From assembly GCF_001899075.1 (NCBI RefSeq), contig NZ_MKVA01000005.1, positions 310,001 through 374,000 on the forward strand: a DNA stretch of 64,000 bases, read 5' to 3'. Source of the DNA: Devosia sp. 67-54 (GTDB taxonomy: Bacteria > Pseudomonadota > Alphaproteobacteria > Rhizobiales > Devosiaceae). A program made the translations under genes and the position numbers. This document shows positions 1 through 64,000 of the stretch, one piece after another. Each line of letters starts with the position of its first letter. Positions within the stretch are counted from its first letter, which is position 1. Below the pieces are notes generated by a model. That model did no database searches. It saw nothing but the letters and a program-made list of their open reading frames with translations, and was not told the DNA's origin.

Positions 1-108
1 GGAAAGGTGGAGGCCCGGCCGAGCGAGGGGAATAGCTGGATGCCGGCCTATGCGGATCTCTACGTGCCGCCGCTGGCAACCTTGTATCTGAAATACGACC
101 CGGACTGA
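1..108 (+). CDS. glgB: 1,4-alpha-glucan branching enzyme GlgB, C-terminal fragment
   Basis: Only the last 35 codons are in the window; the frame is open from base 1 and stops with TGA at 106-108. The tail reads [10 protein letters not shown] near the end, which matches the conserved C-terminal strand of GlgB (typically LPPLAT followed by a hydrophobic residue). GlgB transfers alpha-1,4 segments to make alpha-1,6 branches in glycogen. glgC starts 20 nt downstream, as expected for a glgB-glgC-glgA operon. The fragment is too short to exclude another GH13 enzyme, but the position supports GlgB. Confidence 0.75.
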
Positions 109-128
109 TCCGGGCGAGGAGGGAGACC

Positions 129-1396
129 ATGGCAGACTACCGGACCCCATCGCCGCTGGCGCGCGAGGCGATGGCCTATGTGCTCGCCGGGGGGCGCGGC
201 ACGCGGCTTTACGATCTCACCGACCGGCGCGCCAAGCCGGCGGTGTATTTCGGCGGCAAGTCGCGCATCATCGATTTCGCGCTGTCCAACGCGCTGAACT
301 CGGGCATCCGCCGCATCTCGGTGGCGACGCAATACCAGGCGCACAGCCTGATCCGCCATCTGCAGCGCGGCTGGAACTTCCTCAGGACCGAGCGCAACGA
401 GAGTTTCGACATCCTGCCGGCGAGCCAGCGGGTCAGCGAAACGCAATGGTACGAGGGCACCGCCGACGCCGTGTACCAGAACATGGACATCATCGAGGAT
501 TACGGGCCGCGCTACATCGTGCTCCTGGCGGGCGACCACATCTACAAGATGGACTACGAGATCATGCTGCGCCAGCACGTCGACACCGGCGCCGACGTGA
601 CCATCGGCTGCCTCGAAGTGCCGCGCATGGAAGCCACCGGCTTTGGCGTCATGCATGTCGACGGCCGCGACCGGATCGTCGATTTCGTCGAAAAGCCGAA
701 GGACCCGCCGGGCATCCCGGACAACCCGGACTACGCGCTCGCCTCGATGGGCATCTATGTGTTCGAGACGCGCTTCCTGATGGAGCAGTTGCGCCGCGAC
801 GCCGCGACCGAAGGTTCGGCGCGCGATTTCGGCAAGGACATCATCCCTTACATCGTCAAGAACGGCTCGGCCTGGGCGCACCGCTTCCCGCGCTCCTGCG
901 TGCGCTCGGCCAACGAAGAGGTGGCGTACTGGCGCGACGTGGGCACTATCGATGCCTACTGGAAAGCCAATGTCGATCTGACCGACGTCAACCCGCAGCT
1001 CGACCTCTACGACCGCGACTGGCCGATCTGGACCTTCGCCGAGATCACGCCACCGGCCAAGTTCGTGCACGATTTCGAGGGACGGCGCGGCGAGGCGGTC
1101 AATTCGCTGGTCTCGGGCGATTGCATCGTGTCGGGCGGCCGGCTCGAGCGTACGCTGCTGTCGACCGGCTCGCGCGTCCACTCCTACTCGCTGCTGCACG
1201 AGGCGGTGGTGCTGCCGTACTGCACCATCAACCGCGGCGTGCGCCTGCACAAGGTGGTGGTCGACCGCGGCGTCGTCATGCCCGAAGGGCTGGTGGTCGG
1301 CGAGGATCCGGATTTCGACAAGCGCTGGTTCCGCCGCACCGACGACGGCGTCACGCTGATCACGCAGCCGATGATCGACCACTATCTGGCCAACAA

Positions 1397-1400
<4 letters not shown>
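129..1400 (+). CDS. glgC: Glucose-1-phosphate adenylyltransferase (ADP-glucose pyrophosphorylase)
   Basis: 423 aa, the usual length for bacterial GlgC. It makes ADP-glucose from glucose-1-phosphate and ATP, the committed and usually allosterically controlled step of glycogen synthesis. The N-terminal nucleotide-binding signature [12 protein letters not shown] followed by RRAKPAV is at about residues 20-38. The substrate motif [12 protein letters not shown] is near residue 107 and FVEKP near residue 185. The C-terminal third is a left-handed beta-helix-like region with the [10 protein letters not shown] stretch. The ATG at 129 follows a good GAGGAGGGAGA ribosome site. The stop overlaps the glgA start as ATGA, implying translational coupling. 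Confidence 0.97.
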
Positions 1401-6659
<5,259 letters not shown>

Positions 6660-6663
<4 letters not shown>

Positions 6664-7133
6664 CCGTTCACCCGCTCGACGATCTCGAAGCCCAGCCGCC
6701 GGTAAAGCGACTGGGCTTTCACATTGTCGAGCTCGGTCTTCAGATCGACGCTTGGCGCCCCGCGTCGCGCGAAGGCCGTGAGCGCGTGGGTGAGGAGGAA
6801 GGTCCCAAGCCCCCGGTTACGAAACGACGGGTCGACCGCGAGATCCTTGATGAAGTCGCTGCGCCAGCAATGGCAAAGCCCCACGACATCGCCACCAAGC
6901 GCGGCGACGAACATCAGGTCCGCATCGTAGTCCGGATCGGCGCGCAGCCAGTCCCAGAACCCCTCGAACGATATGCCGTTGTCGCCGAGGCCTTCCGGAT
7001 AGACCCGTCGCATCATCTCGCGCGCGGCGCGTGCCGTCTGCTCGCCGTACTGCTGGAGCGAAATTCCGGCAGGCGGCGGTGCCGGCACGATCGGTGCGGC
7101 AAGGTCGCGTCGCATCCGGACATAGGCCGGCAC
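6660..7133 (-). CDS. GNAT family N-acetyltransferase
   Basis: 157 aa if started at the GTG that overlaps the ureG stop (TAGTG), or 151 aa from the ATG at 7115. The acetyl-CoA-binding motif A is clear: KDLAVDPSFRNRGLGTFLL, with the R/Q-x-x-G-x-G/A loop as RNRGLG. Motif B ends with AQSLYRRLGFEIVE, the usual C-terminal GNAT signature. The substrate cannot be read from sequence. It is the last gene of the minus-strand urease locus and probably co-transcribed, though it need not act with urease. Confidence 0.8.
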
Positions 7134-7765
7134 TATTCCGCCGCGGCGGCCGGCCGCAGCCCGCCGGTCCTTTCGATGAAGGCGATCACCTCGTCCAGCC
7201 CCTGCCGCCGCAGCAAATCGGTGAACACATAGGGCCGGCCGTCGCGCACCTTGAGCGTGTCGGCTTCCATCACCGCGAGGCTGGCGTTCACGTAGGGCGC
7301 GAGGTCGGCCTTGTTGATGATCAGCAGGTCCGAGCGGGTGATCGCCGGGCCGCCCTTGCGCGGAATTTTTTCGCCCTCGGCCACCGAGATCACATAGAGC
7401 GTCACATCGGCGAGATCGGGCGAGAACGTCGCGCTCAGATTGTCGCCGCCGCTTTCGATCAGCACGATGTCGAGGTCGGGGAAGCGCCGGGTGAGGTCGG
7501 CGATGGCGTTGAGGTTCAGCGACACGTCTTCGCGGATGGCGGTGTGCGGACAGCCGCCGGTCTCGACGCCGACGATGCGGTCCTCGGCGATCGCCTGCAC
7601 GCGGTTGAGGATCAGCGCATCCTCGCGCGTATAGATGTCGTTGGTCACCACCGCCATCGAGTAGCGGTCGCGCATCGCCTTGAGCAGCATCTCGCACAGC
7701 GTGGTCTTGCCCGAGCCGACGGGGCCGCCGATGCCGATGCGGAGCGGGCCATTCATTGCGGTCAT
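7133..7765 (-). CDS. ureG: Urease accessory GTPase UreG
   Basis: 210 aa, typical length. SIMIBI-class GTPase that powers nickel delivery to apo-urease together with UreD, UreF and UreE. The P-loop GGPVGSGKT is at residues 13-21. The nickel-binding Cys-Pro-His appears as [15 protein letters not shown]. The switch region [17 protein letters not shown] and the base-specificity NKADL are present. The start overlaps the DUF3995 gene by 4 nt. Confidence 0.97.
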
Positions 7766-8193
7766 AGCAATCTCATCAGCACGAGGATCAGGAATCCCGC
7801 TCCAATCCAGAAGCAGAGCGGCGAATAGTTCTTGCGGTCGAGCGACGCGAAAGGTTCAGCGGGAAAGCGCGCCCGCCAGCCCGGCGTGTAGCCGAGCACG
7901 CCGCGGCCGATGAACAGCAGCGCCAGCAGCACGCCGAGCAGCGTCAGCCCTGTGCCGCCCGCTACCGGATCGGCCAGCGACAGCGCCACCAGGCCGGCGG
8001 CGATCAGCGCCGTAGCGACCAGGAACGTGACGAGCCGGTTGGGCATGCGGGTGACCCCCGGCCGCCCCACCACGGTCTGCGCCAGCAGCGCTTCGTTGCG
8101 GATCGGCCAGGTGTTGCCGAAGGCCCAGAGGTAGTGGGCGAAAGCCACGGTGAAGAGCGGCAGGAAGGTCAGCGATCCGACCAGCATGTTCAT
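7762..8193 (-). CDS. DUF3995 family integral membrane protein
   Basis: 143 aa with about four predicted membrane segments, at residues 5-25, 55-75, 80-100 and 120-140. The family hallmarks are an N-terminal His/Trp-rich helix ([12 protein letters not shown]), a central GRGVLGY and the C-terminal [16 protein letters not shown]. Function of DUF3995 is not established. It sits between ureF and ureG with 4-nt overlaps on both sides, so it is made with the urease accessory proteins. A role in urea or nickel passage is possible but unproven. Confidence 0.8.
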
Positions 8194-8852
8194 GAGCGGA
8201 AGATCCGGGGTTCCAGCGTTTCGTGGCGCATCTGCGCGATGTCGGCGGCGTAGGCGATGCCGCCGATGGCGTCGAGTGACGCCGATGCCGCAGCGCCGGC
8301 CAGCGTGGCGATGGCCGGCTCCAGCGCCGCCTGCACCTGCAATCCGGCGGTCTGGCCGAGCGGCACCAGCCGCACCGCCACCGACACCTGCGCCTGCACG
8401 GCCGCCGTGAGGTAGGCGAGCAGCGTCTCGCCAAGCCCGATCCGTTGCGCGCCAGCGATGGCGCCGACCGCCACCGGATAGGGGCAGGGGTCGGGCAGCC
8501 GCGCGAACACGTCGGACGGCCAGGCGCGCGCGGCGAGCGCGAAATTGCCGCCGGTCAGGGTCGTCTCCTCGGTCCGCTCGGCGGCTGCGGTCAGCGCCAG
8601 CAGCAGCTCGGCCAGCTCGCGCAACGCCGCAGGGTCGCCATTTCCGCGATGGGCGTGAGCGAGGACGATGGCGTCGGTCCTGAGGCCGCCATGCGTCAGC
8701 AGCCCGTCGAGCCAGGCGGCGAGAGCGGCGCCGGTGGCGATGCGCCCGTCGGCGATCGCCGTCTCCAGCCCCTGCGACCAGGCGAAGCCGCCGACCGGGA
8801 AGGCCGGCGACAGCCAGGTCAGCAGGCGCTGCAGGACGACGCCGTCGGCCAT
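8190..8852 (-). CDS. ureF: Urease accessory protein UreF
   Basis: 220 aa all-alpha protein. UreF bridges UreD and UreG and gates nickel transfer into urease. The N-terminal LLTWLSPAFPVGGFAWSQGL is the characteristic UreF start, followed by HGGLRTDAIVLAHAH and a C-terminal half rich in conserved Ala/Gln. It starts 1 nt after the ureE stop, and its own 3' end overlaps the DUF3995 start by 4 nt. Confidence 0.95.
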   Translation of the reverse strand: MADGVVLQRLLTWLSPAFPVGGFAWSQGLETAIADGRIATGAALAAWLDGLLTHGGLRTDAIVLAHAHRGNGDPAALRELAELLLALTAAAERTEETTLTGGNFALAARAWPSDVFARLPDPCPYPVAVGAIAGAQRIGLGETLLAYLTAAVQAQVSVAVRLVPLGQTAGLQVQAALEPAIATLAGAAASASLDAIGGIAYAADIAQMRHETLEPRIFRS

Positions 8853-8853
8853 C

Positions 8854-9288
8854 TCAATGCGGCGCGTGATAGGCGCCCTGCATCGGCAGGAACGGCTCGG
8901 TCACCTCGCGCACCTCGGCGCCGAGGCCGGCCAGCATTGCCTTGGCCACATGATCGCGCGGCACCAGAATGCGCTTCTTCTCGATCTGCGCTGCCATGTG
9001 CCGGTTGCCGATATGCCAGGCAAGCTGCGCCAGGTGCTCACTGCCGCGCGGCGTGATCTCGAGCAGCGGCTCGGGGGCGGCGACGATCTCGACGATGCGT
9101 CCGTCCTCGAGCAGCAGCCCGCCGAAATGGTCGAGCGTCACCGGCTCGGCGAAATCCACCAGCACCTCTTCGCCCTTCACCGCCAGCACCTTGCGGCGCA
9201 GCCGCCGCTGGTCGGACGGCAGCGTGAGCTGGGCGAAGGCTTTGCCTTTGCCGTGGTTGGCGGGCAGGGCGGCGGTGGCGCGGATCAT
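8854..9288 (-). CDS. ureE: Urease accessory nickel metallochaperone UreE
   Basis: 144 aa. UreE brings nickel to the UreDFG complex. The N-terminal peptide-binding-like domain contains LTLPSDQRRLRRKVL. The C-terminal ferredoxin-like domain has the metal-site His in AWHIGNRHMAAQIE and the PRDHVAKAMLAGLGAEV helix. The C-terminal tail is short (QGAYHAPH), with only two His, unlike the His-rich tails of enteric UreE, so nickel storage is probably limited. Confidence 0.93.
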   Translation of the reverse strand: MIRATAALPANHGKGKAFAQLTLPSDQRRLRRKVLAVKGEEVLVDFAEPVTLDHFGGLLLEDGRIVEIVAAPEPLLEITPRGSEHLAQLAWHIGNRHMAAQIEKKRILVPRDHVAKAMLAGLGAEVREVTEPFLPMQGAYHAPH

Positions 9289-9292
9289 GGAG

Positions 9293-9664
9293 CTATGGCG
9301 TGTCGTTGAGTTCCGAGCAGCTCATCACCGGCGCGGCGTCGAGTCCCTCGGTGATGTCGGACAGCGTCGCGTCGGCGCCCTTGTTCCACCAGATGTACTG
9401 GCCGGATTCGTACTTGGCGCCGGAGGCCGAGAGGGTGTTGACGAAGATCAGCGTCTCGCCGTTGATCGGGATCAGCGCCAGGAAGTTCGGCGAGGCGTTG
9501 AGGTACTGCACCGTCAGCGGATCGTGGCCGGGGCAATCGTATTTGGTGACCTTCACCTCGGCATCGCCGGTGACGCTGAGCCCCACCCCGATGCTGACAT
9601 CGGCCAAAGCGGGGGAGGCGAGGGCGGCGACTAGCGGGCAGATGACGAAAAGGAGGCGATTCAT
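9293..9664 (-). CDS. Secreted MliC/PliC-like lysozyme-inhibitor family protein
   Basis: 123 aa from the ATG at 9664; a longer reading adds 19 residues without a sensible signal. Residues 1-21 form a signal peptide (MNRLLFVICPLVAALASPALA) ending in an Ala-x-Ala site. The mature part has the MliC pattern: Tyr-x-Cys (KYDCPG), LTVQYLNA, then LSASGAKYESGQYIWWNKG, where SASGAKY is the loop that inserts into the lysozyme active site in known inhibitors. Two Cys could pair. It lies between ureE and a DUF29 gene. Inhibition of C-type lysozyme is inferred from family only. Confidence 0.7.
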   Translation of the reverse strand: MNRLLFVICPLVAALASPALADVSIGVGLSVTGDAEVKVTKYDCPGHDPLTVQYLNASPNFLALIPINGETLIFVNTLSASGAKYESGQYIWWNKGADATLSDITEGLDAAPVMSCSELNDTP

Positions 9665-10122
9665 TTGCTTGGTCCTGGCCAGAACGTATCGTCTAGGATT
9701 TGTGCAGCCGTGTAGGGGCAAGTTGCGGGGAAGGCCGACTCCGGCAACTGCGTTTCGCTGATTGCCTTGTCGAGAGCGATGGTGAAGCTGCCGGCCACCG
9801 ATGTCGCCGGATAGGGCTTCAGACTGGGGCTCTCCGCAATGAGGCGAGCGATCCTCATGCGCTGCTCCCGAATGCTCGCCTTCCAGCTATTCGTCCGCTT
9901 TTCCGGCTGGAACTGCCATTTCAGCAGATGCTGGATGAGGACCTCCATGCGGCTGTCGATTTCGTATCTGTCGCTTCTCCCCAGGCTCTCGATCTCCTCG
10001 GCCACATTCTCCAGATCGACGCGCTCGAGCTTGCCGGCGCGCAGCAGCGCGGCCTGCTCGGCCGACCAGAGGGCAAAATCCTCGTCGTAGGAGGCGAGAC
10101 GTTTGAGGTCGATCCTGTTCAT
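9661..10122 (-). CDS. DUF29 family protein
   Basis: 153 aa cytoplasmic protein matching DUF29: YDEDFALWSAEQAALLRAG near the N-terminus, VDLENVAEEIESLGRSDR, then LIQHLLKWQFQPEK and SIREQRMRIARLIAESPSL. Function is not known; DUF29 genes are scattered widely in cyanobacteria and proteobacteria. The 3' end overlaps the MliC-like gene by 4 nt. Base composition is lower in GC than its neighbours, which hints at later insertion into the urease locus. Confidence 0.75.
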   Translation of the reverse strand: MNRIDLKRLASYDEDFALWSAEQAALLRAGKLERVDLENVAEEIESLGRSDRYEIDSRMEVLIQHLLKWQFQPEKRTNSWKASIREQRMRIARLIAESPSLKPYPATSVAGSFTIALDKAISETQLPESAFPATCPYTAAQILDDTFWPGPSK

Positions 10123-10939
10123 GCGCCGACTATACCCGCATCCGGGAGGCGCGCAAATCGGCCGGGCGTGCCGGCGTTAGCGAATTGGCGACGCCTGCCG
10201 GTGTAGAAGGGCGGCCGGCGCAGAAGGCGCCGATGCGTTTCGACCAGAAGTTCGATGCTGAAGTCCGTGGTGTTGCTGACCGGCCCGGGAGAACGGGCCA
10301 TTCTCTCGGCGCGGCTGGCCGCGTTCCGGCCGGACATGCGGATCATCGCCGCCGGCTCGCGGGCCGATCTCGCCGCGCTCGGTGCCGAAACGCTCGCCGA
10401 AAGCCGCCTCATCGCCTTCGTCACATCGGTGATCGTTCCGGGCCAGGTGCTCGCCGGGCTCGGCCACGGCGCCTACAATTTCCATCCCGGACCGCCCGGC
10501 TATCCCGGCCTCAGCCCGGCGCAGTTCGCGCTCTATGACGGGGCGCGGCGGTTCGGCGCCACGGTGCACCGCATGGTCGAGGCGGTCGACGCCGGCCCGA
10601 TCGTCGCCATGTCCGATTTCGCCATGCCCGAGCCGCCGACGCTCGACGGGCTCGAGACGCTGGCGTTCCAGCATCTGGCAAAGCTGTTCTGGGACCTGTC
10701 GCCGGCGCTGGTCGGCGATGCGCCGCTCGCCGAGCTCGGCATCGCCTGGGGACCGCGCAAGAGCACGCGGCAGAGCACCGAGGCGATGTGCGCCATCGAT
10801 CCCGACATCGACCCGGCCGAACTGCACCGGCGCGTCGCCGCCTTCGCGCGGAGCCCGTTCGGCCTCACGCCGACGCTGACGCTGCACGGCTACCGCTTCC
10901 GCCTCGAGCCGCCCGAGGCCGCCGAGCCTGCGCCCGCCG

Positions 10940-12649
<1,710 letters not shown>

Positions 12650-12669
12650 GGCGGTCCCCCGTGGCCGCG

Positions 12670-13053
12670 CTAGGCGGCGCTGTGGCTCTGGCGGAAAACG
12701 GTGGCGGCGGTGTCGATGAAGGTGTTGAGCATCTGGTCGCGCTGGCGCACCGTGGCGTCGGCGATGCGGCCGGCGACCAGCGACGAGGCGAGCAGGTGCG
12801 CCACGTAGGCGGCCCTGGCGCTGCCCGCGGCGGCGTGCGCGTTGGCCTGGGCGGTGAGCGTCGTCACCAGCTCGGTCAGCGCCGTCGGCCCGATCCTGAG
12901 CTTGAGGTCGGTCCAGTTGTCGGCGCCCGCCTCGCGCACCAGGCGCGCCGCGAGGCTGCCGAGCAGCCACATGGTCTCGTGGTCGTGGCGGGCGGTGCGG
13001 TCGAGCCGGTCGACGGCGTCATGGAAACCGGCGATGAAGGCGGCCTCGGCCAC
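12670..13053 (-). CDS. Unknown urease-locus protein, paralogue of its upstream neighbour
   Basis: 127 aa from a GTG at 13053, two bases after the upstream stop; an upstream start at 13116 would overlap by 61 nt. No export signal, mostly helical by eye. It aligns with the preceding gene product through [18 protein letters not shown] (compare DKLAKDAGARDWSDLK), then GPT, a Gln and an AR-rich helix, so the two are ancient duplicates. I do not recognise the family. Its fixed place between ureB and ureC suggests a urease-related role, which is inference. Confidence 0.65.
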
Positions 13054-13055
13054 GG

Positions 13056-13466
13056 TCAGCGCCTGCCGGTCGCCGGCAGCACGTGCGCGCCGCGCTTGCG
13101 CGCATTGCTGGCGCATTCGGCGATGTAGCGGTCGAGGAAGTCGATACCCGGCTGCAGGTCCTCGGCATATTGCCGGCGCGCGATCATCGAAATGGCGAGC
13201 ACTTCGAGCGCCCGGGCGCCCTCGGTGTCATGGTGCTTGAGCATGATGGCGGTCTGCGCCTGGAAGAACTGCAGCAGCGAATCGTAGGTGGGGCCGTCGG
13301 CGCGCTCCTTGAGGTCGCTCCAGTCGCGTGCCCCGGCATCCTTCGCCAGCTTGTCCGAATACATGCCGATGGTGCGGCGCAGCTTCTTGTCGCGGCCTTC
13401 GCCGGCGGTGAGATCACGCATCAGCGTAACCAGCTTGTCGCGAAATACGGCGTCGCGGTCGTCCAT
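13056..13466 (-). CDS. Unknown urease-locus protein (first of a paralogous pair)
   Basis: 136 aa, soluble and helical by eye, with no signal peptide. Starts with an ATG overlapping the ureB stop (ATGA). The core reads RRTIGMYSDKLAKDAGARDW, followed by SDLKERADGPTYDSLL, and shares the W(S/T)DLK-x-R...GPT signature with the next gene. I cannot name a family. Tight coupling to ureB on one side and its paralogue on the other argues for a real, expressed protein. Confidence 0.7.
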   Translation of the reverse strand: MDDRDAVFRDKLVTLMRDLTAGEGRDKKLRRTIGMYSDKLAKDAGARDWSDLKERADGPTYDSLLQFFQAQTAIMLKHHDTEGARALEVLAISMIARRQYAEDLQPGIDFLDRYIAECASNARKRGAHVLPATGRR

Positions 13467-13779
13467 CAGAGCTTACCCATGATCTTCTGCTGAAATCCGA
13501 AAACGATGCGCTTGCCGCCCAGCGGCACCAGCCGCACTTCGCGCGACTGTCCCGGTTCGAAGCGCACGGCGGTGCCCGCCGCAATGTCGAGCCGCATGCC
13601 GCGGGCCTTGTCGCGATCGAACCGAAGGCCGGCATTGGTCTCGTAGAAGTGATAATGCGAGCCGACCTGGATCGGCCGGTCGCCGGCATTGGCGACCTCG
13701 AGCGTCACCACCGGTGCCCCGGCATTGAGCTCGATGTCGCCCGCCTGCGTGATGATTTCGCCGGGAACCATGGTCGCGC

Positions 13780-13783
<4 letters not shown>
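13466..13783 (-). CDS. ureB: Urease subunit beta UreB
   Basis: 105 aa. The family core begins [18 protein letters not shown] after a four-residue extension. Diagnostic segments are [39 protein letters not shown] and [18 protein letters not shown]. UreB packs with UreA and UreC in the (abc)3 urease trimer. The ATG at 13783 overlaps the ureA stop by 4 nt. Confidence 0.97.
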
Positions 13784-14082
<299 letters not shown>

Positions 14083-14910
14083 CTACAAACTCCAGAGGCG
14101 GGGCACGCCCCCCGCATCGGCCAGCAGAGCGATAATGGGCGAAAGCGACCGGCGCAAGGCGAGGCCGCTGGCGGCGAGCAGCCGCACCGTCAGCCGCTCG
14201 CCGGCGACGCTGGCGCCGCCGCTCGCCGGCAGCAGCGCGCGCACCGCCGCGAGCCGGCGCTCGGCCAGCGGCGAGACGTGCAGCACGGTGGCGAAAGCGA
14301 GGGCGCCGTCGAGCAGCGAGGCGGCGGCGCGTTCGCACGGGTCGCCGCACAGCTCGGTGGCCTCGGCGTGGAGCAGCCGGCCGTTGCGGCGGATGCGCCA
14401 ATGCTCCCGCAGCCGCGCCGTCGTTGCGGCCTCGCCCATGGCTTCGCGCCCGAGCAGCACCGCCTCCACCGCAGTGAGCGTCGCGCCATCGGCAAGATCG
14501 ACCTCCAGCCGGCGGTCGAGCCGCGCGGCTTCGAACAGAATGGTTTCCTGCGGCAGCCAGTCGAGATGTGCGCCGGCCTCCGCCGCCAGCCGGGTCTCGA
14601 CCACCGCATCGCCGCCGAGCGAGCGGTAGATGCGCTCGCAGGCCGGCGTGGTCAGCGCCAGCCGCGTGCCGGCGCCCGCCGTGGCGCGCCAGCGCAGCTG
14701 GTCGCCGCCGGTCAGCCCGCCGGCGGTGTTCATCAGCACCGCCTCGAGGCCGCGATGGTGCGTGTTGGGCAGCCGGATCTTGGCGCAGCCCTCCTGGTAG
14801 AGGCCGGCGATCCGCGTCCGACCGTCGCGCAGCGTGGCCGTCAGCCGGCCCTCGCCGCGGGCCCGCTGCAGGGCAGGGGCCTCGGCCGGCGCGCCGGCGG
14901 CCGTACCCAT
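14083..14910 (-). CDS. ureD: Urease accessory protein UreD
   Basis: 275 aa from the ATG at 14910; the frame stays open to an ATG at 15033 (316 aa), and neither start has a good ribosome site. Family signatures are [45 protein letters not shown] and [14 protein letters not shown]. UreD docks directly on urease and receives UreF and UreG for nickel insertion. It is the first gene of the minus-strand urease locus, as is common in Hyphomicrobiales. Confidence 0.92.
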
Positions 14911-15243
14911 GGGGGCGGGCGCGGCGCCGATTGAGGAGATCTGCAGGGCATCGATCACAGCAATGTCGTCGGCGATTTTCGCGCGAAAGTCCAGATCGTA
15001 GTCACGGCGTCGGGATGCCCAAATCTTGGGCATTGGCGCCGACAGGAGATGGCTGCGTCCGTCGCGGCGGCGCCACCAGCCAACGCTTGATGTCTGAATT
15101 GCCGCAACTTTTCACGATCCGCTCCGTTAAGGCAGCAACAGGCTCGGCGGAGCCGACACGCTTTAACAGACCGGCGCGATGGCGCCGACGGTTCGGCAGA
15201 CGTCTGTAAGGGCTGACGCTCCCTTATGGGCGAAACCGAAGGG
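14911..15243. other. Intergenic region upstream of ureD; possible small-RNA body on plus strand
   Basis: No convincing gene is seen. The region must hold the minus-strand urease promoter, but I could not find a clear sigma-70 or sigma-54 site. On the plus strand, several short hairpins (CCGACGGTTCGG, GGCGCGATGGCGCC) run into the strong terminator at 15244-15275 with no open reading frame that fits, so a small non-coding RNA starting near 15100-15180 is possible. Confidence 0.25.
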
Positions 15244-15275
15244 GCGCGGGACTTCGGTCCCGCGCTTTCCTTTTG
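15244..15275 (+). terminator. Rho-independent terminator with UUCG tetraloop
   Basis: A 9-bp stem GCGCGGGAC / GTCCCGCGC closed by TTCG and followed by TTTCCTTTT. It is oriented on the plus strand, while the nearest upstream protein gene (ureD) is on the minus strand, so the transcript it ends is not explained by annotated genes. Confidence 0.65.
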
Positions 15276-15361
15276 GATACGTAGACTTCCGGAGCCATTT
15301 TGCTCGCTCTACTACAAAGCGCGTAATCGTCGCGAAATATCGCGTTCGCCGCGGCGCCAGT

Positions 15362-15391
15362 TTGTATTTGTCGTTAGCTTGTTTTTATAAG
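15362..15391 (+). promoter_or_regulatory. Candidate promoter for the glycine-rich protein gene
   Basis: TTGTAT (15362) and TATAAG (15386) separated by 18 nt in an unusually AT-rich stretch just upstream of the 15449 start. This would give a leader of about 50 nt. Based on resemblance only. Confidence 0.35.
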
Positions 15392-15448
15392 CATCGGCGC
15401 GTTGTTGTCCTGCAGGTCGAATTGACGACCAATACAGGGAGAACAAAC

Positions 15449-16480
15449 ATGCACAAGCTTCATGGCTATGCTGCGGCCGGCGTCATCCTCGCGCTGTTCG
15501 CGGCAACCCCGGTGCCCGCCGCCTCGCTGCTCGGCGGCCTCATCACCACCGGATCGGATTCGGGCAACGGGCCCGGCCTCCTCTCCACCGGTTCCGACGG
15601 CTCGATCGGCGTCGGCGGCAGCAATGGCGTGTCGGTCAATCTGGGTGGCCTCACCGGCGGCGATGCCGGTGGTGGCGGCGCGGTCGGCGGGCTGGTCGGC
15701 GGCCTGACCGGTGGCGGCGGGAACGGCGGCAGCGGTGGCGGTGGTGGCAGCGGCGGCGGCCTCCTCGGCGGCGGCGGCAATGGCGGCGGCCTCCTCGGCG
15801 GCGGTGGCAGTGTCGGCGTGCCGGGCGTCGCCGAAGTGTCCATCGGCGCGGGCAATGGCGGCGGCAGCGAGGTCGGCGTCTCCCTGCTCGGCGGCGGCGG
15901 TGCCGGCCTGTCGACCAACCCGCTCGGGTTGCTGGGCAATGGCGGCGGCCTCAACGTGTCGCTGCCCGGCCTCGGCGGCTCGGGCGGCTCGCCCGGAACG
16001 CCGGGAGCCCCCGGCGCCCCCGGTGCGCCCGGGGCCCCGGGAGCGCCCGGACTGCCCGGCGGCAGCGGCGCAAACGGCTTCAACGGCTTCGGCGGCAGCA
16101 ACGGATACAATGGCTACAACGGCTTCAATGGGCTCGGCGGCAGCAATGGCGTCGTCGTGATCCCGGGCAATGCCTCGAGCCGGTTGCGCTCCATCCTCGC
16201 GGTGCTGGCGCAGCGCGACTGGATCCGCATGGTCAATGGCCGCGCCATCTGCCTCGCCAAGTTCGGCACCGCCGAGATTTCCGGCTGGCTGCCGCGGCGC
16301 GACTGGGCGGGCCTCAACGCCGCCCTGCCGCAATATGCCGAGGACATCGCGACGCTGCGCCAGCTCCTCGCCAACTGCCGCAGCCTGTCGCAGCGGCAGG
16401 CGCTCGACCTGCGCGACCTCAACCGGGTGATCGGCATCGACATCGCCCGCAACGGTACGCCCGTCCTCTACATGCTCTGA
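15449..16480 (+). CDS. Secreted glycine-rich protein with collagen-like block
   Basis: 343 aa from the ATG at 15449, which has an AGGGAGA ribosome site. Residues 1-24 are a signal peptide ending VPAAS. Residues about 30-180 are Gly/Asn/Leu-rich with repeated LLGGGG units. At about residues 181-200 there are GAPGAPGAPG-type Gly-X-Y triplets, then FNGF/YNGY repeats. The last 100 residues are a non-repetitive helical domain (SSRLRSILAVLAQRDWIRMV to the end VLYML) with two Cys. The layout suggests an extended surface or matrix protein with a globular end. I do not recognise the C-terminal domain. The next gene encodes a similarly built protein. Confidence 0.75.
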   Translation: MHKLHGYAAAGVILALFAATPVPAASLLGGLITTGSDSGNGPGLLSTGSDGSIGVGGSNGVSVNLGGLTGGDAGGGGAVGGLVGGLTGGGGNGGSGGGGGSGGGLLGGGGNGGGLLGGGGSVGVPGVAEVSIGAGNGGGSEVGVSLLGGGGAGLSTNPLGLLGNGGGLNVSLPGLGGSGGSPGTPGAPGAPGAPGAPGAPGLPGGSGANGFNGFGGSNGYNGYNGFNGLGGSNGVVVIPGNASSRLRSILAVLAQRDWIRMVNGRAICLAKFGTAEISGWLPRRDWAGLNAALPQYAEDIATLRQLLANCRSLSQRQALDLRDLNRVIGIDIARNGTPVLYML

Positions 16481-16670
16481 GGTCCCGGCCCCGCGCCCGG
16501 AGAGGGGTGACGCAAATTGCGCTGCCCCTCTTCACCTGCCGGAAACCGTGCCGATGCGCCCGCCGAAACGAACAACGGCCGTGGCTGTTGCAATCCTCAC
16601 AAGTCGGCCTGCGGTGGAACAGCAATCAACACGCCGAGCGTCACAGGCGACTCCAAAAAAGGAGAAGCAA

Positions 16671-17621
16671 GTGAGACCTGGTTTCCGAATTTCTGCGATC
16701 GCAACACTTACGGCGCTGCTGGCGGCGTCCCCCGCCGCGGCGCTCACGCTCAATCTCGGCGGCGGCGACGGCCTGCTCGGTCTTGGCGGGTCGGGATCGG
16801 GCACCAACGCCACGGTCAACAGCGGCGCGGCGGGGAACGGCAGCGGCGGCAGCAACGCCGTGGTCAACACCGACCTGCTCGGCAATGGCGGCTCGACCGC
16901 CAATGTCGATCTCGGCGGCAGCGGCGGCACCGGCCGGGTGCTCGGCCTGTTCGGCTCCGGCGACGATCCGGCCACCGCCAATGTCGATCTGGGCGGCGGC
17001 ACCAAGGGCAATGTCCTGCTCGATCTGTTCGGGCCGTCCGGCGGCGTCGACAATCCCAACGCCCGCGTCACCCTGGGCAATGGCGGCACCGGCGTTACCG
17101 GGCTCGGCCTGCTCGGCGGCAATGACGGCGCCAATGCCGATGTGCTGCTCGACCTGTTCGGGCCGGGCGGCAGCGGCGGTTCGGGCGGAACCGGCAGCGG
17201 CGGCACCGGTGGCCCCGGCGGCTCCGGCGCGTCGGGCAATGGCGGCACCGGCATCGGCATCGGCAGTGGCGGCGCCGGCGGCAGCAATGGCCTCCGCCTG
17301 CAGACCGCCTCGCTGGACAAGACCACCGGCGCCTGCTTCACGCCCGACGCGGCGCAGGTGGCGAAGCTGGCGGCCCGCCACGACTACACTGCGGCGACGT
17401 TCGCCGGCTGGAAGGGCGTGGCCAGCCTCAAGATCGTCGACATCGGCGTCTGTCCGGCGGCGGTGCCGGGTCTCGCCGCACGGCCCAGTATCGGCCGGCT
17501 GCAGGCCTATATCGACGCCAATGCGGCGCTGAAGGCGGGTCTCGCGCAGGCCGGGCATTCCGCCCGCGACGTGGTGGCGGTCGACAAATCCGGCCGCACC
17601 CTCGTCGTCTACGTGATGTAG
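16671..17621 (+). CDS. Secreted glycine-rich repeat protein
   Basis: 316 aa from a GTG at 16671, chosen because AAAGGAG lies 8 nt upstream and the protein then begins with a good signal peptide (ISAIATLTALLAASPAAA). The middle is built of imperfect repeats of the type NVDLGGGTKGNVLLDLFGP and TLGNGGTGVTGLGLLGG, then a GGSGG-rich linker. The C-terminal 100 residues form a compact domain with two Cys (GACFTP and DIGVCPAA) ending VVYVM. Architecture parallels the preceding gene, but the end domains are only loosely similar. Likely cell-surface or extracellular; function unknown. Confidence 0.72.
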   Translation: MRPGFRISAIATLTALLAASPAAALTLNLGGGDGLLGLGGSGSGTNATVNSGAAGNGSGGSNAVVNTDLLGNGGSTANVDLGGSGGTGRVLGLFGSGDDPATANVDLGGGTKGNVLLDLFGPSGGVDNPNARVTLGNGGTGVTGLGLLGGNDGANADVLLDLFGPGGSGGSGGTGSGGTGGPGGSGASGNGGTGIGIGSGGAGGSNGLRLQTASLDKTTGACFTPDAAQVAKLAARHDYTAATFAGWKGVASLKIVDIGVCPAAVPGLAARPSIGRLQAYIDANAALKAGLAQAGHSARDVVAVDKSGRTLVVYVM

Positions 17622-17726
17622 CCCATCGCCTCCCGTGAACGCATGCGGCGCGCGGCCTTCGCCCCGCGCCGCTTTTCTTTGCGCCGCGCTCGGCTACACT
17701 GCGCCGGCTTTCGCAACGGGCGCATC

Positions 17727-18410
17727 ATGGTCTTCGCCGGCTTTCCCAGGGACACGCTGAGCTTTCTCGACGGCATCGCCGCGCACAACGACAAGATCTG
17801 GTTCGACGCGCATCGCACCCTCTACGAGGCCGGCTATGTGGCGCCGGCGCGGGCCCTGGTCGAGGCGCTCGGCCCCGAGCTGCGCAAGATTTCGCCCACC
17901 GTGCAGTTCGCGCCCAAGGTCAACGGCTCGCTGCAGCGCATCAATCGCGACATTCGCTTCAGCAAGGACAAGCGGCCCTACAAGGAGCACCTCAACCTCT
18001 GGTTCTGGCACGGCGACAGCAAGGGCTGGGACACGCCCGGCTTCTGGTTCAGCCTCGGCCGCGAGGGACTGCAGCTCGGCGTCGGCATGCACGGCTTCGG
18101 CAAGGCGCAGCTCGATGCCTACCGCCAGTCGGTGATCCATCCACGCTCCTTCACGGCGCTGCGCGCCGCCGTGGCCAGGGTGGGCAAGGCCGGCGCCTAC
18201 GAGCTCGGCGGACGGACGCGCAAGCTCCTGCCGCGCGGCTTCGACGCCGACCCCGACCGCGCCCAATACCTGCTGCACGAGGGCCTCTACACCAGCTTTC
18301 GCCTGCCGCCGGCCACCGCCACCGACCCGGCGCTGGTCAGGCTGCTCGCCGGCCACTACCGCAAGATGTGGCCCATCGGCCAATGGCTGCTCGAGGAAGT
18401 GGCGGGGTAG
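17727..18410 (+). CDS. DUF2461 family protein
   Basis: 227 aa. The N-terminus FAGFPRDTLSFLDGIAAHND and the following KIWFDAHRTLYE are the DUF2461 (TIGR02453-type) signature, and SKDKRPYKEHLNLWFW plus a GFWFSLGREGLQLGVGMH stretch fit the rest of the domain. The start is the ATG at 17727; upstream in-frame codons lack a ribosome site. Function of the family is unknown. It lies between the glycine-rich genes and ettA, with no sign of an operon. Confidence 0.85.
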   Translation: MVFAGFPRDTLSFLDGIAAHNDKIWFDAHRTLYEAGYVAPARALVEALGPELRKISPTVQFAPKVNGSLQRINRDIRFSKDKRPYKEHLNLWFWHGDSKGWDTPGFWFSLGREGLQLGVGMHGFGKAQLDAYRQSVIHPRSFTALRAAVARVGKAGAYELGGRTRKLLPRGFDADPDRAQYLLHEGLYTSFRLPPATATDPALVRLLAGHYRKMWPIGQWLLEEVAG

Positions 18411-18518
18411 CCCCGGCCGACGCTCAGCGCCGCCGCTTCAAACCGTCGCCGGCTGTTGCCCCCATCGGGGCCATGCCCTACATACGGCCGCGATTTCCAG
18501 CCCAAACCCGAGACCGAG

Positions 18519-20174
18519 ATGGCGCGCCAGTTCATTTATCACATGCATGGAATGAGTAAGGCCTATGCCGGCGGCAAGAAGGTCCTCGACAACATCCATC
18601 TCAGTTTCTACCCCGACGCCAAGATCGGTGTGCTCGGCCCCAATGGCTCGGGCAAGTCGACGCTGCTGCGCATCATGGCCGGCATCGACACCGATTTCAC
18701 CGGCGAGGCGTGGGCCGCCGAGGGCGCCAAGGTCGGCTACCTGCCGCAGGAGCCGCAGCTCGACGAGGCGCTCGACGTGCTCGGCAATGTGATGACCGGC
18801 GTCAAGGAAAAGAAGGACATCGTCGATCGCTACAACGAGCTGATGATGAACTATTCCGACGAGACCGCCGACGAGGCGACCAGGCTGCAGGACCTCATCG
18901 ATTCGCAGAACCTGTGGGACCTCGAGGCGCAGGTCGGCGTCGCCATGGAGGCGCTGGGCTGTCCGCCGGGCGACGCCTCGGTCGACAAGCTGTCGGGCGG
19001 CGAGAAGCGCCGGGTGGCGCTGTGCGCGCTGCTGTTGTCGAAGCCCGACCTGCTGCTGCTCGACGAGCCGACCAACCATCTCGATGCCGAGACCACCGCG
19101 TGGCTCGAAAAGCACCTGCGCGAATTCCCCGGCGCGGTGCTGATCATCACCCACGACCGCTACTTCCTCGACAACGTCACCGGCTGGATCCTCGAGCTCG
19201 ACCGCGGTCGCGGCGTGCCCTACGAGGGCAATTACTCGGCCTATCTCGACGCCAAGGCCAAGCGCTTCGCGCAGGAAGAGCGCGAGGACGCGGCGCGCCT
19301 CAAGGTGCTGCAGAAGGAAAAGGACTGGATGGGGCAGTCGCCGCAGGCGCGGCAGGCCAAGTCCAAGGCGCGCATCAAGGCCTATGACGAACTGGTCAAG
19401 ATCAACGAGGCGCGCACCCAGTCCAACACCGCGCAGATCATCATTCCACCCGGCGAACGGCTCGGCCAGAACGTCATCGACATCGAGGGCATCAGCAAGT
19501 CCTATGGCGATCGGCTGCTGATCGACGACCTCAGCTTCAAGCTGCCGCCCGGCGGCATCGTCGGCGTCATCGGCCCCAACGGCGTGGGCAAGACCACGCT
19601 GTTCCGCATGCTCACCGGCCAGGAAAAGCCCGACAGGGGCAAGATCACCGTCGCCGACAACGTGCACCTCGGCTATGTCGACCAGAGCCGCGACAGCCTC
19701 AACCCTAACAAGACCGTGTGGGAAGAGATTTCCGGCGGCAACGACATCCTGATGCTGGGCAAGCGCGAGATGAATTCGCGCGCCTACACTTCCGCCTTCA
19801 ACTTCAAGGGCACCGACCAGCAGCAGAAGGTCGGCAACCTCTCGGGCGGCCAGCGCAACCGCGTGCACCTCGCCAAGATGCTGAAGAGCGGCGCGAACGT
19901 CCTTCTATTGGACGAGCCCACCAACGACCTCGACACCGAAACCCTCGCGGCCCTGGAAGAGGCCCTGGAAGAATTCGCCGGCTGCGCCGTGATCATCAGC
20001 CACGACCGCATGTTCCTGGATCGGTTGGCCACCCACATGCTGGCGTTCGAGGGCGACAGCCACGTGGAGTGGTTCGAGGGCAATTTCGCGGATTACGAGG
20101 CGGACAAGGTCCGGCGACTGGGGCCGGACAGCGTCAACCCGAAGAAGGTGACGTATAAGCCGCTGGAGCGGTAG
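18519..20174 (+). CDS. ettA: Energy-dependent translational throttle protein EttA (ABC-F)
   Basis: 551 aa from the ATG at 18519 (MARQFIYHMHGMSKAY). Two ABC domains are present. The first has Walker A GPNGSGKST near residue 40 and signature LSGGEKRRVAL. The second has GPNGVGKTT near residue 350 and LSGGQRNRVHL. The P-site tRNA interaction motif linker EEREDAARLKVLQKEKDWMG, with the following QSPQARQAKSKARI, is typical of EttA. It binds the ribosomal E site and gates early elongation according to ATP/ADP ratio. There are no membrane segments. The restriction-enzyme remnant begins at the base after its stop. Confidence 0.95.
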   Translation: MARQFIYHMHGMSKAYAGGKKVLDNIHLSFYPDAKIGVLGPNGSGKSTLLRIMAGIDTDFTGEAWAAEGAKVGYLPQEPQLDEALDVLGNVMTGVKEKKDIVDRYNELMMNYSDETADEATRLQDLIDSQNLWDLEAQVGVAMEALGCPPGDASVDKLSGGEKRRVALCALLLSKPDLLLLDEPTNHLDAETTAWLEKHLREFPGAVLIITHDRYFLDNVTGWILELDRGRGVPYEGNYSAYLDAKAKRFAQEEREDAARLKVLQKEKDWMGQSPQARQAKSKARIKAYDELVKINEARTQSNTAQIIIPPGERLGQNVIDIEGISKSYGDRLLIDDLSFKLPPGGIVGVIGPNGVGKTTLFRMLTGQEKPDRGKITVADNVHLGYVDQSRDSLNPNKTVWEEISGGNDILMLGKREMNSRAYTSAFNFKGTDQQQKVGNLSGGQRNRVHLAKMLKSGANVLLLDEPTNDLDTETLAALEEALEEFAGCAVIISHDRMFLDRLATHMLAFEGDSHVEWFEGNFADYEADKVRRLGPDSVNPKKVTYKPLER

Positions 20175-20952
20175 ATGTTCGAAGCGCTCAAAGCCAAGGG
20201 CTTCGAGGTCATGACCCTTCATCATGCCGAAGCCATCATCACGCACGATATGCAGGAGGCCGCGACGGATCTTGAGCGTGTGCTCTTGGACCTGGCGATC
20301 CCTATCACTGAACTTGTCGGGGGCGGTGGCGGCGAGACTCAGGGGACACAGCGGATGCGCCGCGGCCTCGCCGAAAGCGGCTGGACGAAACGTAACGTCA
20401 CCGTACGCAAATATGTGAAGTGGGGCGACGCGGACAAGGAGCGTGAAATCGCCTCGCTCTCCCATGAGATCGACCATGTGAAGATCTTTGGGGATGAGAA
20501 GGTCTTTGCGCTCGAGATTGAGTGGAACAACAAAGACCCGTTCTTCGATCGCGATCTTGAAAACTTCAAGCGCCTACACTCCGAGGGGGCAATTTTCGAT
20601 CGGAGGCATCATTACGCGAGGAACGTCGCTCCAGTCGAATATCCGGCAATTTCTGCGGAAGTTCGCTGATGCGATAAATCTTGGCGATCTTGGGCAGTTG
20701 GATGCCTTCGGCTACAATCCGACCCGTCGACAGCGGCGCATGATCGAGGAGCGCGCCCAACGACTCGGCGACTTTCGTCAGGCTTGGGTGGACGTATTCG
20801 CCAGCGACAAATTCGGGGAAGCAACGACACATTGGCGAAAGCTGCAGGATCGAGTTTTGCGGGGTGTGGGCAATCCATGCCCACTCGTGCTCATCGGAAT
20901 CCCGGATGCTGTCGTCTCGTTCGGCGGAAACTACTCCGCCGCCGAGTTATAA
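20175..20952 (+). pseudogene. Frameshifted BglII/BstYI-type type II restriction endonuclease
   Basis: Two overlapping frames together make one protein of about 259 aa. The first part (from the ATG at 20175) contains the predicted PD-(D/E)xK core: Asp in EIDHVKIFGDEK and Glu residues in FALEIEWNNKDPFFDRDLEN. That frame then runs into FDRRHH and stops at 20669. The next frame continues the family sequence as ISIGGIITRGTSLQ and on to VRKF-like helices, ending at 20952. Removing one T from the T4 run at 20593-20596 restores EGAISIGGIITRG. The 3' end overlaps the convergent MT-A70 methyltransferase gene by 22 nt, giving a restriction-modification pair. GC content is visibly lower than in ettA, which suggests horizontal acquisition. 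Confidence 0.75.
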
Positions 20953-21566
20953 GCGTAGGTCTCCCACGTCGGCCGGTAGTCTTCGTTCGCCTGGTTGCCC
21001 CAATAGGTCCAGCCGGGGCGGGTGCCGCGGGCGAACAGTTCCAGGTACGGGCCGGGCGAGCAGCTCTCGATCAATTCATATTGCTCATCCGGCTTGCGCG
21101 AATGTTCGCGCTTCCGTGACGACATGTAATTCACCTGGCTGCGGCCCGGCGCTTCGGTGCGCGCGTTCTTGCCGCGCACGCCGAACAGCAGAAGCTCAGT
21201 GACGTTGCGGAAGTAGAACCCGACTCCGCGGCCATCGGACCCGCCGTCCTTGCGCACCTTGTGCCAGACGATGTTGGCCTTGTACTGGAAGCCCCATGCC
21301 TCCATCACGCGCAGGCCCTCCGGCAGCAGCGCGTTGGGCACCCAGAGGTAAAGATGGGCCGTCGTCTCCGCCATCTCGCTGACCGGCATGGAGCAGATGT
21401 CGTCCGTCGACATCGTCTCGTAGCGCGTCAGCCGGCGATGCTCGGGCGCCACCTTGCCGGTACGGTTGGTGAAGCGCCATGGCGGATCGGCCAGCAGCGT
21501 GCGGTATTTCTCGCCGCGCGTCTTGCCCGTCAGATCGAGGATCGTGTTGCTGATGTGCAGGTTCAC
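20931..21566 (-). CDS. MT-A70 family adenine-N6 DNA methyltransferase
   Basis: 211 aa from the GTG at 21566, preferred because GGAGGTG lies 5 nt upstream; the frame is open to a GTG at 21584. The catalytic DPPW motif occurs in RTLLADPPWRF near residue 29. The MT-A70 features AHLYLWVPNALLPEGL, FQYKANIVWHK and ELFARGTRPGWTYWGNQ follow. It is predicted to methylate adenine in the site cut by the adjacent BglII-like nuclease. With the nuclease broken it may persist as a solitary methylase. Confidence 0.88.
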   Translation of the reverse strand: MNLHISNTILDLTGKTRGEKYRTLLADPPWRFTNRTGKVAPEHRRLTRYETMSTDDICSMPVSEMAETTAHLYLWVPNALLPEGLRVMEAWGFQYKANIVWHKVRKDGGSDGRGVGFYFRNVTELLLFGVRGKNARTEAPGRSQVNYMSSRKREHSRKPDEQYELIESCSPGPYLELFARGTRPGWTYWGNQANEDYRPTWETYAYNSAAE

Positions 21567-21586
21567 CGCCACCTCCGACACCACGA

Positions 21587-21615
21587 ACCGTAGCGCGAGA
21601 ACAAAAGTAGAACAA
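21587..21615 (-). promoter_or_regulatory. Promoter of the MT-A70 gene with overlapping LexA-like box
   Basis: On the minus strand, TTGTTC (21615-21610) and TACGGT (21592-21587) are 17 nt apart, which would start transcription near 21580, 14 nt before the chosen GTG. The sequence GTTC-TACTTTT-GTTC at 21613-21599 matches the alphaproteobacterial LexA box GTTC-N7-GTTC, with a T-rich spacer, and covers the -35 element. SOS control is inferred. Confidence 0.45.
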
Positions 21616-21696
21616 GAGGGTTAATCTCTTGCTACCATCCACGACTATCCTGAGTCTCACCCACGCGGGAATTATCCACGTCTAGCGAGCCTCACC

Positions 21697-22545
21697 ATGC
21701 CCCTTCGCCATCTCCTCCCCATCCTCCTCGCCCTCGCGCTCGCCACCCCCGCGCTGGCCGATCCTCCCGCCCGCCAGCTCTTCGGCGCCGTGCACACGCC
21801 CACCGGCGGCCCCGCCATCTCCATCGGCTCCTACGCCAAGGGCTGCCTCGCTGGCGCGGTGCAGCTTCCCACCGATGGCGACCACTGGCAGGCGATGCGG
21901 CTGTCGCGGGATCGGCGCTGGGGGACGCCGCAGCTCGTCAGCTACATCGAATCGCTCGCGGCGTCGGCGGCGCAGGATGGCTGGCCGGGGCTGCTGGTCG
22001 GCGACATGGGCGGGGCGCGCGGCGGGCCGATGCCGAGCGGGCACGCCTCGCACCAGATCGGGCTCGACGTCGACCTCTGGCTGCAGCCGATGCCCAGCCA
22101 CACGCTCAGCGCCAAGCAGCGCGAGACCCTGTCGGCCAGCTCGGTGCTGAAAAAGGGCACGCGCGACGTCGATCCCAAACGCTTCGGCGAGGCGCAGCGC
22201 ATGCTGCTCTATCGCGCGGCGCAGATCCCCGGGGTGGCGCGCATTTTCGTCGCGCCGGGCATCAAGCGGGCGATGTGCGGCATCACCTGGCGCGACCGCA
22301 GCTTCCTCGGCAAGCTGCGCCCCTGGTACGGGCACGACGACCATTTCCACGTGCGGCTCGACTGCCCGGCGGGGGCGCAGTTCTGCAAGGACCAGGACCC
22401 GCCGCCCGAGGGCGACGGCTGCGGCGCCGAGCTCGACTACTGGTTCACCGACGCGCCCTACAAGCCGAGCACCACGCCGCCGGCGCCGCCGCTGACGCTG
22501 GCCGACCTGCCGAAACAATGCCGGGCCGTGCTGGCGGCGAAATAG
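21697..22545 (+). CDS. mepA: Penicillin-insensitive murein endopeptidase MepA
   Basis: 282 aa with a signal peptide (MPLRHLLPILLALALATPAL, cleaved before ADPPA). LAS-family zinc metallopeptidase that cleaves D-Ala-meso-DAP crosslinks in the periplasm. Zinc ligands and active-site motifs are visible in PSGHASHQIGLDVDLWL (His and Asp) and GHDDHFHVRLDCP. Four or more Cys in the C-terminal half (AKGC, DCPAGAQFC, GDGCGAE) can form the disulfides known for MepA. The C-terminus ends with a Pro-rich then helical tail. Confidence 0.95.
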   Translation: MPLRHLLPILLALALATPALADPPARQLFGAVHTPTGGPAISIGSYAKGCLAGAVQLPTDGDHWQAMRLSRDRRWGTPQLVSYIESLAASAAQDGWPGLLVGDMGGARGGPMPSGHASHQIGLDVDLWLQPMPSHTLSAKQRETLSASSVLKKGTRDVDPKRFGEAQRMLLYRAAQIPGVARIFVAPGIKRAMCGITWRDRSFLGKLRPWYGHDDHFHVRLDCPAGAQFCKDQDPPPEGDGCGAELDYWFTDAPYKPSTTPPAPPLTLADLPKQCRAVLAAK

Positions 22546-22573
22546 GCCGCCGCCGCAGTCATCTGCAACAAAG

Positions 22574-22599
22574 TTGCGCATTGTTATCGCAATACGCAA
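22574..22599. promoter_or_regulatory. Inverted repeat, candidate operator upstream of the aminotransferase gene
   Basis: Arms TTGCGCATTG (22574-22583) and CAATACGCAA (22590-22599) are complementary except for one position and are separated by 6 nt. Located 62 nt before the start at 22661 in the only AT-rich part of the gap. Could bind a MarR- or TetR-type dimer; no such gene is next to it. Confidence 0.35.
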
Positions 22600-22660
22600 T
22601 CATGTGCTAGAAAACGCCGTGACGATGGACATTTGTTCCAAATTCGTCTAGGTTTGGGCA

Positions 22661-24148
22661 ATGGCATTGGATCTCGACATCGCCCCCGGCCGGTCGTCGT
22701 CCCGCGACCGCTTCCTTGCGGCCTATCCGGCCTATGCCGGCACGAGCGCCCTCGATGCCCTGCGCGCGGCCGACTATGCCCGGCTGGACGACAGCCAGTC
22801 GGTCTATCTCGATTTCACCGGCGCCGGCCTCCCGGCCGCCTCACACATGCGCGAGCACACCGAGCAACTGGCCAATGCCGTGTTCGGCAACCCGCATTCG
22901 GCCAGCCCCAGCTCGTCGGCGGCGACGGCGGCGGTGGAGCGGACGCGGGCGCGGGTGCTCGACTGGTTCAATGGCGCCGGCGCCTACACCTGCGTGTTCA
23001 CGCTCAATGCCTCGAACGCGCTGAAGCTGGTGGGCGAGGCCTATCCGTTCGCGCCGGGCGGGCGCTATCTGCTCACCACCGACAACCACAATTCGGTCAA
23101 CGGCATCCGCGAATTCGCCTCGGCGAAGGGCGCCGCCGTCGACTACGCGCCGCTCACCGTGCCCGAGCTGCGCATCGACCAGCCGACGCTCATGGCCGAG
23201 CTCGGTCGGCCCGGCGCCGGCCCGCGCCTCTTCGCCTTTCCGGCGCAGTCGAACTTTTCCGGCGTCAAGCATCCGCTGGCGCTGGTCGGGGCGGCGCAGG
23301 CGCGCGGCTGGCACGTGCTGCTGGATGCGGCGGCGTTCGTGCCCGGCAACCGGCTCGACCTCGCGGCGGTGTCGCCGGACTTCGTCGTGGTCTCGTTCTA
23401 CAAGATGTTCGGCTATCCCACCGGGGTCGGCTGCCTGCTCATCCGCAACGACGTGCTGCCGTGGCTGGAGCGGCCTTGGTTCGCCGGCGGCACGGTGAAT
23501 TTCGCCTCGGTGCTCGATCGCCGCCACGTCCTCGCGCCGCGCGAGGCGGCGTTCGAGGACGGCACGCTCAACTTCCTCGCCATCCCCGCCGTCGAGATCG
23601 GCCTTCGCCGCCTCGCCGAGCTCGGCATGGAGACCATCCAGACGCGCATCGGCTGCCTTACCGACTGGCTGCTCGGCCGGCTGCTCGAGCTTCGCCACGG
23701 CAACGGCCGGCCGATGGTCCGGCTCTACGGCCCCGCCACCTGCGAGATGCGCGGCGGCACGGTGACGATGAATTTCTACGATCCCGACGGCCATCTGCTC
23801 GACTATCGCCGCATCGACGAGCTGGCGGGGGCGCAGGGCATTTCGCTGCGCACCGGCTGCTTCTGCAATCCAGGGGCCGGCGAGACCGCCGAGGGGCTGA
23901 CCGAGGACGACATGCGGGCGGCCGATGCGCTGGGCCCCGACCTGACGCTGCCGCGCTTCCTCACCGTGGTGCAGCATCGCGGCAAGAGCGCCGGCGCCAT
24001 CCGCGTGTCGCTCGGCGCCGTCAGCAATTTCGCCGATGTCGAGCGCTTCCTCGACTTCGCCGCCGGCTTCCGCGACCAGACGGCGCTCGCCGTGGGCGCG
24101 GTGAGCTTCGACATCGAAACCTGCCGCGTCATCCGCGACGGCGGCTGA
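22661..24148 (+). CDS. Class V aminotransferase, molybdenum-cofactor-sulfurase-like, without MOSC domain
   Basis: 495 aa PLP enzyme of the NifS/MoCo-sulfurase branch. Visible features: VYLDFTGAGLPAASHM, FGNPHSASPSSSAAT, TLNASNALKLVGEA, the PLP-contact Asp in LLDAAAFVPGN and the Schiff-base Lys in VVSFYKMFGYPTGVG. RTGCFCNPGAGE provides the Cys expected to carry a persulfide in desulfurases. This matches the N-terminal domain of eukaryotic MoCo sulfurases (ABA3/HMCS), but the C-terminal MOSC domain is missing. Substrate unknown. The ATG at 22661 is preceded by a weak AGG. Confidence 0.75.
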   Translation: MALDLDIAPGRSSSRDRFLAAYPAYAGTSALDALRAADYARLDDSQSVYLDFTGAGLPAASHMREHTEQLANAVFGNPHSASPSSSAATAAVERTRARVLDWFNGAGAYTCVFTLNASNALKLVGEAYPFAPGGRYLLTTDNHNSVNGIREFASAKGAAVDYAPLTVPELRIDQPTLMAELGRPGAGPRLFAFPAQSNFSGVKHPLALVGAAQARGWHVLLDAAAFVPGNRLDLAAVSPDFVVVSFYKMFGYPTGVGCLLIRNDVLPWLERPWFAGGTVNFASVLDRRHVLAPREAAFEDGTLNFLAIPAVEIGLRRLAELGMETIQTRIGCLTDWLLGRLLELRHGNGRPMVRLYGPATCEMRGGTVTMNFYDPDGHLLDYRRIDELAGAQGISLRTGCFCNPGAGETAEGLTEDDMRAADALGPDLTLPRFLTVVQHRGKSAGAIRVSLGAVSNFADVERFLDFAAGFRDQTALAVGAVSFDIETCRVIRDGG

Positions 24149-24270
24149 GCCGCGCCGTTCCGCCGCTGTTCGACAAGCGTGAACAATCGGTCGCTTCGTT
24201 GCGCATCGAAAGTTCGCCCGGGCCTCCCCACCTGCCGCTATAACGCACTCCACCCACGGGAATCGCCCAC

Positions 24271-25290
24271 ATGAAGTCCATCGGTTTTCTCTCCTTCGGC
24301 CATTGGAATCCGTCGCCGCATTCGGGCACGCGCAGCGCCTCCGACGCGCTGCTGCAGTCGATCGACCTCGCCGTCGCGGCCGAGGAGGTGGGGGCCGACG
24401 GCGCCTATTTCCGCGTGCACCATTTCGCCCGGCAGCTCGGCTCGCCGTTCCCGCTGCTGGCCGCCGTCGGCGCCCGCACCAAGAAGATCGAGATCGGCAC
24501 CGCCGTCATCGACATGCGCTACGAGAACCCGCTCTACATGGCCGAGGACGCCGGCGCCGCCGACCTCATTGCCGGCGGCCGGCTGCAGCTCGGCATCTCG
24601 CGCGGCTCGCCCGAGCAGGTGATCGACGGTTTCCGGCATTTCGGCTACGTACCGGCCGAAGGCCAGACCGATGCCGACATGGCGCGCGGCCATGCCGAAG
24701 TGTTCCTCGACCTGCTGCGCGGGGAAGGCTTCGCGCAGCCCAATCCGCGGCCGATGTTCCCCAACCCGCCGGGCTTGCTTCGGCTCGAGCCGTTCTCGGA
24801 CGGGTTGCGCGATCGCATCTGGTGGGGCGCCGCCAGCACGCCGACGGCGCAATGGGCGGCGAAGATGGGCATGAATCTGCAAAGCTCGACGCTGGTGTTC
24901 GACGAAACCGGAAAGCCGTTCCACGTGCAGCAGGCCGAGCAGATCCGCGCCTACAAGGCGGCGTGGAAGGAGGCCGGCCACACGCGCACGCCGCGCATCT
25001 CGGTCAGCCGCTCGATCTTCCCGCTGGTCAACGATCTCGACCACGCCTATTTCGGCCGCGACACCAGCGAGGATCATTTCGGCTACATCGAGCCGACCAA
25101 GCGTGCCGCCTTCGGCCGCTCCTATGCCGACACACCCGACCGGCTGATCGAACAGCTGCGCGGCGACGAGGGCATCCAGGAGGCCGACACGCTGCTGCTC
25201 ACCGTGCCCAACCAGCTCGGCGTCGACTACAACGCCCATGTCATCGACTCGGTGGTGAAGCTGGTGGCGCCCGGCCTCGGCTGGCGCTGA
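24271..25290 (+). CDS. LLM class flavin-dependent oxidoreductase (luciferase-like)
   Basis: 339 aa TIM-barrel monooxygenase. N-terminus IGFLSFGHWNPSPHSGTRS, then LAVAAEEVGADGAYFRVHHF, which is the family pattern for FMN/F420-dependent luciferase-like enzymes. GTAVIDMRYENPLYMAEDAG, GGRLQLGISRGSPEQV and the C-terminal EADTLLLTVPNQLG also fit. Likely uses reduced FMN; substrate unknown. A GNAT gene follows after 4 nt, so the two probably share an mRNA. Confidence 0.88.
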   Translation: MKSIGFLSFGHWNPSPHSGTRSASDALLQSIDLAVAAEEVGADGAYFRVHHFARQLGSPFPLLAAVGARTKKIEIGTAVIDMRYENPLYMAEDAGAADLIAGGRLQLGISRGSPEQVIDGFRHFGYVPAEGQTDADMARGHAEVFLDLLRGEGFAQPNPRPMFPNPPGLLRLEPFSDGLRDRIWWGAASTPTAQWAAKMGMNLQSSTLVFDETGKPFHVQQAEQIRAYKAAWKEAGHTRTPRISVSRSIFPLVNDLDHAYFGRDTSEDHFGYIEPTKRAAFGRSYADTPDRLIEQLRGDEGIQEADTLLLTVPNQLGVDYNAHVIDSVVKLVAPGLGWR

Positions 25291-25294
25291 GGCC

Positions 25295-25882
25295 GTGGCC
25301 GGCTACAGCACGCAGCCGCTGACCGTCGACACCTGGCCGGCGTTCGCCGCGCTGGTCGACGCGCATAATGGCGTGTTCGGCGGCTGCTGGTGCCTTGGCT
25401 TTCACGCGAAGGTCGTCGGCCTCGACTACGGGCAGCGGCGCGATGCCAAGCAGGCGCTCGTCGCCGCCGGCCGCGCGCATGCCGCGCTGGTCTACGACGG
25501 CGAGGCGTGTGTCGGCTGGTGCCAGTTCGGCCCGCCCGCCGAGCTGCCCGAAATCAAGAACAAGAAAAACTACGCGGCAACGCAAACCGGTGAGCCGCCG
25601 CCGTGGCGGCTCACCTGCTTTTTCGTCGATCGCCATCGCCGTCGGCAGGGGGTCGCCGCTGCCGCGCTGCAGGGGGCGCTGCAGCAGATCGCCCGGCTCG
25701 GCGGCGGCGTGGTGGAGGCCTATCCCGAAAACACCGCCGGCAAGCTTGTCTCGCCGACCTTCCTCCACGCCGGCACGCTGGCCATGTTCGAAAAGGCCGG
25801 CTTTCGCATCGACCGGCAGATCGGCAAGAACAAATGGGTGGTACGCAAGACCGTGCGCGCTGCCAGCGGTCGATCGCCCTGA
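25295..25882 (+). CDS. GNAT family N-acetyltransferase
   Basis: 195 aa from a GTG at 25295 just after the LLM gene. Contains the GGCWCLGFH motif near residue 30 found in a GNAT subfamily, an acetyl-CoA site reading CFFVDRHRRRQGVAAAALQGAL, and the end LAMFEKAGFRIDRQIGKNKW. Substrate unknown. Confidence 0.82.
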   Translation: MAGYSTQPLTVDTWPAFAALVDAHNGVFGGCWCLGFHAKVVGLDYGQRRDAKQALVAAGRAHAALVYDGEACVGWCQFGPPAELPEIKNKKNYAATQTGEPPPWRLTCFFVDRHRRRQGVAAAALQGALQQIARLGGGVVEAYPENTAGKLVSPTFLHAGTLAMFEKAGFRIDRQIGKNKWVVRKTVRAASGRSP

Positions 25883-25956
25883 GCGCCAGGTATCGTCGAC
25901 GCTGACCTCCAGCCGCCGACGGCAGACGGGCGGCCCTGCGACCGCCCGGCCGATCT

Positions 25957-27336
25957 CTACGGAACGATGTTCTGGTTGAGCCGGAACAGGTTCTCCGGGT
26001 CGTAGCGGCGCTTCACCTGCCGCAGCCGCGCCAGCGTCGCGGCCGGGTAGGCGGCGGCCAGACCGCGGGCACCCTCGGGGCCGAGGAAGTTGACATAGGC
26101 GCCGGTCTCGTGGCCCGCGAACGGCGCCATCGCGGCGTCGGCCCAGCCTTCCTGCGCGGCCACCACGTCCGGCGCGCCGCCATACATCGACATAAACGCC
26201 ACCATGACGCGGCTCGCCCGATGTGCGAACGCCGTGGCGTCGGCCGGCACGCGCGCCGCGGCGCCGCCGAGCACGCGCAACTGCGCCATCTTCATCGGCG
26301 CCGTGCAGGTCTCGAGCGCGGCGATCATGGCGCGCGCCTGTTCGAGGCTGAAGCCATCGACGAAGCGGCTGCGCATGGTCACTGCCGGGCGTCCCACTTC
26401 GGGCGGCGCCAGCTCGTAGAGGCTGGAATAGGGCGCCGGCCGCACCAGATCGGCGAGCGGCGTCGCCAGCGCCCGGAACGGCGCGAGCGCCGCCTCGGCC
26501 GCCGCTGGCTCGCCGGCGAACGCCATGAGGGCGACGACGATCAGCTTGCCGTGCACCGCGGCCGGCAGCACCGGCAGCGGCGGCGCCGGCATCACCAGCA
26601 CGATGCTCGACAGCTCGTCGGGCGCCGCCTCGGCCGCCGCGGCGAAGCCGGCCAGCACCTCGGGTGTCGCCGGCAGGGCCAGCGCGCCGCCGGTGAAGGC
26701 GGGCAGCGGGTAGAGGCGGAACTTGAAGCGGGTGGCGACGCCGAAATTGCCGCCGCCGCCGCGCAGCGCCCAGAACAGGTCGGCATGGTGCGCTTCGTCG
26801 GCGACGAGGATGTCGCCGGCCGCGGTCACGATCTCGACCGCCAGAAGCGAGTCGATGGTGAGCCCGTATTTGCGCACCAGATAGCCGATGCCGCCGCCCA
26901 GCGTCAGCCCGCCGACGCCGACCGAGGCGGTGTCGCCGAAGCCGACGATCAGCCCCTCTGCCTCGACGGCGCGGGTGATCTCGCCGGTGCTGAGGCCGGC
27001 GCCGACCCAGGCGGTGCGCGCCGCCGCGTCGATGTCGATGCCGGTCAAGTCGCGCAGGTCGAGCAGCAGCCCATCTTCGGTGCCGCTGGCGCCGGTGATC
27101 GAGTGGCCGCCGCTGCGGATCGCCAGCTCGAGGCCGGTCGCCTGCGCGAAATTGACGGCGGCCGCGACGTCGGCGGCGTTGGCCGGCCGGAGCACGGCGG
27201 CGGGGCGGCAATCGTACTTGCCGTTGACGACGCTGCGCAGCGCCTCGTAGTCGGGATGCGCGGGGCCGACGACGCGGCCCTTGAGCGCCGAGCCCAGCAT
27301 CTCGATCTGGTCGGCGAGCGGAAAAATCTTGTCCAT
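25957..27336 (-). CDS. FAD-linked oxidase, berberine-bridge-enzyme type
   Basis: 459 aa. PCMH FAD-binding domain: RPANAADVAAAVNFA, then RSGGHSITG, whose His78 is the usual 8-alpha-histidyl FAD attachment, and VGVGGLTLGGGIGYLVRKYG. The C-terminal BBE segment is YDPENLFRLNQNIVP. In bicovalent enzymes a Cys precedes VGVGG; here the residues are GDTASVGVGG, so flavin attachment should be through His only. No signal peptide, so cytoplasmic. Substrate unknown (sugars or aromatic alcohols are common). Transcribed divergently from tam. Confidence 0.88.
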   Translation of the reverse strand: MDKIFPLADQIEMLGSALKGRVVGPAHPDYEALRSVVNGKYDCRPAAVLRPANAADVAAAVNFAQATGLELAIRSGGHSITGASGTEDGLLLDLRDLTGIDIDAAARTAWVGAGLSTGEITRAVEAEGLIVGFGDTASVGVGGLTLGGGIGYLVRKYGLTIDSLLAVEIVTAAGDILVADEAHHADLFWALRGGGGNFGVATRFKFRLYPLPAFTGGALALPATPEVLAGFAAAAEAAPDELSSIVLVMPAPPLPVLPAAVHGKLIVVALMAFAGEPAAAEAALAPFRALATPLADLVRPAPYSSLYELAPPEVGRPAVTMRSRFVDGFSLEQARAMIAALETCTAPMKMAQLRVLGGAAARVPADATAFAHRASRVMVAFMSMYGGAPDVVAAQEGWADAAMAPFAGHETGAYVNFLGPEGARGLAAAYPAATLARLRQVKRRYDPENLFRLNQNIVP

Positions 27337-27494
27337 GTCGGAAACTCGTTTTGCGAAGGGCCGCGCCTCTATTGGCGCCGCGCTGAACGCTGTCTGAACG
27401 GGCCGGTCAGTGTCGAGACACGCCCTCCGAGCCCGCGTCCTTGACGTCCCATCGGACGACGCCTACCACCCGCCATCCTTTCGCGAGTGCGCCG

Positions 27495-28259
27495 ATGTCC
27501 GACTGGTCTCCCTCCCTCTATGCCCGTTTCGAGGACGAGCGCACGCGCCCGGCGCGCGATCTCGTCGCGCAGGTGCCGCTGGATGCAGCGCGGCGCATCG
27601 TCGACATGGGGTGCGGGCCGGGCAATTCCACCGAGCTTCTGGTCGCGCGCTGGCCCGCAGCGTCGGTGCTCGGCCTCGACAGCTCGCCGGCCATGCTGGA
27701 GGAGGCGCGCAAGCGCCTGCCGCAGGCGAGCTTCGCGCAGGCCGATGCCAATGTCTGGCGGCCGGAGCCCGGCACCGATCTCGTCTTCGCCAACGCCATC
27801 TACCAATGGCTGCCCAACCATCTCGAGGTGCTGCCCGAGGTGCTGGCGGCGCTGGACGAGGGGGCGTGCCTTGCGGTGCAGATGCCCGACAACCTCGCCG
27901 AGCCGACGCATCGGCTGATGCGCGAGGTGGCGGCCGAAGGGCCGTGGGCCGAGCGCCTCGAGGGCGCGGCGCGCCTGCCGCTGCCGTCGCCGCACGTCTA
28001 TTACGACGCGCTGCAGCCGTTCGCCCGCCGCATCGAGCTCTGGCACAGCATCTATAACCACGTTCTGGCCGACGCCGCGGCCATCGTCGAATGGGTGAAG
28101 TCGACCGGGCTCAGGCCGTTCCTCGAGCCGCTGAGCGCCGACGAGCGCACCGCCTTCCTCGCCGACTACACCGGCCGCATCGCCCGCGCCTATCCGCCCA
28201 CCATCGACGGCCGCGTGCTGCTGCGCTTCCCCCGCCTGTTCATCGTTGCCGTGCGCTAG
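27495..28259 (+). CDS. tam: Trans-aconitate 2-methyltransferase Tam
   Basis: 254 aa from the ATG at 27495 ([20 protein letters not shown]), which is the typical Tam start. The SAM-binding motif [15 protein letters not shown] is near residue 37 and [18 protein letters not shown] near residue 98. [17 protein letters not shown] and VYYDALQP follow the Tam pattern, as does the [10 protein letters not shown] region. Methylates trans-aconitate, relieving aconitase inhibition. Confidence 0.92.
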
Positions 28260-28429
28260 CGATTCGTCCGGCGCGGCCCCCGCGGTTTCGCCCGATTCCG
28301 GCCGATTTCCGGCCCAATTCCGCCATCCCGGGCACGTGGTCACGCCTGCGCGTTCCCTCTTGCGCCGGAGCGGCCGGCGTGCCCCACTCCGGCGCGGCGA
28401 CCTTTCATCCGTCCGGGGGTTTCATCATC

Positions 28430-28936
28430 ATGCGTAGTTCCATCATCATCGGCGCCGTCCTGGCGCTGGCCGTCGGCACGCCGGCCTGGGCCTGCACCGA
28501 CATTTCCAGCAAGACCGTCAAGCTCAGCGCCTGCGTCGACGAGGAGTGGAAGGCCGGGCAGGGCACCGGCGCGCAGGAGTTCGTCTATGCCACCGCCGAC
28601 GGCAATTTCGGCCTGATGGTCATCACCGAGGCCGAGACCTTCCCCATCGCCAAGTTCCGCGACGCCATCATCGCCAACGCCATCCACGGCGTCGGCGACA
28701 AGAAGGACGACGTGTCCATCGACTCCGAGCGTATCGAAAACATCGACGGCAAGCCGTTCAACGTCATCGAGTACCAGGTCGCCAACAACGGCAACCCGAT
28801 CCTGTTCCAGAATTTCTACTATTCGCAGCCGGGGTTCGGGTCGGTCCAGATTCTGTCGTATAGCCTCGCTACAGACTCGACCGTCGCCGCCTACAAGGCG
28901 GGCGTTTTCGCGTCGACCGTCAAGGTCGGCGAGTAG
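28430..28936 (+). CDS. Exported protein with the domain shared by the downstream TIR protein (copy A)
   Basis: 168 aa from the ATG at 28430. Signal peptide of 21 residues with an AWA cleavage site; the mature protein begins at Cys22. Cys22 and Cys35 likely pair. Core features are DEEWKAGQGTGAQEFVY, FRDAIIANAIHG, a predicted turn IDGKPFNVIEY and the hallmark NFYYSQPGFGSVQ. The size and strand pattern resemble the Mog1/PsbP/DUF1795-type fold, but that is a guess. The next gene is a paralogue, and the same domain forms the C-terminus of the TIR membrane protein after that. Confidence 0.75.
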   Translation: MRSSIIIGAVLALAVGTPAWACTDISSKTVKLSACVDEEWKAGQGTGAQEFVYATADGNFGLMVITEAETFPIAKFRDAIIANAIHGVGDKKDDVSIDSERIENIDGKPFNVIEYQVANNGNPILFQNFYYSQPGFGSVQILSYSLATDSTVAAYKAGVFASTVKVGE

Positions 28937-29018
28937 CGCATCGTTACCGGCATGCCGGTGGCCGGCCCGTCGCCGACGGGCGGACGCCGCATGATCCTTG
29001 TTCAGAGGAAAACGTCTT

Positions 29019-29555
29019 ATGCCCATCAAGTCATTGTTCGTCGGCGCCGTGCTCGGCGTCGCGCTGGGGGCGCTGCCGGCGCTCGCCGCCGATCCCGATT
29101 GCGGGTCGGCCAACCTGATCAAAAGCGCCAAGCTCAAGCTCGAAGCCTGCGTCGATCCCGCCGTCTGGGAGGCCGGGCAGGGCACCGGCGACCAGGAATT
29201 CGTGTACTTCTCCAAGGACGGCAAAGCGGGCCTCGCCGTCGTCACCGAAGAGCCCTCGGTCGACCTCAAGGCCTATCACGACGCCATCCTGGGTTTTGCC
29301 AGCAAGCAGTCGGGCGCCGCGGCGCCGGTGACCTCGTACGACGACGCCACCACCACCATCAACGGCAAGGACTGGGGCAGCATGCACTACAACGTCAAGG
29401 TGCAGGGCCAGGAGCTCGAATTCCTCAACTACTACTATTCGGAGCAGGGCCTCGGCTCGGCGCAGTTCATCTTCTGGAGCCTGCCGGACGACGCCGGCAG
29501 CACCAGCACCGAGCTCGCCGGCAAGGTGATGCCGACCGTCACCGTGACCAACTAG
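29019..29555 (+). CDS. Exported protein with the domain shared by the downstream TIR protein (copy B)
   Basis: 178 aa from the ATG at 29019; AGGAAAA precedes it. Signal peptide LFVGAVLGVALGALPALA with cleavage before AADPD. Cys28 and Cys44 match the Cys pair of the preceding protein. Shared features are AVWEAGQGTGDQEFVYFSKD, AYHDAILGFA, INGKDWGSMHY and NYYYSEQGLGSAQ. Periplasmic or secreted; function unknown. The gap to the upstream gene is 82 nt and to the TIR gene 67 nt, so a three-gene operon is likely. Confidence 0.75.
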   Translation: MPIKSLFVGAVLGVALGALPALAADPDCGSANLIKSAKLKLEACVDPAVWEAGQGTGDQEFVYFSKDGKAGLAVVTEEPSVDLKAYHDAILGFASKQSGAAAPVTSYDDATTTINGKDWGSMHYNVKVQGQELEFLNYYYSEQGLGSAQFIFWSLPDDAGSTSTELAGKVMPTVTVTN

Positions 29556-29622
29556 CCGCAGGCGTCGTGGGCGGCGGCGGGATCGCCGCCCATCCCGGTC
29601 CGGTCGAGGCGAGGGGGCGCCG

Positions 29623-30594
29623 ATGACCCAGGTTTTCATTTCCTACAGCCGCACCGAACGTCCGGCCGCCGCGCGGCTGGCCGAACGGCTGACCGAGGCC
29701 GGCTACAGCGTCTGGTGGGACGCCGAGCTGGTCGGCGGCCAGCGCTTCGAGGAGGAGATCCAGTCGGCGCTGCGCGCGGCCAGGGCGGTGCTGGTGCTGT
29801 GGTCCAAATCCTCGCTCGCCTCCGACTGGGTGCGGGCGGAGGCGGAGGTGGCGCGGGTGGCGCGCACCGCCGTGCCGGTGCTGATCGATGCCGTCGCCGT
29901 CGACGATCTGCCGCTGGTGTTCCGGGCGCTGCATGCCATCGACCTCAGCGGCTGGAACGGCGATCCCGCCGCGCCCGCCTTTCGCGAAATCCTCGGCGCC
30001 GTGGAGAAGCTGGTCGGCGCGCCGCCGTCGCCGTCCGCGCCGCGCCCGCCGCCGCGCCAAGCGCCGCGCCGCCGCTGGCTGTTCGCGGGGCTGGCGGTGG
30101 TGGGGCTGCTGCTGCTGGCCGGGGCCGGCTGGTGGGTACTGCGGCCGGCGGGAGCGGGCGGCTGCGCCGGCGAGACGGTGGCGGTCAGCGGCGTGCCGAT
30201 GAGCGTCTGCGTCACCGCCGAGTGGACTCCCACCAATGTCGAGCCCTACCAGTACGACAGCGCCAATGCGCAGGTGCAGTTCCGCATCATCGGCGGCCCG
30301 GACGTGCTGACCGCGCAGGCCTTCCGCGACGCCATCGTGCACAATGCGCAGCGGATCGCCGGCGATCCCGCCCGCATCGCCATCGTCCGCGACGGCGCGC
30401 TGACGGTGGACGGCATGCCCTGGCGCTTCATCGAATTCACCAATCAGGGGCAGGCGGCGTTCGTCAATTTCTACTATTCCGGCCCCGGCTTCGGCTCGGT
30501 GCAGGTGCTGTTCGTGAGCTCGGTGGCGGACGTCGCGATCCGCAACAGCCTTGCCGATCCGGTGCTGAAATCGATCCGCGACACCCGCCGCTGA
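29623..30594 (+). CDS. TIR-domain membrane protein with extracytoplasmic sensor-like domain
   Basis: 323 aa. Residues 1-130 are a bacterial TIR domain: TQVFISYSR at the start, YSVWWDAELVGGQRFEEEI, then SSLASDWVRAEAEVA, where Glu73 is at the position of the NADase catalytic Glu. A Pro/Arg-rich linker (132-150) leads to one membrane helix (about 151-173, preceded by Arg-rich residues, so the TIR is cytoplasmic). Residues 180-323 are outside the membrane and homologous to the two exported proteins just upstream: Cys181/Cys196 pair, AFRDAIVHNAQ, VDGMPWRFIEF and NFYYSGPGFGSVQ. Suggests signal sensing in the envelope coupled to NAD hydrolysis or TIR signalling inside; not demonstrated. Confidence 0.82.
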   Translation: MTQVFISYSRTERPAAARLAERLTEAGYSVWWDAELVGGQRFEEEIQSALRAARAVLVLWSKSSLASDWVRAEAEVARVARTAVPVLIDAVAVDDLPLVFRALHAIDLSGWNGDPAAPAFREILGAVEKLVGAPPSPSAPRPPPRQAPRRRWLFAGLAVVGLLLLAGAGWWVLRPAGAGGCAGETVAVSGVPMSVCVTAEWTPTNVEPYQYDSANAQVQFRIIGGPDVLTAQAFRDAIVHNAQRIAGDPARIAIVRDGALTVDGMPWRFIEFTNQGQAAFVNFYYSGPGFGSVQVLFVSSVADVAIRNSLADPVLKSIRDTRR

Positions 30595-30595
30595 G

Positions 30596-31048
30596 CTACA
30601 CCGCGAGCAGCCCGTCGAAATGCTCGGCCAGCCGCGCCGTCGGGATGTTGGTCAGGTCCTTGGGCAGTTCCGCAAGGATGGCGCCGCGCACGCTTTCGCT
30701 CAGCGCCGGCCGCAGATCGCCCAGCGCCGCCGGCGCCGCGGCGATCACCAGCCGGTCGAAATCGCCGGCGGCGTGCCGCGCCTCGAGCAGATCGGCCAGC
30801 CGCTCGACGAAGCGGCGCTCGCGCGCCTCCACCGGGTCGGTGCGATAGTCGACCGCCGAGCGGGTGTTCGGCCCCGCCGACGAGAACGAGCGGCCGGGCT
30901 TGTCGGCCATGATGTCCTGCGCCTTCAGCCGCTCCTGCTCGAGCTGCAGCCCGTCGACGGCGTGCAGGCCGCGTCCCGGCCCGTCATGCTCGAAAATCTT
31001 GGCCTGATCTCCATCCGCCACCACGATCCAGGTTTTCGTCGGCTTCAT
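30596..31048 (-). CDS. Host attachment family protein (release-factor-like)
   Basis: 150 aa from the ATG at 31048 with AAGGAG 8 nt upstream. Pattern of the Host_attach/AtsE family: TWIVVADGDQAKIFEHDGPG, then AQDIMADKPGRSFSSAGP, the EARERRFVERLADLLE helix, DRLVIAAAPAALGDLRPAL and a closing LTNIPTARLAEHF. The family was named from an Agrobacterium attachment mutant and is structurally related to archaeo-eukaryotic release factors; its molecular role is unclear. Its stop is 1 nt from the TIR gene stop (convergent). Confidence 0.85.
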   Translation of the reverse strand: MKPTKTWIVVADGDQAKIFEHDGPGRGLHAVDGLQLEQERLKAQDIMADKPGRSFSSAGPNTRSAVDYRTDPVEARERRFVERLADLLEARHAAGDFDRLVIAAAPAALGDLRPALSESVRGAILAELPKDLTNIPTARLAEHFDGLLAV

Positions 31049-31223
31049 CGCTTGCGCTCCTTTGCTGCATGCCAAGGCTAAACGCCCCGGCGCGCGATTG
31101 GTTGGCGCGGCGCATCAGCGGCCCGGCACCTGCCGATCACAAACTCTGATTGGCCGGGCAGGGCGTTGGCTGCTACGACGCTGCTCATAGTTGAGGAGCG
31201 CCCGGGGTCCGGGCCATTCGCGC

Positions 31224-32168
31224 GTGTCCGCCATCGCCCCCGCCACTGCCGAACCTGCCGCTGCGCGCACCCGCGCGGGCTTCGTCGCCGGGTTCAGCGC
31301 CTATGCCCTGTGGGGCTTCCTGCCGCTGCTGTTCCATCTGCTCGACGGCGTCGGTTCGGTCACGGTGGTGGCGAACCGGACCCTGTGGTCGCTGCTGTTC
31401 GTGGGCGTCGTCATCGTCGCCAGTCGGCGGCTGGGCGAGGTCAGGGCGGCGCTCCGCGACCGGGCGACGCTGCGCTCGATGTTCATCTCGACGCTGCTTT
31501 TGGGAGGCAACTGGCTCATCTACATCTGGGCGGTCGATGCCGGGCAGGTGCTCGAATCCAGCTTCGGCTATTTCATCAACCCGCTGGTCAACGTTGCCAT
31601 CGGCGTGCTGTTCCTGGGCGAGCGGCAGAACCGCTGGCAATGGGTGGCGATCGCGGTGGCGGTGGTCGCCATCGCCATCCAGGCCATCGGCGTCGGCCGC
31701 ATTCCGTTCATCGCGCTGGGGCTGGCGCTGACCTTCGGCTTCTACGGCTTTTTCCGCAAGACCGCGCGGGTCAATTCGGCGAGCGGCCTGTTCGTCGAAA
31801 CGCTGATCCTGTGCCCGCTGGCGCTGTTGTGGATCGGCTGGACCCTGTGGCAGCAGGGCGGGCCGGGCGTTCTCGCCCAGCCCTATTATTTTTGGCTGCT
31901 GGCGCTCACCGGCCCGGCGACGGCGGTGCCGCTGCTGCTGTTCGCCTTCGCGGTGCAGCGGCTGCGCTTCACCACCGCCGGCATGCTGCAATATGTCGGC
32001 CCGACCATCCAGTTCCTGCTTGCCATTCTGGTGCTGGGCGAGTCGATCAACGCCACGCAATGGCTGAGTTTCGGGCTGATCTGGGTGTCGCTGATCATCT
32101 ATTCCGCCGATTCGGTGGCGCGCCGCCGCAGCCCGGCGCGTGTCGGGCCGGCCGAACCAAGCCCTTGA
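31224..32168 (+). CDS. rarD: EamA-family transporter RarD
   Basis: 314 aa from a GTG at 31224; a TTG at 31191 is an alternative and neither has a strong ribosome site. About ten membrane helices in two EamA repeats. RarD hallmarks: FSAYALWGFLPLLFHLL, ANRTLWSLLFV, GGNWLIYIWAVDAGQVLESS, FGYFINPLVNVAIGVLFLGE and QYVGPTIQFLLAILVLGE. Inner-membrane metabolite/drug permease; the transported compound is not known. Confidence 0.9.
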   Translation: MSAIAPATAEPAAARTRAGFVAGFSAYALWGFLPLLFHLLDGVGSVTVVANRTLWSLLFVGVVIVASRRLGEVRAALRDRATLRSMFISTLLLGGNWLIYIWAVDAGQVLESSFGYFINPLVNVAIGVLFLGERQNRWQWVAIAVAVVAIAIQAIGVGRIPFIALGLALTFGFYGFFRKTARVNSASGLFVETLILCPLALLWIGWTLWQQGGPGVLAQPYYFWLLALTGPATAVPLLLFAFAVQRLRFTTAGMLQYVGPTIQFLLAILVLGESINATQWLSFGLIWVSLIIYSADSVARRRSPARVGPAEPSP

Positions 32169-32323
32169 TCCGCCGGCACAATCCTGGCCCTGTTGCGGTC
32201 GGTTGGCGGCGGCGGAAACTCGATACAATTTTACTCAAATGCGTCCGCTTGCCTTGAGGCGATGCGGGGCCCCGCCGTGCTTTCCTTGCCTCGTAGCGGC
32301 AGAAGCCGGGGAGTGTCAGAAAC

Positions 32324-33445
32324 ATGTCTCAGGAAATGGAAGACGGCCAGCGCGCCTTTTCGACCTTCAGGGTCCTGAACGGCGATGCCAACATCACCGA
32401 GCGCGACCAGTTGTTCCGCAACATGGCGCAGCTCTATTCCTACGTCTCGGATCGCTGCGACGACGAGCAGGTCGCGCAGTATGACGAGGTGCTGTGCCAG
32501 CTCGCCGAGCTGGTCGAGGTCGAGGCGCGCACGCATGTCGCCAAGCTGCTCGCGCCGCTGGAACGCGCGCCGGGCAATGTCGTCAACAAGCTCGCCAATG
32601 ACGAGATCGAGGTGGCGCAGCCGCTGCTCGAATTCTCCAACGTGCTGAGCGACGACGATCTCATCGACATCGTCTCCACCCGCTCGGAAGCGCATCGCGT
32701 CGCCATCGCCGGCCGCCCGACCGTGCCCGAGCGCGTCGGCGAAGCCATCGTCGAGCATGGCGGCTCGCCCTCCGTGGTCCGCCTCGCCGCCAACAAGCAG
32801 GCCGAGCTGACGCCGGCCACCGTCGAGCGCCTCGTGGTGCGCGCCTCCACCGATACGGCGCTCGCCAGCAATCTGCGCGGCCGCACCGACATCGACTGGA
32901 ATTCGCTGCGCACGCAGATTTCCGACGCCAACCAGAAGGTGCTGGAGACGCTCGGCGACAGCCGCGCCGTCGATCCGGTGACCGCCGGCAAGGTCAGCGC
33001 CGTGGTCTACAACCGCATGCGCAATGCCGTCGGCTTCTCGTCGCACGACTGGAAGGTTGCCTACAACCAGGTCAAGGCGCTGGCCGACCGGCAGCAGCTC
33101 GACGAGCGGGCGCTGCTGCGCTTCGTGCGCTTCGGCTACGGCCACCACGCCGCCGCCGCGCTCACCGTGATGCTGCGCGTGCAGCCGGAGGTCATGGTCA
33201 AATGGCTTGCCGCACAGGACTATGTGGCGATCACCGTGGCGCTGCGCGCCATGGGCGTGTCCCCCGACCTGTTCGAGGCGCTGATCTCGGTGATGCCGTG
33301 GCGCGACATGCCCACCGACGCCGACAAGACCAATGTCCGCACCCGCTTCGAGGCGCTCACCACCGAGGAAGCGCAGGGCATCTTCGAGCTGTGGCGCACC
33401 CACGCCTTCCGCCGCCGCACCACCGGCGAGGAACGCGTCGCCTGA
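32324..33445 (+). CDS. DUF2336 domain-containing protein
   Basis: 373 aa, soluble, all-helical by eye with HEAT-like character: VAKLLAPLERAPGNVVNKLA, then NDEIEVAQPLLEFSNVLSD, DDLIDIVSTRSEAHRVAIAG and VVRLAANKQAELTPATVERL. This arrangement is the DUF2336 domain found widely in alphaproteobacteria. Function unknown. A single-gene unit: a promoter-like gap lies upstream and a strong terminator downstream. Confidence 0.85.
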   Translation: MSQEMEDGQRAFSTFRVLNGDANITERDQLFRNMAQLYSYVSDRCDDEQVAQYDEVLCQLAELVEVEARTHVAKLLAPLERAPGNVVNKLANDEIEVAQPLLEFSNVLSDDDLIDIVSTRSEAHRVAIAGRPTVPERVGEAIVEHGGSPSVVRLAANKQAELTPATVERLVVRASTDTALASNLRGRTDIDWNSLRTQISDANQKVLETLGDSRAVDPVTAGKVSAVVYNRMRNAVGFSSHDWKVAYNQVKALADRQQLDERALLRFVRFGYGHHAAAALTVMLRVQPEVMVKWLAAQDYVAITVALRAMGVSPDLFEALISVMPWRDMPTDADKTNVRTRFEALTTEEAQGIFELWRTHAFRRRTTGEERVA

Positions 33446-33478
33446 CCCTGAATCACTGTTCTACCTCCAAACCCTCCC

Positions 33479-33504
33479 CGGCGGCCTCGGCCGCCGTTTT
33501 TTTT
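33479..33504 (+). terminator. Rho-independent terminator after the DUF2336 gene
   Basis: CGGCGGCC / GGCCGCCG hairpin with a 2-nt loop, followed directly by eight T residues. Confidence 0.85.
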
Positions 33505-33572
33505 GCGACAGACAAAGCGCGGAGATGCCGACGCCGGGGCAGCGCCCTGAAGCCCGCAGTCGGCGATCCTCT

Positions 33573-33625
33573 CCCGCTTGCGGGGGAGGGGGACCACGCG
33601 CAGCGTGGTGGAGGGGGCGGCCCCA
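33573..33625. repeat. GC-rich dispersed palindromic repeat
   Basis: Contains CTCTCCCGCTTGCGGGGGAG followed by a second small hairpin ACCACGCGCAGCGTGGT. Such G-run/C-run palindromes recur in other gaps of this window, though this copy belongs to a different subtype from those at 41902, 51489 and 62707. Confidence 0.55.
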
Positions 33626-33725
33626 AGCACCGCGCGCGGGAGAAGGACCCGACTACCCCATCGCGGCCCGGCTTCCCACCGTCATTCCCGCCTCTTTCCG
33701 CATCGTCATTCCCGCCTCCTCCCAC

Positions 33726-33815
33726 ATCGTCATTCCCGCGAAAGCGGGAATCCAGGCGGAGTGTCCGGACGCCCATGAGCCCGGTCTGGAGTCCCGCCCG
33801 CGCGGGAGTGACGAT
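33726..33815. repeat. 90-nt palindromic repeat, copy 1, with decayed half-copies upstream
   Basis: Begins ATCGTCATTCCCGCGAAAGC and ends CGCGGGAGTGACGAT, forming a long imperfect hairpin. The same unit recurs at 63431-63520 with the same length and an alike centre. Two partial units (GTCATTCCCGCCTC type) lie directly upstream at about 33683-33725. The rest of the 33446-33934 gap holds only the terminator, the repeat at 33573 and the palindromic operator. Confidence 0.75.
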
Positions 33816-33896
33816 AGGGAGGAATCGCACGATCGATCCATAACCACCACGCGTCATCCCCACCCACCATGACACGTAAACCCTTGCGCCGGGCCG

Positions 33897-33918
33897 GATA
33901 TAAAGATATCTTTATATC
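33897..33918. promoter_or_regulatory. Perfect 22-bp palindromic operator (SahR-like) before the ArsR-methyltransferase/metF operon
   Basis: The central 20 bases are ATATAAAGATATCTTTATAT, flanked by G and C to give a perfect 22-bp palindrome in a GC-rich genome. It lies 6 nt upstream of the GGAGG ribosome site of an ArsR-family gene in front of metF. Position and form fit autoregulation by an ArsR-type methionine-cycle repressor such as SahR. Confidence 0.7.
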
Positions 33919-33934
33919 TCATCGGAGGTCGGAT

Positions 33935-34894
33935 TTGGCGGATGCCGCGACATTGGTGGGGGCGTTGCGCGCGGCGGGGGAGGCGACCCGGCTGCGACTC
34001 CTCGCTCTGCTGGCCGAAGGCGAGCATTCGGTCAAGGACCTCACGGAAATTCTCGGCCAGAGCCAGCCGCGCGTCTCGCGGCACCTGAAGCTGCTCGCCG
34101 ACGCCGGGCTCGTCACCCGCAACGCCGAGGGCGCCTGGGCCTATTACCGCCTCGCCGACAGCGAAGCCGCCGCCGAGCTTGGCCGCTGGCTGGTCGAGCG
34201 GCTCGACGGCGACGACAGCGACCGCAGTCGCGACCGGCTGCGGCTCGCGGCGGTGCGCGCCAGCCAGCAGGCGCAGGCCGCCGCCTATTTCGCCAAGGTG
34301 GCGCCGCGCTGGGACGAGCTGCGCCAGCTGCACGTGCCGGAAGAGGCGGTGGAGGCGGCGATCCTCGACGCCGTCGCTGGCCGCGTCGTCGACCTGTTGA
34401 TCGATCTGGGCACCGGCACCGGGCGCATGCTCGAGCTGCTGCAGCGCCACTACCGGCGCGCCATCGGCATCGATGCGTCGCGCGAAATGATCGCGGTGGC
34501 GCGGGCCAAGCTCGCCGCCGCCAATATCAGCCACGCGCAGGTTCGGCTCGGCGACATCGCCGATCTCGACGGCAGCGTCGGGCAGGCCGACCTCATCGTC
34601 ATCCACCAGGTGCTGCATTATTTCGACGACCCGGGCCGCGCCATCGCGCAGGCGCGGCGGGCGCTGAAGCCGGGCGGCGAGATGCTGGTGGTCGATTTCG
34701 CGCCGCACGCCCTCGAATTTCTGCGCAGCGAACACGCGCATCGCCGCCTCGGCCTCTCCGAGGGGCAGGTGCTGGGCTGGGCGCGCGCCGCCGGACTCGC
34801 CGTCGCCGGCCTCACCAGCTTCCCGCCGAGCCACGACGCCGCAGGGCTCACCGTGTGCCTCTGGCGGCTGACTACAGAACAGGATTCCAGATGA
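33935..34894 (+). CDS. ArsR-family regulator fused to a SAM-dependent methyltransferase
   Basis: 319 aa. Start taken as the TTG at 33935, because GGAGG lies 6 nt upstream and the operator palindrome would otherwise fall inside the coding region. Residues 1-95 are an ArsR winged helix (EATRLRLLALLAEGEHSVKD, LGQSQPRVSRHLKLLADAGL). Residues 120-319 are a class I methyltransferase with DLGTGTGRMLELL and HYFDDPGRAIAQARRALKPGG. This fusion commonly precedes metF in alphaproteobacteria and senses S-adenosyl-homocysteine or a related metabolite (family knowledge). Overlaps metF by 4 nt. Confidence 0.88.
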   Translation: MADAATLVGALRAAGEATRLRLLALLAEGEHSVKDLTEILGQSQPRVSRHLKLLADAGLVTRNAEGAWAYYRLADSEAAAELGRWLVERLDGDDSDRSRDRLRLAAVRASQQAQAAAYFAKVAPRWDELRQLHVPEEAVEAAILDAVAGRVVDLLIDLGTGTGRMLELLQRHYRRAIGIDASREMIAVARAKLAAANISHAQVRLGDIADLDGSVGQADLIVIHQVLHYFDDPGRAIAQARRALKPGGEMLVVDFAPHALEFLRSEHAHRRLGLSEGQVLGWARAAGLAVAGLTSFPPSHDAAGLTVCLWRLTTEQDSR

Positions 34895-35787
34895 ACGTGC
34901 CGAGCGACCAGCGTCCCAGCCGCAACACCGGCGGGCGACAGCCCTTCGAGCTCTCGTTCGAATTCTTCCCGCCCAAGACCGACGTCATGGAGGAGCGGTT
35001 CTGGGAGAGCGTGCACAAGCTCGCCCCGCTCAACCCACGCTTCGTCTCGGTGACGTATGGCGCCGGCGGCTCGACGCGCGAGCGCACGCTGCGCATGGTG
35101 AGCCAGGTGAAGGCCGAGACCGGCGTCGACGCCGCCGCGCACCTCACCTGCGTCGGCGCCAGCAAGGCCGACGTCGACCAGGTGGTGCATGCCTACAAGA
35201 CCGCCGGCATCACGCGCATCGTGGCGCTGCGCGGCGACGCGCCGGAGGGGCCCGGCAAGCCGTTCGTGCCGCATCCCGAGGGCTATCGGTCGGCCGCCGA
35301 GCTGGTCGCCGGCATCCGCCGGATCGGCGAGTTCGACATCTCCGTCGCGGCCTATCCCGAAAAGCATCCGCAATCGCCGGACTGGGACGTCGAGATCGAC
35401 AATCTGAAGCGCAAGCTCGACGCCGGCGCCAGCCGCGCCATTACCCAGATGTTCTTCGACAACCAGCACTATTTCGAGCTGCTCGAGCGCAGCGCCAAGA
35501 CGGGCATCCGCGCGCCGATCGTGCCGGGCATCCAGCCGATCCATTCGTTCAGGCAGATCTCGAGCTTCGCCGCCAAATGCGGCGCCTCGATTCCCGACTG
35601 GCTGGCCGAGCGCTTCGACGGCCTCGACGACGATCCCGAGACGCATGCGCTGGTCGCATCGGCCGTGGCCGCCGAGCAGGTGCTGGAACTGGTCGATGCC
35701 GGCATCACGCAGTTTCATTTCCTGACGCTCAACCGCTCCAATCTCGTCCTGGCGCTGGCCCGCCTGCTGGGAGTAAGGCCGGACTGA
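34891..35787 (+). CDS. metF: Methylenetetrahydrofolate reductase MetF
   Basis: 298 aa from the ATG at 34891 (ATGA overlap with the regulator). TIM-barrel flavoenzyme that reduces 5,10-methylene-THF to 5-methyl-THF for methionine synthesis. Signatures: FELSFEFFPPKTDVMEE, FVSVTYGAGGSTRERT, AAHLTCVGASKADV, ALRGDAPEGPG and GASRAITQMFFDNQHYFELL. The C-terminus QFHFLTLNRSNLVLALARLL is typical. Confidence 0.97.
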   Translation: MNVPSDQRPSRNTGGRQPFELSFEFFPPKTDVMEERFWESVHKLAPLNPRFVSVTYGAGGSTRERTLRMVSQVKAETGVDAAAHLTCVGASKADVDQVVHAYKTAGITRIVALRGDAPEGPGKPFVPHPEGYRSAAELVAGIRRIGEFDISVAAYPEKHPQSPDWDVEIDNLKRKLDAGASRAITQMFFDNQHYFELLERSAKTGIRAPIVPGIQPIHSFRQISSFAAKCGASIPDWLAERFDGLDDDPETHALVASAVAAEQVLELVDAGITQFHFLTLNRSNLVLALARLLGVRPD

Positions 35788-35898
35788 GGCGGCGCCGTTC
35801 AGCCGAGGTTCAGCTTGTGCGGCGCACCGTCGCGAGGCTGGCCGCGTTTCACAGTATGGCCATGTTTTTCGCCTCCAAGCGGCGCGGGGACGGGGGCG

Positions 35899-36792
35899 GT
35901 GAGTGAGCGGATACAGCAGATGGGACTCAACTCGAAACTGACCTGGGGCCTCGCTTGGGCCGGCCTCGCCGTGGTGCTGGCGGTTCCGTCGGCGGACTAC
36001 CTGACCCGCCAGTTCGGCGGCAAGGCCGCGACGGCCGCGGTGCTGACCTCGACCACCGAGCCGGTGCGGCCGGCGGCGGCCGACGGCAAGGCTGCCGTCA
36101 AGACCGCTTCGGTCACCACCAGGATCACCAGGACCGGCGTGACCATCGTGCCCAATGCGCCCGCCGCGACCACCGAGGTCGCCGCCTCTGGCGCGCCGCT
36201 GCTCGACCCGGTCGACAAGCTGCTCAAATCCGGCAAGAAGCTGCCCGACTACATTTCCGGCAAAGACGCTGCTCCCGCCGTGACGGCGCCGGGCGCCGGC
36301 GCTGCAACCGCGCCGCAGCCGACGCAGGTGGCGACGGTCGATCCGGCGACCATCGTCGCGCCGGTGCCGTTCCCGCGCCGGCCGCCCGATATCATCCGCC
36401 CGGCGCTGCCCAAGGCGACCGCTCCGGCGCAGCCCGCGGTCATCGTCGACGAGCAGGCGCTCGCAACGCCGCGCGCCACCACCAGCATGCCGAACCAGCT
36501 CGACGTCGACGCCGGCCCGGTGCCGCCGGTCGGGATCGCCGACGATTGGCGCACCGCCCGCGAGCGCCGGCTGTCGCGCTATCTCGAACAGAACGGGCTG
36601 GTCGACGACGCTTCCGATGATGGCCGCTCCAGCGCCTCGGTCACCGTGGTGCAGCGGCCGTCGTCGAACTACGACCCCGACGGCTTCTACCTCAGCGACG
36701 GCCCCAACAATTCCCGGGCCGCGCGGCGCGCCCGCATCGAGCGCATGCTCCAGGACGACGACGAGCAGGAATACGGCTTCACCCTGTTTTGA
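35899..36792 (+). CDS. Unknown single-pass membrane protein with disordered Ala/Pro-rich middle
   Basis: 297 aa from a GTG at 35899 or 290 aa from the ATG at 35920. A hydrophobic segment (LTWGLAWAGLAVVLAVPSAD) near the N-terminus is a membrane anchor or uncleaved signal. Residues 50-200 are rich in Ala, Pro, Thr and Val and probably disordered. The C-terminal 90 residues are charged and look conserved: DDWRTARERRLSRYLEQNG, then SNYDPDGFYLSDGPNN and ARIERMLQDDDEQEYGFTLF. I do not recognise a family. It may reach across the periplasm. Confidence 0.6.
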   Translation: MSERIQQMGLNSKLTWGLAWAGLAVVLAVPSADYLTRQFGGKAATAAVLTSTTEPVRPAAADGKAAVKTASVTTRITRTGVTIVPNAPAATTEVAASGAPLLDPVDKLLKSGKKLPDYISGKDAAPAVTAPGAGAATAPQPTQVATVDPATIVAPVPFPRRPPDIIRPALPKATAPAQPAVIVDEQALATPRATTSMPNQLDVDAGPVPPVGIADDWRTARERRLSRYLEQNGLVDDASDDGRSSASVTVVQRPSSNYDPDGFYLSDGPNNSRAARRARIERMLQDDDEQEYGFTLF

Positions 36793-36845
36793 CCCCGGCG
36801 CCGCGCCCGCGTATATCGTCCGCGCCGTGATTTGGGAGCAGGGTG

Positions 36846-37562
36846 ATGGCGTCCGTCTGGCAGCGCCTTAGCGAAATCGTCGGGTCGGCCGGCGAGCGCA
36901 CCGGCGTGGTGGGCTCGATCGTCAATTTGCTCGACCCCGACACCTGGCTGCCCGGCGGCAAGGACGCGGCCTTCACGCTGGCGCTGATCGCGCTGTCGGC
37001 GAAGATGGCGGTGTCCGACGGCGTGGTCACCGCCTCCGAAGTGCGGGCCTTCCATCGCACCGTCGACATCCCGCCCGGCAACGAGCAGCAGGTCGAGCGG
37101 CTGTTCAAGCTCGCGCAGCAGGACGTCGCCGGCTACGAGGCCTATGCCCGCAAGGTCCGCCGCTTCTTCGCCAACAGCCCCGATACGCTCGAGCACGTGC
37201 TCGACGGGCTGTTCTACATCGCCTCCGCCGATGGCTTCGTGCACGAGAGCGAGCTCGACTACCTCAAGCGCGTCAGCGACATCTTCGGCTTCGACGATGC
37301 GCGCTTCGAGCAGATTGCGGCCCAGCACGTGGTGCTCGACAGCGGCGTCGACCCCTATGTGGTGCTCGGGCTGTTGCCGGGGGCCGACCGCGACGAGGTG
37401 CGGCGCGTCTACCGGCTGCTGGTGGCCGAGCATCACCCCGACCGGCTCATCGCCAAGGGCGTGCCGGAGGAACTGATCGACGTCGCCACCGCCCGCATGC
37501 AGGCGATCAACCAAGCCTACAACAAGATCATCAAGCTGCCGCCGCCCAGATCGGCGGCGTGA
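36846..37562 (+). CDS. TerB-like/DnaJ-domain protein (DjlA-type)
   Basis: 238 aa from the ATG at 36846, 7 nt after GGGAG. Residues 35-150 are a TerB-like all-alpha metal-binding domain (ALIALSAKMAVSDGVVTASE, then FYIASADGFVHESELDYLKR). The last 65 residues are a J domain: DPYVVLGLLPGADRDEVRRV with the HPD loop in EHHPDRLIAKG. The J domain should stimulate DnaK. There is no membrane anchor, unlike E. coli DjlA. Confidence 0.85.
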   Translation: MASVWQRLSEIVGSAGERTGVVGSIVNLLDPDTWLPGGKDAAFTLALIALSAKMAVSDGVVTASEVRAFHRTVDIPPGNEQQVERLFKLAQQDVAGYEAYARKVRRFFANSPDTLEHVLDGLFYIASADGFVHESELDYLKRVSDIFGFDDARFEQIAAQHVVLDSGVDPYVVLGLLPGADRDEVRRVYRLLVAEHHPDRLIAKGVPEELIDVATARMQAINQAYNKIIKLPPPRSAA

Positions 37563-37597
37563 GGGCGGCTTGACGCGGACGCCGTTCCCCCGCACAT

Positions 37598-37981
<384 letters not shown>

Positions 37982-38009
37982 GCCTTGAGCGTGAGCCTCG
38001 GGAGGCGTA

Positions 38010-38031
38010 TGTATATCCCATGGGATATACA
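38010..38031. promoter_or_regulatory. Perfect 22-bp palindrome upstream of vapB, likely autoregulatory operator
   Basis: Central 20 bases GTATATCCCATGGGATATAC, extended by one T/A pair. It ends just before the GGAG ribosome site of the antitoxin gene, the usual place where VapBC binds its own promoter. Confidence 0.75.
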
Positions 38032-38042
38032 CGGAGATGGCG

Positions 38043-38309
38043 ATGAACAAGCACGAGCCGCCGCCCAAGGCGCGCGAAGCTGCGGTATTCAAGTCGAACC
38101 GCAGCCAGGCCATCCGCATCCCCAAGGATCTGGCCTTCCCGGAGGACGTGAAGAAGGTCACCATCACGCCGGCGGAAGGCGGCGGGCTGCTGATCAGGCC
38201 CGCGGGCCGCGACTGGGCGGCCTATTTCGCCAACGGCCCGCATGTGTCGGATGATTTCCTGGAAGACCGCGATCAGGGGGTTGCAGAAGAGCGCGAGCCT
38301 CTCGATTGA
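38043..38309 (+). CDS. vapB: AbrB/MazE-fold antitoxin VapB
   Basis: 88 aa from the ATG at 38043, which is 6 nt after GGAG; an ATG at 38037 is too close to it. The N-terminal swapped-hairpin DNA-binding domain reads AAVFKSNRSQAIRIPKDLAF, followed by VKKVTITPAEGGGLLIRP. The C-terminal tail (WAAYFANGPHVSDDFLEDRD) is expected to wrap the toxin. Operon with the PIN toxin downstream; autoregulated through the palindrome at 38010. Confidence 0.9.
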   Translation: MNKHEPPPKAREAAVFKSNRSQAIRIPKDLAFPEDVKKVTITPAEGGGLLIRPAGRDWAAYFANGPHVSDDFLEDRDQGVAEEREPLD

Positions 38310-38317
38310 CGGGGTAC

Positions 38318-38704
38318 ATGCTGGATACCAACATCTGCATCTACATGATGGGGCGGCCTGATGACGGGCTGGCGCTTCGCGCCAACAGGCACGCGGGTGA
38401 TTTGTTCGTTTCCAGCATCTCGGTCGGCGAACTGCTTTTCGGCGCGGCCAAATCGTCTCGGCAACTCGCCAACCGGCTGGCGGTCGAAGACTTCCTGAGC
38501 GTCCTGAAGGTCCCCGATTTCGATGCCGCGGCGGCGGCGCATTTCGGGGAAATTCGCGCGCATCTCGAACGAGCGGGAACGCCCTGTGGCCCCTATGACA
38601 TGCTCATCGGCGCGCACGCCCGGTCGCTCGGGCTGACGCTGGTCACCAACAACCGGCGGGAGTTCGACCGCATGCCCGGCCTTACGGTCGAAAACTGGGT
38701 CTGA
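38318..38704 (+). CDS. vapC: PIN-domain ribonuclease toxin VapC
   Basis: 128 aa from the ATG at 38318 (GGGG 5 nt upstream); a TTG at 38306 overlapping the vapB stop is also possible. PIN acidic residues: Asp in YMLDTNICIYMM, Glu in SSISVGELLFGA, Asp in GPYDMLIGAHARS and the end VTNNRREFDRMPGL. Acts as a Mg-dependent RNase, commonly on tRNA. The module sits between rnpB and the dcw cluster. Confidence 0.93.
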   Translation: MLDTNICIYMMGRPDDGLALRANRHAGDLFVSSISVGELLFGAAKSSRQLANRLAVEDFLSVLKVPDFDAAAAAHFGEIRAHLERAGTPCGPYDMLIGAHARSLGLTLVTNNRREFDRMPGLTVENWV

Positions 38705-38812
38705 GCCGCCGTTCTGCGGCCATGTTTGCTTAATGGAATCTCAACCGCGTTCCGACAAAGTCGGGCGATGTTTGTGTGCCGGCGACAGGCCGGGATGGGG
38801 TTGAGTTCGGAC

Positions 38813-39796
38813 ATGGCCAAGCCGGTAAGCGAGCAGAGCGTGCCGCATGTCCCGGTGCTGCTGGCCGAGGTCCTCGAGGCGCTGGCGCCGCTCGCCGGAG
38901 CGCGCATCGTCGACGGCACGTTCGGCGCCGGCGGCTATTCGCGGGCGCTGCTGCAGGCCGGTGCGGCCGTCGTCGCCATCGACCGCGACCCCCGCGTGCG
39001 GCCGTTCGCCGCCGCGCTCAGCGCAGAATTTCCGAGTCGATTCAGCTTCGTGGCCGGCGCCTTTGCCGAGCTGGATGAGCTCGCCGCCGGCCCGGTCGAC
39101 GGCGTCGTCCTCGACATCGGCGTGTCCTCAATGCAGCTCGACGAGGCCGAGCGCGGCTTCTCCTTCATGCGCGAGGGCCCGCTCGACATGCGCATGGCGG
39201 CGGAGGGCGAGAGCGCGGCCGACCTCGTCAACGGCCTCGACGAGGCGACGCTGGCCAATCTGCTGTTCGCCTATGGCGAGGAGCGCAAATCGCGCCGTAT
39301 CGCACACTCCATCGTCGCGGCGCGCGCCAGCGCTCCGATCCGCACCACCGCCGAGCTGGCGCGGCTCATCGAGAAGGCCATCGGCAGGAAGCCCGGCGAT
39401 GCGCATCCGGCGACGCGCAGCTTCCAGGCGCTGCGCATCGCGGTGAACGACGAGTTCGGGCAATTGGTCGACGGGCTGTTCGCCTCCGAGCGGCTGCTCG
39501 GGGAGGGCGGCCGGCTCGCCGTCGTCACCTTCCATTCGCTCGAAGACCGCATCGTCAAGCGCTTCCTCGATCCGGAGAAGGGCGCGCCGACGCAGTCGCG
39601 GCACCTGCCGCAGGTCGTCGTCGAGGCACCGCGCTGGATCGACGTGGCGAAGGCGGTGAAGCCGGGGGCGGCGGAGACGGCGCGCAACCCGCGGGCCCGC
39701 TCGGCCATCCTGCGCGCGGCCCGCCGCAGCAGCGCGCCGGCCAGGGCGGCGAACATCGAGCGGCTCGGCGTGCCGCGCGTCAGGGGCGCCGCATGA
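38813..39796 (+). CDS. rsmH: 16S rRNA (cytosine-1402 N4)-methyltransferase RsmH
   Basis: 327 aa from the ATG at 38813; an ATG at 38795 is a possible longer start. Signatures: [32 protein letters not shown] (SAM motif I), [20 protein letters not shown], the GPLDMRM loop and [14 protein letters not shown]. First gene of the dcw cluster; the usual mraZ is not seen upstream, where VapBC lies instead. Overlaps ftsL by 4 nt. Confidence 0.95.
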
Positions 39797-40170
39797 TCCG
39801 TTCGCTCAACATCGTCCTCGTCTGCACCGCCATCTGCACGCTGGTGGCGGTCTACGCGCTCAAATATTCGGTCGAGGACGTCGTCGCCGAAAAGCTCGGC
39901 CTGCAGCGCCAGATCGAGCGGCAGCAGGCGGACCTGTCGCTGCTCAAGGCCGACTGGGCCTATCTCAACCAGCCGGCCAACGTCGCGCCGATCGTCAACC
40001 GCCACATCGCCGAGCTCAACCTGCAGACGCTGTCGCAGGACCAGTTCGGCGGCCTCGACATCCTGCCGATGCGCCTCAAGGCCCCCGACACGCAGGCGCT
40101 CGATTCGCTGTTCGAGTCGCTCAATTCGGGCGTCGATCCGATCCAGCAGATCATCTCGGAGTCCAACTGA
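39793..40170 (+). CDS. ftsL: Cell division protein FtsL
   Basis: 125 aa bitopic protein: short N-terminus, one membrane helix ([19 protein letters not shown]), then a periplasmic coiled coil ([20 protein letters not shown]) with [20 protein letters not shown], the alphaproteobacterial FtsL pattern. Forms the FtsQLB complex. Overlaps rsmH by 4 nt and ftsI by 1 nt. Confidence 0.85.
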
Positions 40171-41876
40171 TGGCTGCGCTCGACGCCGGTGCCGATCCGA
40201 TCGCCTTCGACGGCGCCCGCAAGCTGCGCCGCCACCTCACCAAGGCGCGCATCCGCTGGGTCGTGGTGGTGCTGATCCTCATCTTCGGCGCCGTGGCGGC
40301 GCGGCTGGTGCAGCTCGGCCTCGTCGTCCAGGACAACACCATCGAAGGGCAGACGCGCGACCTCATCACCGCCACGCGCCCCGCCATCCTCGACCGCAAC
40401 GGCCTCGAGCTCGCGGTCGACGTGCGCGTGCCGTCGCTGTTTGCCGAGCCGCGCCGGATCATCGACGTCGACGAGGCGGCCGACGCGATCCATTCGGTGC
40501 TGCCCGACCTCAACATCGACTGGCTGCGCCAGCGCCTCACCGGCGACAAGGGCTTCGTGTGGATCAAGCGCGAGCTGACGCCGGCCATCGAGGACAAGAT
40601 CATGCAGCTCGGCATCCCCGGGCTCGATTTCGTCACCGAGAGCAAGCGCTTCTATCCGGGCGGGCCGGAGGCGTCGCACATCCTGGGCGCGGTCAACATC
40701 GACAACCAGGGCATCGCCGGCATCGAGAAGGCCATCGACGAGGACGACGTGGCGCTGCTGCAGCAGGTGGGCCTCGCCCGCGGCAACGAGCTGGCGCCGG
40801 TCAATCTGTCGATCGATCTGCGCGTGCAGCACGTGATGCGCGACGTGCTGGTCGACGCCCTCAGCCGCTACCAGGCCGACTCCGCTTCGGGCATCATGAT
40901 GGACATCAAGACCGGCGAGGTGCTCGGCCTGGTCTCGCTGCCCGATTTCGATCCGAACAATCCGGTCACCGCGCTGCAGAAGGACAGCTTCAACCGCATC
41001 ACCGCCGGCATCTACGAGCTCGGCTCGACCATGAAGTCGGTGACCATCGCGGGGGCGCTGGACAGCGGCAAGGTGAAGATCACCGACAGCTTCGATGCGC
41101 GTTTCGGAGTGCGCTTCGGCCGCTTCACCATCGACGATTTCCACGGCAAGCACCGCATCCTCACGGTGCCCGAGATCTACAAATACTCGTCCAACGTCGG
41201 CGCCATCCACGTCATGCAGGCCTGGGGCAAGGAGAATTTCCGCGCCTTCCTGCACAAGATGCAGTTCGACGTGCCCGAGCCGCTGGAGCTGCCCGAGCGC
41301 CGCAACCCGGTGGTGCCCAAGAGCTTCTCCGACATCGTCGCGGCCACCGCGTCGTTCGGCCACGGCCTGTCGGTGTCGCCCGTCGCCATGCTGCGCGCCA
41401 TGGCGGCCTTCGCCAATGACGGCAAGATGGTGAAGCCGACGCTCTACAAGACCAGTCTCGCCGACGCGCAGAAGACCTACGAGCAGGTGGTGTCGGAAAA
41501 GACCAGCCAGGAGATGCGCTACATCATGCGGCTCAATGCGCTCGAGGGCTCCGGCACGCGCATGAACAAATTCGCCCAGGGATACCGCGCGGGCGGCAAG
41601 ACGGGTACGGCCGAAAAGGTGATCAACGGGCGCTACGATTCGAGCAAGGTGCTGTCGCTGTTCGCCTCGGTGTTCCCGCTCGACCAGCCGCGCTATGCCA
41701 TGATGATCCTCGTCGACAACCCGCACACCGAACCGGGGCAGGGCGGCCACACCGCCGGCTGGAACGCCGGCGAGGCGACCGGCCGCATCGTCGCCCGGGT
41801 GGCGCCGATGCTGGGAATCACCCCAAACTTCGATCCGATGCTGGACAGCAAGCTGCTCCCGCCCGAGCTGCGCTAA
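40170..41876 (+). CDS. ftsI: Septal peptidoglycan transpeptidase FtsI (PBP3)
   Basis: 568 aa, class B penicillin-binding protein. One N-terminal membrane segment (RWVVVVLILIFGAVAARLVQ), a dimerisation domain with RPAILDRNGLELAVD, and the transpeptidase domain. The active-site Ser is in ELGSTMKSVTIAGAL (S-x-x-K as STMK), SxN is KYSSNVGAI and KTG is GGKTGTAEKVI. Makes septal crosslinks with FtsW. Followed by a palindromic repeat. Confidence 0.96.
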   Translation: MAALDAGADPIAFDGARKLRRHLTKARIRWVVVVLILIFGAVAARLVQLGLVVQDNTIEGQTRDLITATRPAILDRNGLELAVDVRVPSLFAEPRRIIDVDEAADAIHSVLPDLNIDWLRQRLTGDKGFVWIKRELTPAIEDKIMQLGIPGLDFVTESKRFYPGGPEASHILGAVNIDNQGIAGIEKAIDEDDVALLQQVGLARGNELAPVNLSIDLRVQHVMRDVLVDALSRYQADSASGIMMDIKTGEVLGLVSLPDFDPNNPVTALQKDSFNRITAGIYELGSTMKSVTIAGALDSGKVKITDSFDARFGVRFGRFTIDDFHGKHRILTVPEIYKYSSNVGAIHVMQAWGKENFRAFLHKMQFDVPEPLELPERRNPVVPKSFSDIVAATASFGHGLSVSPVAMLRAMAAFANDGKMVKPTLYKTSLADAQKTYEQVVSEKTSQEMRYIMRLNALEGSGTRMNKFAQGYRAGGKTGTAEKVINGRYDSSKVLSLFASVFPLDQPRYAMMILVDNPHTEPGQGGHTAGWNAGEATGRIVARVAPMLGITPNFDPMLDSKLLPPELR

Positions 41877-41901
41877 GAAATGCATCGCGCGGTGCACCTT
41901 G

Positions 41902-42008
41902 CCCCAACCCCCGCCCCCTCCGCGCAAGGGGAAGGGGAGCCTGACTGCATCACGGCGGTTGCGGTCCCATCGCCTCCTCTCCCCCTTGCCGGGAGGGGGT
42001 GGGGGCCG
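41902..42008. repeat. GC-rich palindromic repeat, copy between ftsI and murE
   Basis: Long imperfect hairpin: left arm CCCCAACCCCCGCCCCCTCC, centre with GACTGCATCACGGCGGTTGC and right arm ending GGGAGGGGGTGGGGG. The centre (GACTGCAT...GCGGT(T)CCATCGCC) is shared with copies at 51489 and 62707. An open frame runs through it, so murE is easily annotated too long. Confidence 0.75.
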
Positions 42009-42041
42009 CACCCACCGGATATGACCGAGGAAGGGACCGCC

Positions 42042-43481
42042 GTGTCGTTTGCGCTCGCAGAGTTGCTGAAAGGCACCGGCGCCAGGCCGCCCCGGCTCAA
42101 GGTCGAAGGCGTCAACGCCGACAGCCGCGCCATCAGGCCGGGGGAGGCGTTCTTCGCCATTCCGGGGCTGCACACGCATGGCGACGCCTTCGCGGCGCAG
42201 GCGCGGGCCAATGGCGCCAGGGCCATGGTGACCGACCGCGCTCCGGCGGCCGATCCGGGCATGCCGGTGGTGGTGGTGCCCGACGTGCGTGCCGCCTATG
42301 CGCGCGCCGCGGCGCGGCAGTTCTCGCCGCAGCCCGAGATCATCGTCGGGGTCACCGGCACCAACGGCAAATCCTCGATCGTCTCCTTCGTGCGCCAGAT
42401 CTGGACGGCCTGCGGCATGGACGCGGCGAGCATCGGCACCGTCGGCATCGAGACCAAGCAAGCGCTGATCCCCGGCGAACTCACCACGCCCGACGCGCTG
42501 GCCATCGCCCGCGACCTCGGCCAGCTCAAGGCGCAGGGCATCGACCATGTGGCGATGGAGGCGTCGAGCCAGGGGCTCGACCAGCGCCGCGTCGACGGCG
42601 TCACGTTCAGCGCCGTCGCCTTCACCAATCTCAGCCGCGACCATCTCGACTACCATGCCGACATGGCGGCCTATCGCGACGCCAAGGTGCGGCTGTTCAC
42701 CGATCTGATCGCCGAGGGCGGCGCCGCCGTGGTCAATGTCGACGATCCGGAGCACGAGCCCTTCATGTTCGCGGCGCTGGCGCGCGGCGTGACGCTGCTC
42801 ACCGTGGGGGTCGGCGGGGCCTGGTTCGAGATCCAGTCGATCGTCAATGACGGCTACGGCCAGAAGGTCACCGGCCGCATGGTCGGCGAACCGGTGAGCT
42901 TCCATCTGCCGCTCACCGGCGCGTTCCAGGTCAGCAATGCGCTCGTCGCGCTCGGCCTCGCCGTCGCCACCGGCGCGCCGCCGACAAAGGCCCTCAAGGC
43001 GCTGAGCAAGCTGAAGGGCGCCCGCGGCCGGCTCGAGCTGGTGGGCGAGCACAATGGCGCGGCGATCTTCATCGACTACGCGCACAAGCCGGTGGCGCTC
43101 GAAACGGCGCTCGCCTCGCTCAGGCCCTATGCCAGCCGCAAGCTGCACGTGGTGTTCGGCGCCGGCGGCGATCGCGACAAGGGCAAGCGGCCGATGATGG
43201 GCGAGATCGCGGCGCGCATGGCCGACCGGGTGATCGTCACCGACGACAATCCGCGCACCGAAGACGCCGCGACCATCCGCGCCGAGATCATGGCGGCGGC
43301 GCCCGGCAGCCGCGAGATCGCCGATCGCCGCACGGCCATCGAGACCGCCATAAAGGCGCTGAAGCCGGGCGACGTGCTGCTGATTGCCGGCAAGGGCCAC
43401 GAGGACTATCAGATCGTCGGCGCCACCAAGCACCATTTCTCCGATCACGAGGTGGTGGCGGAGACGCTGAAAGGGCTCTGA
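42042..43481 (+). CDS. murE: UDP-MurNAc-tripeptide synthetase MurE (meso-diaminopimelate adding)
   Basis: 479 aa from the GTG at 42042, chosen because AGGAAGGGA lies 7 nt upstream; the ATG at 42021 has no ribosome site. ATP-binding VTGTNGKSSIVSF near residue 105, carbamylated-Lys region HLDYHADMAAYRDAKVRLF, and the DNPRTED motif, whose DNPR specifies meso-DAP. Overlaps murF by 1 nt (TGATG). Confidence 0.96.
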   Translation: MSFALAELLKGTGARPPRLKVEGVNADSRAIRPGEAFFAIPGLHTHGDAFAAQARANGARAMVTDRAPAADPGMPVVVVPDVRAAYARAAARQFSPQPEIIVGVTGTNGKSSIVSFVRQIWTACGMDAASIGTVGIETKQALIPGELTTPDALAIARDLGQLKAQGIDHVAMEASSQGLDQRRVDGVTFSAVAFTNLSRDHLDYHADMAAYRDAKVRLFTDLIAEGGAAVVNVDDPEHEPFMFAALARGVTLLTVGVGGAWFEIQSIVNDGYGQKVTGRMVGEPVSFHLPLTGAFQVSNALVALGLAVATGAPPTKALKALSKLKGARGRLELVGEHNGAAIFIDYAHKPVALETALASLRPYASRKLHVVFGAGGDRDKGKRPMMGEIAARMADRVIVTDDNPRTEDAATIRAEIMAAAPGSREIADRRTAIETAIKALKPGDVLLIAGKGHEDYQIVGATKHHFSDHEVVAETLKGL

Positions 43482-44887
43482 TGACACCGCTGTGGACTGT
43501 TGCCGAAGCGGTTGCCGCCACCGGCGGGCGGCCCGAGACGCTGTCCGACGGCCCCCTGGGGTCGGTCTCCATCGACAGCCGCGAGATCGAGCCCGACGCG
43601 CTGTTCGTCGCCATCAGGGGCGACGCGCGCGACGGCCACGATTTCGTCACGGCCGCCTTGGAGGCGGGCGCCGCGGCGGCGCTGGTGTCGGAGGACTGGT
43701 TCCGGGCGCATGGCGGCGAAAAGCTGATCGTCGTGCCCGATCCGCTGGAGGCGCTGCGCGCCCTCGGTCGGGCCGCGCGCGCCCGCAGCAAGGCGACGAT
43801 CGTCGCCGTCACCGGCAGCGCCGGCAAGACCACCACCAAGGAAGCGATCCGCACCGTGCTCGCCGCCGCCGGGCCGACGCACTATTCGATCAAGAGCTTC
43901 AACAACCATTGGGGCGTGCCGCTGATGCTGGCCCGCCTGCCGCGCGAGGCCGCCTATGGCGTGTTCGAGATCGGCATGAACCATGCCGGCGAGATCACGC
44001 CGCTGGTGCAATTGGTGCGGCCGCACATCGCAGTGATCACCAATGTCGCCGCCGCGCACCTCGAATTCTTCAGGTCGGTCACCGAGATCGCCGAGGCCAA
44101 GGCCGAAATCTTCCTCGGGCTCGAGGCGGGCGGCACGGCGGTGCTCAATACCGACCACGACTATGTGCACGTGCTGTTCGCCAGGGCCCGCGAGGCGCGT
44201 GTCGAGAACATCGTCACCTATGGCTACGACGCCGAGGCGGACTACCGGATCGGCGCCTCCGAGACTGCCGCTTCGCGCACCTTCGCGCGGGTGACGCACG
44301 GCAAGGAGACGTACGACCTCAATCTGGGCGTGCGCGGCCGCCATATGATCGCCAACGCCACCGCGGCGCTCGCCGTCGCCCGCGTCGCCGGGCTCGAGCG
44401 CAACCTCGTGGTCGACGCCCTCGAGACCTTCACTGCCGCCGAGGGGCGGGGCGAAACGACCCGTCTCGGGCCCGAGGCCGACCCGCTGCTCCTCGTCGAC
44501 GAAAGCTACAACGCCAACGTCGCCTCGATGACCGCCGCGATGGAGGTGTTCGCCACCGTCGCCCCGTCGCGCGGCAAGAAAGTGCTGGTGCTCGGCGACA
44601 TGCTGGAGCTCGGCCCGCAGGGCCCAGACTTGCACCGATCGCTCAAGACAGCGGTGCTACAGACCGGTGCCGTAAGGATATTTCTGGTCGGCGCGGCGAT
44701 GGAGGCTTTGCGCGATGCGCTCGGCGCCGAGCGGGTCGCCGGCCATGCGCGGCGCATCGAAGACCTGATGGAGCCGATCCTGCAAAGCCTTGCCTTGGGC
44801 GATGCAATCATGGTCAAAGGGTCCAAAGGCGTTCGCCTCGCCGCGCTGGTCGACAAGATCAAGCAGCGTTTTGGCGGTGCTGTTTGA
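43481..44887 (+). CDS. murF: UDP-MurNAc-tripeptide:D-Ala-D-Ala ligase MurF
   Basis: 468 aa. N-terminal UDP-binding domain with SIDSREIEPDALFVAIRGD, ATP site VTGSAGKTTTKEAIRTVL near residue 110, YSIKSFNNHWGVPLMLARL, IGMNHAGEI and DESYNANVASMTAAME in the C-terminal domain. Adds the D-Ala-D-Ala dipeptide made by Ddl, which is encoded further down the cluster. Confidence 0.97.
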   Translation: MTPLWTVAEAVAATGGRPETLSDGPLGSVSIDSREIEPDALFVAIRGDARDGHDFVTAALEAGAAAALVSEDWFRAHGGEKLIVVPDPLEALRALGRAARARSKATIVAVTGSAGKTTTKEAIRTVLAAAGPTHYSIKSFNNHWGVPLMLARLPREAAYGVFEIGMNHAGEITPLVQLVRPHIAVITNVAAAHLEFFRSVTEIAEAKAEIFLGLEAGGTAVLNTDHDYVHVLFARAREARVENIVTYGYDAEADYRIGASETAASRTFARVTHGKETYDLNLGVRGRHMIANATAALAVARVAGLERNLVVDALETFTAAEGRGETTRLGPEADPLLLVDESYNANVASMTAAMEVFATVAPSRGKKVLVLGDMLELGPQGPDLHRSLKTAVLQTGAVRIFLVGAAMEALRDALGAERVAGHARRIEDLMEPILQSLALGDAIMVKGSKGVRLAALVDKIKQRFGGAV

Positions 44888-44908
44888 GGGACGGAGTCCG
44901 GCGCGCGA

Positions 44909-45994
44909 ATGCTCTACTACCTCGGCCAGTTGGGCGAGAATGTCACGGCGTTTAACGTCTTCCGCTACATCACTTTCCGCACTGCGGGCGCGGTGGTCAC
45001 GGCGCTGTTCTTCGTCTTCCTGTTCGGCCCGCAGATCATTGCGGCGCTGCGCATCCGGCAGGGCGGCGGGCAGCCGATCCGCGAGGACGGGCCGCAGAGC
45101 CATCTGATCACCAAGAAGGGCACGCCCACCATGGGCGGGCTGATGATCCTCGCCGGCGCGGTGATCTCGACGCTGCTCTGGTCGAACCTTTCCAACGTCT
45201 ATGTCTGGGCGGTGCTGTTCGTCACCGTCAGCTTCGGCGCGATCGGCTTCTATGACGACTACCTCAAGGTCAAGAAGATGTCGCACAAGGGCTTCTCGGG
45301 CGTACAGCGCCTGGTCATCGAAGCCATCGTGGCGCTGATCGCCGCCTACATCGTCGCCTCGGTGACCGACCCCAAGATCGCGACGCAGTTGATGTTCCCG
45401 TTCATCAAGGGACACGGGCTGCCGCTGTGGTACTTCTTCTACATCTTCGCCGGCTTCATCATCGTGGGCGCCGGCAATTCGGTGAACTTCACCGACGGGC
45501 TCGACGGCCTCGCCATCGTGCCGGTGATGATCGCCGCCGCGACCTTCGGGCTGATCGCCTACCTCGTGGGCTCCGCCACCTTCTCGGAATACCTGCTGCT
45601 CAACAACGTCCCGGGCACCGGCGAATTGGCGGTGGTGTGCGGGGCGCTGATCGGCGCCGGGCTCGGCTTTCTGTGGTTCAACGCGCCGCCGGCGCAGATC
45701 TTCATGGGCGACACCGGCTCGCTCGCCCTGGGCGGCGCGCTCGGCACCATCGCGGTCGCCACCAAGCACGAGATCGTGCTGGCCATCGTCGGCGGCCTGT
45801 TCGTGCTCGAAACCGTGTCGGTGATCGTGCAGGTGCTGTCGTTCAAGCTCACTGGCAAGCGCGTCTTCAAGATGGCCCCGATCCACCATCATTTCGAAAT
45901 GCTGGGCTGGACCGAAAGCCAGGTGGTGATCCGCTTCTGGATCATCTCCTTCGTCCTCGCGCTCATCGGCCTCAGCGAGCTGAAGCTGCGCTAA
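44909..45994 (+). CDS. mraY: Phospho-MurNAc-pentapeptide translocase MraY
   Basis: 361 aa, about ten membrane helices. Transfers phospho-MurNAc-pentapeptide to undecaprenyl phosphate (lipid I). Signatures: [30 protein letters not shown] (catalytic Asp pair), [33 protein letters not shown] and [20 protein letters not shown]. murD would be expected next but is absent; the antisense toxin gene begins at its stop. Confidence 0.97.
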
Positions 45995-46395
45995 GGCAGG
46001 ACAGCGACCCCTTCGGCGCGCGCTGCGGCCGCCAGCTCCTCGTCCAGCGTCGCGAGCGGAAGTTTCCGTCGTCGCGCAAGTTCAAGATAAGCAGCATCGT
46101 AGACGGTCAGCTTTCGCTGCTCAGCCAGTTCGACGGCCGCCTGCACCACGTCGACGGAGTTGCTCTCAGTCTGAACGGGCAGCGACATGATCGCCGCGAG
46201 AGAGGCGGCCAGACCGGCGTCGTCGAGACGCTCGCGCCGCCTGCCCATGACGAGCACGTTCGCCGCCTCCATCAACCATTGATGCGGGGCCGTCGCTCCT
46301 TCTGCAAGGACGCGCTCCAGCACGGCCCGGCGGGCAGGGAGGGCCTCGTCAGCGAAGAACCAGGATAGCGTGATCGACGCATCGATCACGATCAC
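45991..46395 (-). CDS. vapC: PIN-domain toxin VapC, antisense inside the dcw cluster
   Basis: 134 aa. PIN pattern: [17 protein letters not shown] with the first Asp, a Glu in [33 protein letters not shown] with the third acid, and [14 protein letters not shown]. Its stop overlaps the mraY stop head-on and its start overlaps the antitoxin by 4 nt. Lies where murD normally is. Confidence 0.88.
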
Positions 46396-46634
46396 TTGCG
46401 CCCCTCGTTGATGAGGTCGTTGATGCTGAGCCCGCCAAGCGTCTGCCTTGCCGCGATCTTGGCGATGCGATCCATCGCCGCCTGCACGTGCGCGCTGTCG
46501 GTGGGTTTGGCGGCCGGGATGACCTTGGCTACGATCTTGCCATCCAGAGTGAGCTCAAACTGCTCTCCGGGCATCGCCGCTGCCAGCAGGCGCTTCAGCC
46601 GCTCGTCTTCATCGATCGAGATGACCTTGTTCAT
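46392..46634 (-). CDS. Phd/YefM-type antitoxin
   Basis: 80 aa from the ATG at 46634 with AAGGAG 8 nt upstream. The fold signature is visible as RLLAAAMPGEQFELTLDGKI followed by VAKVIPA, the usual Phd pattern of a Gly-Glu turn and a strand ending in Ile-Pro. The C-terminal region IAARQTLGGLSINDLINEG should bind the toxin. Forms a toxin-antitoxin operon with the PIN gene. Confidence 0.85.
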   Translation of the reverse strand: MNKVISIDEDERLKRLLAAAMPGEQFELTLDGKIVAKVIPAAKPTDSAHVQAAMDRIAKIAARQTLGGLSINDLINEGRK

Positions 46635-46787
46635 GGCTGCGTCTCCTTGCCGGAAAATAAGCCACCGCCGACTGTCCGGCAACCCGACTCGCAGAACGCA
46701 AGCCCCGCTCACACCTTGCTAACCATCGGCGGGCTACACTTGCGCCGAGTAGCGTAAGGGACCGCCGGGCAGGGCGGGACGAGTGAC

Positions 46788-47954
46788 ATGTTCGCACGGG
46801 ATCGCAAGACACCCATCGCCGAGTGGTGGTGGACGGTCGACAAGCAATTGCTGTCGGCGCTGATCCTGCTGATGGCGGTGGGCATGGTGCTGAGCTTCGC
46901 CGCGAGCCCGCCGGTGGCCGAGCGCCTCGGCCTCAGCCCGTGGCACTTCATCATCCGCCACGCGGTCTTCGACCTGCTGGCGCTGCCGGTGCTGATCGGC
47001 ACCTCGTTCCTCAGCCACCGGCAGGCGCGCATCGCGGCGCTGGGCGTGCTGTGCGTCAGCATCGTGCTGCTGTGGCTGACGCTCAAGCTGGGCGTCGAGG
47101 TCAAGGGCGCCCGCCGCTGGGTGTCGTTCGCCGGCAACACCATCCAGCCGTCGGAGTTCGTCAAGCCGGCCTATGCGGTGCTCGCCGCCTGGCTGTTCTC
47201 GGAAAGCATGCACCAGCGCGGCGTCTTCCCGCGCACCATCGCGACGCTGCTCATGATGGCGATCGTCGGCGGCCTGCTGCTGCAGCCCGATATCGGACAG
47301 ACCGCGCTGATGCTCTCCACCTGGGCGGCGCTGCTGTTCCTGTCGGGCATTTCGTGGTTCCTGATCATCGGCCTCGCCGGCGGCGCCGTCGGCCTGCTGT
47401 TCGGCGCCTATTACGTGTTCCCGCACTTTTCGAAGCGCGTCGACGCCTTCCTCAATCCCGATGGCGGCGGCAACACCTACCAGGTCGACAAGGCGCTCAA
47501 CTCGCTGCTCGAAGGCGGCTGGTTCGGGCGCGGGCCTGGGGAGTCGCTGGCCAAGAAAGTCATCCCCGACGCCCATGCCGACTACGTGTTCTCGGCGGCG
47601 GCGGGCGAGTTCGGCATCCTGTTCTGCCTCTGCCTCGTGGCGCTGATCGTGTTCATCGTGCTGCGCGCCATGACCGGGGCGCAGCAGCAGCAATCGCTCT
47701 ATGCGCGGCTGGCGGTATCGACGCTGGCGATCCAGTTCGGCCTGCAATGCGCCATCAACCTGGCGGTGAACCTCAACCTCATTCCGCCCAAGGGCATGAC
47801 GCTGCCGTTCGTCTCCTATGGCGGCACCTCGATGATCGCCATCGCCTTCGGCATGGGGCTGATGCTGGCGCTGACCCGCAAGAAGCCCGAGGAACGCATG
47901 GCGACCGGGCTGCCGGCGTACCGGCCGAGCACCACGGTCGTTCCCGCCGAATGA
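46788..47954 (+). CDS. ftsW: Septal peptidoglycan polymerase FtsW (SEDS)
   Basis: 388 aa, about ten membrane helices. Lipid II glycosyltransferase partner of FtsI. Signatures: VKGARRWVSFAGNTIQPSEF, KPAYAVLAAWLFSE, LLLQPDIGQTALM, GGWFGRGPGESLAKKVIPDA, HADYVFSAAAGEFG and a C-terminal PFVSYGGTSMIAIAFGMGL. As the upstream toxin module is antisense, ftsW may need its own promoter in 46635-46787; I see no strong one. Confidence 0.96.
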   Translation: MFARDRKTPIAEWWWTVDKQLLSALILLMAVGMVLSFAASPPVAERLGLSPWHFIIRHAVFDLLALPVLIGTSFLSHRQARIAALGVLCVSIVLLWLTLKLGVEVKGARRWVSFAGNTIQPSEFVKPAYAVLAAWLFSESMHQRGVFPRTIATLLMMAIVGGLLLQPDIGQTALMLSTWAALLFLSGISWFLIIGLAGGAVGLLFGAYYVFPHFSKRVDAFLNPDGGGNTYQVDKALNSLLEGGWFGRGPGESLAKKVIPDAHADYVFSAAAGEFGILFCLCLVALIVFIVLRAMTGAQQQQSLYARLAVSTLAIQFGLQCAINLAVNLNLIPPKGMTLPFVSYGGTSMIAIAFGMGLMLALTRKKPEERMATGLPAYRPSTTVVPAE

Positions 47955-49045
47955 GCACCATCGTGCTGATGGCGGGCGGCACGGGAGGACATCTCTTCCC
48001 GGCGATGGCGCTGGCGCAGGAATTGCGCCGGCGCGGCCACACCATCCACCTGATGACCGACCACCGCGTCGGCGCCTATGGCGACTTCCCCGCCAGCAAG
48101 ATCCACGTCGTGCCGTCGGCGACGCCGTCGGTGCGCAACCCGCTGCGCATGGTCGCCGCCTCGTTCAAGATCCTCTACGGCATCGCCGTCGCCTGGCTGA
48201 AGCTGCGGCGCATCCGGCCCGCCGTCGTCGTCGGCTTCGGCGGCTATCCGGTGTTCCCGCCCTTCCTCGCGGCGCGCCTCCTCGGCATTCCGGGCGTACT
48301 GCACGAGCAGAACGCGGTGATGGGGCGCGCCAACCGCGCGCTCGGCCGCTACGCCTCGCGCATCGCGCTGAGCTTTGCCCGCACGCACTACGCCGAGCCG
48401 TTCGCCGGCAAATCGGTGCTCACCGGCAATCCGGTGCGCGACAGCGTGCGGGCCGAGGCGCTGGTGGATTATCCGCCGCTGACAGCCGACGGGACGCTGC
48501 AGCTCGTGGTGTTCGGCGGCAGCCAGGGGGCGCGCGCCTTCGCCGACCTCGTGCCGCCGGCCATCGCCGAGCTGCCCGAGGCGCTGCGCCACCGCCTGCG
48601 GATCGTGCAGCAGTGCCGGCCGGAAGACCTGGTGCGCGTCACCGAGGCGTACCGGCAGGCCAAGGTCAATGTCGAGCTGCAGCCGTTCTTCTCCGACCTG
48701 CCGGTACGCATGGCAGCGGCGCATCTGGTGATCGCCCGCGCCGGCGCCTCGACCGTGGCCGAGCTCACGGTGCTGGGGCGGCCGGCGATCCTGGTGCCGC
48801 TGCCGGGCTCGATCGACGGCGACCAGAAGAACAACGCGCTCGTGGTCGATGCGGCCGGTGGCGGCTGGATCGTCGAGCAGGCCACCATTTCGCCACCTTC
48901 GCTCGCCAATCGCTTGGCCTCACTTTTCGGTGAGCCGGCGACGCTCACGGCCGCGGCGGCAGCGGCCAGGGCGCTCGGGCAACCCAGGGCAGTCGAACAG
49001 CTTGCGGACCTCGTGGACGGCGCAGGCGGGGGAAAAACAGCATGA
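47951..49045 (+). CDS. murG: Lipid II synthase (GlcNAc transferase) MurG
   Basis: 364 aa from the ATG at 47951, overlapping the ftsW stop by 4 nt. Peripheral inner-membrane GT-B enzyme. Signatures: [65 protein letters not shown] and [20 protein letters not shown], then [12 protein letters not shown] with the UDP-GlcNAc contacts. Confidence 0.97.
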
Positions 49046-50466
49046 AGATGCCGCGCAATATCGGCCCGGTGCATTTCGTCGGCATCGGTGGAATCGGCAT
49101 GAGTGGGATCGCCGAGATCCTGCACAACCAGGGCTACAAGGTGCACGGCTCCGACAGCGCCGAGAGCGCCAACGTGCAGCGCCTGCGCACCATGGGCATC
49201 GACGTCAAGGTCGGGCAATCCGGCGACAACCTCGGCGATGCCGCCGTGGTGGTGATCTCCTCGGCCATCAAGAAGGGCAATCCCGAGCTCGCCGCGGCGC
49301 GCTCGCGCGGCCTGCCGGTGGTGCGCCGCGCCGAGATGCTGGCCGAGATCATGCGCTTCAAGAACGCCGTCGCAATCGCCGGCACGCATGGCAAGACCAC
49401 CACCACGACGCTGGTCGCGACGCTGCTCGACGCCGCCAATTTCGATCCGACGGTGATCAATGGCGGCATCATCAATGCCTACGGCACCAATGCCCGGCTC
49501 GGCGACGGCGAGTGGATGGTGGTCGAGGCCGACGAGAGCGACGGCACCTTCGTCAAGCTGCCGGCCGACGTGGCGGTGGTCACCAACATCGATCCCGAGC
49601 ATCTCGACCATTACGGCGACTTCGAGAGCGTCAAGCAGGGCTTCCTCAACTTCGTCGAGAACGTGCCGTTCTACGGCTTTGCGGTGATGTGCACCGACCA
49701 TCCGGTGGTGCAGGAGATGGTCGGGCTGGTGCGCGACCGCCGCGTCATCACCTATGGCCGCAACCCGCAGGCCGACGTGCGGCTGGTCGACCTCGACATC
49801 CATGACGGGCAGAGTCATTTCGCGGTGGAGATCCGCGACCGCATCCGCCAGACCTATCTTCGCATCGAAGGGCTGACGCTGCCGATGCCGGGCGAGCACA
49901 ACGCTCTCAACGCCACCGCCGCCATCGCCGTGGCCGACCAGCTCAAGGTGCCGGCCGAGGCGATCCGCAAGGGGCTGCTCGGCTTTTCCGGCGTGAAACG
50001 CCGCTTCACCCGCACCGGTATCGTCGGCGGCGTCACCGTGATCGACGATTACGGCCACCATCCGGTCGAGATCGCGGCGGTGCTGCGCGCCGCCCGCCAG
50101 TCGACGCGGCGCGACGTCATCGCCGTGGTGCAGCCGCACCGCTACTCGCGCGTGCGCGACCTCTACAACGAGTTCGCGACGGCCTTCAACGACGCCGACA
50201 CCGTGGTGGTGGCGCCGATCTACGCCGCCGGCGAAGCGCCGATCGACGGGGTGACGCATGAGGAGCTGGTGACGCGCATCAAGGCGCGCGGCCATCGCGA
50301 CGCCCGCGTCGTCGACCGCCCCGAGGCGATCGCGCCGCTGCTCGCGAGCCGCGTCGCCGAGGGCGACTACGTGGTCATGCTGGGCGCCGGCAACATCACG
50401 CAATGGGCGGCGGCGCTGCCGGCCGAGCTCGGCAAGCTGCTGGGCAAGGAGCCCGAGCTGCCATGA
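49042..50466 (+). CDS. murC: UDP-N-acetylmuramate:L-alanine ligase MurC
   Basis: 474 aa. N-terminal [20 protein letters not shown], the ATP-binding [17 protein letters not shown] near residue 112, [50 protein letters not shown] and [12 protein letters not shown]. Adds the first amino acid of the stem peptide. Overlaps murG and murB by 4 nt each. Confidence 0.97.
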
Positions 50467-51467
50467 GCGACGCGCCGCCCCCCGGAACGCCGCTCTGGCC
50501 CGACCTTCTGCCGACGCTCGGCGCGTGGACCGCCGATGTGCGCGGTCAGCTCGTTCCCAACCAGATCCTCGCCGAGATGACGACGCTACGCGTCGGCGGT
50601 CCGGCGCAATTGTTCTTCCGGCCGGCCGACGAGGCCGACCTCAGCTTCTTCCTCAGGCATTTGCCCGAGAGCATCCGCGTCACCGTGATCGGGCTCGGCT
50701 CGAACCTTTTGATCCGCGACGGCGGCCTCGACGGCGTGGTGATCCGGCTGCCGGCCAAGGGGTTCGGCGGCATCGACATTCTCGACGGCCACCGGGTGCG
50801 CGCCGGCGCCGCGGTGCCCGACGTCAAGGTGGCGACCGCGGCGGCGGAAGCCGGCATCGATGGACTCTGGTTCTACCGCGGCATTCCCGGCGGCATCGGC
50901 GGCGCGCTCTACATGAACGCCGGCTGCTACAAGACCGAGACCATGCAGCGCATGGTCGAGCTGCGCGCGGTGCTGCGCAACGGCGATATCGTCACCCTCG
51001 GCAACGCCGACATGGGCTACCGCTACCGCAAGTCGAACGGGCCGCGCGGCGCGGTGTTCGTCTCGGCGCTGTACCAGGGGTTTGCCGGCGATCCGCAGAC
51101 CATCCTCACCGAGATGCGCACCGTCACCGAGCGCCGCGAAAGCTCGCAGCCGACGCGCGCCAGGACCGCCGGCTCGACCTTCAAGAACCCCGAGGGCCAG
51201 TCGAGCTGGAAGTTGATCGACGAGGCGGGCGGCCGCGGCTTCACCTTCGGCCGCGCGCAGATGAGCGAGATGCACTCGAACTTCCTCATCAACACCGGCG
51301 AGGCCGACGCCTACGAGGTCGAGACCGTGGGCGAGACCATCCGCCAGAAGGTGCGCGACACGCACGGCATCGAGCTCAGCTGGGAAGTCCGCCGCATGGG
51401 CTATTTCGTGCCGGGCCGCGAGGTGCGCGAATTCCTCGACGGCGCGCCGTTCACGGGAGCGGTGTGA
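50463..51467 (+). CDS. murB: UDP-N-acetylenolpyruvoylglucosamine reductase MurB
   Basis: 334 aa from the ATG at 50463 (ATGA overlap). FAD enzyme making UDP-MurNAc. Signatures: [62 protein letters not shown] and [20 protein letters not shown], whose Ser is the general acid of type I MurB; the catalytic Glu is at the C-terminal domain. Confidence 0.96.
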
Positions 51468-51488
51468 TGGCGCTGACCTTGGTGCTCG

Positions 51489-51604
51489 TGGCCCCCACCC
51501 CCGCCCCCGCCCCGCAAGGGGGAGGGGAGCCCGACTGCATCATCGGCGCCTGCGGTTCCATCGCCCCCCTCCCCCTTGCGGGGAGGGGCTGGGGGTGGGG
51601 GCCA
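51489..51604. repeat. GC-rich palindromic repeat, copy between murB and ddl
   Basis: The most complete copy of the family: outer arms GTGGCCCCCACCCCC and GGGGGTGGGGGCCAC are exact complements. Inner arms are GCAAGGGGGAGGGGAG and CTCCCCCTTGCGGGG-like. The centre contains CCGACTGCATCAT and TGCGGTTCCATCGCC. Could fold into a long RNA hairpin within the murB-ddl message. Confidence 0.8.
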
Positions 51605-51660
51605 CGCGCGCCAGACCTTCGGTCCTTTGAACCGACCGTGCAATGGGAGCACCCGCACCG

Positions 51661-52581
51661 ATGACCAAGCACGTCGCCGTCCTCATGGGCGGCCTCTCCA
51701 ACGAGCGGCCGGTGTCGCTGAGCTCGGGGCGGGAATGCGCCCGGGCGCTGCGCAATGCCGGGTTCACGGTGACCGAGCTGGATGTCGGCTACGACATCGC
51801 CGAGCGGTTGCGCGAGATCAGGCCCGAGGTGGTGTTCAACGCGCTGCACGGCCGCTATGGCGAGGACGGCACGGTGCAGGGCGTGCTCGAATTTTTGCGC
51901 ATCCCCTACACGCATTCGGGCGTGCTGGCCTCGGCGCTGGCCATGGACAAGCACCGCGCCAAGATGTTCTTCAAATCGGCCGGCATCCCCGTCACCGACC
52001 ACCTGATCGTTTCCCGCGCCGAGGTGGCGCGCGAGCACGTGATGGCGCCGCCCTATGTGGTCAAGCCCATCGCCGACGGCTCCAGCGTCGGCGTGTTCGT
52101 GGTCAAGGCCGAGCAGAGCCATCCGCCGCAGGAGATCCTGCGCGAGGACTGGAACGCCGGCGAAGAGGTCATGGTCGAGCGCTACATCCCCGGCCGCGAC
52201 CTCACCTGCGCGGTGATGGGCGACGTGGCGCTGGGCGTCACCGAGATCCTGACCGACCTCAGCTTCTACAATTTCGAGGCGAAATACGCCAAAGGCGGCT
52301 CCAGCCACCTGCTGCCGGCGCCGATTCAACCGAAAATTTACGACAAAGTGCAGAAGATGGCGCTCAAGGCGCATGCTGCGCTTGGGTGCCGGGGCGTGTC
52401 GCGGACGGATTTCCGCTTCAACGACAAGGCGGGCGAGGACGGCGAGCTGGTCTGCCTCGAGCTCAACACCCAACCGGGTATGACCGAGACTTCCCTGGCC
52501 CCCGAACAGGCCCGCCATGCCGGGCATTCGTTCGAGGATCTGGTCACCTGGATGGTGGAGGACGCGAGTTGCAACAGGTAG
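51661..52581 (+). CDS. ddl: D-alanine:D-alanine ligase Ddl (DdlB)
   Basis: 306 aa from the ATG at 51661 (GGGAG upstream); an ATG at 51643 would add six residues. ATP-grasp fold: VAVLMGGLSNERPVSLSSG, FNALHGRYGEDGTVQGVLEF, PYTHSGVLASALAMDKHRAK, PPYVVKPIADGSSVGVFVV and the Mg-binding CLELNTQPGMTETSLAPEQA. Supplies D-Ala-D-Ala to MurF. Confidence 0.97.
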   Translation: MTKHVAVLMGGLSNERPVSLSSGRECARALRNAGFTVTELDVGYDIAERLREIRPEVVFNALHGRYGEDGTVQGVLEFLRIPYTHSGVLASALAMDKHRAKMFFKSAGIPVTDHLIVSRAEVAREHVMAPPYVVKPIADGSSVGVFVVKAEQSHPPQEILREDWNAGEEVMVERYIPGRDLTCAVMGDVALGVTEILTDLSFYNFEAKYAKGGSSHLLPAPIQPKIYDKVQKMALKAHAALGCRGVSRTDFRFNDKAGEDGELVCLELNTQPGMTETSLAPEQARHAGHSFEDLVTWMVEDASCNR

Positions 52582-53540
52582 GCGCAAAGGGGTTCGCCGC
52601 TGCCCAGGCGGTCGACCCGCGCCAGCTTCCGGTGCCTGTGCCGTTCGCGGCGCTGCCGCGGCGGGCGCGGCTCGGCTTCGGCCGCGCCTGGATCCTGCAC
52701 AAGAAGCTGATCGTGCGCGGCGTGGCCGGCGCCATCGTCCTCGTCGCCGCCGCCGGCCTCATGGCCGAGCAGGACAAGGTTGCCGCCGGCGTCACCGCGC
52801 TCTACAGCCTGGCGCAGGGGCAGTTCGCCAGGGCCGGCTTCGGCATCAATTCGATCAACATCAGCGGCCAGACGCTGACCAGCGAAGCCACCATCCTCAA
52901 GGCGCTCGACATCGGCTCGGCCACCTCGACGCTGAATTTCGACGCCGACGCCGCGCTCAAGCGCATCGACGCCATCCCCTCGGTGCAGTCCGCCAATATC
53001 CGCAAGGTGTATCCGAGCGGGCTCGCCGTCAGCATCGTCGAAAAGCAGCCCATGGCGCGCTGGCGCATCGGCGACAAGACCTGGCTGGTGGACGAGAGCG
53101 GCAGCCCGATCGTCGCCGACGACGGCAGCTTCCGCTCGCTGCCGCTGGTGGTGGGGGAGGGCGCCGCGGCCGACGCCATGGTGATGATCCGCTCGCTCGA
53201 CCGCTACCCGCAGATCACCGAGGACCTGGCGGCGCTGAGCCGCATCGGCGAGCGGCGCTGGGATCTGATCTTCTATTCCGGCCTGCGCGTGCAATTGCCC
53301 GAGAACGGCGTGGCGCAGGCGCTGGCGCAGCTCGACAGCTACGAGACCGACCACCAATTGCTGGAGCGCGACGTCGATGTCATCGACATGCGCGTGCCCG
53401 GAATGCTGTCGCTGAAGCTCGGCGACCTCGCCACCAAGGCGTGGGCCGACTTCAAGAAGAAGAACAAGCATGTGAGCAAGGGCGGCGACGCCGAATACGA
53501 GACCGCGGCCGAGCGCGCGGCGGAGAAAAAACCGCAATGA
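52569..53540 (+). CDS. ftsQ: Cell division protein FtsQ
   Basis: 323 aa from a TTG at 52569 that overlaps the end of ddl and has GGAGG 9 nt upstream; the reading frame has no ATG in a reasonable place. A cytoplasmic N-terminus of about 55 residues, one membrane helix (GVAGAIVLVAAAGLMAE), the POTRA domain (FGINSINISGQTLTSEATIL and onward) and VEKQPMARWRIGDKTWLVDE. The C-terminus is Lys-rich. Anchors FtsL/FtsB at the septum. Confidence 0.9.
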   Translation: MQQVGAKGFAAAQAVDPRQLPVPVPFAALPRRARLGFGRAWILHKKLIVRGVAGAIVLVAAAGLMAEQDKVAAGVTALYSLAQGQFARAGFGINSINISGQTLTSEATILKALDIGSATSTLNFDADAALKRIDAIPSVQSANIRKVYPSGLAVSIVEKQPMARWRIGDKTWLVDESGSPIVADDGSFRSLPLVVGEGAAADAMVMIRSLDRYPQITEDLAALSRIGERRWDLIFYSGLRVQLPENGVAQALAQLDSYETDHQLLERDVDVIDMRVPGMLSLKLGDLATKAWADFKKKNKHVSKGGDAEYETAAERAAEKKPQ

Positions 53541-54850
53541 TCACCGACATGATGACCGCGCGGCTGAAGCCGCTGCAGCCGGGCCGCAGCTCCCTGATCT
53601 CGGTGCTCGACATCGGATCGACCAAGATCTGCTGCGTCATCGCCCGGTTGACGCCGCGGCCCGAGGGCAAGGCGCTGAAGGGCCGCACGCACGTCGCCGA
53701 AGTCATCGGCTTCGGCTACGGCGCCTCGAGCGGCATCAAGAGCGGCGTCATCACCGACCTCGACCAGGCCGAGCAGGCGATCCGCACCGTGGTCGGCATG
53801 GCCGAGCGCGCCGCCGGCCTCACCGTGCAGTCGGTGGTGGTCAACGTCACCGCCGGCCGGCTCGGCTCGGAGACGTTCTCGGCCACGGTCAACCTCGGGG
53901 CGCAGGAGGTCGAGAAGGCCGACATCCAGCGCGTGCTGCGCGCCGTCAACGAGCGCTCGGTGCGGCCGGAGCGCTCGATCGTCCACGCGCTGCCCATCGG
54001 CTACGCCATCGACGGGCAGAAGGGCGTCAAGGACCCGCGCGGCCTCGTCGGCGAAAAGCTGTCGATCGACGTGGCGGTGATCAGCGCCGAAACCCTCGCC
54101 ATGCGCAACATCGAGCTGGTGCTCAACCGCTGCCATCTGCAGATCGAGGCGCTGATGGCGACGCCCTATGCCTCGGGCATGTCGACGCTGGTCGACGACG
54201 AGGGGCAGCTCGGAGTCGCCGTGGTCGATTTCGGCGGCGCCACCACCACCGTCGCGGTGTTCGCCGACGGCCACCCGATCTATTGCGACGCGCTCGCCAT
54301 CGGCGGCCATCACCTGACGCTCGACATCGCGCGCCAGCTCTCGGTGTCGATCGCCGACGCCGAGCGGCTGAAGACCGTCTATGGCAGCGTGCTGCCGGGC
54401 CAGGCCGACGAGCGCGAGATGATCTCGATCGTGCCGGTCGGGGCCGGGGCCGACGAGGCGCCGGGGCTGATTCCGCGCTCGCACCTCACCCGCATCCTGA
54501 GGCCGCGCGTCGAGGAGGTGCTGACCGCCATCCGCGACCGCATGCAGGCCACCGGCATGATGGACCTCAGCGGCCGCCGCTTCGTGCTCACCGGCGGCGG
54601 CAGCGAGCTCACCGGCCTGCCGGAAGTGGCGCGCCGGCTGCTCGGCCGCAACGTGCGCAACGGCCGGCCGATGGGCATCGCCGGGCTGCCCGAAATGGCG
54701 CGCGGCGCGGCCTTCGCCACGGTCTCGGGCATGCTGATCTATCCGCAGGTCTGCGCCCAGGAATTCGGCGAGCCGCGGCAGGCCGCCCGACTCACCGGCA
54801 CCGACGGCTATCTGGCGCGAGTCGGTAACTGGCTGCGCACCAGCTTCTGA
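53537..54850 (+). CDS. ftsA: Cell division protein FtsA
   Basis: 437 aa actin-like ATPase that tethers FtsZ to the membrane. Signatures: ISVLDIGSTKICCVIARL (phosphate 1), IKSGVITDLDQAEQAIR, VVNVTAGRLGS, VAVVDFGGATTTVAVFADG (phosphate 2) and FVLTGGGSELTGLPEVARRL (adenosine). The C-terminal amphipathic helix is GYLARVGNWLRTSF. Overlaps ftsQ by 4 nt. Confidence 0.96.
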   Translation: MITDMMTARLKPLQPGRSSLISVLDIGSTKICCVIARLTPRPEGKALKGRTHVAEVIGFGYGASSGIKSGVITDLDQAEQAIRTVVGMAERAAGLTVQSVVVNVTAGRLGSETFSATVNLGAQEVEKADIQRVLRAVNERSVRPERSIVHALPIGYAIDGQKGVKDPRGLVGEKLSIDVAVISAETLAMRNIELVLNRCHLQIEALMATPYASGMSTLVDDEGQLGVAVVDFGGATTTVAVFADGHPIYCDALAIGGHHLTLDIARQLSVSIADAERLKTVYGSVLPGQADEREMISIVPVGAGADEAPGLIPRSHLTRILRPRVEEVLTAIRDRMQATGMMDLSGRRFVLTGGGSELTGLPEVARRLLGRNVRNGRPMGIAGLPEMARGAAFATVSGMLIYPQVCAQEFGEPRQAARLTGTDGYLARVGNWLRTSF

Positions 54851-54875
54851 GCAAGGTTCCGGCCGGCTCGCGTGG

Positions 54876-54963
54876 TTAACGCTCCGTAAAATTGCCGAGG
54901 CCGGGGCGTCGCATTCTGCATCTTCGTTAACGGATCGGTGCCAATTGTTAGGGTCCGGTTAAC
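54876..54963. promoter_or_regulatory. Candidate CtrA sites upstream of ftsZ
   Basis: Two matches to the TTAA-N7-TTAA pattern: TTAA-N7-TAAA at 54876-54890 and TTAG-N7-TTAAC at 54948-54963, each one base off consensus in one half-site. They lie in the 160-nt gap before ftsZ, where the Caulobacter gene is also CtrA-controlled. Sequence resemblance only. Confidence 0.45.
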
Positions 54964-55010
54964 GAATTGGCGACTAACAATGGGCCTATACCAGTGCCAT
55001 GGGGCCCTTC

Positions 55011-56657
55011 ATGACGATCAACCTCGCTATCCCCGACATCCAGGAATTGAAGCCCCGCATCACCGTTTTCGGTGTCGGCGGTGCTGGCGGAAACGCCGTT
55101 AACAACATGATTTCGCAGGGGTTGGACGGCGTCGATTTCGTCTGCGCCAACACCGATGCGCAAGCCCTCGCGCTCAGCAAATCGCAGCGCATCATCCAGC
55201 TCGGCGTCTCGGTCACCGAGGGACTCGGGGCCGGCTCTCATCCCGAGGTCGGGCGCGCCGCGGCCGAAGAGAGCTGGGACGAGCTCAACGACCACCTCAG
55301 CGGCTCGCATATGGTGTTCATCACCGCCGGCATGGGCGGGGGCACCGGCACCGGCGCGGCCCCCGTCATCGCCCGCGCGGCGCGCGAGCAGGGCATCCTG
55401 ACCGTCGGCGTCGTCACCAAGCCGTTCACCTTCGAGGGCAACCGCCGGGCCCGCCTCGCCGAGGACGGCATCGACGAGCTGCACCGCCACGTCGATACGC
55501 TGATCGTCATCCCGAACCAGAACCTGTTCCGGGTCGCCAACGAGAAGACCACCTTCGCCGACGCCTTCAAGATGGCCGACCAGGTGCTGTTCTCCGGCGT
55601 CTCGTGCATCACCGACCTGATGGTCAAGGAAGGCCTCATCAACCTCGACTTCGCCGACGTGCGCGCCGTGATGCGCGGCATGGGCAAGGCGATGATGGGC
55701 ACCGGCGAGGCCGAGGGCGAGGATCGCGCCCGGCACGCGGCCGAGGCGGCGATCGCCAATCCGCTGCTCGACGACGTGTCGATGCACGGCGCCCGCGGCC
55801 TGCTGATCTCGATCACCGGCGGCCCCGACCTCACCCTGTACGAAGTCGACGAGGCCGCGAGCCGCATCCGCGAGGAGGTCGACGCCGACGCCAACATCAT
55901 CCTGGGCGCCACCTACGATGCCGACATGACCGGCTCGATCCGCGTCTCGGTGGTGGCCACCGGCACCGATGCCACCATGGTGCAGGCGCTGGAGCCGATG
56001 AAGGCGTCGACCACGCGGGCGCCGCTGCAGGCCACGGCCGTGCGCCGCGCCATGGAGCAGGCGCCGCAGCCGGCGCCGGCCGCCGAGGAACCGGTGCACG
56101 CGCAGCAGTTCGAAGCCGACGTCCGCCAGGCGGTGGCCGAGGCCATCACCTACGAGCCGACTCAGCAGTATGGCGACACCGACGACGGCATCACCGTCGA
56201 GCCCTACATCCCCGCCGCCACGCTCGATGCGATCGAGGAGCCGGTGCGGGCGGTTGAGCAGCCGATGCCGAGCGTCTACGTGCCCTCGCATGCCGAGCGC
56301 CCGGAAGGGCAGCGCCGCATGCCCCGTACCGAGGAACTTCCGGCTGTTGCCCGGAAGACACTGGTGGCGGAAGAACGACATGACCAGGAGCCCCGCAATG
56401 CCCGGGCCCTGTTCAAGCGCCTGGCCTCCAATGTGGGCCTCGGACTGCGCCCGCAGCAGCATCCCGGGCTGGCCGAACCGCAGTTTCCGGCGGCCGGCGA
56501 TGTCGACGCGCGGGCCGCGATAGAGGCCGGTGCAGGCCGGAATTCCGGGGCTTCGGCGGCCTCGCACGGCGCCGCCGGGCAGCTCGATCCGCACGGAAGG
56601 GCGCTGCCGCAGAAGGAGCATATCGAGATCCCGTCCTTCCTCAGGAAGCACGGCTAG
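55011..56657 (+). CDS. ftsZ: Tubulin-like cell division GTPase FtsZ
   Basis: 548 aa from the ATG at 55011 ([20 protein letters not shown]); an ATG at 54999 adds four residues. GTP-binding [16 protein letters not shown], tubulin signature [18 protein letters not shown] near residue 105, and synergy-loop [12 protein letters not shown] long disordered linker (about residues 320-535) is typical of Hyphomicrobiales, and the C-terminal conserved peptide is [11 protein letters not shown], which binds FtsA. Followed by a terminator. Confidence 0.97.
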
Positions 56658-56685
56658 GCTTCCCTCCGTCGGGGATTTCCACACC

Positions 56686-56716
56686 AACCGGCGCGCTTTC
56701 GCGCCGGTTTCTTTTT
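56686..56716 (+). terminator. Rho-independent terminator after ftsZ
   Basis: A perfect 10-bp stem AACCGGCGCG / CGCGCCGGTT with a CTTT loop, followed by TCTTTTT. Separates ftsZ from lpxC. Confidence 0.88.
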
Positions 56717-56759
56717 GGTTAAGACTTGCGTCGGGTCTTTGGGTCGGAGAACTACCTTC

Positions 56760-57734
56760 ATGCAGAACCTGTCGGCGCGCCAGCGCACCCTTGGCGGTGC
56801 GCTCGAGTACAGCGGCATCGGCGTGCATTCTGCACAGCCCGTCACCCTCAAGATCGAGCCGGCGCCGGCCGACAGCGGCTACAAGATCCAGCGCAGATTC
56901 GAGGACGGCTCCATCGTCGGGCCGGTGGCGGTGCATTTCGCCCGCGTCATGCGCACGACGCTGTGCACCACGATCGACCTCGGCGAGAGTGTCGCCGTCG
57001 CCACGGTGGAGCACGTGATCTCGGCGCTTTCGGGCCTCGGCGTCGACAATGCGCTGCTCACCATCACCGGCCCGGAATTCCCGGTGCTCGACGGCTCGGC
57101 GGCGCCGTTCGCCGAAGGCATCCTCAAGGTCGGGCTCGAAATCCAGGCCAAGTCGCGCCGCTACATCCGCGTGCTGCGCCAGGTGCTGGTGCGCAACAAC
57201 GAGGCGTCGGCGGCGCTGGAGCCGTACAATGGCCGGCAGTTCGACGTCGAGATCGACTTCGACAGCCGGGTCATCGGCCGGCAGCGCATGATCTTCGACT
57301 GGACGCCGCGCAAATACCTGTCCGACGTGTCGCGGGCCCGCACCTTCGGTTTCGAGCGCGACGCCAAGGTGCTGCGCCAGGCCGGCTATGCGCTCGGCTC
57401 GTCGCTCGAGAACTCGGTCGCCATCGGCGAGGGCCGCGGTCCGCACGAGGAGCGCGTGCTCAATCCGGGCGGCCTGCGCTTCGAGGACGAATTCGTGCGC
57501 CACAAGCTGCTCGACGCGATCGGCGACCTGGCGCTGTGCGGCCTGCCGATCTACGGCCGGTTCCGCTCCTACAAGGGCGGCCATGCGCTCAACGCGCTGG
57601 TGCTGCACGGGCTGTTTGCCAGCGAGGCGAACTACGAGGTCGTGTATGCGGAAGACCTGCCGCTCGGCTACGACGCGCTGAACGACATGCCCGAAGGGCT
57701 GGAAGTCCGGCCGTATCTGCGCACGGTCGGTTAA
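56760..57734 (+). CDS. lpxC: UDP-3-O-acyl-N-acetylglucosamine deacetylase LpxC
   Basis: 324 aa from the ATG at 56760 with GGAGA 9 nt upstream. Zinc-dependent committed step of lipid A synthesis. Signatures: RTLGGALEYSGIGVHSAQPV, VEHVISALSGLGVDNALLTI (first zinc His), PEFPVLDGSAAPF, ARTFGFERDA and FVRHKLLDAIGDLALCG (second His and Asp ligand). Usual order ftsZ-lpxC-bamD. Confidence 0.97.
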   Translation: MQNLSARQRTLGGALEYSGIGVHSAQPVTLKIEPAPADSGYKIQRRFEDGSIVGPVAVHFARVMRTTLCTTIDLGESVAVATVEHVISALSGLGVDNALLTITGPEFPVLDGSAAPFAEGILKVGLEIQAKSRRYIRVLRQVLVRNNEASAALEPYNGRQFDVEIDFDSRVIGRQRMIFDWTPRKYLSDVSRARTFGFERDAKVLRQAGYALGSSLENSVAIGEGRGPHEERVLNPGGLRFEDEFVRHKLLDAIGDLALCGLPIYGRFRSYKGGHALNALVLHGLFASEANYEVVYAEDLPLGYDALNDMPEGLEVRPYLRTVG

Positions 57735-57818
57735 CCGCGTCACAGTTTTGATGGATTTGCTGTCTAGGCCGCTCGACGGTGCTAAACACATGCTGCAAAC
57801 GATAGGGCGGGGCATTTC

Positions 57819-58718
57819 GTGACAGAGAGTGGTTTTGCGGCGCTGGCGACCCGGCTGGCGCGCGTTGTGGCGATCGGCACCTTCGCGGCGATGCTGGCGG
57901 CCTGCAGCATGTTCGGCCAGACCAAGCTGAAGGACGAGGCGATCGTTCCGCCCGATACGCTGTATCAGAGCGCGCTCAGCGACATGGATGCGCAGCGCTA
58001 CAATTCGGCGATCGAGAACCTCAAGAAGCTCGAGCGGCAGCACCCCTATTCGGAGTACAACGAGAAGGCCAAGCTGATGGAGGTCTACGCCAATTACCGC
58101 ATCGGCAAGTTCGACGACGCGATCCTGGCCGCCGACCGCTACATGGCGCTGTTCCCCTCGTCGGAGCAGACGGCCTATGTGCTGTTCCTCAAGGGCACGG
58201 CGTATTTCGCGCAGATCACCGACATCACCCGCGACCAGTCGATCGCGCAGAACGCCATCGACACCTACACGCTGCTGATCGCCAACTATCCCAAGAGCGA
58301 CTACGCCAAGGATGCGCGCGACAAGATGGTGATCGCCGTCGACCAGCTCGCCGGCAAGGAGATGTCGGTCGGCCGCTATTACGAGGGCAACGGCCAGTAC
58401 GCGGCCGCCATCAACCGCTTCCGCGCCGTGGTCGACAACTACCAGACCTCGACGCACATCGAGGAGGCGCTGTTCCGCCTGACCGAATCGAATCTGGCGC
58501 TGGGGCTGACGGCCGAGGCGCAGACCGCCGCGGCGGTGCTCGGGCACAACTACCCCTCGAGCGACTGGTACCAGCGCGCCTATACCCTGCTGCAGCAGCA
58601 GGGGCTCGAGCCCAAGGTCAACACCCAGAGCACGCTGGCGACGGCGGTGACCACCAAGGCGATGCCGCCGAGCAAGACGCCGCCGAGCAACAAGCCGGTG
58701 CCGCCGCCCAAGCTGTGA
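57819..58718 (+). CDS. bamD: Outer membrane assembly lipoprotein BamD
   Basis: 299 aa from a GTG at 57819 (ribosome site GGGCGGGG region). Lipobox LAAC in AAMLAACSMFGQ near residue 29. TPR repeats follow: YQSALSDMDAQRYNSAIENL, then KKLERQHPYSEYNEKAKLME and ALFPSSEQTAYVLFLKGTAY. The C-terminus is Pro/Lys-rich. Part of the BAM complex inserting beta-barrel proteins. Confidence 0.95.
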   Translation: MTESGFAALATRLARVVAIGTFAAMLAACSMFGQTKLKDEAIVPPDTLYQSALSDMDAQRYNSAIENLKKLERQHPYSEYNEKAKLMEVYANYRIGKFDDAILAADRYMALFPSSEQTAYVLFLKGTAYFAQITDITRDQSIAQNAIDTYTLLIANYPKSDYAKDARDKMVIAVDQLAGKEMSVGRYYEGNGQYAAAINRFRAVVDNYQTSTHIEEALFRLTESNLALGLTAEAQTAAAVLGHNYPSSDWYQRAYTLLQQQGLEPKVNTQSTLATAVTTKAMPPSKTPPSNKPVPPPKL

Positions 58719-58745
58719 GGCGCCCGAGCCTGTGACAAGGGCGAG

Positions 58746-58770
58746 CGCGGGGTGGATTTTCCCCGCGTTT
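58746..58770 (+). terminator. Weak terminator-like hairpin after bamD
   Basis: Stem CGCGGGG / CCCCGCG with an 8-nt loop, followed by TTTGTTG. The T run is short, so it may only attenuate. Confidence 0.4.
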
Positions 58771-58785
58771 GTTGCTAGTTTGTTC
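58771..58785 (+). promoter_or_regulatory. LexA-like box upstream of recN
   Basis: GTTG-CTAGTTT-GTTC, one base off the alphaproteobacterial GTTC-N7-GTTC box, with a T-rich spacer, 27 nt before the recN start. recN is a classic SOS gene in many bacteria, which raises the prior. Confidence 0.4.
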
Positions 58786-58811
58786 ACATCCCGCCAGAGG
58801 TGGATGTCGAC

Positions 58812-62665
<3,854 letters not shown>

Positions 62666-62706
62666 AGGGGGCACCGGAGCGATCGAAACCGGTGGCCGCT
62701 GCCCCC

Positions 62707-62786
62707 AAGGGCCCGACTGCACCATCAGGCTCGCGGTTCCATCGCCCCCCTCCCCCTTGCGGGGAGGGGCCGGGGGTGGGGGCCAC
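62707..62786. repeat. GC-rich palindromic repeat, truncated copy after ligA
   Basis: Has the centre and right arm of the family seen at 41902 and 51489 (CCGACTGCACCATCA, GCGGTTCCATCGCC, CTTGCGGGGAGGGG, GGGGGTGGGGGCCAC) but lacks most of the left arm, so it cannot form the full hairpin. Confidence 0.7.
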
Positions 62787-62902
62787 GACCACTGGGTCCG
62801 GTCTGCGGCCTATTGCGACCCTTACCGCAGCGTAATGTCGCCGCCGCGTTTCTGCCGCACGCCGACACTAGTGCTGCCCCGATCGACACGGGGGGACGAC
62901 CC

Positions 62903-63406
62903 ATGCGGGCATTGCTTATCGGCCTCGTGCTGGCGCTGATCGCGGCGCCGGCGCTGGCCTTCGACGATCCCAAGGCGCTGGTCACGGCGATCTATGCGCC
63001 CTACCAGACGCCGGGGCAGGCGGCGCAGCAGGATCCGGCGCAATATTACAGCGAGCGGCTGCGCGGTCTGGTGTCGGGCCACGCCGCCAAGGCCGCCGCC
63101 GACCTGCTCAGCAGTTCCAACGTCGGCACCGATACCGGCGACGTCGCCCCGGTGCTGGGGTTCAACCCGTTCATCAACGGCCAGCAGTCGCTGCTGATGG
63201 ATCTGAGCATCGGCGAGCCCGTGGTGGTCAGCGACAAGGCCATGGTCACGGTGAGCTTCCACAATTTCGACCGCTCGACGCTCCTGGCGCTGTCGCTGGT
63301 CAAGACCGCCGGCGGCTGGGCCGTCGACGACGTCGCCTCGCTCGGCCAGGGCGAACACTGGCTCTACAGCTGGCTGCTGCAATACGACCCCTTCGGCGTG
63401 GATTAG
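62903..63406 (+). CDS. Secreted DUF3828-like protein
   Basis: 167 aa from the ATG at 62903 (GGGGGGACG upstream). Signal peptide MRALLIGLVLALIAAPALA. The mature part follows the DUF3828 outline: LVTAIYAPY near the start, YYSERLRGLV, LGFNPFINGQ, then VVSDKAMVTVSFHNFDRSTL and LVKTAGGWAVDDVAS, an NTF2-like arrangement. Periplasmic; function unknown. Confidence 0.7.
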   Translation: MRALLIGLVLALIAAPALAFDDPKALVTAIYAPYQTPGQAAQQDPAQYYSERLRGLVSGHAAKAAADLLSSSNVGTDTGDVAPVLGFNPFINGQQSLLMDLSIGEPVVVSDKAMVTVSFHNFDRSTLLALSLVKTAGGWAVDDVASLGQGEHWLYSWLLQYDPFGVD

Positions 63407-63430
63407 TGCCCGGGCGAGCGCTCCATCCAC

Positions 63431-63520
63431 ATCGTCATTCCCGCGAAGGCGGGAATCCAGGCGGAGTCCTCGGACGTCCGTGAACCCGGTCTGGATTCCC
63501 GCCTTCGCGGGAATGACGAT
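63431..63520. repeat. 90-nt palindromic repeat, copy 2
   Basis: Same unit and length as 33726-33815, better preserved: starts ATCGTCATTCCCGCGAAGGC and ends GCGGGAATGACGAT, complementary over about 20 bases at each end. Lies between two convergent genes, where it could act as a bidirectional terminator. Confidence 0.8.
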
Positions 63521-63545
63521 GTGACGAGGTCGAAATCCGGCCCCC

Positions 63546-64000
63546 TCAAATCGCCCGCGTCGCCTCCTTCAGCCAGGCCTTCACGTCGCCCTTCAGCGAC
63601 GGGCCGATCTCGCGCCAGACGCGCTTGTGGTAGGCGTTGAGCCAGTCGCGTTCGTGCGGCAGCAGCAGCGTGTCGTCGATCAGCCGCAGATCGATGGGGC
63701 AGAGGGTCAGCGTTTCGAGCTCGAGGAACTTGCCGTCGCCCACCGCGCTCTCCACCACCAGAACGAGGTTCTCGATGCGGATGCCGTAGCCGCCGGCCTT
63801 GTAGTAGCCGGGCTCGTTGGAGATGATCTGGCCCGGCTCGAGCGGCTGCGGGTAGCGCGTCGAAAAGCCGATCGGGCCCTCGTGCACGCCGAGGAAGGCG
63901 CCGACGCCGTGGCCGGTGCCGTGGTTGTAGGCGATGCCGTCCTGCCACAGGAACTGCCGCGCCAGCACGTCGAGCTGCGCGCCGGACGTGCCGCGCGGAA
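63546..64000 (-). CDS. pepP: Xaa-Pro aminopeptidase (M24), C-terminal part
   Basis: About 151 codons, running off the window at base 64000. Metal ligands of the pita-bread fold are visible: His in NHGTGHGVGAFLGVHEGP, Glu in ISNEPGYYKAGGYG and Glu in GIRIENLVLVVE. The tail LPHERDWLNAYHKRVWREIG is typical of the long aminopeptidase P type. Removes an N-terminal residue before proline. The N-terminal domain is outside the window. Confidence 0.88.
   Translation of the reverse strand, partial: PRGTSGAQLDVLARQFLWQDGIAYNHGTGHGVGAFLGVHEGPIGFSTRYPQPLEPGQIISNEPGYYKAGGYGIRIENLVLVVESAVGDGKFLELETLTLCPIDLRLIDDTLLLPHERDWLNAYHKRVWREIGPSLKGDVKAWLKEATRAI

Follow-up and report, generated by a model that had tools for sequence, protein, structure and literature searches.

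Most characterised bacterial TIR systems serve defence and, to our knowledge, the characterised bacterial TIR defence proteins act in the cytosol. In the genome of Devosia sp. 67-54 (G000), two genes for exported proteins, which we call solo 1 and solo 2, lie beside a gene whose product joins a TIR domain, via a membrane helix, to a domain that resembles the exported proteins themselves. This raises the question of what a TIR protein might be sampling outside the cytosol, and what the soluble copies next door contribute. An earlier note on this DNA proposed that the exported proteins may bind the TIR protein as ligands, inhibitors or oligomer partners. We examined the trio in its window, meaning the whole 64,000-nucleotide stretch of contig NZ_MKVA01000005.1 that was analysed, and followed its domains through the genus, the order and beyond.

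Organization of the locus

The three genes (Table 1) are adjacent and on one strand, and the first two encode exported proteins close to the 170 aa initially estimated. They are separated by gaps of 82 bases (solo 1/solo 2) and 67 bases (solo 2/TIR gene). A scan located no plus-strand terminator-like site between them, the one plus-strand site falling inside the TIR gene, and no sigma-70-like promoter in 28200-31200; we regard the trio as a putative operon. For solo 1, an in-frame ATG at 28379 is likewise open, and the start at 28430 is preferred because a signal-peptide-like N-terminus results.

Table 1. Features of the trio and its flanking genes, in window coordinates.
Feature	Position	Strand	Basis or remark
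SAM methyltransferase, presumably Tam-like, upstream of the trio	27495..28259	+	PF13649, E 1.1e-14; similar gene near the slot in L045, L128, L129
Solo 1, exported PsbP-like-fold protein, 168 aa	28430..28936	+	Translation; hydrophobic N-terminus; AF2 model; fold match
Solo 1 signal peptide, putative	about 28430-28492	+	Hydrophobic N-terminus; cleavage site after AWA assigned by eye
Solo 2, exported paralogue, 178 aa	29019..29555	+	Translation; 38% identity to solo 1 over the domain
Solo 2 signal peptide, putative	about 29019-29087	+	
TIR–transmembrane–PsbP-like-domain protein, 323 aa	29623..30594	+	
TIR_2 domain, residues 4-122	29632..29988	+	PF13676, E 3.8e-26
Glu73, putative catalytic residue of the TIR protein	29839-29841	+	AbTIR alignment; invariant in 6/6 close-type TIRs, window TIR counted
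Single transmembrane helix, residues 155-173	30085..30141	+	Hydropathy; positive-inside charge bias
Extracytoplasmic domain of the TIR protein, residues 181-323, Cys181 and Cys196	30163..30591	+	Homology to both solos
Slot boundary gene	30596..31048	-	G004 orthologue matches Host_attach / baeRF family 12, PF10116, E 1.1e-36
Slot boundary gene, presumably a RarD/EamA-like transporter	31224..32168	+	Also adjoins slots on contigs reaching that far, and in G022

A TIR protein with a predicted extracytoplasmic end

The TIR_2 match scores 92.4 bits against a curated cut-off of 28, and Glu73, within the stretch SDWVRAE, aligns with the Glu of the W-x-x-x-E stretch of AbTIR, which we take to be the catalytic residue. 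By hydropathy, one hydrophobic helix, and only one, follows the TIR domain, with five K/R in the 20 residues preceding it and one after, so that the predicted topology places the TIR inside and the C-terminus outside. An N-terminal TIR carrying this Glu, a single membrane helix and a C-terminal domain outside the membrane had all been read from the sequence beforehand, and these readings are upheld. The only cysteines of the whole protein, 181 and 196, both lie within the outer domain.

PADLOC matches of the protein cover its TIR stretch only, and the best named match, NCBIfam ThcB4, is confined to TIR residues 3-81; with Thoeris ThsB/ThcB proteins the window protein has the TIR domain in common, but it scores far under the ThcB4 cut-off (39.2 vs 220 bits) and also below that of Pfam ThsB_TIR (16.4 vs 21.2 bits).

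The outer domain and its exported relatives

Used as a query in its own genome, the outer domain of the TIR protein retrieved one solo at E 2.7e-15 and the other at 5e-9; even at E 10 a fourth copy did not appear. Against a profile built without that domain and its sister it scored 81 bits, compared with at most 8.6 for 2000 shuffles, and leave-one-out profiles, with 2000 shuffles each, confirmed all three window copies. The homology of the three domains, as judged from sequence, is well above chance; the earlier note had claimed it and had named a profile comparison as the result that could overturn it, and the homology held when that comparison was run. Among the motifs said to be shared, the cysteine pair stands, whereas the FRDAI-type helix reads YHDAI in solo 2 and the V/INGxxW segment corresponds to IDGKPF (solo 1) and VDGMPW (TIR protein). 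Exactly two cysteines, spaced 13-17 residues, occur in the domain of all 17 copies from the genus and G022, the second being an invariant alignment column, and the pair may form a disulphide outside the cytosol.

An AF2 model of the mature part of solo 1 (the solo being modelled, not the TIR-fused copy) reached a pLDDT of 86 and has the antiparallel sheet and two helices of the Mog1/PsbP-like fold, matching the structures of PsbP, DcrB and Mog1. From the known Mog1/PsbP-like proteins (cyanobacterial PsbP, DcrB, LpqN, EagT6/SciW, Tsi3) the window family differs in sequence, identity over the structural matches being about 5-15%, in having no Pfam match to any such family, in its cysteine pair, and in the fusion of its domain to a TIR or a ClpP-like protease. 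Searches with 13 domain copies returned neither DUF1795/DcrB nor the PsbP Pfam family among matches up to E 1; the best match of any family, TGT_C2 (E 0.0048), was disregarded together with RHS_N (0.092) and others, each occurring in one of the 13 copies.

One chromosomal slot with changing contents

A search of the family matched 18 of 136 genomes, of which four (G451, G465, G486, G493) were rejected and excluded from the counts, their profile match extending over 52-54 positions only and the proteins being SnoaL/NTF2-type by eye; this left 13 of the 19 genus genomes, plus G022. In 12 of the 19, the domain occupies the same slot, beside the Host_attach-like and RarD-like genes (G013, where a contig ends, was placed by its remaining neighbours, and G002 and G008 are cut on the opposite side). 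The Host_attach-like gene itself is matched in 16 of the 19, weakly in G016. The slot neighbours are present and the domain is absent in G001, G007 (on a short contig), G012 and G015; G009 and G016 also have no copy of the domain, G009 having no Host_attach match either. By-eye readings in or near the slot of two genus genomes that do not have the domain are a RelE/RelB-type pair at L129:2507-2994 (-) and a RelE/RelB-type antitoxin at L131:3143-3373 (-).

What the slot holds varies between species. The window genome has solo 1, solo 2 and the TIR–helix–domain gene; G018 has a solo of the solo 2 type and a helix–domain protein without TIR; G004 has a solo 1 type, a ClpP-like–domain protein and a TIR–helix protein whose ectodomain has no detectable similarity to the PsbP-like domain; G006 has a solo 1 type and a ClpP-like–domain protein; and the remaining eight occupied slots hold a single solo apiece. 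A TIR was thus unseen in 10 of the 12 occupied slots, and a TIR_2 search of the G002, G008 and G013 contigs, where the slot is cut by a contig end, found none. In G005 the domain occurs solely as a TIR–helix–domain fusion, located elsewhere than the slot (24.7 bits in a leave-one-out profile test in which none of 2000 shuffles exceeded 11.1); no solo was found there, and one could be missing because the assembly consists of 750 contigs with 7% contamination.

In the trees, solo 2 groups with the G018 slot solo (86/83), and the domain of the TIR protein with the G018 helix–domain protein (98/95, with a long-branch flag on the G018 row). The TIR domain from the window pairs with that of the G004 slot protein (85/95, not starred); a two-gene species tree pairs G000 with G018 and G004 with G006, at modest support. 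On a simple reading, whose direction is unsettled, the ancestral slot would have held a solo together with a paralogue and a form either anchored by a helix or joined to TIR, the TIR being later lost or swapped. The solo is the more widespread resident of the slot and appears to be older there than the TIR fusion. The link between TIR and domain goes beyond a single accident: G005 has a second fusion, and G004 has a sister TIR in the same slot.

The ClpP-like fusions of G004 and G006, L034:9030-10160 (-) and L035:9858-11003 (+), join an exported ClpP-like serine-protease domain to the PsbP-like domain. Their N-terminal family is common (110 of 249 order genomes at E 1e-5), and a 16-member profile of it matched ClpP in the PDB (best E 3.9e-7), with the Ser and His aligned to what we take to be the ClpP active site invariant in all 16 members; Pfam CLP_protease matches 10 of the 16 weakly, at best with E 6e-5. 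In 30 loci read, the domain profile produced only short, weak matches lying across the ClpP-like part (the best, in L206, at E 5.5e-5, with 12.3 bits and a length of 40 residues), none of which was taken as the domain; the fusion to the PsbP-like domain was thus found in G004 and G006 only.

TIR proteins of the genus and order

TIR_2 occurs in 12 of the 19 genus genomes. Eleven have both the domain and TIR_2, two the domain only, one TIR_2 only and five neither, a co-occurrence above expectation (Fisher p 0.0095); for the 15 good genomes the counts are 9/1/1/4 (p 0.017), kinship being ignored in both tests. Between the domain and the close TIR type the association is not significant (p 0.11 in all genomes, 0.10 in the 15 good ones). 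All six close-type TIRs, the window protein included, have one helix after the TIR domain, and two genus members join the same TIR type to Sel1 repeats beyond the helix (L037:7126-9135 (-), L046:3133-5124 (-)).

In the order, this TIR type was detected at E 1e-15 in 17 of 297 genomes, our own counted. Of the 33 matches, 29 loci were read, leaving out our own and three matches that had no locus; a single helix follows the TIR in seven (in two of these at the extreme C-terminus), several helices in five and none in 17, so that TIR–helix–ectodomain is one layout among several. The PsbP-like domain was found in none of these 29 loci. A TIR–helix protein of another family with a 167-aa ectodomain, L182:1483-2457 (+) in G554, had looked PsbP-like by eye and is left as a candidate; hhalign gave no support and the PDB yielded weak ecotin matches only. 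In L168:1474-3153 and L170:1474-3207 (+), the part beyond the helix resembles, by eye, the formylglycine-generating-enzyme type.

Lone exported copies beyond the genus

Wider searches matched two of 385 genomes in the class, four of 397 in the order and four of 349 in the phylum, two of the latter outside the class. Each count includes our own genome and stands for its own search, as the genome sets of the family, class, order and phylum searches overlap, and remote copies were probably missed in the last three because only about 9-11 best first-look candidates per genome were scored. The seven remote copies, in G576, G787, G742, G1151, G1076, G1163 and G257, are single genes, and a TIR profile found nothing in the 11-15 kb around each. 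By eye, six of the seven begin like a signal peptide and show a GRxVxLxxDxTW-like stretch, whereas in the seventh, L160, the start is unclear; a comparable cysteine pair is present in five and absent from L158 and L159. In the lone exported homologues L154-L159 and L048 the GRxVxLxxDxTW-like stretch is N-terminal and precedes the domain. DUF3157 matches the N-terminal stretch only, in four of eight lone proteins, above the cut-off in L048 and below it in L155, L156 and L159.

Viral contigs, plasmids and phages yielded no match to solo 1, and a plasmid search with the TIR protein at E 1e-10 was likewise empty. In the genome-contig collection only L076 matched, and its partial similarity, which scored 8.6 bits against the profile, was put down to chance.

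Other observations in the window

Elsewhere in the window, a gene for a PIN-domain toxin and a small one for a putative antitoxin (45991-46634 (-)) lie inside the mur/fts cluster on the opposite strand, between genes that we take to be mraY- and ftsW-like. The gene usually found between mraY and ftsW is murD, which in this genome lies about 260 kb off (G000:C5:94586-95860). A second toxin-antitoxin pair, a MazE-like antitoxin and a PIN toxin (38043-38704 (+)), is situated just upstream of a presumably rsmH/mraW-like gene. In the intergenic stretch 33450-33870, the frames resemble, by eye, a common dispersed repeat (SFPRKRESR, VIPAKAGIQ).

Discussion

The explanation to which we lean, tentatively and at somewhat less than even chances, is that the TIR protein is a type II receptor with one membrane pass, whose recruited PsbP-like domain samples the periplasm, that the exported paralogues share its ligand, and that the TIRs then assemble and signal. 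The periplasmic sensor would have been recruited from an older exported Mog1/PsbP-like family, of which two soluble paralogues persist beside the TIR gene. The domain may bind a periplasmic protein, a peptide or an envelope state, the same as the exported paralogues bind; binding or release of this ligand would alter the oligomeric state of the receptor, upon which the TIR domains could come together in the cytosol and, via Glu73, consume NAD+ or produce a nucleotide signal. The paralogues would compete for, buffer or present the shared ligand and would not act as ligands dedicated to the receptor. A role in defence or stress is a first guess by analogy, made because most characterised bacterial TIR systems are defensive. 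It counts against the receptor reading that the solos and the fusion stand together in the window genome only, that the association of the domain with TIR_2 ignores kinship and is not significant for the close TIR type, that none of the 29 order loci carries the domain, and that two of the seven remote copies lack the cysteine pair.

The slot contents weigh against it as well. The helix-anchored domain without TIR in G018 suggests that the anchor is useful apart from the TIR, and the unrelated ectodomain of the G004 slot TIR that the TIR is not tied to the PsbP-like domain. Solos in the slot and remote copies occur without a TIR, no solo was found with the G005 fusion, and no second genus genome has both, so the solo has a task independent of TIR. 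This weighs on the idea that the TIR protein has the exported copies as its dedicated ligands, inhibitors or oligomer partners, which we now consider improbable even though the three homologous domains are adjacent in a putative operon. The earlier interpretation is thus partly supported, in the homology, in the topology signals and in the joining of a TIR to an extracytoplasmic domain of which there are exported versions, while the evidence speaks against a dedicated role of the solos. It had looked to solos and TIR fusions recurring together, and had held that their never doing so in related genomes would tell against it; with none of the 18 other genus genomes having both, the outcome comes close to that.

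A plainer history, which we consider somewhat unlikely, is tandem duplication only, in which an ordinary envelope protein was duplicated and a passing TIR–helix module captured one duplicate as its ectodomain; the genes would then be adjacent through their origin alone, with no interaction between the products. The solos that go without a TIR, in the slot as in the surroundings of the seven remote copies, fit this history, as do the other ectodomains on TIR–helix modules of the genus (Sel1 in L037 and L046, an unrelated one in G004) and the G005 fusion with no solo found. It accords less well with a TIR occupying the slot in two species with differing ectodomains, and with a domain that either joined a TIR twice or stayed on one across a deep split (the L047 domain is 11-22% identical to the other copies). 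An integrated decoy appears very unlikely: here the PsbP-like proteins would neutralise a toxin entering the periplasm, much like the T6SS immunity proteins that have this fold, and detection of the toxin by the TIR-fused copy would trigger a response. Photosynthetic PsbP proteins, however, match the solo 1 model equally well or better than T6SS immunity proteins, the place of the solo is fixed in the genus, and no toxin gene was recognised, by eye only, within three genes of the slot copies. The sheath family T6SS_VipA (PF05591), sought as a sign of an own T6SS, is found in none of the 19 genus genomes, although attack by other species remains compatible with the decoy.

The strongest general clue to a mechanism lies in the coupling of one outer domain, within a single slot, to a TIR in the cytosol, to a protease that is exported and to a helix anchor alone. 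A broader idea, to which we assign a low probability, is that the PsbP-like domain, sited outside the membrane, serves an envelope surveillance locus as its shared module for coupling or recognition; lineages would plug different outputs into it, and soluble copies would set the threshold through sharing of the ligand or the complex. The pattern has a parallel in effector-associated domains, non-catalytic domains common to different effectors, TIRs and proteases included, with extra copies (PMC8195603), which compares with one domain on a TIR, a ClpP-like protease and a helix anchor, and in solo form, here. In that source, those domains sit with effectors and NTPases taken as cytosolic and the word 'periplasm' is absent from the main text, whereas the PsbP-like domain here is predicted to be extracytoplasmic and exported. 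The slot resembles the effector-associated-domain principle moved outside the membrane, with no claim to class membership. Caspase proteins with TM helices and a variable, possibly extracellular C-terminus are described as well (PMC8195603), so the arrangement effector–helix–sensor is in itself not new. Toll-like receptors consist of an ectodomain, one helix and a cytosolic TIR (PMC7075850); the order is reversed in the window protein, whose TIR is N-terminal, and the ectodomain is unrelated, leaving a likeness of layout only.

Closest to hand are the TIR_2–helix–ectodomain proteins, such as the TIR–helix–Sel1 proteins of the genus, which have in common with the window protein an N-terminal TIR_2, the conserved Glu, one helix and a variable outer part, and from which it differs in that this outer part is PsbP-like, with exported paralogues next door. 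A literature search, whose coverage leaves out most subscription papers, gave no report of a TIR protein with a PsbP-like domain among the matches listed. The TIR–helix–ectodomain layout is known, then, and what is new is the PsbP-like ectodomain with exported paralogues.

A domain lacking a Pfam family is now placed, by its predicted model, in the Mog1/PsbP fold. The natural swaps in the slot between TIR, protease, anchor and solo across related species offer a handle on what this domain recognises, and a TIR joined via a helix to an exported-type domain would be a bacterial receptor for periplasmic events.
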